Source of the DNA: Pirellula sp.
GTDB lineage: Bacteria > Planctomycetota > Planctomycetia > Pirellulales > Pirellulaceae
Assembly: GCA_021300155.1 (NCBI GenBank)
Contig: JAJTID010000156.1
Coordinates: 1-35,857 of the forward strand
Reading direction: 5' to 3'
Length of the DNA stretch: 35,857 bases
Under the pieces are notes generated by a model. The model was not told the DNA's origin. It made no database searches and saw only the letters and a list, made by a program, of their open reading frames with translations. Both the position numbers and the translations under genes were made by a program. Below, one piece after another: positions 1-35,857 of this stretch; the first letter of the stretch is position 1, and every line of letters starts with the position of its first letter.

Positions 1-140
1 GCGGAGATAGGAGCCCCCGAGCCAACATCGAATCCGCCACCGCCGAACGAGTTGAGTTGTGCAATAGCCAAGCTATCGATGGAGAGCCAACTGGCGGCGA
101 GAACCATCAATAGCATGAACTTCTTCGACACTTGTTTCAT
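1..140 (-). CDS. Secreted protein, N-terminal fragment (cut by window edge)
   Basis: Only the first 46 codons are present; the gene runs off the left edge. The start ATG (138-140 on the complement) is preceded by AAGGA at good spacing. The peptide begins MKQVSKKF, continues with a hydrophobic stretch (about residues 8-26) and ends that stretch with AIA-Q, a normal signal peptidase I site. The visible mature part is glycine-rich (FGGGGFDVGSG). It is therefore probably exported. The family cannot be named from so little sequence. It is transcribed divergently from the RidA-like gene. Confidence 0.7.
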   Translation of the reverse strand, partial: MKQVSKKFMLLMVLAASWLSIDSLAIAQLNSFGGGGFDVGSGAPIS

Positions 141-309
141 TCCGATTTCCTTGTCTGCGAACCGCTTAGCGTAGGTCAATTCTAACATTTTCTCGAAAAT
201 GAGGCAGATGTCATCATTGCGACCTCGGAGTGGATGGAGACAATTTGTGGGTGTGAAGAAACTACTTTATGACTCCGAGCAAGATTGACAAAACAAAGAA
301 CAGGGGCTT

Positions 310-660
310 ATGGAAACACCGAAGCGATACGGAGTTACAAAACGTTGGTCAGATGCAGTGGTTGTCGGCAATATGGCTTACTTCGTCGAGGTTCCCGACA
401 ACGCGGAATTGGCGCCAGAGGATCAATTTAAAATGTTATTCGCACAGGTCGACAAGCGTTGCGAAATGTTGGGGACGAATCGCAAGAACCTCGTTCAAGT
501 TCTAATTTATCTTCCATACCCAGAGGATCTGGGAGCATTCAATGCACAATGGGATGCGTGGATCCCCGACGGTTTTGCACCCTCGAGAGCCTGCTCACAT
601 CCTGCGCTGGCAGCCCCGGGATACCGCGCCGAACTGGTAATCACTGCGTTTGTTCCTTAA
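310..660 (+). CDS. RidA family protein (YjgF/YER057c/UK114)
   Basis: A 116-residue protein of the usual length for the RidA family. Family members are small trimeric cytosolic proteins; RidA itself hydrolyses reactive enamine/imine intermediates made by PLP enzymes, while many paralogues have other or unknown substrates. The C-terminal half carries the family pattern: a VLIYLPYPEDLGAFNAQWDAW region, then SRAC with Arg93 and AELV with Glu108. The Arg-to-Glu spacing of 15 matches Arg105/Glu120 of E. coli RidA, so imine deaminase activity is possible. The ATG at 310 is chosen because AGGGG lies just upstream at 302-305 and the fold begins directly after it. It stands alone, divergent from the truncated gene at the left edge. 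Confidence 0.85.
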   Translation: METPKRYGVTKRWSDAVVVGNMAYFVEVPDNAELAPEDQFKMLFAQVDKRCEMLGTNRKNLVQVLIYLPYPEDLGAFNAQWDAWIPDGFAPSRACSHPALAAPGYRAELVITAFVP

Positions 661-847
661 GCAGCGGTCGACTTACGGCGACTAGCGAATGTATGGGGAG
701 AAAATTTCGCCGGATTCGAGTTACTTTGAGTGAAGAATCTACGAAGCCCCGTAGTAACGAATAAATCTTCAATTCCGGTCGTAGTAATTGCCGATGGAAA
801 GGTTGTTCGCAAGAGCTAAATATGAACGAATAACCTGGGGGGGTATT

Positions 848-1180
848 ATGATCCGCAAGGCCTTGATGGTCATGGCGCTAGGAACAGTCGCTGGACTCGC
901 AACAGCAGATAGCGCACAAGCACAACAACCACAACAAGCCTACGGGCGATCCTGGAACGGCGGAGCGGGCGAGCGCGATTACAACCGTTTCATGCACTAT
1001 CCTTACGTGTACTATCCACAGAACTTCTGGGGTAATGAGTACTATCGTAGTAGCAATGACTTGTATCACCGGTACCCCACAGAAATGCAAATTCCTGTGT
1101 ACAATCGCAAATGGGCGAACTATTACCCAACTCAACAGCGATATCACTGGGGCCATCATTTCATTCTAGACGTGTTCTAA
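848..1180 (+). CDS. Small secreted tyrosine-rich protein
   Basis: A 110-residue protein with a clear signal peptide (MIRKALMVMALG..., predicted cleavage after SAQA near residue 25). The mature part is rich in Tyr, Trp, Asn and His, with repeated YY/YPY/NYYP patterns and the ending HWGHHFILDVF. It contains no cysteine and no recognisable catalytic motif. The start at 848 is preferred over the in-frame ATG at 788, because a run of six G lies just upstream and the signal peptide begins there. Proteins of this look occur in planctomycetes, sometimes under an unsupported calmodulin-binding label. I infer an extracytoplasmic, perhaps wall or surface, role. A strong terminator follows at 1297-1334. 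Confidence 0.75.
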   Translation: MIRKALMVMALGTVAGLATADSAQAQQPQQAYGRSWNGGAGERDYNRFMHYPYVYYPQNFWGNEYYRSSNDLYHRYPTEMQIPVYNRKWANYYPTQQRYHWGHHFILDVF

Positions 1181-1296
1181 AGAATCCGCTGCAATTCAAT
1201 TCATTGGAATTTACCATCGTTGCGAAACGATGCCGCGAGCGGTTCTTCTGAATCTAAAGATCAAAACGTCTTGAACTGAAAACGAATTTATCCCGC

Positions 1297-1334
1297 ACAC
1301 TGTGGAGAGTGACTTCGCTCCACAGTGTTTTTTC
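1297..1334 (+). terminator. Intrinsic terminator after the small secreted protein
   Basis: A perfect 11-bp stem (ACACTGTGGAG at 1297-1307 with CTCCACAGTGT at 1318-1328), a 10-nt loop and a run of T at 1328-1333. It lies 117 nt after the stop at 1180 and ends before the TTG start of the next gene, so the two genes are likely separate transcripts. Confidence 0.85.
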
Positions 1335-1370
1335 GTTTTCATTCTGCATGATTGAATAAGGGATAAAGAA

Positions 1371-2144
1371 TTGAATCACGTTTTTGATCAGTTCCGATTG
1401 GATGGCCGTGTTGCATTGGTAACGGGGGGATCACAAGGCCTAGGGCTTCATCTCGCAAAAGCTCTTGCACAAGCCGGTGCAACAATTATCGTCGTCAGCC
1501 GGCGCATTGAAGCTTGCAAACAGGCGGCCCAAGAAATCATCTCGGAAAAACAGGGAAGAGCGTTCGCATTCTCTGCGGATGTTACGAATTGGAACGATGT
1601 CCAAAATCTTTTCGACGAGACTAGTAAACAAGTGGGGCCGGTCGACATTGTTTTGAACAGCGCCGGTCTCAACAAGCGAGGGACGATCGAGAATTTAACG
1701 GAAGCCGATTGGGACGCAGTCGTTGATGCGAATTTGAAGGGGCCATTTTTGATGTCCAAGAAGTTCGGCCCGGCGATGGCTGAGCGGGGCTGGGGGCGTA
1801 TCGTCAACTTTGGTTCGATTCTCTCGCTGATCGGAATCGCGGGCCGAACCCCGTATGCGTCTTCCAAAGCCGGTTTGCTTGGATTGACGAGAACGCTCGC
1901 TCTAGAGTGGGCAGCCAAAGGGGTGACGGTCAACGCTTTATGTCCAGGACCGTTTGCCACCGAAATGAATCGACCATTGTTGAACGATCCCGTTCAATAT
2001 GCCGCATTTGTCTCAAAAATCCCCATGGGTCGTTGGGGAGAGTTGGACGAACTCACTGGGGCTGCGTTGTTCTTGTCGTCAAACGCCAGCTCCTTCATGA
2101 CAGGCACTACGCTTTCAATCGATGGCGGCTGGACATCGCAGTAG
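1371..2144 (+). CDS. SDR family NAD(P)-dependent oxidoreductase
   Basis: A 257-residue classical short-chain dehydrogenase. Rossmann glycine motif TGGSQGLG (18-25), NSAG (96-99), and the catalytic residues Asn121, Ser149, Tyr162 and Lys166 in YASSK are all intact; it ends with the usual TG..LSIDGGW strand. The opening [13 protein letters not shown] is typical of gluconate 5-dehydrogenase/KduD-like members, but substrate cannot be read from sequence, and FabG-like naming is also possible. Start: a TTG at 1371, supported by AAGGGA at 1358-1363 and by the absence of an in-frame ATG before the Rossmann motif. The next gene on the same strand, 128 nt on, is a TIM-barrel sugar isomerase-like protein, which suggests sugar or polyol metabolism. 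Confidence 0.9.
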
Positions 2145-2272
2145 ATCGTTTGGGCGATAAACAGTTAGGCCCACTCGCTTTCTCTTTGTCTCTATAATCG
2201 AGATAAATCGATCTTTCTACGAGAAAGCAAACGAGGCAGTCTGCGTTCAAGGAAATTCAGAGGAGAACCGTC

Positions 2273-3217
2273 ATGAACTCGAAGCATATTTTTCGAACCA
2301 CGCGTCGAGGGTTCATTACAACATCATGCGCGGCGATCTCGACGTATGCGCCGCGATTCGCATTGGCTGATTTGACACGGGAAAAGACACGTTTTCAGAT
2401 TGCATGCATGACACTGCCGTATAGTCAGTTTCCTCTCATAAGAGCAATAAAGGGAATTAAAGAAGCCGGCTTTCAATACATCGCTTGGGGTACGACTCAT
2501 CGCGAATCCGATGCGGAGAAATCAGTGCCCGTCATGCCGATCGATGGGACGGAATCGATGGCGAAAGAATTAGGGAAAAGGTGCCGCGATCATGGACTCG
2601 AACCTGTAATGATGTTCTCCATGATCTATCCAGAACATACAGGTGCCATAGAGAAGCTAACGCAACGATTCAAGCAGGCATCCGCTGCTGGAATCCCACA
2701 AGTGTTAACGTTTGGTCACACCGAGGGTGGAAATCGAAGTCGCTGGATCGAGGTGTTTAAGACGCTTGGGCCTGTCGCTCGCGACCTCAATGTCACCTTG
2801 GTCGTGAAGCAGCATGGTGGCGAAACCGGTACTGGCAAAGCGTGTGCTGAGATCATCCGTGAAGTCAACGATCCTGGAATCAAGGTGAACTATGACGCAG
2901 GAAACGTCATGGATTATCTCAATGTTGATCCGCTTCCCGATATCGTGGAGTGTGCGTCCGAGATACGTAGCATGTGCATGAAAGACCATCGCAATTGGCC
3001 CAAAGACGAAGACTGTGCGCCGGGGCTTGGGGAGATCGATCACTATCGACTTTTGAATACCATCGCCTTCACGGGAATGACCGTACCGCTTTGTTGTGAG
3101 AATATCGCCTCACCACTTTTGCCCAGAGCTACTACGCCGGAAAAGATTGACGCACAGGCGATGCGAACGCGGATCTTCTTAGAGACGGTGATCGCCGGAT
3201 TGCACGCTGCGCGATAG
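2273..3217 (+). CDS. Tat-exported sugar phosphate isomerase/epimerase-like TIM-barrel protein
   Basis: A 314-residue protein of the xylose isomerase-like/AP endonuclease 2 TIM-barrel superfamily. The N-terminus has a twin-arginine signal (TTRRGF at 9-14, then a hydrophobic stretch ending ALA near 32), so export in folded state is expected. Barrel landmarks: HTEGG after a VLTFG strand (~145-153), VVKQHGGE (177-184), KVNYDAGNV (204-212), MKDHR (236-240), PGLGEID (250-256) and Glu276. His, Glu and Asp at strand ends fit a divalent-metal site. Planctomycetes carry many exported members of unknown substrate. RBS AGAGGAG is just upstream of the ATG. A TATAAT lies at 2193-2198 but I see no good -35 with it. 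Confidence 0.85.
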   Translation: MNSKHIFRTTRRGFITTSCAAISTYAPRFALADLTREKTRFQIACMTLPYSQFPLIRAIKGIKEAGFQYIAWGTTHRESDAEKSVPVMPIDGTESMAKELGKRCRDHGLEPVMMFSMIYPEHTGAIEKLTQRFKQASAAGIPQVLTFGHTEGGNRSRWIEVFKTLGPVARDLNVTLVVKQHGGETGTGKACAEIIREVNDPGIKVNYDAGNVMDYLNVDPLPDIVECASEIRSMCMKDHRNWPKDEDCAPGLGEIDHYRLLNTIAFTGMTVPLCCENIASPLLPRATTPEKIDAQAMRTRIFLETVIAGLHAAR

Positions 3218-3322
3218 AGATAGACCAATTTTTGTCCATGGATTGAGAGTGCGAGCGGAGCCGCGACAATGCATTCGAACATCGGGGCTTCCTAACTTCT
3301 TCCTGGATGGATCGTGGATTCT

Positions 3323-4357
3323 ATGAAATTTCAACGTTCGAGGCGAAATGGCTTCACGCTGGTCGAGCTTCTCGTAGTCATTGCCATCATTGGTATTCTG
3401 GTAGGGTTGCTTCTCCCAGCCGTCCAAGCGGCACGAGAAGCAGCTCGTCGGATGTCGTGCCAGAATAATGTGAAGCAACTCGGGCTATCGATGCATAATT
3501 ACGAGTCGGCCAATCGATTCTTCCCTCCGGCGGGGGTTATTCGTGGAATTACGGCCATCAACACCAACGCCTCTTGGTCCATTCATGGTCGGATTTTGCC
3601 ATATCTCGAACAAGCGAACTTGTATAATCGCATTAACCTCGACATTCCTTGGGACGATCAGGCGGTCCTGAGTGGATTAAAGCTCCCGGTCTTTGCGTGT
3701 CCGAGTGATCCGAGTTCGGACAATCCTCGCGATCTCAGCCCAAAGCTTGCTTCGCCACTTTTTCCGACAACGTACGGCTTCAATCTCGGTTCTTGGCTTG
3801 TATTCAACCCCGCGAATGGTCAAGCGGGAGATGGCGTATTTGGTCCTAATTTGCTTATCGGCTTTAACGGGGTCTCTGACGGGACAAGCAATACGTTGAT
3901 GGTTGCTGAAGTGAGGGCCAAGCAGCATTATGGACGGAATGAACCAGTCGTTGGGGGGATGGCATTGCCGGCGGCCACGGAAGCGGCCGTGGCTGCAAAA
4001 GTCCCAGCGACATTCGTATGGTGCCGTCCAAATGGGCATACCGAATGGCCAGACGCACGCGTTCACCATCACGGGTTCACCACCGCGCTCGGACCCAACG
4101 GTAGATTGCGATTGGCAACCGCCTCGAACCTGTGTCCTGCTGGAGTCGACATCGACTACACGTCGCAGCAAGAAGCTACGAGCCAGACCATTCCAACACA
4201 TGCAATCATCACTTCTCGCAGCTATCATACGGGAGGGGTGAATGTCGCATTGGTGGATGGATCGGTTCGCTTCATCAGCCAGTCCATTAACTTGTCGACT
4301 TGGCGACATCTGGGAACCCGCAACGGCGGTGAAGTCGTCAACGATTTTGGCGATTAA
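3323..4357 (+). CDS. DUF1559 domain protein with type IV pilin-like N-terminus
   Basis: About 344 residues. After a short basic leader the sequence NGFTLVELLVVIAIIGIL is a prepilin cleavage/methylation motif with the hydrophobic pseudopilin helix; cleavage would fall after Gly10. The helix runs into LLPAVQAAREAARRM, then the DUF1559 (SBP_bac_10-like) body; the C-terminal HTGGVNVALVDGSVRFI is the family's H-x-DG signature. Such proteins are hugely expanded in planctomycetes and are thought to be surface pseudopilins of unknown partner. ATG 3323 is preferred; a GTG nine bases earlier (3314) has a comparable RBS and cannot be excluded. Confidence 0.92.
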   Translation: MKFQRSRRNGFTLVELLVVIAIIGILVGLLLPAVQAAREAARRMSCQNNVKQLGLSMHNYESANRFFPPAGVIRGITAINTNASWSIHGRILPYLEQANLYNRINLDIPWDDQAVLSGLKLPVFACPSDPSSDNPRDLSPKLASPLFPTTYGFNLGSWLVFNPANGQAGDGVFGPNLLIGFNGVSDGTSNTLMVAEVRAKQHYGRNEPVVGGMALPAATEAAVAAKVPATFVWCRPNGHTEWPDARVHHHGFTTALGPNGRLRLATASNLCPAGVDIDYTSQQEATSQTIPTHAIITSRSYHTGGVNVALVDGSVRFISQSINLSTWRHLGTRNGGEVVNDFGD

Positions 4358-4807
4358 CACAATGCTTCAGAATCGAATCATCAACTTGCCCAGAACATTG
4401 GCCGACGTCATTCTTGGTGGATGAACTATGGTTCTAGCATTTTTAGCCTCAACTCTTTCGACAGATTCGATTGATCCGTAACTTATTCAAATGCAAGAAT
4501 TCGAACCCGTTCTTGCGTTTAGACTGTCGAAAAATGAGGGGCGAAAAAAAGGAATTGCCGCGGCAGCCACCGTGCTTGATTTTGCAGGTCGGGCGACAAA
4601 CGCGACACCGTATGCGGTTGAACGGGCAGCTAGAAAACACCGTTGTGGACTTCCGTTTTGTTCACTCGATAACCAGGAACACTGAACACGCTGTACAATT
4701 GCAATCACGACATCGGCTTCTCGTTAATTCTTTGTGAGTCAACAAAAAAGAAGCAATGTCCCTACTTTTCACCCATGGCAAACGCTAATTTCGGATAAAC
4801 CGGAAAG
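4358..4807 (+). other. 450-bp intergenic region; weak hairpin at 4489-4520, no gene seen
   Basis: Short reading frames on both strands overlap each other, lack ribosome-binding sites and have no recognisable domain, so I do not call a gene. The one structure is an 11-bp stem (4489-4499 with 4510-4520, one G-U pair, 10-nt loop). It lies 131 nt after the DUF1559 stop and has only a short T run behind it, so it could be a weak terminator. The start of the S41 protease follows at 4808. Confidence 0.4.
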
Positions 4808-6115
4808 ATGACTACCTTTAATTTTCGCATGCTCGGAATCGTTTTCGTTGTCTGCATTTTTTGTTACGGCAATGCAGTCCGATTGCGAAAAATGGGTGAC
4901 CTCGGATTGGTGATGGATTTAATCGATCAGCAATATGTGTCCGAGTCCCAGCAGAGCGATCTTTATCAAGCTGCCATGCGGGGAATGATCGATTCGCTGG
5001 ATCCCTATTCCAGCTACATATCCCAAGATTCGCTCAAGCCATTTCAGTCGATGCTGGAGCAAGAGTTCGGGGGCTTGGGGATTAGTTTGGATGGTCCGCC
5101 CAGGCGAGATAATTTGATGATTATCAGCACTCTTTACGACTCCCCTGCATTTCGTGCTGGCTTGAAACCAGGTGATATCATCCTAAAGGTTGATGGTGTC
5201 GACGTTGCGAAAAAGCCGTTTCAAGAGTCTTCGCAACTGTTGCGTGGAAAAGTAGGAACTGTCGCAAAACTATCAATACAAAGGGGTGCCGATGAGGTTC
5301 CCATTTCCGTCGATGTGACCCGCGCGATGATCGAGGTCGAATCGGTGTTAGGAGACCGTCGCCTTTCCGATGGGCGATGGGAACATCGAATGCAAGCGGA
5401 TCCTAGCATCGGTTACTTTCGAGTCGAACTTTTTGGAGAGAAAACAAGTTTCGAACTAGAAAAATCGATCAATAAGATTAAAGACGATTGTCGAGGTATC
5501 ATCCTCGATCTTCGCGACAATAGCGGGGGATTGCTGGAATCCGCCACAACTATTTGTGATATGTTTCTTTCTTACGGCGAAATCGTTAGCACGAAGGGCC
5601 GATCGGACGTAGTAGACCAAGTTTACTACGCAAACGATGGTGTCCTACTTCCCGACACCGTTCCTCTGGTTGTGCTGATCAATGAAAATTCGGCGAGCGC
5701 TAGCGAAGTCCTTGCCGCATGTTTGCAGGACCGGCGTCGAGCAATTGTCGTTGGCAACCGGTCGTTCGGAAAAGGAAGTGTACAGAATGTTATTCCCTTA
5801 GAAGGGGGCAAAGCGGCCATGCGATTGACGACCGCTTACTACTATCCGCCTAACGGTAGACGCATCCATCGACTGAAGGACGCAAAGTTTGAAGACGAAT
5901 GGGGCGTCAAACCTAATGAAGGTCACGAAGTCGATATGGATGACGATGCTGTCCAAAAACTCATCGACCGATACCGCAAACGTGCCGACCCATCCCAGGT
6001 GCCCCAGACTCCAGAGCAGGCAAATGGTTCCCCGACGGAGAATGATGCAACCTTGGTAGATGATCCTCAACTGCTGCATGCGGTGAACGTGATTCTCGAG
6101 GCAAACACAAAGTAG
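4808..6115 (+). CDS. S41 family C-terminal processing peptidase (CtpA type)
   Basis: A 435-residue membrane-anchored periplasmic serine protease. An N-terminal uncleaved-looking hydrophobic segment (about 8-23) precedes an S41 N-terminal helical region, then a PDZ domain (about 85-170; GLGISLD, AGLKPGDIILKVDG) and the protease core. The catalytic Ser-Lys dyad is Ser297 in SASASE and Lys322 in FGKG; their spacing of 25 equals Ser309/Lys334 of B. subtilis CtpB. ILDLRDNSGGLL (232-243) is the usual core strand. Such enzymes trim C-termini of exported proteins. RBS GGAAAG lies directly upstream. The C-terminal tail (about 395-435) is polar. No substrate is evident nearby. Confidence 0.92.
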   Translation: MTTFNFRMLGIVFVVCIFCYGNAVRLRKMGDLGLVMDLIDQQYVSESQQSDLYQAAMRGMIDSLDPYSSYISQDSLKPFQSMLEQEFGGLGISLDGPPRRDNLMIISTLYDSPAFRAGLKPGDIILKVDGVDVAKKPFQESSQLLRGKVGTVAKLSIQRGADEVPISVDVTRAMIEVESVLGDRRLSDGRWEHRMQADPSIGYFRVELFGEKTSFELEKSINKIKDDCRGIILDLRDNSGGLLESATTICDMFLSYGEIVSTKGRSDVVDQVYYANDGVLLPDTVPLVVLINENSASASEVLAACLQDRRRAIVVGNRSFGKGSVQNVIPLEGGKAAMRLTTAYYYPPNGRRIHRLKDAKFEDEWGVKPNEGHEVDMDDDAVQKLIDRYRKRADPSQVPQTPEQANGSPTENDATLVDDPQLLHAVNVILEANTK

Positions 6116-6380
6116 TCTACGATTGTTCGCCGCACGAGCCTCATCGTTGTTTCGACTTCGGTACTGGGTTCCCAGTCGTCTTCCAAAGCTTCTCTATTTT
6201 GCCGAATGGCATCCAAAATACGCCAATTACAGACGCTGCTAACCCTGTGCAAATAGCTGGCATTCGTATTTTTGCGAATTTTCGTTGCAACCGGAAAAAC
6301 CCGCAAGTTTTACCAGCCCTCTCGCCGAAACACATCTTGTCCGACGAAAGATCGTCTCCGACTCGACAAGGGTTAAATCG

Positions 6381-6953
6381 ATGTCCTGCAAGCGTTTTCA
6401 AAAACTGGTTGGCCTCACACTCATCGCTGTTATGAGTTCACAAGTGGGGTGTATTTCCCTCTCCAATATGGCACTGGGGCCATTCGGCATGCCGATCCCA
6501 ATCAGTCCATACTTGCAAGACAATGAGGAGATGCAATTCCATGTGCATGAAAGATATGCTCGTGTGCCGATCATGGGACCCTTGACGCAAGGCGGCCCGG
6601 TCGCAGCCATCGACCCACCGAGTGATGATGAAGTCATTCATGCACTTGAACGTGCTCGACCCATTCGAGGCGGTATTCCTTTCTTGTACGAGAAGCAACG
6701 CAATCGCGTTCGCATCGTCAAAGAGAAGATCGCAGACTACATTGACGATCCGCGCTTCGTGCCACTAATTGGCTTTGCCCAACTACACCACGCACACTAC
6801 AAGTGTACAGTGTACTTCGAAGAAAGAACCATCAACGGTTGGCCAGTTCCATACACACTGGAAGATAAAGAATCTGTGGAAGTAGTCTACATAGATCATA
6901 ACCACTTCCACATGTGCGGCGATCCCGATACAGGTGCTTCAAGCCCGTACTAA
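6381..6953 (+). CDS. Probable lipoprotein, unknown function
   Basis: A 190-residue protein with an N-terminal signal (MSCKRFQKLVGLTLIAVMSS) leading to VGC at 22-24. Cys24 could be lipidated, though Gln rather than Leu stands at -3, so the lipobox is imperfect. The body contains charged helical stretches (DDEVIHALERARP) and a C-terminal part rich in His and Tyr (LHHAHYKCTVYFEE, YIDHNHFHMCGDP). The clustered His and Cys may bind metal, but this is only an inference. The ATG at 6381 is chosen because AAGG lies upstream and the signal sequence begins there; the frame is open further upstream without a good start. A long terminator hairpin follows. Confidence 0.75.
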   Translation: MSCKRFQKLVGLTLIAVMSSQVGCISLSNMALGPFGMPIPISPYLQDNEEMQFHVHERYARVPIMGPLTQGGPVAAIDPPSDDEVIHALERARPIRGGIPFLYEKQRNRVRIVKEKIADYIDDPRFVPLIGFAQLHHAHYKCTVYFEERTINGWPVPYTLEDKESVEVVYIDHNHFHMCGDPDTGASSPY

Positions 6954-6981
6954 AAAGACAGTAGAAGCCAAACCAAGACAG

Positions 6982-7037
6982 AGCGGCATGAATGTCTCAA
7001 CCGATGAAGCCCGGTTGAGTTGTTCATGTCGCTTTTT
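6982..7037 (+). terminator. Intrinsic terminator after the lipoprotein gene
   Basis: A long two-part hairpin: AGCG/CGCT, CATGAA/TTCATG and CTCAACCG/CGGTTGAG stems separated by small mismatches, with an 8-nt apical loop, then TTTTT at 7033-7037. It lies about 30 nt after the stop codon. Confidence 0.8.
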
Positions 7038-7228
7038 CGTTTTTCGTCTTGGTCGAATTGCCCGATTCCTAACGATTCGTCCATTTCGGAACGAGGTGGA
7101 CAATTATTCGCCATGCACTGGCTCTCGGCGACCTACCCCGTAAACTAGCATGGATTGGTTAGTTATGGTGAGAGTGGGCAGTGCCGCATCTCACGATCTC
7201 GTCGGCATGGATAAAGGAATCAAAAGAA

Positions 7229-8326
7229 ATGTTCGCGAAGCAATCAATCAGAAAATGGACTGTCTTCTTGGGGTGTCTGATTTGGGGAAGCATTTGCCAG
7301 GCGAACTTCGAAACGACCAAACGCGAACAGATTGTGGCCAAGGGGATTCAGTTTCTCCGACAAGCTCAGTCCGCCGATGGTTCCTTCAGCACAACCTCAG
7401 GTCCCGGGATCACAGGACTGGTATTGCACGGACTCGTATCATCAGGGCTTCGCGAAGGCGATGCCACAGTCGACAAAGCCGTCAAATACTTATTGAGTAC
7501 CCGCAGGGATGATGGAGGGATTTACGCAGATGGATCCAAGCACGCAAACTATGAAACTTGCTTGTCGATCATGGCTTTCTCGAAACTGAACGAATCGGGA
7601 AAGTACAAAGACCTAATTGAGAAAGCGGAGAAGTTCGTCAAGGGCCAGCAATGGGACGAAGGCGAGGGGCTAGAGTCCAGCGATCCCGCATACGGTGGAG
7701 CTGGGTATGGAAGCAAATCGAGGCCGGATCTATCGAACACTGCATTCTTGATCGAAGCGCTCAAGGAGGCAGGTTGCCCTGATGACGATCCAGCCATCCA
7801 ACGCGCACTCGCTTTCGTGTCTCGATGCCAAAACCTTGAATCCCCGTACAACAATACGCAGTTTGCTAAGAAATCAAACGATGGTGGATTTTACTACACA
7901 CCTGCTAATGGTGGCGAGTCGATGGCCGGGATTGAGGAAGGGACCGGCGCGCTTCGATCTTACGCTTCGATGTCCTATGCTGGCCTCAAGAGCATGGTCT
8001 TTGCGGGGGTGAAGAAAGACGACGTGCGCGTCAAAGCTGTCACAAGTTTTCTTCGTAAGAACTACTCGGTGTCTTCTAACCCTGGCATGGGTGAGACCGG
8101 CCTCTACTATTACCAGCAAACAATGTCCAAAGCCCTGGCCGCGTTGGGCGAGAGTACCTTCCCAACACAAGATGGACCTAGAGAATGGAAGGTCGAATTA
8201 CTGGCTCAGTTAGAAAAAACACAGCGTCCCGACGGATCCTGGGTCAACAGTACGCCTCGTTGGATGGAAGGTGACCCGAACTTGGTAACAGGTTACGCGC
8301 TCCTTACCCTAGCCAATCTCAAGTAA
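7229..8326 (+). CDS. Exported prenyltransferase/squalene oxidase repeat (alpha-alpha toroid) protein
   Basis: A 365-residue protein with an N-terminal hydrophobic signal (about 9-24), followed by repeats typical of the alpha-alpha toroid fold of terpene cyclases: SADGSFS (48-54), DDGGIYA (94-100), NDGGFYYT and RPDGSWVNSTPRW near the C-terminus, alternating with helices such as TAFLIEALKEAG. I see no DxDD acid motif, so a true squalene-hopene cyclase is unlikely. Exported toroid proteins of this kind are common in planctomycetes and their role is unknown. Start 7229 is chosen over an upstream GTG because AAAGGA lies 10 nt before it and the signal peptide begins there. It is convergent with the transglutaminase-fold gene. 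Confidence 0.85.
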   Translation: MFAKQSIRKWTVFLGCLIWGSICQANFETTKREQIVAKGIQFLRQAQSADGSFSTTSGPGITGLVLHGLVSSGLREGDATVDKAVKYLLSTRRDDGGIYADGSKHANYETCLSIMAFSKLNESGKYKDLIEKAEKFVKGQQWDEGEGLESSDPAYGGAGYGSKSRPDLSNTAFLIEALKEAGCPDDDPAIQRALAFVSRCQNLESPYNNTQFAKKSNDGGFYYTPANGGESMAGIEEGTGALRSYASMSYAGLKSMVFAGVKKDDVRVKAVTSFLRKNYSVSSNPGMGETGLYYYQQTMSKALAALGESTFPTQDGPREWKVELLAQLEKTQRPDGSWVNSTPRWMEGDPNLVTGYALLTLANLK

Positions 8327-8466
8327 AGTACTGGATCGCTCCGCCGATCCCTCTTTCAACGAACTCGCTATCTCTGCCAGCTGTCCCGTACCCAAGACTG
8401 CTACTATTCACACGCTTCCCACCATGTCCCACATCTCAGACAGCGACATGCTGCTAGTCCATTCAC

Positions 8467-9624
8467 CTAACGACTCTGTTGTTGCTGCTGTTGACGAAGG
8501 GCTTCCACTTCTGCCTCCAAAGGACCAAGATCCAGGACGGGTTCTACAACAAGATCTCGTCCCCCCTTAATAGTCGGGCGTTGCTTGCAAGAGAAAAAAT
8601 GGGACACGTATCGTTGCATGGCGACTTCTTCCGGAACTTTGAAGCGATCTCCCTTCTGAAGAATTGGTCGATAGTCGTGCATTTGACCGAACTGTCGTTC
8701 GCCGGCCGCTTGGCATGGGAACCAATACCCTACGCCATCTTGATCCTCTAGGTAAAACTCTGGATAGCAATGCTCTGGTATCCAAACACATCTTGCTGGA
8801 ATATCGCTCGCTCGACACAACGCGACAAAGATGCCGGTCATCTCTTCGCAATCTCCTTGCTTGTCCTTGAGTGCTTCCTTGATCTGTCGTAAATCACCGT
8901 TCCGATATTCGATATTGTCTCGTACCCAATCGTAAATCATCTCGACGTGCCGCCACGCATTCTCAGGCTTCGAGTCTTCGATCTTCTTTGCAGTTCTTTT
9001 GATCTCGCTCAGGTCGATATCAATATATGGACTGCTCCCTAAGTACCATTTGAGTTCTTTCGCACTGCTCTTCGGGATTCGGAAGATAGATGTATCCGTT
9101 GGAGCGTTGATGAATGACTTGACCACTTTCACTTGAACCACCAGCTCCAGTGTGTTGTTGGGTCCTAAGCTATTCATACGCATGATTAGCTGCTTGGCCC
9201 CAGCCGGCAGATCTCGAAATTGCCAAGCGACATTGTCTGGCATCTGGTTCCCGACAACTTCAATGGTCTGTTCAGGCCATTCCATCGGAAACGGAATTGT
9301 TGCCAATAACGAAGTGCAAGAGTTATCGTTGGTCGCGAACCGCATGCCAAACTGCATATCCATCGATCGTGGAGCAAAAAGATTCACTCCATTGGTTCCC
9401 TCAACCACGCGTCCCACGATAACGTTTGGATCGACTTTCTTTGGCGAAGTCTTGGCTCTCGCAGATGCTTTCGATTTCCCATCTTTGGAATCTTTTGATT
9501 CCTTGACATCCTTTGCGATGTCTGTATTGGCAACGTCTGCCGGGCTCGAATCCTGAGCCGCAAGCGGGGCAGCTTGAATTGCTGCGAGCAATAGCATTAA
9601 TTTATGGAGACGGTTCAGTTGCAT
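8467..9624 (-). CDS. Exported transglutaminase-like domain protein
   Basis: A 385-residue protein: signal peptide (1-23, LAAQ), a low-complexity Lys/Ser/Asp linker (36-64), a beta-rich domain (about 67-205) and a transglutaminase-fold domain (about 215-345). GDCEE places the nucleophile at Cys259; EHCYPEFYL offers His285. The position where the catalytic Asp is expected, after the GYW strand, reads PCQ (303-305), so the third residue may be Gln or lie elsewhere. The C-terminus is a poly-Gln tail (378-383). Members can be peptidases, amidases or cross-linking enzymes; the substrate is unknown. It is the last gene behind sdhCAB on this strand, 173 nt downstream of sdhB, and may be separately transcribed. 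Confidence 0.85.
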   Translation of the reverse strand: MQLNRLHKLMLLLAAIQAAPLAAQDSSPADVANTDIAKDVKESKDSKDGKSKASARAKTSPKKVDPNVIVGRVVEGTNGVNLFAPRSMDMQFGMRFATNDNSCTSLLATIPFPMEWPEQTIEVVGNQMPDNVAWQFRDLPAGAKQLIMRMNSLGPNNTLELVVQVKVVKSFINAPTDTSIFRIPKSSAKELKWYLGSSPYIDIDLSEIKRTAKKIEDSKPENAWRHVEMIYDWVRDNIEYRNGDLRQIKEALKDKQGDCEEMTGIFVALCRASDIPARCVWIPEHCYPEFYLEDQDGVGYWFPCQAAGERQFGQMHDYRPILQKGDRFKVPEEVAMQRYVSHFFSCKQRPTIKGGRDLVVEPVLDLGPLEAEVEALRQQQQQQSR

Positions 9625-9797
9625 TCTTAGTCCTCCGATCGAAAGGGCGTCCTATTCCAGGATAAGCTGCCAACCTACGATTGTGGGAAAAGAATACCCA
9701 ACTGCTCACAATTCTTTGAGAGATACGTAGTCTGGTTGTAGTGGCCAGACCACCCATACAGATAATTGCGATTGTGCTGACGCTTGCGATTGAAGCG

Positions 9798-10655
9798 TTA
9801 GCGATCGAAGAATTTACGGAAGCTGTAAACCGTCGCCGCTCGGCCTGCTCTCGCGATAGAGGTTGTAAGCGGAATCTCCTTGGGACAAACAGCTACGCAG
9901 TTCTGAGCATTACCACAAGCTGCGATACCACCGGTTCCCGTCAGTGCTTCCATACGTTCGTCCGCAATGTTTTTGCCGACGGGATGGGCGTTGAACAACA
10001 TGGCTTGGGAAATCGCGTGCGCACCAATAAACCCTTGGTCATACGCCTCTTTCTTGCGAAGATCGTAAGACTCATCCGTTTCACCTGGCTGACGCTGCAA
10101 TTCAATTTTGGTGAACTGAGGGCAAGCTTCTAAGCAGCAACCGCAACTCATGCATTGGCTAAGCGGATAGTTCTGTTCTTGGTCTGCGCGAGAAATCCGG
10201 GGACCCGCCCCCATGTCGTAGGAACCGTCAACCGGGACCCAGGCCTTGACTCTCTTGAGATTGTGGAATAATCGCGAACGATCGATCATCAGGTCTCGAA
10301 GCACAGGAAATTTTGTCATCGGTTGAAGTTCAATTTCTTCAGGATTGTCTTCAACCAATCGATCCACCAATGCACTACAGCTTTGGCGAACACGTCCGTT
10401 AATTACCATCGTGCACGAACCGCAGACTTCCTCGAGGCAACCGCAGTCCCATGCGACAGGACTGACTTTCTTCCCGTCGGATGTCTTAGCTTGTGCTGCG
10501 ATCTTCTGAAGAACACTGATCACGTTCATGTCAGGTTCATAATCAACTTGATGGCGTTCCCAGTATTGGGGCAACCCTGGGCCATCCTGTCGCAGAACGC
10601 GAACGTTGATCTTCGATGGTTTTCGCTTCGGTGCTTCGGATCCTGGTGCGATCAT
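9798..10655 (-). CDS. sdhB: Succinate dehydrogenase iron-sulfur subunit
   Basis: A 285-residue Complex II iron-sulfur protein that passes electrons from the FAD of SdhA to the membrane anchor. The N-terminal domain holds the [2Fe-2S] ligands (Cys73, Cys78, Cys81, Cys93 in CGCLEEVCGSC...C). The C-terminal domain has CMSCGCCLEACP (168-179) and C...CVAVCP (247-258) for the [4Fe-4S] and [3Fe-4S] centres. The ATG at 10655 is chosen because the fold begins right after it; the frame remains open upstream into sdhA. No strong RBS is visible. It lies 67 nt after sdhA, third in the sdhC-sdhA-sdhB order seen in Bacillus-type enzymes. Confidence 0.95.
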   Translation of the reverse strand: MIAPGSEAPKRKPSKINVRVLRQDGPGLPQYWERHQVDYEPDMNVISVLQKIAAQAKTSDGKKVSPVAWDCGCLEEVCGSCTMVINGRVRQSCSALVDRLVEDNPEEIELQPMTKFPVLRDLMIDRSRLFHNLKRVKAWVPVDGSYDMGAGPRISRADQEQNYPLSQCMSCGCCLEACPQFTKIELQRQPGETDESYDLRKKEAYDQGFIGAHAISQAMLFNAHPVGKNIADERMEALTGTGGIAACGNAQNCVAVCPKEIPLTTSIARAGRAATVYSFRKFFDR

Positions 10656-10722
10656 GGCAATGAATATCTTCGTATAGTTTGATGGAATTTGTAGGTTTCG
10701 AATGGGTCGTATCCAGGACTGA

Positions 10723-12708
10723 TTAAGTACCTGCAGATACCAATTGTTTGCTCTCAGGCTTTGCTTTGGCTGAAGCAGATCGCTCCTTCCAAACTTGCTC
10801 GATCGCTTCGGCTCCAACCAATCCGTAAAGACGTGGTCGAGGGGCAAGCAACCGCGTATCAATCGGTTCAAAGGAGTGAACGGGTTCCGTTCCATCCCAA
10901 GTGCAAATGGTCGAGTTTAAGAATTTCTTGTTGTTTGCCTCGAAGTCATCGCACCAAGCTTCTGCTTCGCGCAATCGTTCCGCTGGATCGGTCGATTTCA
11001 GACTTGGCGGCGAGAACGCTGGCTTGTAATGAGCACCGCGACTTTCGTCACGCATTCTCGCTCCCCTCAGTATGCTCAGTGAAACTGGGAACATATCCTG
11101 AACAGCCTTCGTGAATATCACGTTCTGGTTTGTCCAGCTTCCGGTATCGCTTAGAGAACACTTCTTGGAGCGTGCTTGCAGATCGAGTACCTTTGCATAA
11201 GCTTCGTCCAGTTGTGCATTGTCCCGCACCACTGTTGCTGCCCGCGTCATCGTGTCCCCTAGTTCTTGGTGAAGCAGGTATGGGTTCTCGTCGCCCGATT
11301 GGTTCGCAAGCAACGCCTTGTGCCGCGATTCTTGAACAGCAACGGCCTTCTCGAAAATGCTCTTGGGCAGATCGCTCGCGGCCTTGTTGTTTTTCATCAA
11401 GTTGACGATGCCAGGTGCCACAAACAACCCACTGAAAATGCAACTCAGCAATGAATTTGCACCTAATCGATTTGCGCCATGGTACTGATAATCGCACTCG
11501 CCCAAGGCATAAAGACCGGGAATATTCGTGACTTGATTCTGAGGCGAACCTGGCAGCAATCCCCCGCTAGAACTTGCTTCGTAGTCGACCCAGAGTCCAC
11601 CCATGCTGTAGTGAACCGCTGGGAAAATCTTCATCGGTTCTTCACGGGGGTCGACACCCTGAAACTTCTCGTAGATCTCGAGAATACCACCCAGTTTGCG
11701 ATCCAGTTCAGCGCGTGGAATGTGCGTTAGGTCAAGGTAAACACTCATCCTTGTTGGATCGACCGACAGGCCCTCGTTCACGCAGATATTGAAAATTTCT
11801 CGGGTTGCGATATCCCGAGGAACGAGGTTGCCATACTTGGGGAACCGCTCTTCCAAGAAGTAATAGCGTTCGTTCTGCGGAATTTCCTTGGGGTAGCGTG
11901 AATCGTTCGGCTTGCGAGGCACCCAAACTCGACCACCTTCTCCCCGAGCAGACTCGCTCATCAATCGCAGTTTGTCGGCACCAGGAATTGCGGTCGGGTG
12001 CACTTGGATAAACTCAGGATTACCTAGCTTTGCTCCTGCTTGGAAACAGCGACTCGCTGCACTCCCTGTGCAGAATACCGACATCGTCGAACGTCCGAAA
12101 ACCAGGCCATTACCCCCGGTCGCGACAATCACCGCATCGGCTGCAAAGGATCGAATCTGCATCGATACCATATCTTGGGCCACAGCCCCTACGCAACGAC
12201 CGTTGTCATCCAACACTGGACCTAGGAAGTCCCAGAACTCATATTTTTTCACAAGCCCTTCTGATTCGTAGCGTCGAACTTGCTCGTCCAATGCATAAAG
12301 CAGTTGCTGGCCGGTCGTCGCGCCGGCAAAAGCAGTTCGTTTGTAGAGTGTTCCGCCGAAACGGCGGCGATCGATGAAACCTTCGGGCGTTCGGTTGAAT
12401 GTTACTCCCAATCGATCCATCAAATCGATAACTTTCGGAGCCCAGTAAGCCATTTCCTTGACGGGGGGCTGATTCTGCAGGAAATCGCCGCCATAAATGG
12501 TGTCGTCAAAGTGTTGCCACTCATCGTCACCTTGTTGACGGGTGAGATCGTTCACGCTGTTGATCCCGCCCTGGGCGCAAACGCTGTGTGAACGCTTGAC
12601 CGGAGTGAGGCTTAGCAAATCGACAGAGACTCCCAGTTCCGCCAATTTCATGGTAGCTGCCAATCCAGCCAATCCACCGCCAACTACTAGTACTCGATTA
12701 CCCATCAT
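10723..12708 (-). CDS. sdhA: Succinate dehydrogenase flavoprotein subunit
   Basis: A 661-residue FAD subunit that oxidises succinate to fumarate. Dinucleotide motif GGGLAGLAA (10-18); His41 in RSHSVCAQGGIN is the covalent FAD attachment site. HPTAIPG, SARGEGG (catalytic Arg region), HYSMGGLWVD and GANRLGANSLLS are all present. Length and QGGIN context fit the Bacillus/epsilon-proteobacterial type that pairs with a single di-haem anchor. Two adjacent ATGs exist: the second (12705) has better spacing to GGAAAG and may be the real start, giving 660 residues. It is 109 nt downstream of sdhC. Confidence 0.97.
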   Translation of the reverse strand: MMGNRVLVVGGGLAGLAATMKLAELGVSVDLLSLTPVKRSHSVCAQGGINSVNDLTRQQGDDEWQHFDDTIYGGDFLQNQPPVKEMAYWAPKVIDLMDRLGVTFNRTPEGFIDRRRFGGTLYKRTAFAGATTGQQLLYALDEQVRRYESEGLVKKYEFWDFLGPVLDDNGRCVGAVAQDMVSMQIRSFAADAVIVATGGNGLVFGRSTMSVFCTGSAASRCFQAGAKLGNPEFIQVHPTAIPGADKLRLMSESARGEGGRVWVPRKPNDSRYPKEIPQNERYYFLEERFPKYGNLVPRDIATREIFNICVNEGLSVDPTRMSVYLDLTHIPRAELDRKLGGILEIYEKFQGVDPREEPMKIFPAVHYSMGGLWVDYEASSSGGLLPGSPQNQVTNIPGLYALGECDYQYHGANRLGANSLLSCIFSGLFVAPGIVNLMKNNKAASDLPKSIFEKAVAVQESRHKALLANQSGDENPYLLHQELGDTMTRAATVVRDNAQLDEAYAKVLDLQARSKKCSLSDTGSWTNQNVIFTKAVQDMFPVSLSILRGARMRDESRGAHYKPAFSPPSLKSTDPAERLREAEAWCDDFEANNKKFLNSTICTWDGTEPVHSFEPIDTRLLAPRPRLYGLVGAEAIEQVWKERSASAKAKPESKQLVSAGT

Positions 12709-12817
12709 TACTTTCCAATTATTTGCTTGGCTTGATTCGACGTAGAGATAGATGCCTTGTTAACCGAACTTGAACGACCTGATTAACGATCCTCCATCAT
12801 GGATGGAGGAGACCGGA

Positions 12818-13657
12818 TTAGGGGGCGGCGACAGGTTCTGGCTTTCGCTCTTCTTTATGCTGATGCCCATCCGTTCGCTTGTGGTCGTCGGGCTTTACCA
12901 TGTGCCCTTCCACCCTTACTTTGTACATTTCGTCTTCGATGACCTTCGCGGCCTTGGAATCGGTTGTCTTTACGGCAACCAACGAAGCAATCCCTGCCGC
13001 ACCGATGAATACACCAAAAATTGCACAAAAAACACTGGCTCGATTTTGGGACTTTGGAGTAAGCCAAAGTCCCCAAGTGATGCCTGCCGTCCAAATACCA
13101 TTTGCCAAGTGAAACGTGCAAGCCAGAACGCCGACCAGATAGAAAATTGGCCACACAATTCCGCCGAAATCGTTCATCGCATCCGCCAGAGAACTCGCTG
13201 CGTTATAGGGTCGGAACTGTGCCATTCCCAGCGGTTCCGCAACGCTCTTGAGCCACCAATCCATGTGAAACCATCCGTGAAGATGGAAGACGTGCGTGAA
13301 AATGAAGATAATGGCAATGTAGCCTGTCATTCGCTGCCACGAATATCTTCGATTGTGCGTGTAACGATATTGCTGAACGTTTGACTTTCCAGTTTGTGCG
13401 ATCCAAACACCGACCGCAGCGTGGAACAAAATCGGGCCAAAAATAAAGGCCCATTCCACTAACGGCAGAAATGGAATCGAGTGGATCGTAAATACGTTGT
13501 TTTGGAAAACGCTCGCACCTGCTAACAAACTGGCGTTGGTGATCAAGTGAACGCACATATACGCGCCCACCGGGACCAACCCGCTAAGCGAGTGCAAACG
13601 ACGAATGAGAAATTCGTTGCGGTGAAAAAAAGACAAGGCGGAGCTGTTGGAAGTCAT
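12818..13657 (-). CDS. sdhC: Succinate dehydrogenase cytochrome b subunit (single di-haem anchor)
   Basis: A 279-residue membrane anchor of the five-helix B-type family, as in B. subtilis SdhC. Candidate haem axial histidines stand in helices: His22 (RRLHSLSG), His37 (CVHLITNAS), His79 (LFHAAVGVW), His122/125 (THVFHLHGW) and the His of FHLANGIW. A single anchor gene with two haems explains the absence of sdhD. Unlike the roughly 200-residue Bacillus protein it has a cytoplasmic, highly charged, His/Lys-rich tail of some 50 residues (DDHKRTDGHQHKEERKPEP). It is the first gene of the sdhCAB block, with a 452-bp region between it and the divergent coiled-coil gene. Confidence 0.92.
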   Translation of the reverse strand: MTSNSSALSFFHRNEFLIRRLHSLSGLVPVGAYMCVHLITNASLLAGASVFQNNVFTIHSIPFLPLVEWAFIFGPILFHAAVGVWIAQTGKSNVQQYRYTHNRRYSWQRMTGYIAIIFIFTHVFHLHGWFHMDWWLKSVAEPLGMAQFRPYNAASSLADAMNDFGGIVWPIFYLVGVLACTFHLANGIWTAGITWGLWLTPKSQNRASVFCAIFGVFIGAAGIASLVAVKTTDSKAAKVIEDEMYKVRVEGHMVKPDDHKRTDGHQHKEERKPEPVAAP

Positions 13658-13794
13658 ACGTCTGTCGGTAACGATTTGTTAGATCAAGTCGGTCGAAAGT
13701 CCTCGGCCCGTCTATTACTTGATCGAATAGTTGTAGGTTGTAGGAGTCGGTTCCTGTACTTTGGATTCGCTAGGAACGATACTGTAGAGAATGT

Positions 13795-13810
13795 ACTGGT
13801 TTTAACCAGT
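13795..13810. promoter_or_regulatory. Inverted repeat upstream of sdhC (possible operator)
   Basis: ACTGGTT - TT - AACCAGT: two perfect 7-bp arms around a 2-bp centre. The compact dyad fits a dimeric regulator site better than a terminator, and there is no T tract. A second looser inverted repeat (GTTCCT...AGGAAC, about 13750-13777) lies close by. Function is inferred from position only. Confidence 0.35.
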
Positions 13811-13965
13811 CTCGCCAGTGGAAGGTTCGTGCAGTTTTTCGGCAGAGACCGCACCGCAACAATCGTTTTAATCTGCAAGATCGGCGATTTGATTGTCGCG
13901 GCGGTGTGGCGATGTTGGGGAAATACGAACTGCCGAGAACAATACCGCCAAAAACCAGCTTTTCG

Positions 13966-13995
13966 TTGACAGTCCGGTTTCGGTCGAACTATACT
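13966..13995 (+). promoter_or_regulatory. Sigma70-type promoter for the coiled-coil gene at 14110
   Basis: TTGACA (13966-13971), an 18-bp spacer, then TATACT (13990-13995). The -35 is a full consensus match and the -10 five of six. Transcription would start near 14002, giving a leader of about 108 nt before the ATG at 14110. Confidence 0.7.
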
Positions 13996-14109
13996 CGACT
14001 TCTAGTGGATCAATGATAAATCCACCCGGTAAGAGAGTTAACCCGCCTTTGACTCAATTACTGCTAGTGTTTACTACTACTCGTCGCTTTCCATAGTTGC
14101 GGTGACACG

Positions 14110-14949
14110 ATGACGTTTCTTGGTCGAGTCTTCACGATTGTAATCCTCGTTTGTAGCGTGGCATTTTTTGTTGCTGCTTTGTTGGCAAACGCTTCCCACA
14201 TGAATTACAAAGACAAATTGGTTGACCTCCGCAAGCAAGTGGATCAGTTGAATACGACGATCAAGGCGACGAAGACAGCAAACGAAAAGTTGCAAACGAG
14301 CCTCAGCCAAGAGCAAATCGCTCGTCGTGCAGCGCTTGCCGCATTGCAAACTCAATTGGACTTATCAGCATCCCAACTAGCGGAAGCGAACAAGAAGCTA
14401 AGCGATTTGAACTCTGTAAACACCATGCAGAATCAAAACTTGTCGCAAACCATCGACCGATTGAAGTCAACGCAAAGTCAGAACGAAGCGTACAAAGCTG
14501 AGATCGACAAAGTGATCACCGATAGGAATGCCGTTCGGATTGCCGTAATCAAGCTGACCGACGAATTGAATAGTCTCAAGAGCATTGAGTCGGATTTGAT
14601 CGCTCAGGTCAAGCAGTTGCAAGACTCCTCGACCATGTTCGAGGCTTTGTCCGAAACGCGAGGCTCAGCACTCAAGAGCGTTGGCCTGACAGACGTAGAT
14701 GATGTTCCACCAGCAGATCTTCGAGGTGAAGTCTTGGCGGTCAACAGCAATCAGCTCGTTGAAATTTCTTTGGGCCGGGACGATGGACTGCGTGAAGGCC
14801 ACACTCTCGAAATCTATCGCGGTGCTCAATATCTCGGCCGAGTTCAAATTAGCAAAACGCAAGATGACAAATCGATCGGCAAGATCTTGGCATCGTTCCG
14901 AAAAGGCTATATCCAAGCGGGTGATAAAGTCGCTTCCAAAGTGCAGTAG
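14110..14949 (+). CDS. Membrane-anchored coiled-coil protein, unknown function
   Basis: A 279-residue protein with one N-terminal membrane helix (about 9-28), a long alpha-helical coiled coil rich in Gln, Lys, Leu and Asn (about 32-185), and a small C-terminal beta-rich domain (about 205-279; GEVLAVNSNQLVEISLGRDDGLREGHTLEIYRG..., ending AGDKVASKVQ). The layout (inside-out helix, periplasmic coil, terminal beta domain) resembles scaffold or adaptor proteins, but I recognise no family. RBS GGTGA precedes the ATG. A strong promoter lies 115 bp upstream, and a 56-residue single-span protein follows 69 nt downstream, probably in the same transcript. Confidence 0.85.
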   Translation: MTFLGRVFTIVILVCSVAFFVAALLANASHMNYKDKLVDLRKQVDQLNTTIKATKTANEKLQTSLSQEQIARRAALAALQTQLDLSASQLAEANKKLSDLNSVNTMQNQNLSQTIDRLKSTQSQNEAYKAEIDKVITDRNAVRIAVIKLTDELNSLKSIESDLIAQVKQLQDSSTMFEALSETRGSALKSVGLTDVDDVPPADLRGEVLAVNSNQLVEISLGRDDGLREGHTLEIYRGAQYLGRVQISKTQDDKSIGKILASFRKGYIQAGDKVASKVQ

Positions 14950-15018
14950 CGATTTACGAACAGCTCGTCCCTTGTTGCCATCTCTGATCACTTAAACCAT
15001 TGACCTCGATCTAGAACT

Positions 15019-15189
15019 ATGTCAGCTCAAAAGCACCCAATGTCCATCTATACGGTGATGTTGATCCTTTCGATGATCTTCATGCTGTTGGCATTGATCT
15101 TGATTTCTGTCGAGTATTTTCGCTGGCGAGATACCGCACCGAAAGCCCAATCTGCTCAGCAGTTTGTAAGCGGATTCCTTCAGGCTTAG
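15019..15189 (+). CDS. Small single-span membrane protein (56 residues)
   Basis: ATG at 15019, stop TAG at 15187-15189. The product starts MSAQKHPMSIYTVML, has one strongly hydrophobic helix (about residues 10-31), then EYFRWRDTAPKAQ and a short polar tail. Coding is supported by the clean hydrophobic segment flanked by charged ends, by its position 69 nt after the coiled-coil gene, and by a terminator hairpin 44 nt after its stop. No strong RBS is seen, so it may depend on the upstream gene for translation. I do not know the function; a partner of the preceding membrane coiled-coil protein is the simplest guess. Confidence 0.65.
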   Translation: MSAQKHPMSIYTVMLILSMIFMLLALILISVEYFRWRDTAPKAQSAQQFVSGFLQA

Positions 15190-15233
15190 CGAGATTTCTG
15201 CGAACAGTCTTCGTTCAAGTAATGCTGGTACGG

Positions 15234-15266
15234 AATCGACCACCGATCGGAGTTGGTCGATTTCTT
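15234..15266 (+). terminator. Hairpin terminator after the 56-residue protein
   Basis: Perfect 9-bp stem AATCGACCA (15234-15242) / TGGTCGATT (15254-15262), 11-nt loop, then TTTCTT. A second imperfect hairpin with a T6 run follows at 15284-15330, so the two may act in tandem. Confidence 0.65.
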
Positions 15267-15283
15267 CTGAATCGAAATGAGAT

Positions 15284-15330
15284 CATCGAGAGAGACCGAT
15301 CGCTCTGTTTCGTCGATGCGTTTTTTCTTT
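15284..15330 (+). terminator. Second, imperfect hairpin followed by T run
   Basis: Outer stem CATCGA (15284-15289) / TCGATG (15313-15318) and inner AGAG/CTCT pairs, followed by CG and T6 at 15321-15326. Weaker than the preceding hairpin but has the better T tract. Confidence 0.5.
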
Positions 15331-15790
15331 GCTCATACCGTCCTAAATCCGTATCAAGCAAATAGTGCTAGTCCAAAGCCAATGCTTACTACAAAGGCTG
15401 CGACAACGCCAATCAGAAGGCTCCATGTCCAGCAAGTTTTCTGATCTACGAGGATGGCTAAAGATCAATTCAACGTTGAAACTCGCCAGAATCAGCCACA
15501 AAAATAACGCGGCAAAGCAAGCGGTTTAGGCAAATTCCACTTCCCGATCGTCGAGTCGTTGGAATTTGGCGTGGGGCGATAGTAAATCGGCATTCCGGTT
15601 AACCGCTCATCCATCTAGCGAACCATCATCAAAATTAGCACGGAAAGTAGGGGGCATAGCGACTGGGCGCTATCGATCCTGAAATGGAGGAAAGGCTAGA
15701 AAAACACGGAGACGACTCGCGTTTTACCTGGCCAAGCCGGTATAGTAAGGGAAGTTCGGTTCGGGGTGTTTCGATTCAGGAGAGTATGGC
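15331..15790 (+). other. 460-bp stretch without a supported gene
   Basis: No ORF with a start and RBS is found. On the complement (about 15354-15464) there is a stretch of some 33 codons that would read as a membrane helix (CWTWSLLIGVVAAFVVSIGFGLALFA) and stop, but it has no ATG, GTG or TTG, so it may be a relic. A possible -10 (TATAGT) lies about 55 bp before the 15791 start with no clear -35. Confidence 0.4.
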
Positions 15791-17422
15791 ATGGATCAGA
15801 TCATCAAACAGGTGGCGCGGGCACGGCGACTACTTTCACTGCAAATAGCGACTTCGATCCTCCCTTGGACTCTTTTGGTTGCATTTGGAATCTGCTTCGT
15901 CGCATTGCTCGTACCTAAGATTTGGTACTTGCCCATGGTTGGACCGAACTGGCCCACGCTGTGGTTGACTGCGGCTGCCATTGCTGCACTGCTTGCGACT
16001 GCACTCATCGCCTTTATTCGTCGACCAAGTATTCGACAATCCGCACTGGAACTCGATCAACGATTCGGATTACGAGAACGAGTCAGTAGCGCATTGGATT
16101 TGAATGCCCAAGATAGAAACACCCCAATCGGCGAGGCTTTGCTCCATGACGCAGCGACGAAAGCGGAACGAATCGATGTTCGTGATCAATTTCCGATACG
16201 TTTTACAGCGATCATGCCTTGGGTGCTTCTTCCTGTTTTGGCATGTGTTTGCTTGTTTTGGGTTCCCGACGCGGAACTACCCGAGCTGAAGAAACTCGGT
16301 GCGAATAGTCAAGAACGTTTGAACAACGTAAAGGCCCAGACAAAGCCAATCCTGGAACAACTCACAAAAATGCGAAAGGACCTCGAAGAGAAAGGTCTTC
16401 AGGAAAGTGCGGAAGAATTCAAGAAGCTCGAAAAGAAACTCGAGGATCTGCAAAAGTCCCAGACCATCGACACCAAAAAACTCCTGGCGGATTTCAACGA
16501 TATCAAAAAGGAAATGGAACAACGAAAAGACTCCTTCGGATCGAGCGACAGCCTCAAGAAGGCGATGGATGGTCTAAAGAAAATCGACAAGGGCCCAGCG
16601 GATCGCGTTGCCGATTCTCTCAAAGAAGGGGACTTTAAAGAAGCGAGCAAAGAAATGGAAAAGCTCCTTACACAGTTGAAACTGAACAAGCTGACCGATG
16701 ATCAAAAGAACCAATTGGCCAATCAACTCAAGCAGATGGAAAAGGCCATCGAAAAAGCTGTACAAGAACAAAAAGATGCGCTGAATACAATGAAGCAACA
16801 GTTGCAACGAGCCGAACAAGCGGGAGATATTGAGAAGGCTGGCATGTTGCGGAAGAAAATGGAGCAACTTGAAAACGCGATGCAAAAGGCAGAGAAAGCC
16901 AGCAAGATCTGCGAGCAATGTAAGAATGCAGCTCAGGCTCTCAAGGATGGAGATCCTCAAGCAGCGCAAAAAGCACTGGAAGCAATGCAAGCTGAACTCG
17001 AAGAAATGGCCGCCGACGCCGAAGCCATGGAAGGGCTTCAGGAGCTGATGGATGAAATGCAAGAGGCCAAAGAAAGCGCCAAATCAGGCCAAGCCGAGGG
17101 CGGCAAGGGCAATGGAAAGAAGAAGGGTGACCCAAGCCGAAACGCAAGAGGCGAGGGCCAAGGTGCTGGCGATCGTGAAGAAACAGAAACAGACACGAAG
17201 GTCTTCGATTCTCAAGTCAGAGATGAAATGAGAAAGGGTGAAACCGTTTTTGGTGGCAAAGTCGGTGGACCAAACCGTAAAGGTATCACCAAAGAAGAAG
17301 CTCGTAACTCAATCTTGAACTCCAAGCCGGACGATCCGGATGCCATCGAAAACATGGCACTGCCAAAAGCACAGCGAGATCAGCAGCGGGAATACTTCGA
17401 TTCGCTTCGAAGTGGGAAATAG
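15791..17422 (+). CDS. Large membrane-anchored coiled-coil protein, unknown function
   Basis: A 543-residue protein. N-terminal part: two membrane helices (about 20-43 and 56-76), a conserved-looking segment with LELDQRFGLRERVSSALDL (86-104), reminiscent of the start of DUF4175-like proteins, and a third helix (about 143-162). The rest is a very long, highly charged Lys/Glu/Gln coiled coil (about 172-425) and a disordered Gly/Lys-rich segment (about 440-465) before a polar tail. The coil would lie in one compartment anchored by the three helices; a structural or scaffold role is inferred. RBS GGAGAG lies 8 nt before the ATG. It is followed after 190 nt by aspartate kinase, probably separately expressed. 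Confidence 0.85.
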   Translation: MDQIIKQVARARRLLSLQIATSILPWTLLVAFGICFVALLVPKIWYLPMVGPNWPTLWLTAAAIAALLATALIAFIRRPSIRQSALELDQRFGLRERVSSALDLNAQDRNTPIGEALLHDAATKAERIDVRDQFPIRFTAIMPWVLLPVLACVCLFWVPDAELPELKKLGANSQERLNNVKAQTKPILEQLTKMRKDLEEKGLQESAEEFKKLEKKLEDLQKSQTIDTKKLLADFNDIKKEMEQRKDSFGSSDSLKKAMDGLKKIDKGPADRVADSLKEGDFKEASKEMEKLLTQLKLNKLTDDQKNQLANQLKQMEKAIEKAVQEQKDALNTMKQQLQRAEQAGDIEKAGMLRKKMEQLENAMQKAEKASKICEQCKNAAQALKDGDPQAAQKALEAMQAELEEMAADAEAMEGLQELMDEMQEAKESAKSGQAEGGKGNGKKKGDPSRNARGEGQGAGDREETETDTKVFDSQVRDEMRKGETVFGGKVGGPNRKGITKEEARNSILNSKPDDPDAIENMALPKAQRDQQREYFDSLRSGK

Positions 17423-17564
17423 CCCTACTCGGCGAGTTTCTCATGTACTAGACGGAAATCGCCTTTCCGTTAATACTCTTAGATGCAGTTCTTTGATTTC
17501 TAATGGATCTGCCTCTTTCCTCACATTTGCGACTCTGCTATTAGCGTTGCTAACTCAAGACGTG

Positions 17565-17589
17565 GGGAAGTAGTCACTAAGCACTTCCC
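17565..17589 (+). promoter_or_regulatory. Hairpin in the leader just before aspartate kinase
   Basis: GGGAAGT (17565-17571) pairs with ACTTCCC (17583-17589) around an 11-nt loop, ending 23 nt before the lysC ATG. No T tract follows. It is far too small for a lysine riboswitch. It may influence translation of a gene that has no evident Shine-Dalgarno sequence, or be incidental. Confidence 0.35.
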
Positions 17590-17612
17590 ATCCTCTGCCA
17601 GCACAGTCAAAA

Positions 17613-19391
17613 ATGCCACTCATAGTACAAAAGTTTGGTGGTACCAGCGTCGCAACTCCTGAAAAAATCTTGGCGGCTGCCCGCAAAGCGATTCGAGCGC
17701 AACAAGAAGGCAATCAAGTGGTCGTGGTCGTAAGTGCGATGGGACACAACACGGATCATTTGATCGACCTAGCCAAAGAAGTGAATGAGGAACCTTCTGC
17801 CCGCGAAATGGACATGTTGCTGAGCACCGGCGAGCAGGTAAGCGTCGCGTTGATGGCGATGGCGGTTCAACGATTCGGCCACAAAGCAATCTCAATGACT
17901 GGTGCACAGATGGGCATCCGAACTGACAACTCCTTCACCAAAGCTCGAATCAAAACGATTTCGACCGAGCGGGTCAAGCGACTTCTGGACGATGGGCATA
18001 TCGTCATTGCGGCAGGCTTTCAAGGGATCGATGACGATTTCAACATCACGACGCTGGGGCGAGGTGGTAGTGATACGACAGCCGTGTCGCTCGCGGCAGT
18101 TCTCAAGGCGGACGCTTGCGAGATCTACACCGATGTCGATGGCGTCTACACGACCGACCCACGATTGCTTCCGGAAGCTAGGCAAATGACTCAGATCAGT
18201 TATGACGAAATGCTAGAGTTGGCGAGTCTCGGAGCGGGCGTCATGCACAATCGCTCGATCGAGTTTGCAAAAAAATTCGATGTGCCTATCCGTGTTCGCA
18301 GCAGTTTCTCCGATGCCCCAGGCTCGATGATTGTTGCAGAACCCGAGTCCGCTTCAGTACCTGTCTGCGGCGCTGCACTGACCAAGGACGAAGCAAGAAT
18401 CACTATCCAAGGTGTACCTGACAAACCTGGTACGAGTTTTGAGATATTTAAGCGATTGGCTGATCGCAAGATCACTGTAGACATGATCGTCCAAAATATT
18501 GGTCAAGAGTCGCTGGCGGACATCTCGTTCACAGTTCCCAATGGCGAGCTCAAGGATGCTCTCAAGGCAGTCAACGAAGCAGCCAAACTGGTCGGCGCGA
18601 CAGGTGTCACCCATGATGATTCCGTCGCAAAGATTTCCGTGGTTGGAATTGGTATGGCCAAGCAAACGGGCGTCGCCCAGCGGATGTTTGAATCGCTCGC
18701 CGAGGCGGGCATTAATATTCAGATGATCACTACCAGCGAGATCAAAATCAGTGTCCTGGTAAAGAGGTCGGAAGCGCAAGCCGCTTTGCGGTCTGTTCAC
18801 CAAGTCTTTGCGTTACATCAAAAACCTGAAGACGCCAAAGTCTGGAGTATTGGACAAAAACAAACAAGCGAACTAAGTGCCAGCGAAATCATCGAACGTC
18901 TTCGAAACTCCAATATGGAGCAGTTGACCCTTCTTGATATCGAGATGGTTGGCGATCAAGCACGCGTCACATTGCTCGGGGTTCCAGATACGCCCGGCCT
19001 CGCAGACAAAGTATTCAAACAGGTGGCAAAGGCTGGCGTGTTTGTCGACATGATCGTTCAGAGTTGTGATGGATTCCAGGGCGAAACGAGTATTAGCTTT
19101 ACCGTACCGGAAGAACAAATGGACACTTGCCTCGATGTTCTCAACTCGATGGATTACAAGTTTCGGAAAGTGGGTGGCTCCAAGGATATCGCCAAGCTTT
19201 CTGTTAGTGGTATCGGACTTCGAAGTCACACGAGTGTTGCTATCGCTATGTTCAAGGCATTGGCGGACGCGGATATCAATGTCTTGATGATCAACACGAG
19301 TGAGCTTCGTGTGAATGTGGTCGTCGATGGGAAGGATGGCGAAAAGGGGCTCGCTTGCCTACAGAAAACGTTCGAAAGCTCCCTGGTTTGA
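17613..19391 (+). CDS. lysC: Aspartate kinase with four ACT domains
   Basis: A 592-residue enzyme that phosphorylates aspartate, the first step toward lysine, methionine and threonine. Kinase domain about 1-240: KFGGTSV (7-13), STGEQVS (71-77), GRGGSDTTA (149-157) and YTDVDGVYTTDPR (172-184), all intact. Two ACT domains at about 262-335 and 338-405 form the usual allosteric pair. A second pair follows at about 450-520 and 527-592, and it mirrors the first (QGVPDKPG/LGVPDTPG and VDMIVQN/VDMIVQS). Most bacterial enzymes are near 400-450 residues; four-ACT forms are known in cyanobacteria (Synechocystis). Feedback inhibition by lysine and/or threonine is expected. The start ATG lacks a clear RBS but begins exactly at the family N-terminus. 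Confidence 0.96.
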   Translation: MPLIVQKFGGTSVATPEKILAAARKAIRAQQEGNQVVVVVSAMGHNTDHLIDLAKEVNEEPSAREMDMLLSTGEQVSVALMAMAVQRFGHKAISMTGAQMGIRTDNSFTKARIKTISTERVKRLLDDGHIVIAAGFQGIDDDFNITTLGRGGSDTTAVSLAAVLKADACEIYTDVDGVYTTDPRLLPEARQMTQISYDEMLELASLGAGVMHNRSIEFAKKFDVPIRVRSSFSDAPGSMIVAEPESASVPVCGAALTKDEARITIQGVPDKPGTSFEIFKRLADRKITVDMIVQNIGQESLADISFTVPNGELKDALKAVNEAAKLVGATGVTHDDSVAKISVVGIGMAKQTGVAQRMFESLAEAGINIQMITTSEIKISVLVKRSEAQAALRSVHQVFALHQKPEDAKVWSIGQKQTSELSASEIIERLRNSNMEQLTLLDIEMVGDQARVTLLGVPDTPGLADKVFKQVAKAGVFVDMIVQSCDGFQGETSISFTVPEEQMDTCLDVLNSMDYKFRKVGGSKDIAKLSVSGIGLRSHTSVAIAMFKALADADINVLMINTSELRVNVVVDGKDGEKGLACLQKTFESSLV

Positions 19392-19452
19392 TATCTCATA
19401 ACAGTTCCAATCAAAAAGACACAAACTTCATTCCTGACCAAGACGAATATCG

Positions 19453-19761
19453 ATGAAACTAGCACACATGGTTTACTTCACGCTTCATGACGCATCGGAA
19501 GCGAAAGTGCAAGAGTTGGTGGATGCCTGCAACAAGTATCTCGACGATCATCCAGGTGTGATCTATTTTTCTGTAGGAACGCTCAACAAAGAACTTGCAC
19601 GCCCCGTCAACGACCGAGGTTACGATGTCGCTCTGAACGTTGTGTTTGATTCCAAAGCATCCCACGATGTTTACCAAACCGCTCCTCGGCATTTGCAATT
19701 CATCAATGAGCACAAGCCAAACTGGAAACAAGTTCGCGTCTTTGATTCGGATTTGGCATAG
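19453..19761 (+). CDS. Dabb (stress-responsive alpha/beta barrel) family protein
   Basis: A 102-residue protein with the Dabb pattern: MKLAHMVYFTLHD at the N-terminus, PGVIYFSVGT in the middle, YDVALNVVFDSKASHDVYQTAPRHLQFI at the C-terminal half. The family forms ferredoxin-like dimeric barrels; some members are cyclases or stress-induced proteins, most have no known reaction. The gene starts 62 nt after aspartate kinase and ends 14 nt before trpC, so the three are probably one transcript. A metabolic link to amino-acid synthesis is inferred only from position. Confidence 0.85.
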   Translation: MKLAHMVYFTLHDASEAKVQELVDACNKYLDDHPGVIYFSVGTLNKELARPVNDRGYDVALNVVFDSKASHDVYQTAPRHLQFINEHKPNWKQVRVFDSDLA

Positions 19762-19774
19762 GAGATTGTGAGGT

Positions 19775-20566
19775 ATGGCTACCGTTCTGGATCGAATTGT
19801 TGCTTCAAAAAGAGAAGAGATTGCGGCAGCGCGACGACGCCGTGATCTACATTCGTTGAAGGAGGCTGTTCTCGGTAGTTTGCCCGTGCGAGATTTCTTA
19901 GACGCACTTCGAGGTCATGAAGCCATACGTCTGATTGCAGAAGTAAAGAAAGCGAGTCCCTCCAAAGGCATGATTCGTCCTCAGTTCGACCCAGTTCATA
20001 TCGCAACACAGTACGAACTCGGCGGCGCTGCAGCCATCAGCGTCCTAACCGATGAGCCATTTTTCCAAGGTCGACTCGACTATCTAACAACCATTAGAAA
20101 CGCGGTCTCTATACCCGTTTTGCGCAAGGACTTTATTCTTGACGAATACCAAGTCTACGAAGCAAGAGTGGCAGGTGCGGATGCTGTCCTGTTGATTGCG
20201 GAATGCCTTGACGGTAACGAGCTAAACGATCTGTACTCTTTGATCCGATCGCTTGGTATGACGCCACTCATCGAACTTTATGAGCCTAGGCATCTGCAGC
20301 GTGTTCTCGATACCGGGACAAAATTGGTTGGGGTCAACAATCGTGATCTGCATACTTTTGCCGTGGATCTAGAGCATGTGATTCGATTGAGGCAAGAGAT
20401 CCCGGGTGACGTGAGTGTCGTTGCCGAGAGTGGGATCTTCTTTGCAGCGGACGCAAAAAGACTACAGAACGCCAAAATCGATGCGATGCTAGTTGGCGAG
20501 TCACTCATGCGACAACAAGATGTGCGTCAAGCCGTGGTCAATCTTCTGACCTTTGAAATCGAATGA
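19775..20566 (+). CDS. trpC: Indole-3-glycerol phosphate synthase
   Basis: A 263-residue monofunctional TIM-barrel enzyme of tryptophan synthesis, converting CdRP to indole-3-glycerol phosphate. N-terminal helix with VLDRIVASKREEI; the active-site residues are visible as EVKKASPSKG (Glu56, Lys58), LRKDFI (Lys118), LIELYE (Glu167), GVNNRDL (Asn188/189) and AESGI (Glu218, Ser219), with a phosphate-binding GES near 241-243. Length is normal and no TrpF is fused. AGGAGA lies 9 nt upstream of the ATG. Other trp genes are not in the window, so the pathway is probably dispersed, as it often is outside enterics. Confidence 0.96.
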   Translation: MATVLDRIVASKREEIAAARRRRDLHSLKEAVLGSLPVRDFLDALRGHEAIRLIAEVKKASPSKGMIRPQFDPVHIATQYELGGAAAISVLTDEPFFQGRLDYLTTIRNAVSIPVLRKDFILDEYQVYEARVAGADAVLLIAECLDGNELNDLYSLIRSLGMTPLIELYEPRHLQRVLDTGTKLVGVNNRDLHTFAVDLEHVIRLRQEIPGDVSVVAESGIFFAADAKRLQNAKIDAMLVGESLMRQQDVRQAVVNLLTFEIE

Positions 20567-20618
20567 GGCGGCCAATATCGGCCTAGATCCACGAAATCTT
20601 CTTATCCCTGCTACGCAT

Positions 20619-20646
20619 TGCCCCCTTTTGACTGCCCCCTTTTGAC
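20619..20646 (+). repeat. Perfect 14-bp tandem duplication
   Basis: TGCCCCCTTTTGAC occurs twice head to tail (20619-20632 and 20633-20646) in the gap between trpC and the convergent stress-protein gene. Identity is complete, so the duplication may be recent. It contains a C5T4 tract that could promote slippage. No function is evident. Confidence 0.85.
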
Positions 20647-20718
20647 TCTGCTCCGCAACCTCGACACCGGCTACAAAAGAGAGATATCGAAATGATTGAC
20701 CTTATCCCAATCGCTGAA

Positions 20719-21144
20719 TTAAGTTGATTCGTGGTCGTGGGGCAGACGCACGGTGATGACCGGGCAATGCGCTTCTTTCATGACTTCTTGAGCGACACTC
20801 CCCATCATCAACTTGGACCATCCGGATCGTCCGTGGGTGCCCATCACAATCATGTCGGCTTTCTTCGCCTTCGCAATATGAACAATCACCTCCGCAGGAT
20901 TGCCCTTGAGGTTTAGATGCTCCACCGTCAATGCTTCGTTCGATAACAACCGATCCTCTAATTGGGAACGCGCATTCTTGGAGAAAGCATCCGCCAAATT
21001 GGTGGGCTCGCTCTTGGCTGGATCCGTGACGTTCAAGAGTATGACCTTCGACTTCTTCGGCTCTGCCAAATGACTCGCAAGCTCCAGGGCTACTTCCGAA
21101 CAAGCAGAAAAGTCGACCGGACAGAGAATGGTTTTGTTGTTCAT
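20719..21144 (-). CDS. Universal stress protein (UspA family)
   Basis: A 141-residue single-domain Usp. It begins KTILCPVDFS, contains NLKGNPAEVIVHIAK and the ATP-binding signature G-x2-G-x9-G-S (Gly102, Gly105, Gly115, Ser116 in GTHGRSGWSKLMMGS), and ends HCPVITVR. It is therefore probably an ATP-binding type. Cytoplasmic, with a general stress or energy-status role in the family. GAGAG precedes the ATG. It is convergent with trpC and follows a doubtful small ORF on the same strand. Confidence 0.93.
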   Translation of the reverse strand: MNNKTILCPVDFSACSEVALELASHLAEPKKSKVILLNVTDPAKSEPTNLADAFSKNARSQLEDRLLSNEALTVEHLNLKGNPAEVIVHIAKAKKADMIVMGTHGRSGWSKLMMGSVAQEVMKEAHCPVITVRLPHDHEST

Positions 21145-21333
21145 TTGGCTCTCATCTTAGGTGGCGCTGTTGATGTTACTGTACAACGACGCATATCCTG
21201 TGCCACAACGACATGTGCTCGGATTTGATCCTCTTTCGAGCCACCAATCCTCGCGAGTGTGCTAATTCGCTCGCTAACTGAGACTGCAGTCAATGAAAGT
21301 GTGTCTTCGATGCACGCAGAGAATTGACGGAGG

Positions 21334-21531
21334 CTACGGCCTCGGAGAATTTCGCTCAGCAGCAACCCTTTCAAGGTATTCTTCAAGTGTCAAGTTCGCT
21401 GGTAGCTGTCTGTTCGCACACGGAGAATTAGCGAGTTGAGTCAAAAGCTGATCTTTGCTCAGGTCACGAAGATCCATGGGGCCTTGCGGAACGCCGGAGT
21501 GGCTTTTGGATTTCTCATTGGGTGGCAACAT
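21334..21531 (-). CDS. Doubtful small ORF (65 residues)
   Basis: A short hydrophilic product starting MLPPNEKSK and ending LTLEEYLERVAAERNSPRP, with an amphipathic C-terminal helix. It lies 74 nt behind the acyltransferase stop on the same strand. The ATG at 21531 has no RBS; an internal ATG at 21477 (MDLRDLSKDQLL) has AAGG at short spacing and may be the true start. Composition looks like coding sequence, but no family is recognised. The gap from here to the stress-protein start (21145-21333) holds nothing I can support. Confidence 0.35.
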   Translation of the reverse strand: MLPPNEKSKSHSGVPQGPMDLRDLSKDQLLTQLANSPCANRQLPANLTLEEYLERVAAERNSPRP

Positions 21532-21605
21532 GCTGGAACAATTTTTCGAAATGAGGAACGGAGTGTCATTCAATCTGATGGCATTGTGGTTCGTATTATT
21601 CCAGG

Positions 21606-22895
21606 TCAAATTCGCACGAAGATTCGGTTTCGGTAAAGCCAGTAAAGAATGAGCCAAAAGATTTTCAATGTCGCAACACCGATGAGAAACGAAGTTACCA
21701 GACCAGATTTAGAAGCGTCAATCTGAAGGAAGCCAACCATTTGTTCCGATAGCCACTCGATCCAACTTCCAAAGTGACGGTTTAATGCTGCATGGGTCGA
21801 TTTCTCCATCGTCCACGACATGACATACGCCACAATGGAGTTTGCACCGATCACCGTAAACGGGAAGGCCCAAATCGTAAATTTAAACTGATCGCAAGCC
21901 AGACTTAGACCTGCCAACCAAAGGAAACAGATTCCACCACTCCACAATGTCCAAGATGGCGTCCAAATTCGCTTGACGATAGGGCAAATTCCCACCATGT
22001 CTACAACATAGGACAGAATCAAACACACTGCACCCAGTGCGACTAGTACACCGAACTTGCGTCCCCAATCCGAGAAAAGCATCATCAACCTTCCTGCGAT
22101 CAGTCCAAGAATCATGGTTCCCAGCGTCGGTATAAAGCTCAAGGTTGCGTATCCACCTCCCGAATACTCGAACGGCTTTTCTCGGGGAAATAGATTCATC
22201 CACCAACGATCAAAAGCCCAGGCCAAATTAGAATTCTTATTGAAGTGTGTCGCCATTCCCTCTTTCCAGTGCTCAGGCCAATCGACCGGAACACCGTATT
22301 TGGCATAGGGGAAATCTGCCCCCGGAGCAGGATAGAGAATAAAGCAACCCCAATACCCCACCAAGACGATAGCCAAAGATACAGATAGGCCTCGAACAGA
22401 TAAGGATGACAAAAGGAATAGAATCCAATATCCCAGTCCGATCTGAGTTAACGTGTCGTCAAAGGTGAAATTCGTGGAGGGTTTTCCCAAACTGCGAAGA
22501 AAGATACCGAGCGCGATGAGAATCAGACTTCTTCCCACCGCATGGCGTAGCAACAAGAACCAGGATTGTCCTTTGGATTGTCGAGAACCAATCGAGTATG
22601 CCATTGCTGCACCAACCAAGAATGTAAAGCTTGGTTGAATCATGTCGTGCAGCGAACAACCGGTCCATGCGACGTGTGTTGTATTGAACTGAATCCAACT
22701 CGCAATCGTTCCAATCCAGTTATCTCTGTCGAACACGCTTCGAAGCTTGTCGAGATGGAGGATTTCCGCCAACATCAAGAACATGACAAGACCACGGTAG
22801 ACATCGAGGCTGGCAACACGAGTCGGTGTCGATATTGGCGTTTGTCTATTCAGTCCGGCAACAACGGAATCAACACCGTCGGATAGGTTTGACAT
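21606..22895 (-). CDS. HGSNAT-like membrane acyltransferase (DUF5009/DUF1624 type)
   Basis: A 429-residue polytopic protein with about ten membrane helices, related to human heparan-alpha-glucosaminide N-acetyltransferase and bacterial NagX (COG4299). Family motifs: RVASLDVYRGLVMFLML (26-42), THVAWTGCSLHDMIQPSFTFLVGAAMA (73-99; His74 is the likely acetyl-carrying His) and IGLGYWILFLL. The family moves acetyl groups across the membrane to sugars; the acceptor here is unknown. A longer form from a TTG at 22952 is possible, but ATG 22895 places the start sensibly before the first helix. It is divergent from the AraC remnant. Confidence 0.88.
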   Translation of the reverse strand: MSNLSDGVDSVVAGLNRQTPISTPTRVASLDVYRGLVMFLMLAEILHLDKLRSVFDRDNWIGTIASWIQFNTTHVAWTGCSLHDMIQPSFTFLVGAAMAYSIGSRQSKGQSWFLLLRHAVGRSLILIALGIFLRSLGKPSTNFTFDDTLTQIGLGYWILFLLSSLSVRGLSVSLAIVLVGYWGCFILYPAPGADFPYAKYGVPVDWPEHWKEGMATHFNKNSNLAWAFDRWWMNLFPREKPFEYSGGGYATLSFIPTLGTMILGLIAGRLMMLFSDWGRKFGVLVALGAVCLILSYVVDMVGICPIVKRIWTPSWTLWSGGICFLWLAGLSLACDQFKFTIWAFPFTVIGANSIVAYVMSWTMEKSTHAALNRHFGSWIEWLSEQMVGFLQIDASKSGLVTSFLIGVATLKIFWLILYWLYRNRIFVRI

Positions 22896-23035
22896 GAGTG
22901 ATTGAAAGGAGAGTGTGTTCAGACTCGGGGCCACAGGGAGAAGGCATGACAAAAGAGATCGGCTCCTCCGTACCGATTATAAAGCATTTGATCTCGGCCT
23001 GGGAACATGGGTTGCTTAGTGATTGCAACTTTTGA

Positions 23036-23384
23036 TTGCGGCGAATTCGAACCCCTCAAGCAGTCGACAGCCACCCTTCACTGTCACCGCATTTTTCAAG
23101 CGATGATTGGCGAATCGCTGAACGAATACGTGAAGCGATGGCGGATGGAGAAATCGCTTCAATTGATGAGCTTTGGGAAACGAAAATGGCTAACCGTAAT
23201 TGCGATCGAGTGCGGTTTCTCTTTCTCGTCCGACTTCACTCGTAGCTTCAAGCAGAAGTATGGAATAGCTCGCAGCCAATTTGATATCGAATCATGGCGG
23301 GCCAGCCATACTTCGAAGCATGGATCGGAAAGCCTTTCGGACATGGTTTCGAACACTTTGAGTTGGCTATTCAACTTCCAATAA
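23036..23384 (+). pseudogene. Remnant of an AraC family regulator
   Basis: The frame ending at 23384 reads HRIFQAMIGESLNEYVKRW..., then IAIECGFSFSSDFTRSFKQKYGIARSQF: nearly the complete AraC DNA-binding domain with its two helix-turn-helix units. The first HTH is cut: the preceding piece (SLSPHF) is in another frame, around 23085-23095, so one indel has broken the gene. Nothing resembling the rest of the first HTH helix lies upstream, and the protein stops about 35 residues after the HTH with no GyrI-like effector domain, which usually follows in this AraC subtype. I read it as decayed. An ATG at 23007 could still express the fragment. It stands between the acyltransferase and pepP. Confidence 0.65.
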
Positions 23385-23500
23385 AGTAATGTTATCGTTG
23401 CATTCTGGTTCCGCAGCCCAGGAGTTCATGATTGATCGTCGGATTGCGAACAATGAGAGTCAGTAAGTAGCTATATCTTCCATCCCCCTAGAAGAGTCTT

Positions 23501-24787
23501 ATGAAAAACATCCCTTTTCCCAGCGCTCTATTTCAACAAAACAGAGAACGCCTCACGAAGAAACTCCCTCCTCGCTCGATCTCAATTCTGAACTCCAACG
23601 ACATTATGCCAACGAACGCTGACGGTTCGATGGGACACATTCAAAACGCAGACCTGTTTTACTTGTCTGGTATCCATCAGGAAGAGAGCATTCTGGTCCT
23701 CGCTCCAGACGCCGTGGATCCAACCCAGCGTGAAATTCTATTCCTTCGCGAACCGAATGAACTACTGACCATTTGGGAAGGGTACAAACTTACCAAAGAG
23801 CAAGCGACGGACGCATCGGGTATCAAGAATGTTAAGTGGCTCCATGAGTTCCCTGCCATTTTTCGCATGCTCATGTGCGAAATGGATCATGTTTTCCTGA
23901 ATACCAACGAGCACCAGCGATCCAGCTCCCCGGTTCAAACTCGCGATGCTCGATTTATTCAAGAATGCCAACGAGAATATCCGCTTCATCATTACAGTCG
24001 TTTATCGAAACTGTTATATCCATTGCGAGCCGTCAAATCGAGTTTTGAAGTCGATGCGATTCGGGCCGCTTGCGATCTAACTCGCAAAGGTGTCGAGCGA
24101 GTCTGCCGTTTCGTGCAACCGGGAGTAAATGAAGCAGAGGTCGAGGCGGAGTTCGCTCACGAGTTTATTCGACATAAAGGACAGTTCGCTTATTCTCCGA
24201 TCATCGCAAGCGGAATCAACAACTGCATTCTCCATTACAACTCGAACGACTTGAACTGCAAAGACGGTGATCTACTCCTGCTCGATGTCGGTGCAGGGTT
24301 GGGAAACTACGCAAGTGATCTGACGCGGACTATTCCGGTGAATGGTCGTTATTCGCAACGCCAACGACAAGTTTACGATGCAGTACTTCGTATTTTTCGT
24401 GCGCAAGTTGCCGCTCTCGTGCCTGGTAAGACAACAAAGGACTTGCGATCGGAATGCGAACAAATTACAGCCAAAGAGTGTGTTGATTTGGGATTGCTCA
24501 CTATGGACCAAGTGAAGCAAAGCACTCCGGACAATTTGGCGGTCAAGAAGTACTTTATGCACGGAGTCTCGCACCCGATCGGTTTGGATGTCCATGACGC
24601 CACGTACAACCATTTGAAAATCGAACCCGGTTGGGTGTTGACTGTCGAGCCAGGTATTTATATCCAGGAAGAAGGATTTGGCGTTCGGCTTGAGAATACC
24701 GTCTTGGTTACAGAAAATGGCCAATTGGATTTGATGGCGGACATACCGATCGAAGCCGAGGAGATCGAATCGTTGATGAACTCATGA
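23501..24787 (+). CDS. pepP: Xaa-Pro aminopeptidase (M24B, aminopeptidase P)
   Basis: A 428-residue cytosolic metallopeptidase that removes an N-terminal residue next to proline. N-terminal creatinase-like domain (about 1-170, with NADLFYLSGI) and a pita-bread catalytic domain. Metal ligands: Asp262 (LLDVGAG), Asp273 (ASDLTRT), His358 (HGVSHPIGLDVHD), Glu383 (TVEPGIYI) and Glu398 (RLENTVLV), all present. Length is normal for PepP (about 430-440). A GAAGAG sequence lies just before the ATG. RtcB follows 116 nt later on the same strand; they may be co-expressed but share no known pathway. Confidence 0.94.
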   Translation: MKNIPFPSALFQQNRERLTKKLPPRSISILNSNDIMPTNADGSMGHIQNADLFYLSGIHQEESILVLAPDAVDPTQREILFLREPNELLTIWEGYKLTKEQATDASGIKNVKWLHEFPAIFRMLMCEMDHVFLNTNEHQRSSSPVQTRDARFIQECQREYPLHHYSRLSKLLYPLRAVKSSFEVDAIRAACDLTRKGVERVCRFVQPGVNEAEVEAEFAHEFIRHKGQFAYSPIIASGINNCILHYNSNDLNCKDGDLLLLDVGAGLGNYASDLTRTIPVNGRYSQRQRQVYDAVLRIFRAQVAALVPGKTTKDLRSECEQITAKECVDLGLLTMDQVKQSTPDNLAVKKYFMHGVSHPIGLDVHDATYNHLKIEPGWVLTVEPGIYIQEEGFGVRLENTVLVTENGQLDLMADIPIEAEEIESLMNS

Positions 24788-24903
24788 TCTTTTGATCTCG
24801 TAAGTCGTTTTGCGCGAACCAACGATTGGGAAACGTACTCTTTGGAAGCTACGAGAGACTTGGCGTTGTATTTCTGGGCTCTCGATTTATCAAAGCACAG
24901 ATC

Positions 24904-26397
24904 ATGTCAGCGAACAGCACACTACATTCTTCAGGAATCACACCGACCGGTGATGCCACTGGCATTATTGATCTAGGGGATTCCTGCACACCGATTCAAG
25001 TAATCGGCACCGAGGTCATTCGCGAAACCTTTGGTGCGACCTGCATCAATCAGGCGATCGCAGCAGCGATGGCGCCAGGTGTTTCGAAGCTCATCCTAAA
25101 CCCGGATGGTCATTATGGGCATGGCGTCCCTGTTGGTAGCGTGCTCGTCTCGCCGGATCATATTTACCCGGGGCCAGTCGGTGTAGATATCAAATGCTCG
25201 ATGAGCTTGTTGCAAACGAACATTCCGGAAGAACAGATCGCCGATACAAAGATTCGGCGTTTGATCATCCGAGAGATCGAATCTAAGCTGGCTTCGGGAA
25301 AGCATGGTCCCAAGGGTCGCGCGGTCAACGAAGATACTGGCATTGAGGCTGCCATCAAAGGCGCGGATCGGAAGTTGCTGGACAAGCTTGGGATTCCACC
25401 TCGTTGGCAAGATAGCTGTGAACAATGGCAACATCTTGGCGTTTGCCGAACTCCCGATGGGTTGGGAGAGCGGCTAGCAAAGCTACTTCATCAAAATGCA
25501 ATTCGCGACTTCACCGCCAAGTGTAAGCAACTCGGCTCCTACGGTGGAGGCAACCATTTCGGTGAGTGCGAAGTGGTGCACGTCGTCAACAGCGAGTCGG
25601 CAAAAAAGTCAGCTGAGCATTTCGGCTTGAAAGATGGCTGCGTCGCATTCTTATCCCATTGCGGCTCGAGAGGTCTAGGACATGCGCTCGCTACAAACCA
25701 ATTTCGCTGGTTGCAAACAGCGTTCAAGAAGCGAGGTCGCAGTTTTCCCAGCGGTGATCGGGAGCTGGTGTATGCAGAGTACGGAACGCCAGACGCAAAC
25801 AACTACTTGAACGATATGTCGATGGGTGCAAACTTCGCAACTGTCAATCATTTGCTCATCAACGCTATCGTGTTGGCTGCATTTCAAAAAGTTTTGCCCG
25901 GAACCAGGGGAGAGTTGCTTTACTTCATCAGCCACAACATTGTTTCGCGTGAGGAGCACGATGGAGTTAGTCAGTGGGTGCATCGCAAAGGAGCAACACG
26001 TGCATTTCCTGCAGGGCATGTTGGCTTAGCAGGAACCAAGTTCGAGACGACCGGCCATCCCATTCTTTTGCCTGGCAATCCACGCGACGGATCCTCCGTG
26101 ATGGTTGCATTACCAGGAGCCAATCTAACCGCCTATAGTATCAATCATGGCGCCGGTCGATCGATGACACGCACTGCGGCGAAAGCGAATTTAAAAGCGG
26201 ATCAAGTATATCAGGGGCTTGCGGACGCAGATGTTGTTTCCAATTGTCGTTATTATCCCATCGACGAAGCACCAGACGCTTACAAGGATTTCCGCGAGGT
26301 TCTTCGAAGCGTGGAACTGGCTGGGCTAGCAACCGAAGTCGCTCGCCTTCAAGCAAAGTTTGTCATCAAAGATGCAAAAGGTGGAAGCGCGAGTTGA
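24904..26397 (+). CDS. rtcB: RtcB family RNA ligase
   Basis: A 497-residue GTP-dependent RNA ligase that joins 2',3'-cyclic phosphate or 3'-phosphate ends to 5'-OH ends. Conserved metal and catalytic residues: Asp95 and Cys98 (GVDIKCS), GGGNHFGE with His218, HCGSRGLGH with His252, SHN with His344, and His415 in NHGAGR, the expected guanylylated residue. Longer than E. coli RtcB (408) and close to archaeal enzymes (about 480). ATG 24904 is chosen because the family N-terminus begins there; an in-frame TTG at 24826 is less likely and neither has a strong RBS. No archease, RtcA or RtcR is nearby. Confidence 0.95.
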   Translation: MSANSTLHSSGITPTGDATGIIDLGDSCTPIQVIGTEVIRETFGATCINQAIAAAMAPGVSKLILNPDGHYGHGVPVGSVLVSPDHIYPGPVGVDIKCSMSLLQTNIPEEQIADTKIRRLIIREIESKLASGKHGPKGRAVNEDTGIEAAIKGADRKLLDKLGIPPRWQDSCEQWQHLGVCRTPDGLGERLAKLLHQNAIRDFTAKCKQLGSYGGGNHFGECEVVHVVNSESAKKSAEHFGLKDGCVAFLSHCGSRGLGHALATNQFRWLQTAFKKRGRSFPSGDRELVYAEYGTPDANNYLNDMSMGANFATVNHLLINAIVLAAFQKVLPGTRGELLYFISHNIVSREEHDGVSQWVHRKGATRAFPAGHVGLAGTKFETTGHPILLPGNPRDGSSVMVALPGANLTAYSINHGAGRSMTRTAAKANLKADQVYQGLADADVVSNCRYYPIDEAPDAYKDFREVLRSVELAGLATEVARLQAKFVIKDAKGGSAS

Positions 26398-26456
26398 AGC
26401 CCTCGCACGTAGTCTGGGACCATTGTCGACCCTTGTCCCGGATGTTGAGTGACGGA

Positions 26457-26780
26457 TCAGCCATCGCGAGTTGGCTTACAGAAGATGACGGACGATCGAT
26501 CAGCAATCGATTTCGCGTTGTGCACGGATTTAACCACGGTCACCAATGTTACCAAAAAGATCGCCTGAATCAGCGAGACGCAGACCCAAGCGACAATCCA
26601 GCCATAAACTCCTATTTTGAAGTTGGTCAAGGATTCCATCAGTACAAATCCAAAAAGTGCCAGGAGGCTGGCTACCCATAATCCTAAAGCCAAACATAAA
26701 CCGAGCTTGGCAACGGAGGCTGCATCGGTAGGCCGTGTGTCGAAGGATAGTGGGGTTGCTTGGTTGGTATCAGTTTCCAT
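26457..26780 (-). CDS. Two-span membrane protein, unknown function
   Basis: A 107-residue protein: polar N-terminus (1-25), membrane helix about 26-48, short loop, second helix about 59-83, polar C-terminus. There is no motif I recognise and no cysteine pair or charged residue in the helices that would suggest transport. The frame overlaps nothing and is convergent with rtcB (60-nt gap). The start ATG has only a weak GGATTAG upstream. Confidence 0.6.
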   Translation of the reverse strand: METDTNQATPLSFDTRPTDAASVAKLGLCLALGLWVASLLALFGFVLMESLTNFKIGVYGWIVAWVCVSLIQAIFLVTLVTVVKSVHNAKSIADRSSVIFCKPTRDG

Positions 26781-26849
26781 GCAATAAGACTAATCCAGAA
26801 AAGGGTATAGTCGATAGGCAACGCGTTTGGCGATTGGCGAACCGATGAT

Positions 26850-27329
26850 CTAGAATAAGGGGCCTTTGCCCACGGCGCGTCGCCAAGCAGACAACTGGCC
26901 GAGGTGCAGGTTCGTGTGGGACAAGATCAAAAAGGTTGCCATTTCTCCCACAGAAGGCAACTCCGATTCGAAGAAACCAAGCTTTTGGGGTTTGCTCAAA
27001 GCCTCGAGGCTGGAGTCTTGATACAGCTTTGATGCGTTCTGAAATGCCGCTTCAAACGTTTTGAGCAATTCATCCTTGGATGGGTAGTCTGCTCGGTTCT
27101 TCGATAGCGGTTTCTTCGTATCGGAGATTTCATTCCACGAAGCGGGGCAAACTCCTTTACCACCAAGTAACGTCGCCGCGTAATCGGCTGCCGTTGCGAG
27201 GTGCATCAAAAGCCACGCTGGGTGATTCAGGCCGAGAGGTTGTTCGCACATACTGGCGTCGTCAATGTCCGACAAGATTTGCTTTGCATAACTGATCGTC
27301 GCATTGGTGTTCGTGCCGATAATATTCAT
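26850..27329 (-). CDS. DinB superfamily protein
   Basis: A 159-residue four-helix-bundle protein. His43 in LLMHL and His138/His142 in SHTNLHLGQL stand where DinB/YfiT proteins bind a divalent metal; NHPAWLLMHLATAADY and the C-terminal HLGQLSAWRR are typical of the family. Members include thiol transferases (bacillithiol, mycothiol) and damage-induced proteins of unknown reaction. The start has AAGG eight nt upstream. It is followed by the two-span membrane protein on the same strand after 69 nt. Confidence 0.8.
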   Translation of the reverse strand: MNIIGTNTNATISYAKQILSDIDDASMCEQPLGLNHPAWLLMHLATAADYAATLLGGKGVCPASWNEISDTKKPLSKNRADYPSKDELLKTFEAAFQNASKLYQDSSLEALSKPQKLGFFESELPSVGEMATFLILSHTNLHLGQLSAWRRAVGKGPLF

Positions 27330-27400
27330 GACGTAACCTTGAATGAAAGTGAAGAGTTGATTCGCATCGAATTCGCATTGTAACCTTTCATGCTATTCCG

Positions 27401-27431
27401 TCGACATGCTTCCCGTCCGCTCGATTATAAT
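27401..27431 (+). promoter_or_regulatory. Possible promoter for the ABC ATPase gene
   Basis: TCGACA (27401-27406), 19-bp spacer, TATAAT (27426-27431), a perfect -10 box. Transcription would begin near 27438, about 87 nt before the ATG at 27525. The spacing is longer than ideal. The -10 lies in a 16-bp tandem duplication, described separately. Confidence 0.45.
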
Positions 27432-27450
27432 GAAGCTCGATTACAATGAT
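27419..27450 (+). repeat. 16-bp tandem duplication covering the -10 region
   Basis: Unit 1 (27419-27434) and unit 2 (27435-27450) agree at 14 of 16 positions. Unit 1 contains TATAAT and unit 2 contains TACAAT at the matching place, so the duplication offers two candidate -10 boxes 16 bp apart in front of the ABC ATPase. Confidence 0.75.
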
Positions 27451-27524
27451 CCGAAAGCATTCGCTGCAGTTGCGCTGTTGTTGCTCCTGTCCCAACCAAC
27501 CTTCGTTACACTGGTCCGTTTGGC

Positions 27525-28496
27525 ATGGTTACCTTTGACTCGACGACTCCTCTTTTCTCACTTGATCATCTTTCGAGAATGTATGGGAACGTGATTGGGG
27601 TGAATGATATTCATATTGAATTGCCTCAAGGAGCCTATGGGCTGGTTGGCCCGAACGGTGCGGGCAAGTCGACGCTCATCGCATTGCTAACAGGTGTTTT
27701 ACGTCCATCGCTTGGTTCCGTGAAGGTGCTCGGTACCGACCCGTATCTTGATCCCACGGTTCAACATTACATTGGCCTATGCCCCGCCACGGACGTTTCT
27801 TTGCCAGGGGTAACGCCACGCCAATGGATTGGTCAACTGCTGGCCCTGAGTGGATTCTCACCTTCTGATGCTAGAGCACGCATGTCAGAGGTTCTTCATC
27901 ATGTTGGGCTTGCGAATGAGCTCGATCGCCCAATCAATTCATTCTCGTTAGGAATGAGGCAGCGATGCAAGCTAGCCCAAGCGATCGCAAACGATCCAAT
28001 GTTCTTAATCCTGGATGAGCCCTTCAATGGATTGGATCCGGTTGGTCGATCGCAGATGATTGCGTTGCTCAGGGATTGGGCTTCTCAAGGTCGCAGTTTG
28101 CTTTTGGCAAGTCATGTTTTGCACGAAGTGGAACAAGTTACAGATTCGTTTCTCTTCATCTACGGTGGGAGATTGCTGGCATCTGGCAAAGCAGGAGAAC
28201 TAAGGAGCATGCTGGTCGATTTACCACAAGAGCTTACAGTCGTGAGTCCTCAGTTCAAAGAGTTCGCTGCGTTTGTAGCTGGACATGATTGGGTTGAATC
28301 CATTCGTCTTGATCCAACTCACCGGAAAGTCCTGATTGCAGTAAAGCGACCAATGGAGTTTTATCAATCGGTAGCAGCGGCAGTGGATTCCGGAATCGAA
28401 GTAGAACAGTTGCTGGGTGCGGATGGAGATATGTCCAGTTTGTTTCGAACTCTCATTGCGCAGCATCGAGGTTCAAAACTTGTCGCAAAGAAATAA
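27525..28496 (+). CDS. ABC transporter ATP-binding protein (orphan)
   Basis: A 323-residue ABC-2 type ATPase with a C-terminal extension of about 95 residues. Walker A GPNGAGKST (42-50), signature SLGMRQR (141-147), Walker B LILDEP (161-166), and the switch His197 in ASH. The Q-loop is unusual: CPATD (86-90) where a Gln or Glu is expected. The C-terminal region (about 225-323) resembles a small regulatory domain common to such ATPases. No permease gene is near: the flanks are DinB and, convergently, a GT10 glycosyltransferase. The family usually works with an ABC-2 permease, so the partner must be elsewhere. The ATG is preceded by no clear RBS. Confidence 0.92.
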   Translation: MVTFDSTTPLFSLDHLSRMYGNVIGVNDIHIELPQGAYGLVGPNGAGKSTLIALLTGVLRPSLGSVKVLGTDPYLDPTVQHYIGLCPATDVSLPGVTPRQWIGQLLALSGFSPSDARARMSEVLHHVGLANELDRPINSFSLGMRQRCKLAQAIANDPMFLILDEPFNGLDPVGRSQMIALLRDWASQGRSLLLASHVLHEVEQVTDSFLFIYGGRLLASGKAGELRSMLVDLPQELTVVSPQFKEFAAFVAGHDWVESIRLDPTHRKVLIAVKRPMEFYQSVAAAVDSGIEVEQLLGADGDMSSLFRTLIAQHRGSKLVAKK

Positions 28497-28533
28497 TTCA
28501 ATGGCAATTCGTGCCCAACAACTAGCTAGGAAA

Positions 28534-29445
28534 TCAACCCAACACTTCGTGAATCATCCTTTCCAAAAAAGATTTCATGTTGTCGAGCGAGGGACGTTTG
28601 AGTAACAGCGGTTCGTTGAGGAGTCGACTCAGCGACTGAGGCTGTACCATTTCACGAAGACCTTCGACGTAGCCCGTTGCTGCAAACGAAGCCATATTGA
28701 TGATGGCGTTTGGGTTGAAGTCATGCGAAACGTTTTGGTCGCACCAGGTGATCGGTATGCATCCGGCGGCGAATGCGTCCGGTATCTTTTCCGTATAGTA
28801 GCCAGGGTACATAGAATTTTCTGGACAAAGTGCAAACATTTTGTCGCGGCAGACGTCTAGCTTCAAAAACTTCTTTCCCTTGGACTCGGGGAATGCGCTG
28901 CCATAACACTCCACCTCCATGACTTGCTTGGTGGCTTCCAAGAGTGTGGCCCTCGGCTCTCTTTGATGCGAGCTGATCAATATTGCCTTGAACATCTTGG
29001 CAGATTGCGATTCAATTGGTCGCATCAACTGTTCGATTGGGATCGGTGGACCGAGACGTTCTTCACCATCGGTTTCGACTCCTTCATGTCGCCAATCAAA
29101 CATGGCCATCCATAATGGGAAGCGACAGTGATGAACGTTGGTTACCCCTAGGTCGAAAGAGATGGAGTAATCGCACGGGATCGTATTCCATCTCATATTC
29201 TCACCCGTTTGATACAAAACTCGCGGCAGGTTCTTGCGACCAGCCATCGTCATCTTGAAAGCTGCTGGAAACTTAAGCTTCCATCCGAAAAACTTGTGTC
29301 GAAATGGACCGGCGATCAACAGATCGCAACATCTCGGGCTTACGCATTCAATCCGATCGCCGTAAAGAGATCGGATCAATCGGTAGATGAAATCCTTTTC
29401 ATATCCCTGGTATTGGCAAATGGTCGCGATTTTCAGTTTTCGCAT
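28534..29445 (-). CDS. Glycosyltransferase family 10 (alpha-fucosyltransferase type)
   Basis: A 303-residue GT-B enzyme. The C-terminal motif ALCPENSMYPGYYTEKIPDAFAAGCIPI (205-232) is the GT10 donor-binding region, with the conserved YTEK at 217-220. TGEN (80-83) and FDLGVTN (97-103) in the N-terminal half are also typical. GT10 enzymes transfer fucose from GDP-fucose in alpha-1,3/1,4 linkage, though other sugars are known, so acceptor and donor remain open. No signal or membrane anchor is seen, so it should act in the cytoplasm. It follows the DUF1080 fusion gene by 75 nt and is convergent with the ABC ATPase gene (37 nt apart). Confidence 0.88.
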   Translation of the reverse strand: MRKLKIATICQYQGYEKDFIYRLIRSLYGDRIECVSPRCCDLLIAGPFRHKFFGWKLKFPAAFKMTMAGRKNLPRVLYQTGENMRWNTIPCDYSISFDLGVTNVHHCRFPLWMAMFDWRHEGVETDGEERLGPPIPIEQLMRPIESQSAKMFKAILISSHQREPRATLLEATKQVMEVECYGSAFPESKGKKFLKLDVCRDKMFALCPENSMYPGYYTEKIPDAFAAGCIPITWCDQNVSHDFNPNAIINMASFAATGYVEGLREMVQPQSLSRLLNEPLLLKRPSLDNMKSFLERMIHEVLG

Positions 29446-29520
29446 CTAGTTCTTCTGCAGTATTTCAGAACACTACGGTGGTGCAAAGGAACACTTCCAT
29501 AAACCGAAGCATCCCATCGG

Positions 29521-32500
29521 TTACTCATCCACGCCGTTCAGCACATACGCCAGCAAATCCAAAATCTCTTCCTTGGTCAAGAACTTTAGCAAGTCATCTG
29601 GCATCGGCGACACCTTGGATGGAGCGATACTCACAACGGATTTTCTGTCGATATTGGTCCGTTCGTTCGGGTCGGCTGCGTTGGTATTGAGCGTTATCGT
29701 GTCCCCCTTTAGGTTGACGACTACCCCTCGGATTCGTTCCTCATCTTCGGTGATCACTTCGATCGGAACAAACTGTTCGTTGATTTCTTTGCTCGGTAAC
29801 ATGATCTGTTCGACCAAATCCCGAACCGAATATCTTCGACTAGCGCTTGTCAGATCAGGACCGTTCATTCCGCCCGCATTGCCGAAACGGTGGCAGGTGT
29901 AACAACTGGCTGCACCGAACATCTTGCGGCCGTTTTCAAGATTGCGTTTCGCCACGCCAGCCGCAATGGAGCCCTCTTTTTGAAACTCTTCTGTTGCCAT
30001 CCGGACGATGTCTTCCAGTTGAAGCCCGTTCGGTTTGCGACCGACAAACATGGCTCCCGCGGTTTCGATCGCCGACTTATTCTCAGGTTTTCTTTCCAAG
30101 ACCTCTTTGAGGACTTCCTTTTCGTTGTCGCTCATCGATTTGATGGCGTCGTCGCGGATGAACTCGACGAACTTGGCAAAGCTCGCGCCGCCACGAAAGT
30201 TGGCTGCTTTCAAGAACCACTCGAGGTAGGCTGTGCGTGTTTCTTTGGTCCAGCCTGTTTGAAGTGTGCGAAGCGAACGAGCGTATTCGATTTGCTCTTC
30301 CTGGCTTGGAGCATTCTGAATAGCGGCCATTCCTTTGGTTGCAATGTTCGGTGATCCCAAAAAAACAAGCGTTTCACACAAAAGCCAATTCATTTCAAAT
30401 GATGCTGCAGGAAATGCGGGATCCAGTTTCGCAATCCAGGCATTGGTCCTTGTCTCGTTCGGCTTACCAAAACGATTCAAAACGATTTGAAGCGTTCGCG
30501 CGTATGCAAACTGCCGTTCTTTCGGCAAAGAGGCGAAATCGATTCGAGCCAAACTATCAAGCAGTTGACTTCCTAACTCCGTATCTACTGGCTTCGTATC
30601 GTCTTCCCGGTGCAGCGGGCAAACTCCACCCACTCGGGCTGCTGCCAGAATTGCCTCGATCTGAACCTTCGGGTCGGACTCACGCATCATCCGATCTTTC
30701 CAGGAGCCGAGTGGCTGATGCTCGAGGGCTGTACGAGCTGCCCAACGCACGAACCGATCCTTGTGCCCTAAGTGCGGCCATGCCTTCTCGATCGCCTCCG
30801 GGGTTTGCTTCCCATGAAAGACTTCCAGGCTTAATCGCAAGTCACGTTCGGGGTTTGAGTTCTCCATGCTTGATTGCCGGGCAGTGGATTCGTTCCCCAC
30901 GTAAGTTACCCGATAGAGCCCCGATTGGACTTTGCGTCCGCCGATCGCGAAGTACATAGCTCCGTCACGTGGATTAATGATCGCATCGGTCAGCGGTAGG
31001 GGCGAACCCGACAAAAACTCTTCTTTGGTAGCGCGGTAGGTGGCACCATCGGGTGTCAAATGAACCGCATAAAGTTTGCCCCAGCTCCAGTCCAGAATAA
31101 AGAAAGCATGTTGGTACCTGGCAGGGAATTTGGCACCGTAACCAAAGGTCGTTCCGGTGGGAGAGCCAGGTCCGATATTGATCGTCGCTGGCAAATTGTC
31201 AACATAAAACTCGGGTCGCTTGCCCGCTCCATTTCGCCAACCATACTCAGCACCGCTAACCACATGGTTCACGCGAGTGGGGCGGTACCACGATGTATTG
31301 AAGTCGTATTCCATGTCTGCATCATACGTGAACAGTTCACCAGCCTCGTTCAAGGAAGCATCGAAGATGTTTCGATACCCACTGGAGTAAACTTCAAAGT
31401 CCTTCCCGTCGGGTGATACACGATAGATAATGCCGCCGGGAGCCATGACGTCGCGCATGAACCCGCGACCATCTGGCATCCGAGGGAGTAAATGATCTTC
31501 ACCCCACACCGCAGGCACTTGGGAAGTGGAGGTTGTTTGCGTTTTCTTGGCACCATTGCCACATACTAGATAGAGGGCTTTTCCGTCAGGCGTTGGTAGC
31601 ACAGCGTGGACTCCGTGATCTCCTCGCGCAGTGATCTCGCGTAGGAGTTCGACTTTGTCCAAGTCACCATCGCCGTTGCTATCGGTGATGCGATACAAGC
31701 CACTAGGGACTTTATTCTCATAATCGTTTACGCCAACATAAAGCGAGTCAAACGCCCATACCATGCCATTCACAGCCCGAATCTCAACGGGTAGTTTCAC
31801 TACATCTTTGGGATCAAGTGCTTTGCCTAACGCTGGTGCATCGAATCGAAACAAACCGCCGTACTGATCGCTCGCGAGGATTCGGCCTTTGTTATCCAAG
31901 CATAGATTCACCCATGACCCTTGATCATCTCCTGGCACTGAATAGAGCAATTCGACACGAAAGTCTTTGAGGACTTTGATCCGATCGACGGGTGTGGCCT
32001 TGTTTTCATTGACAGCGACTCCCGTTGCTGGCTTGTCTTTCGATGCTTTTTCGGCCGAAGGTTTGTCGTTCGAGGCATTAGCCTTTTGTCGATTCTTGCG
32101 GTCGGCACCCTTCTCTTGGCTTTCTGTTGGCGCGGCAGTTTTCGTAGCCTGCGCTTTGGAGTCGGACTTCTTTTGTGGAGCAGCTTTCTTGGCGGATGGT
32201 GTTACTTTGGTGGCCGTGGGTGGAACAGGGAAATTGGATTCAGTCAACAGCTCTGCGTCGCCTAATTCCTTCAACAAGATTTGCTTGATTTCTACTCGCA
32301 TGGCTGGTCCGCGGTGGACTTGAAACGCTAAGAGTCCTTCGAGTTCACGTTCTGATTCTTGCTGGTCGACGACATCTACAGTCGTCTTGCCATTGACTTG
32401 GTGAACGAGTCGGTTGCCTTTAGCGATGATGGTGTACTCATTCCATTCATTGATATCAACGGACACAGGTGGTCGGCTTTCGGTGACCCATTTCTCGCCA

Positions 32501-32934
32501 GATTTGGTAACGATCATCGATTGGCCGTTGGATGCGACAATTCCACGCCCACGTTCGTCGTATAGCATTGCGTTGTTGGCTGGAGTTGGGTGAATGTCGA
32601 ACTGATATCCACCAATCGACCACTTCCCTACCTCCTTGAGTTCTTTCGATCGATATTGAATGCCCGAGTTGTTTCCTTTTTGTTTGGCAACAACTTTCAA
32701 TTCAAAGTTCTTGACGGTACCACCTCGCCAGATCAAGAACTGATTGTATGGAAGTGGTTCGTCTGCCTTGGTGATGCCGACAATGACTCCATTCTGGACA
32801 CTCCAAAGTTCAGGATTGCCGTCCCAATCGCTCAAATCGCGTCCATTGAACAGTGACTTCTCTTGCCCATAGACATGGAATGACAACGAAATGCACAATG
32901 CAAACACGAAGACATGAAAAAAATTTTTCGTCAT
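29521..32934 (-). CDS. DUF1080 / beta-propeller / cytochrome c fusion (PVC-type haem protein)
   Basis: A 1137-residue exported protein. Signal peptide (about 1-23, YGQ). Domain 1 (about 25-230): DUF1080, a 3-keto-disaccharide hydrolase fold with a jelly-roll pattern (LFNGRDLSDWDG, GIQYRSKEL). Then a Lys/Ala/Thr-rich linker (about 240-312). Domain 2 (about 315-690): a PVC-type dehydrogenase beta-propeller (LKDFRVELLYSVP, GDHGVHAVLPTPDGKALY, RNIFDASLNEAGELFTYDADMEYD). Domain 3 (about 700-985): HEAT-like helices. Domain 4: a haem-binding domain with CYTCH (1011-1015; Cys1011, Cys1014, His1015), followed by GMNGPDL and the conserved tail. Covalent haem c attachment is expected. Family members are widespread in planctomycetes and probably oxidise sugars or related compounds, passing electrons to the haem. 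Its neighbours are a cupredoxin upstream and a GT10 enzyme downstream, all on this strand. Confidence 0.92.
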   Translation of the reverse strand: MTKNFFHVFVFALCISLSFHVYGQEKSLFNGRDLSDWDGNPELWSVQNGVIVGITKADEPLPYNQFLIWRGGTVKNFELKVVAKQKGNNSGIQYRSKELKEVGKWSIGGYQFDIHPTPANNAMLYDERGRGIVASNGQSMIVTKSGEKWVTESRPPVSVDINEWNEYTIIAKGNRLVHQVNGKTTVDVVDQQESERELEGLLAFQVHRGPAMRVEIKQILLKELGDAELLTESNFPVPPTATKVTPSAKKAAPQKKSDSKAQATKTAAPTESQEKGADRKNRQKANASNDKPSAEKASKDKPATGVAVNENKATPVDRIKVLKDFRVELLYSVPGDDQGSWVNLCLDNKGRILASDQYGGLFRFDAPALGKALDPKDVVKLPVEIRAVNGMVWAFDSLYVGVNDYENKVPSGLYRITDSNGDGDLDKVELLREITARGDHGVHAVLPTPDGKALYLVCGNGAKKTQTTSTSQVPAVWGEDHLLPRMPDGRGFMRDVMAPGGIIYRVSPDGKDFEVYSSGYRNIFDASLNEAGELFTYDADMEYDFNTSWYRPTRVNHVVSGAEYGWRNGAGKRPEFYVDNLPATINIGPGSPTGTTFGYGAKFPARYQHAFFILDWSWGKLYAVHLTPDGATYRATKEEFLSGSPLPLTDAIINPRDGAMYFAIGGRKVQSGLYRVTYVGNESTARQSSMENSNPERDLRLSLEVFHGKQTPEAIEKAWPHLGHKDRFVRWAARTALEHQPLGSWKDRMMRESDPKVQIEAILAAARVGGVCPLHREDDTKPVDTELGSQLLDSLARIDFASLPKERQFAYARTLQIVLNRFGKPNETRTNAWIAKLDPAFPAASFEMNWLLCETLVFLGSPNIATKGMAAIQNAPSQEEQIEYARSLRTLQTGWTKETRTAYLEWFLKAANFRGGASFAKFVEFIRDDAIKSMSDNEKEVLKEVLERKPENKSAIETAGAMFVGRKPNGLQLEDIVRMATEEFQKEGSIAAGVAKRNLENGRKMFGAASCYTCHRFGNAGGMNGPDLTSASRRYSVRDLVEQIMLPSKEINEQFVPIEVITEDEERIRGVVVNLKGDTITLNTNAADPNERTNIDRKSVVSIAPSKVSPMPDDLLKFLTKEEILDLLAYVLNGVDE

Positions 32935-33048
32935 GATGAAGACCGATAGAGAGTCACTAGGAAAGGAAAGTGAAAGGCCATGAGCGAATGGCTACCCCCC
33001 GCTCTTTGGAGACTACTGATTTAGGCTCGGCTTGTTGGATCATGGTGG

Positions 33049-33116
33049 GCCGTCAGGCGCTAGCCCCGGTTGCCGCTGATGGCGAAGCCACTACACCGGG
33101 GCTGGCGCCCAACGGC
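33049..33116. repeat. Large imperfect inverted repeat (REP/BIME-like)
   Basis: The arms are GCCGT...GGCGC.AGCCCCGGT (33049-33070) and ACCGGGGCT.GCGCC..ACGGC (33095-33116): 9 perfect pairs, a wobble, 5 pairs, a 2-nt internal mismatch and 5 more pairs. The loop carries a small second hairpin (TGGC-GAA-GCCA, 33080-33090). High GC, symmetric arms and an intergenic position are typical of dispersed repeats in planctomycete genomes. I recall similar sequences in this group, but copy number cannot be shown from one window. Confidence 0.7.
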
Positions 33117-33146
33117 TCACTAAATTAGTACTCTTCTTTGGGAGGA

Positions 33147-33177
33147 GCGGCCGAAGGCCGCAGTGGGCATACTGCGG
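33147..33177. repeat. Two overlapping, mutually exclusive hairpins
   Basis: GCGGCC-GAA-GGCCGC (33147-33161) and CCGCAGT-GGGCAT-ACTGCGG (33158-33177) share the CCGC at 33158-33161, so only one can form at a time. Both have perfect stems. No T tract follows. Confidence 0.65.
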
Positions 33178-33218
33178 AAATCAAATGCTACTTGCACTTC
33201 ACCCAACCTTCGCTTTAC

Positions 33219-33242
33219 TCGACCCTCCCAAAGGGAGGTCGA
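33219..33242. repeat. Bulged hairpin TCGACCCTCCC/GGGAGGTCGA
   Basis: Ten base pairs with one bulged C around an AAA loop. It could act as a weak bidirectional terminator downstream of the cupredoxin gene (its stop is at 33309), although no T run is present on either strand. Confidence 0.6.
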
Positions 33243-33308
33243 GAAATATGGATGCAGCCATAAACCGTTTCAAAGTGCGCCTTGGGAGAACATGCTAGAT
33301 CGAACGAA

Positions 33309-34112
33309 CTACTTCTTGAATCGATCGATGTTGATCACAACCTTACCAAGATCATTTACGCCTTCTTTGAGCGTCATCTTGGTGGAGCCTTTGACCCATT
33401 TTTCCTTCTTGCCATTGACCGTCACTTCTTCGATCGACTTGTCTTGGTTCTCATGCCAAATCTTGAAATCCAAAGGAATGCCTGCAGGAAGTTTCTCAAT
33501 CTTGATCTTTCCATCCCCATCACTGATTCCAACGTAAGGATGATTGAAGACCATTACGTAAGCGCTCATCCAAGGATGAATATTGCACTCGACCTTGGTC
33601 GGAGCTTTTTCTTCCAACTTCGTTGGGATATCTACGCTCGACATGGCTGGAATCGTTGGATTCTTTTCTTCGTTTGCAAAGAACGCAAACTTCGCGTTGT
33701 GTGCCGTTGAGTCCGAGTTCTTAACTTCGATCGATTGACCAGCTCGTACCGCCATAACGTGCGGGATGAACTGGCATTTGAGGTTGTCAAGAATTGGCTT
33801 TGTCTTGGGAACTGCTCGAAGATCAGGGTGAATGTCTTTTTCTGCGATGGTCGTTTTTTTGGTATCGATGGTAAACACCAAGTTTGCGATCCCGTTGTTG
33901 GTTGGGTTTACCACCAACTCTTCCGAGGGAAGACCTTTTTCAGGAGATTTGCATTGAGGATCTTTCGCATTGGCATTCATGAGCTTTGCCGCGGGAGCTT
34001 TACCTTCAAGCACGACGGTCAAAGTTACATCGGCCCATTTCTGAGCTTGTGTGTCCGCTGCGATGAGGCAGGGAAGAGCCAAAGCAACACATCCAACAAA
34101 CATTTTCTTCAT
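33309..34112 (-). CDS. Exported cupredoxin-like (type 1 copper) protein
   Basis: A 267-residue protein with a signal peptide (about 1-23, TQAQ). A central cupredoxin domain carries the type 1 copper ligands: His138 (STAHNAKF), Cys176, His179 and Met182 in CNIHPWM. The CxxHxxM spacing equals that of amicyanin. Downstream (about 185-215; NHPYVGISDGDGKIKIEKLPAGI) is a carboxypeptidase-regulatory-like strand pattern, then a polar C-terminus. The N-terminal part (24-110) is of unknown function with two further Cys (54, 113). It should be a periplasmic single-electron carrier. It is the gene just upstream of the cytochrome-bearing fusion on the same strand, so it may exchange electrons with that protein. 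Confidence 0.85.
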   Translation of the reverse strand: MKKMFVGCVALALPCLIAADTQAQKWADVTLTVVLEGKAPAAKLMNANAKDPQCKSPEKGLPSEELVVNPTNNGIANLVFTIDTKKTTIAEKDIHPDLRAVPKTKPILDNLKCQFIPHVMAVRAGQSIEVKNSDSTAHNAKFAFFANEEKNPTIPAMSSVDIPTKLEEKAPTKVECNIHPWMSAYVMVFNHPYVGISDGDGKIKIEKLPAGIPLDFKIWHENQDKSIEEVTVNGKKEKWVKGSTKMTLKEGVNDLGKVVINIDRFKK

Positions 34113-34286
34113 AAGAAACTCTAGCGAGGGTGCAAAGGGGTAGGGGAAAACGCTTTTTCAACGCCTTCTAGACACTCCATTTTAACCAATGAAGCTGTTT
34201 TTTCAATCTCAACCTCTTGTGCTAGAAGTTGAAGTTCCGTTCGTTTACCATGCTGTTTTTGCCAATTTCCTGAGATCAATCACGCC

Positions 34287-34605
34287 ATGATTTCTATCGC
34301 ATGCTCGAAGTGCCTTCGAAAACTGAGAGTTTCGGTACCATCCGCCGAAAGCTCTACTTCGCAACCCTCCGTCATACAAGCAATTCCGTTGGCGAAGCCA
34401 GTACCGGCGTCCGAGGACCATTCCTTTGCCGAGTTTCCAAGTTACCACGTTCCAATGAAACGGCCGGAGGATGGTAGTTGTCATGTTGGTGGCCGTCGGT
34501 TGGTTCGTGGCTGGGCTAGCTGCCGGTGTCATATTCTTTTATCCTCCAGGGATGTTTGTTTTGGGCACGATTACGGTCGTCAAAGGCATTATGTCGAATG
34601 ACTAA
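34287..34605 (+). pseudogene. Zinc-ribbon/membrane protein gene, apparently frameshifted at about 34470
   Basis: Frame 1 starts at ATG 34287 with MISIACSKCLRKLRV, the typical start of planctomycete zinc-ribbon membrane proteins (a CxxC knuckle), and continues to about 34470 (FPSYHVPMKRPEDG). There the plausible protein switches to the +1 frame: ATG 34471 reads MVVVMLVAVGWFVAGLAAGVIFFYPPGMFVLG...VVKGIMSND and stops at 34605, an obvious membrane segment. Frame 1 itself runs on with non-hydrophobic sequence to TGA at 34601. The second CxxC expected in a zinc ribbon is not seen. Alternatively, two real overlapping small genes exist; GGAGG touches the 34471 ATG, too close for normal initiation. 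The next gene overlaps both ends (ATG at 34598). Confidence 0.55.
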
Positions 34606-35488
34606 CATTGAACGAAACGAGCTGAAGTTTCGACATAGTGAGAACCAAGGCCCTGTGCCATTGTTGGTCTATACTGCTGGCATTCAGGTTGTTGTCGCCT
34701 GGCTCTGTTTGCTCGGGGCTTATCTCTCGAACGGGGATGGCGACATTGTCCGGTTTCTCGCGATTATTGTTGGTTGCTTTACGGCCTTCGAGCTTGGGAT
34801 CGTTGTCTTCGTGACCCAGCTTATTTGGTTGCTCTCGGACGATGAAGCAGAGGCTCGCTCCATGCCATTCATCGTAGGCTATGTTTTGATCTCACAATCG
34901 TTGTTGCTGTTGCCGGTTTCTATCATCATCACTCTTTGGATGATCCCACTGATTATCGCCGTCGTGGTGTGGATCGGATGGTACTTTCAACGCTTCACCT
35001 GTTTTCGATTGGGATCAACCGAAGTTTCCATTCATCAAGGACCATTGAGCTTGATAAGCGTCCTGTTGCTACCGATGTGGGGGTTGGTATCTGGGTTATT
35101 GATCGCGGCTCCTTTCTTGATGTTTGGAATGTTTGCGGAGAAGCCCGGTCCATTCATCATTTACTGCAGCGTTGGTTTGTTTCTGGTGACCCTTGTTCCC
35201 GTAGCCGTCGCTTACTGCGTGCTGGCAAATCTACGCTCTGGCAAGATCTTCAGATGTGCGACTATCGCTGCCATTTTGTTTTTTGGAACACTTAGCTCAT
35301 CGATTGAGCTTTACTTTACGGGATGGGCGTTTTGGTCGGTCGTCTCGATGGCCACAATTGCATTCTTTGTAGCAGGGGAATGGACTGCCTTTCAATCGTA
35401 TCGAACGCGCGGAATACGAGTTCTGAGAGTTTCGCCAACCATCTCCTTAACCCATGCCCGAGCGGTCAAGTTCGAAGATGTTTACTGA
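34598..35488 (+). CDS. Polytopic membrane protein, unknown function
   Basis: A 296-residue protein with about eight hydrophobic segments (for example LLVYTAGIQVVVAWLCLLGAYL, LLLLPVSIIITLWMIPLIIAVVVWIGW, LISVLLLPMWGLVSGLLIAAPFLMFG). No transporter or enzyme motif is recognised. The ATG at 34598 overlaps the TGA of the frame ending 34601 (ATGA) and the TAA at 34605 of the +1 frame, so it is probably translationally coupled to the zinc-ribbon/membrane gene. A longer reading from 34526 exists but its start region belongs to the other gene. The two may form a membrane pair. Confidence 0.7.
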   Translation: MTNIERNELKFRHSENQGPVPLLVYTAGIQVVVAWLCLLGAYLSNGDGDIVRFLAIIVGCFTAFELGIVVFVTQLIWLLSDDEAEARSMPFIVGYVLISQSLLLLPVSIIITLWMIPLIIAVVVWIGWYFQRFTCFRLGSTEVSIHQGPLSLISVLLLPMWGLVSGLLIAAPFLMFGMFAEKPGPFIIYCSVGLFLVTLVPVAVAYCVLANLRSGKIFRCATIAAILFFGTLSSSIELYFTGWAFWSVVSMATIAFFVAGEWTAFQSYRTRGIRVLRVSPTISLTHARAVKFEDVY

Positions 35489-35619
35489 TGGCAGCAGAAG
35501 CCTTCCCTATCTAGACGCGTAGCGTTATCGCCTCTGTGCATGGCAGCGGATCCCTCAAGGACTTTTCGTAACCTAGTTTTGTTCTTGCTTATACTCGTTT
35601 CCTTTCTGGCTTATCGTTA

Positions 35620-35650
35620 GATTAGTGTTTGATTAGCGACGATTAGTGTT
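35620..35650 (+). repeat. Triple GATTAG direct repeat before the GxxExxY gene
   Basis: Three near-identical head-to-tail units: GATTAGTGTTT (35620), GATTAGCGAC (35631), GATTAGTGTT (35641). The last copy ends 28 nt before the ATG at 35679. Direct repeats of this size can be regulator sites or an intergenic repeat associated with this gene family. Confidence 0.75.
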
Positions 35651-35678
35651 CAAAGACCACTGTCTGGGAGAACTTAGG

Positions 35679-35857
35679 ATGCTAAAGCAACAGGGCTATG
35701 ATCTGATGGGAGCTGCGTTCGAGGTTTACAACGAACTTGGATATGGAATGGCCGAAGAGGTTTACCAGCAGAGCCTTGAAATCGAACTTCAGTTGCGAAG
35801 TATTCCTTTTCTGTCGAAAGCTGAGTTGGACCTATTCTATAAGGCCAGAATACTAAC
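35679..35857 (+). CDS. GxxExxY family protein, N-terminal part (cut by window edge)
   Basis: The 59 visible codons begin MLKQQGYDLMGAAFEVYNELGYGMAEEVYQQSL and contain the family motif GxxEEVYQ near residues 23-29, then an EIELQLRSIPF strand. GxxExxY proteins (TIGR04256) are about 125 residues with a PD-(D/E)xK-like nuclease fold and unknown function. GGGAG (35667-35671) gives a reasonable RBS. The gene leaves the window at 35857, so the catalytic core cannot be checked. Confidence 0.8.
   Translation, partial: MLKQQGYDLMGAAFEVYNELGYGMAEEVYQQSLEIELQLRSIPFLSKAELDLFYKARIL

Follow-up and report, generated by a model that had tools for sequence, protein, structure and literature searches.

The window analyzed here is a stretch of 35,857 nucleotides of DNA from Pirellula sp. 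(assembly GCA_021300155.1, contig JAJTID010000156.1). Its minus strand carries, in order of transcription, an exported cupredoxin of 267 aa whose C-terminal part is a beta domain (33309..34112), a fusion protein of 1137 aa that joins DUF1080, propeller, helical-repeat, and cytochrome c parts (29521..32934), and a GT10 (fucosyltransferase-type) glycosyltransferase of 303 aa (28534..29445), with intergenic gaps of 374 and 75 bases. The original prediction put these genes on one strand in this order, and the open reading frames (ORFs) lie exactly where it put them. The three are real genes and not chance open frames, and all are under purifying selection (dN/dS of 0.065-0.101 between this genome, G000, and that of its sister species, G167). 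A scan for promoters and terminators came out near chance (4 found versus a mean of 4.5 and 10 versus 8.1) and decides nothing. Adjoining the cupredoxin is a divergent gene on the plus strand (34526..35488) with no Pfam match at E 0.01; a homologue of this gene also adjoins the cupredoxin in G167, G146, and G168.

The fusion begins with what looks by eye like a signal sequence, and its predicted structure (mean pLDDT of 73.8) runs from a beta domain through a propeller and an all-helical stretch (residues 695-985) to a cytochrome. On the minus strand, residues 26-220 form a DUF1080 (3-keto-disaccharide hydrolase) domain (32275..32859), residues 311-690 a propeller with a GSDH/sGDH-like fold (30865..32004), residues 691-985 the all-helical region (29980..30864), and residues 998-1131 a TIGR02603 cytochrome c domain (29542..29943). 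The model is weak (pLDDT of <50) in the propeller at residues 478-484, 490-499, 539-552, and 565-581 and beside the haem motif at residues 1014-1035. The predicted joining of DUF1080, a propeller fold, and a c-type haem is borne out, whereas the predicted HEAT repeats stand only as a helical region for which “HEAT-like” is a fair, not a proved, description: it has no Pfam HEAT match at E 0.01, and its profile matches to designed alpha-helical repeat proteins (alphaRep) are weak (best E of 4.9e-5). No description of this fusion was found in the literature searched, which covered few subscription journals.

Membership of the N-terminal domain in DUF1080 comes from Pfam (PF06439, 113.3 bits versus a cut-off of 26.8; E of 1.9e-32). 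In profile searches, the domain matches BT3469 over its whole length and, with its N-terminal half, entries titled 3-keto-2-hydroxy-glucal hydratase and 3-keto-glycoside eliminase/hydratase. Based on these profile matches, on fold, and on a shared Pfam family, the domain is related to the 3-keto-glycoside hydratases and eliminases of known structure (8tda, 8rr2, 9fbe, and 8v31; BT2157, 3osd), and its action on such substrates is putative. The solved enzymes stand alone, with about 200-430 residues each, whereas in the fusion the domain shares its chain with a propeller and a haem domain. The same Pfam family groups it with CCNA_01705, a putative 3'-ketolactose hydrolase, and the available text of the paper on that protein proposes this activity for a DUF1080 protein beside LacABC (PMC9007349). 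However, the substrate need not be a 3-keto sugar, because the available part of PMC10881899 reports a Thermogutta protein with DUF1080 as an endo-xanthanase. The literature searched, as far as its text was available, yielded no catalytic residues for DUF1080 enzymes. Nor does the domain accompany every fusion orthologue: it is absent from the same ORF in 46 of 105, at least three of which (L170, L232, and L238) have a separate DUF1080 ORF just upstream, so cleavage by DUF1080 cannot be the shared function of these proteins.

What, then, does the propeller do? Its best Foldseek matches are PQQ glucose dehydrogenases (2ism and 1c9u; E of 3.0e-10), its hhalign comparison with GSDH, made with low-diversity alignments, gives probabilities of 97.9 and 98.5 depending on direction, and its H440 and R521-N522 line up with residues that all 16 rows of a planctomycete GSDH alignment share. 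The aligned His and Arg-Asn are catalytic residues in sGDH, whose PQQ ligands are Lys and Arg residues. The likeness to sGDH and to the PQQ domain of pyranose dehydrogenase (1c9u, 2ism, and 6jt5) lies in the propeller fold and in these His and Arg-Asn columns; unlike those proteins, the fusion has no Pfam GSDH (PF07995) match at E 0.01. With TIGR02604, the propeller scores 69.2 bits, below the NCBIfam cut-off of 122.2, making it a relative and not a member as curated, and the propeller alone gives only chance-level matches to PDB sequences. A search for PqqC found no match in 146 of the 149 family genomes, among them this one; PQQ might thus not be the cofactor of the propeller, or the propeller might be no dehydrogenase at all, although PQQ could also be taken up from outside. 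Could it instead be a hydrolase or a binding module, lactonase- or lectin-like, with the haem serving as a sensor, a structural element, or a generic relay? The PqqC result would fit such a role, as would the matches to propellers of other function, which begin at about 5e-6 (e.g., lactonase 8djf; E of 3.2e-5), and the description of a relative, Lac161_ORF7, as a beta-galactosidase with no cofactor named in the available text (PMC5342196). Against it, the glucose dehydrogenases lead in E by at least 4 orders of magnitude, the propeller has its His and Arg-Asn columns in common with GSDH, and no part of the fusion is under tighter constraint than the propeller and the haem domain (dN/dS of 0.020 and 0.013, respectively, between G000 and G167). 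We consider this alternative somewhat improbable, though it is the strongest of the rivals.

The haem domain scores 75.4 bits against the TIGR02603 cut-off of 68.15 (NCBIfam), also matches Pfam Cytochrom_C (E of 2.1e-6), and carries a CYTCH motif (C1011-H1015; 29890..29904, minus strand); C1011, C1014, H1015, and Met1111 (29602..29604, minus strand) are invariant in the 30 rows of the fusion alignment. The domain matches Kustd1711 (7zs0) at an E of 1.2e-9 as a single sequence and 1e-14 as a profile, the alignment spanning 122 residues of the C-terminal haem domain of that protein. Met1111 falls on position 292, and the available text of PMC11791136 names M292 as distal Met for the C-terminal haem; by this alignment, Met1111 is the probable distal haem ligand of the fusion. 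Unlike the fusion, Kustd1711 is a two-haem protein from anammox bacteria.

The cupredoxin is much as predicted, that is, exported (a signal sequence is seen by eye) and with an amicyanin-spaced CNIHPWM copper loop (C176, H179, and M182; 33567..33587, minus strand). The type-1 copper ligands H138, C176, H179, and M182 are invariant in all 30 aligned homologues, every row showing His-Cys-His-Met with C-x2-H-x2-M. This is the ligand spacing of amicyanin, which receives electrons from a dehydrogenase. Profile matches to amicyanin entries (best E of 7.5e-5) and Foldseek matches of the predicted structure (pLDDT of 91.4; AF2) to NirK and amicyanin agree with this assignment, and the Pfam matches, to Cupredoxin_1 and Copper-bind, are both below their cut-offs. 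Unlike amicyanin, this protein has 267 aa and an additional C-terminal domain. Outside the genus, a dihaem or octahaem cytochrome ORF, matching those of L094, lies at 17 of the 23 loci of cupredoxin relatives (L038-L060; flanks of about 1.5 kb); in two such operons, the neighbors are Rieske, cytochrome b, COX2, COX1, and COX3, and the closest relative outside the genus (in G025, with 52% identity) has a c-type cytochrome, CtaA, and UbiA as neighbors. Because these relatives are mostly found beside c-type cytochromes, a respiratory carrier role suggests itself for the family. Within the genus, the cupredoxin lies outside the respiratory cluster, and a search of 21 genus genomes gave no full-length match to the octahaem protein. 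We posit that this cupredoxin would be an independent exported one-electron carrier whose family serves the respiratory chain in related genera.

Do the neighbors work together? The original prediction was that the cupredoxin takes electrons from the fusion's haem within a compact periplasmic sugar-oxidation chain, read here as a three-gene system with GT10 as a member, and the check it called for, a search of other planctomycete genomes for the same gene order, was run on samples of 27 genus and 149 family genomes. Strand and order are identical in G000 and its sister G167, the fusion and the cupredoxin are both redox proteins with signal-like N termini (by eye), and the amicyanin likeness of the cupredoxin brings to mind an acceptor of dehydrogenase electrons. 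However, the cupredoxin is present in 25 of the 27 genus genomes, and a close fusion orthologue (at least 67% identity) is present in 8 and was not seen in 17 of the 25 with the cupredoxin. In the eight genomes with both, the two genes are adjacent in G000 and G167, apart in five (G136, G146, G155, G160, and G162), and undecided in G168, where a contig end cuts the fusion gene. Among 107 distinct fusion orthologues (at least 600 bases visible upstream in 99, at least 1500 upstream in 81, and at least 1500 downstream in 80), the cupredoxin adjoins the fusion in two, and a cupredoxin or GT10 gene appears in the visible flank of two. Such rarity of the pair in relatives is the outcome that the original prediction had named as its refutation. 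GT10 itself was found in 4 of the 149 family genomes, two of these weakly. Moreover, the 374-base gap between cupredoxin and fusion has drifted (271/334 aligned bases identical and 61 gap columns between G000 and G167) about as far as the region upstream of the cupredoxin (303/382 identical and 68 gap columns). An operon reading was dropped after these searches. The trio is not a conserved functional unit; among the genomes checked, it is together only in G000 and one sister species, so there is no conserved sugar-to-copper electron chain, and we regard a dedicated acceptor role for the cupredoxin in such a chain as very unlikely. Of the predicted redox and sugar roles, the separate parts stand (a sugar-enzyme-like fusion with its own haem and a carrier-like exported cupredoxin), and the joint function falls. 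The two exported proteins may nonetheless exchange electrons directly. The lesson is that a one-strand trio in a single genome is no pathway until its relatives have been checked.

The gene directly downstream of the fusion does encode the anticipated fucosyltransferase-type enzyme (PF00852, 43 bits versus a cut-off of 23.9, with PF18025 also over its cut-off). The further suggestion of a fucose-containing substrate has no basis given the patchy distribution of GT10, an N terminus without an export signal evident by eye, and, in G146, a location on a different contig from both the cupredoxin and the fusion; GT10 would be a probably cytoplasmic glycan builder whose downstream position is happenstance. 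That fusion and GT10 recently became a small transcription unit, serving, for instance, a surface glycan with sulfate or fucose, is scarcely credible: the 75-base gap is strongly kept between the sister species (71/75 identical, no gaps) and Pfam Sulfatase leads the families in neighbors of fusion orthologues (15 of 72 scanned, from 107 collected), but G146 holds both genes apart, GT10 probably builds glycans in the cytoplasm whereas the fusion is exported, and sulfatase signatures at loci L164-L243 are equally common in adjacent (10/145) and non-adjacent (21/300) genes and so reflect a regional trend at most.

In total, these observations favor a reading, to which we assign a probability of roughly 55%, in which the trio is no unit, the fusion is a secreted glycan oxidase-cleaver, the cupredoxin is an independent carrier, and GT10 is a bystander. 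The fusion belongs to a common but little-studied type of secreted enzyme of PVC bacteria (Planctomycetota, Verrucomicrobiota) that probably oxidizes sugar chains before splitting them. We propose that its glucose-dehydrogenase-like propeller would oxidize a sugar unit, that the electrons would pass to the built-in C-terminal His/Met haem, and that, where DUF1080 is present, this domain of 3-keto-glycoside hydratase/hydrolase type would cleave the oxidized glycoside; the domain layout, the fold likeness, the conserved residues, and the absence of a kept gene order are observed, whereas substrate, electron flow, propeller cofactor, and the carrier role of the cupredoxin are what we infer here. 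In support of this reading, three of the five GSDH proteins scanned also bear DUF1080, and two neighboring matches that share one 670-residue open frame suggest such a joining in this genome as well. By description, Lac161_ORF7 (AGW45552) likewise has a TIGR02604 propeller, a HEAT repeat, and a TIGR02603 cytochrome c in one chain; unlike for the fusion, no DUF1080 domain is named in the available text, which reports release of glucose from lactose in vitro with a Km of 1.8 mM and assigns the cosmid to Chthoniobacter (Verrucomicrobia) (PMC5342196). This lactose activity rests on that one paper, in which the tabled kcat/Km is 7.3 x 10^4, compared with about 7.3 x 10^3 from the tabled kcat of 13.2 per s and Km.

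A more specific and rather unlikely proposal makes the fusion an oxidative glycosidase complete in itself, with the propeller using a cofactor other than host-made PQQ to oxidize a sugar at C3, electrons leaving through the haem, and DUF1080 eliminating or hydrating the 3-keto-glycoside. If true, this would account for glucose release from lactose by a relative without glycosidase resemblance and for the union of DUF1080 with glucose-dehydrogenase-like propellers in two or more architectures. PVC bacteria have many uncharacterized haem-propeller and DUF1080 proteins; one chain that joins both ties redox cytochromes to glycan cleavage in a concrete way that can be tested, and it would extend the 3-keto sugar breakdown route to an electron-transport enzyme.

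The three genes that the original prediction joined into a compact periplasmic sugar-oxidation chain were confirmed as minus-strand open reading frames (ORFs) encoding the cupredoxin (33309-34112), the fusion protein (29521-32934) and the fucosyltransferase-type enzyme GT10 (28534-29445). None has an internal stop, and comparison of the genome of the window (G000) with that of its sister species (G167) gives dN/dS values of 0.066, 0.065 and 0.101, respectively; all three behave as working genes. Within the fusion, the same comparison places the strongest constraint on the propeller (0.020) and the cytochrome (0.013) and the weakest on the linker (0.146). The predicted DUF1080 and cytochrome c/TIGR02603 domains of the fusion were recovered by Pfam and NCBIfam, with the propeller matching TIGR02604 of NCBIfam below that model's cut-off. 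Both libraries were scanned for the other two genes: GT10 is assigned by Pfam only, and the cupredoxin has no match in either at E 0.01, all of its Pfam matches at E 0.1 being sub-threshold. Also in the window, ORFs at 12818-13657 and 14110-14949 (279 codons each), 15791-17422 (543 codons) and 21606-22952 (448 codons) are without a Pfam match at E 1e-4.

Does the adjacency of these genes extend to relatives? Across the genus and among 107 fusion orthologues, the three-gene order is not kept beyond G000 except in the sister species, where the fusion and cupredoxin proteins are 94-96% identical to those of G000 and the order is the same through GT10, an ABC gene and a DinB gene. In a genus sample of 27 genomes, the cupredoxin (E 1e-20) is found in 25 and a fusion orthologue (at least 67% identity) in 8, all within those 25. 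The two genes adjoin in G000 and G167; they lie on separate contigs, with different genes upstream of the fusion, in G136, G146, G155, G160 and G162, and in G168 a contig end cuts the fusion gene, so that adjacency cannot be judged. The 107 distinct orthologues were drawn from all retrieved loci (profile score of at least 900, identical copies merged), and their visible flanks, reaching at least 600 bases upstream in 99, at least 1500 upstream in 81 and at least 1500 downstream in 80, contain a cupredoxin or GT10 gene in G000 and G167 only. Named genomes contributed 80 loci, with flanks of up to 6 kb per side and often less, and neither gene was seen in them. At E 1e-8, 4 of the 149 family genomes contain a GT10 homologue, with an identity of 29-34% in two of them; G146 carries its GT10 gene on a third contig, apart from those of the cupredoxin and fusion. 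Given that neighbors are so rarely shared and GT10 is so scarce, we consider the trio most likely a recent local arrangement and not a system. Three retrieved loci share a gene of roughly 350 codons that begins almost identically in each (L062:5831-6871, L073:9978-11027 and L160:8238-9290). It lies near the fusion in G146 and adjoins the cupredoxin in G136 and G161, and is possibly a mobile element.

The longer-lasting neighbor of the cupredoxin is a divergent gene at 34526-35488, which also adjoins it in G167, G146 and G168. Cupredoxin homologues are present in 138 of 149 family genomes (E 1e-10), and an alignment of 30 of them shows invariant copper ligands (H138, C176, H179 and M182) and two more invariant cysteines, C54 and C113. 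The protein resembles amicyanin in both profile (best E 7.5e-5 among amicyanin entries) and fold, the AF2 model (pLDDT 91.4) having NirK and amicyanin as structural matches. G000 also carries a second cupredoxin of this family, 52% identical (G000:C257:2218-2928).

What might such a carrier do? In nine family loci (L088-L096) picked for at least two side-by-side cupredoxin matches, two cupredoxin genes, a large eight-CxxCH protein and a two-CxxCH protein occur together in all nine, and in four (L088-L091) the eight-CxxCH protein ends in an additional, fused cupredoxin domain. The order runs from the eight-CxxCH protein with Rieske/cytochrome b genes, through the tandem cupredoxins, to the two-CxxCH cytochrome with oxidase genes. 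Pfam analysis of ten genes of L094 and L093 identified Rieske, N- and C-terminal cytochrome b, cytochrome c, COX2, COX1 and COX3 domains, and left the two cupredoxin genes of that set without a match at E 0.001. The cluster is possibly a copper-linked bc-oxidase supercomplex. Among 30 less selected loci retrieved by the family cupredoxin search (flanks of about 1.5 kb), 17 of the 23 from outside the genus (L038-L060) contain an ORF with a match to one of these cytochromes at E 1e-6, a threshold within reach of a generic cytochrome c as well; no locus from the genus reaches it. A full-length match to the octahaem (eight-CxxCH) protein was found in none of 21 genus genomes searched, six having partial matches near its C terminus, yet the genus keeps the cupredoxin. 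The present cupredoxin thus works outside the respiratory cluster, and the respiratory-type carrier role that we infer for it rests on its relatives.

The fusion represents a real PVC enzyme type that is widespread but little characterised, and its domain make-up suggests that glycosides are cleaved in connection with their oxidation. The DUF1080 profile matches BT3469 (6.9e-28) and, over about the N-terminal half, 8tda, 8rr2, 9fbe and 8v31 (about 2e-9 to 5e-9), titled 3-keto-2-hydroxy-glucal hydratase or 3-keto-glycoside eliminase/hydratase in the fold search. In fold, the propeller best matches the glucose dehydrogenases 2ism (3.0e-10) and 1c9u (5.6e-10), together with pyranose dehydrogenase in its PQQ domain (4.4e-7). 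In profile-profile comparison with planctomycete proteins of the glucose dehydrogenase family GSDH (E 3.4e-13 and 2e-15, by direction), H440 and R521-N522 align to invariant columns; the corresponding residues are catalytic in soluble glucose dehydrogenase. PqqC has strong matches in 3 of 149 family genomes and was not found in G000, listed as 99.99% complete, which argues against host-made PQQ as the cofactor. Alignment of the haem domain with the anammox dihaem cytochrome Kustd1711 places Met1111 at position 292, the site of the distal Met examined in work on that protein (PMC11791136). Three of five GSDH proteins scanned with Pfam, from 16 loci retrieved, combine DUF1080 and GSDH in one protein. 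At G000:C75:56007-57776, neighboring DUF1080 and GSDH matches are both assigned to one open frame of 670 residues, probably another case in this genome of DUF1080 paired with a propeller.

Published work on related proteins describes several activities. Lac161_ORF7 (AGW45552), which combines TIGR02604, HEAT and cytochrome c in its domain set, reportedly frees glucose from lactose with a Km of 1.8 mM and a kcat of 13.2 per s; the kcat/Km in the published table is ten times the value from these constants (PMC5342196). DUF1080 proteins beside LacABC dehydrogenase genes are proposed 3'-ketolactose hydrolases, and the same paper cites BT2157 for hydrolysis of 3-ketotrehalose (PMC9007349). A Thermogutta DUF1080 protein is reported to be an endo-xanthanase (PMC5673643, PMC10881899); thus, DUF1080 may also be a plain glycosidase, and a 3-keto route should not be assumed.

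Fusion relatives (E 1e-40) occur in 148 of 149 family genomes, mostly as paralogues or forms aligning only from about residue 290-310. Among the best 80 of 570 relatives in named genomes, all titles indicate Planctomycetota or Verrucomicrobiota, bar one titled only "bacterium," and 47 loci have the DUF1080-fused form. DUF1080 lies within the same ORF in 59 of 105 fusion orthologues, whose tree requires 11 gains or losses of the domain, 10 forced by well-supported branches. Three loci without fused DUF1080 (L170, L232 and L238) have a separate DUF1080 ORF directly upstream, which may reflect split genes or sequence errors, and a short apparent DUF1080 remnant ahead of the propeller in L009 (genome G109) reads like the product of an internal deletion. 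Based on these changes, DUF1080 is an optional, repeatedly changed part of the enzyme. Genes with a sulfatase signature are frequent near fusion orthologues, making up 31 of 445 ORFs of at least 150 residues (L164-L243).
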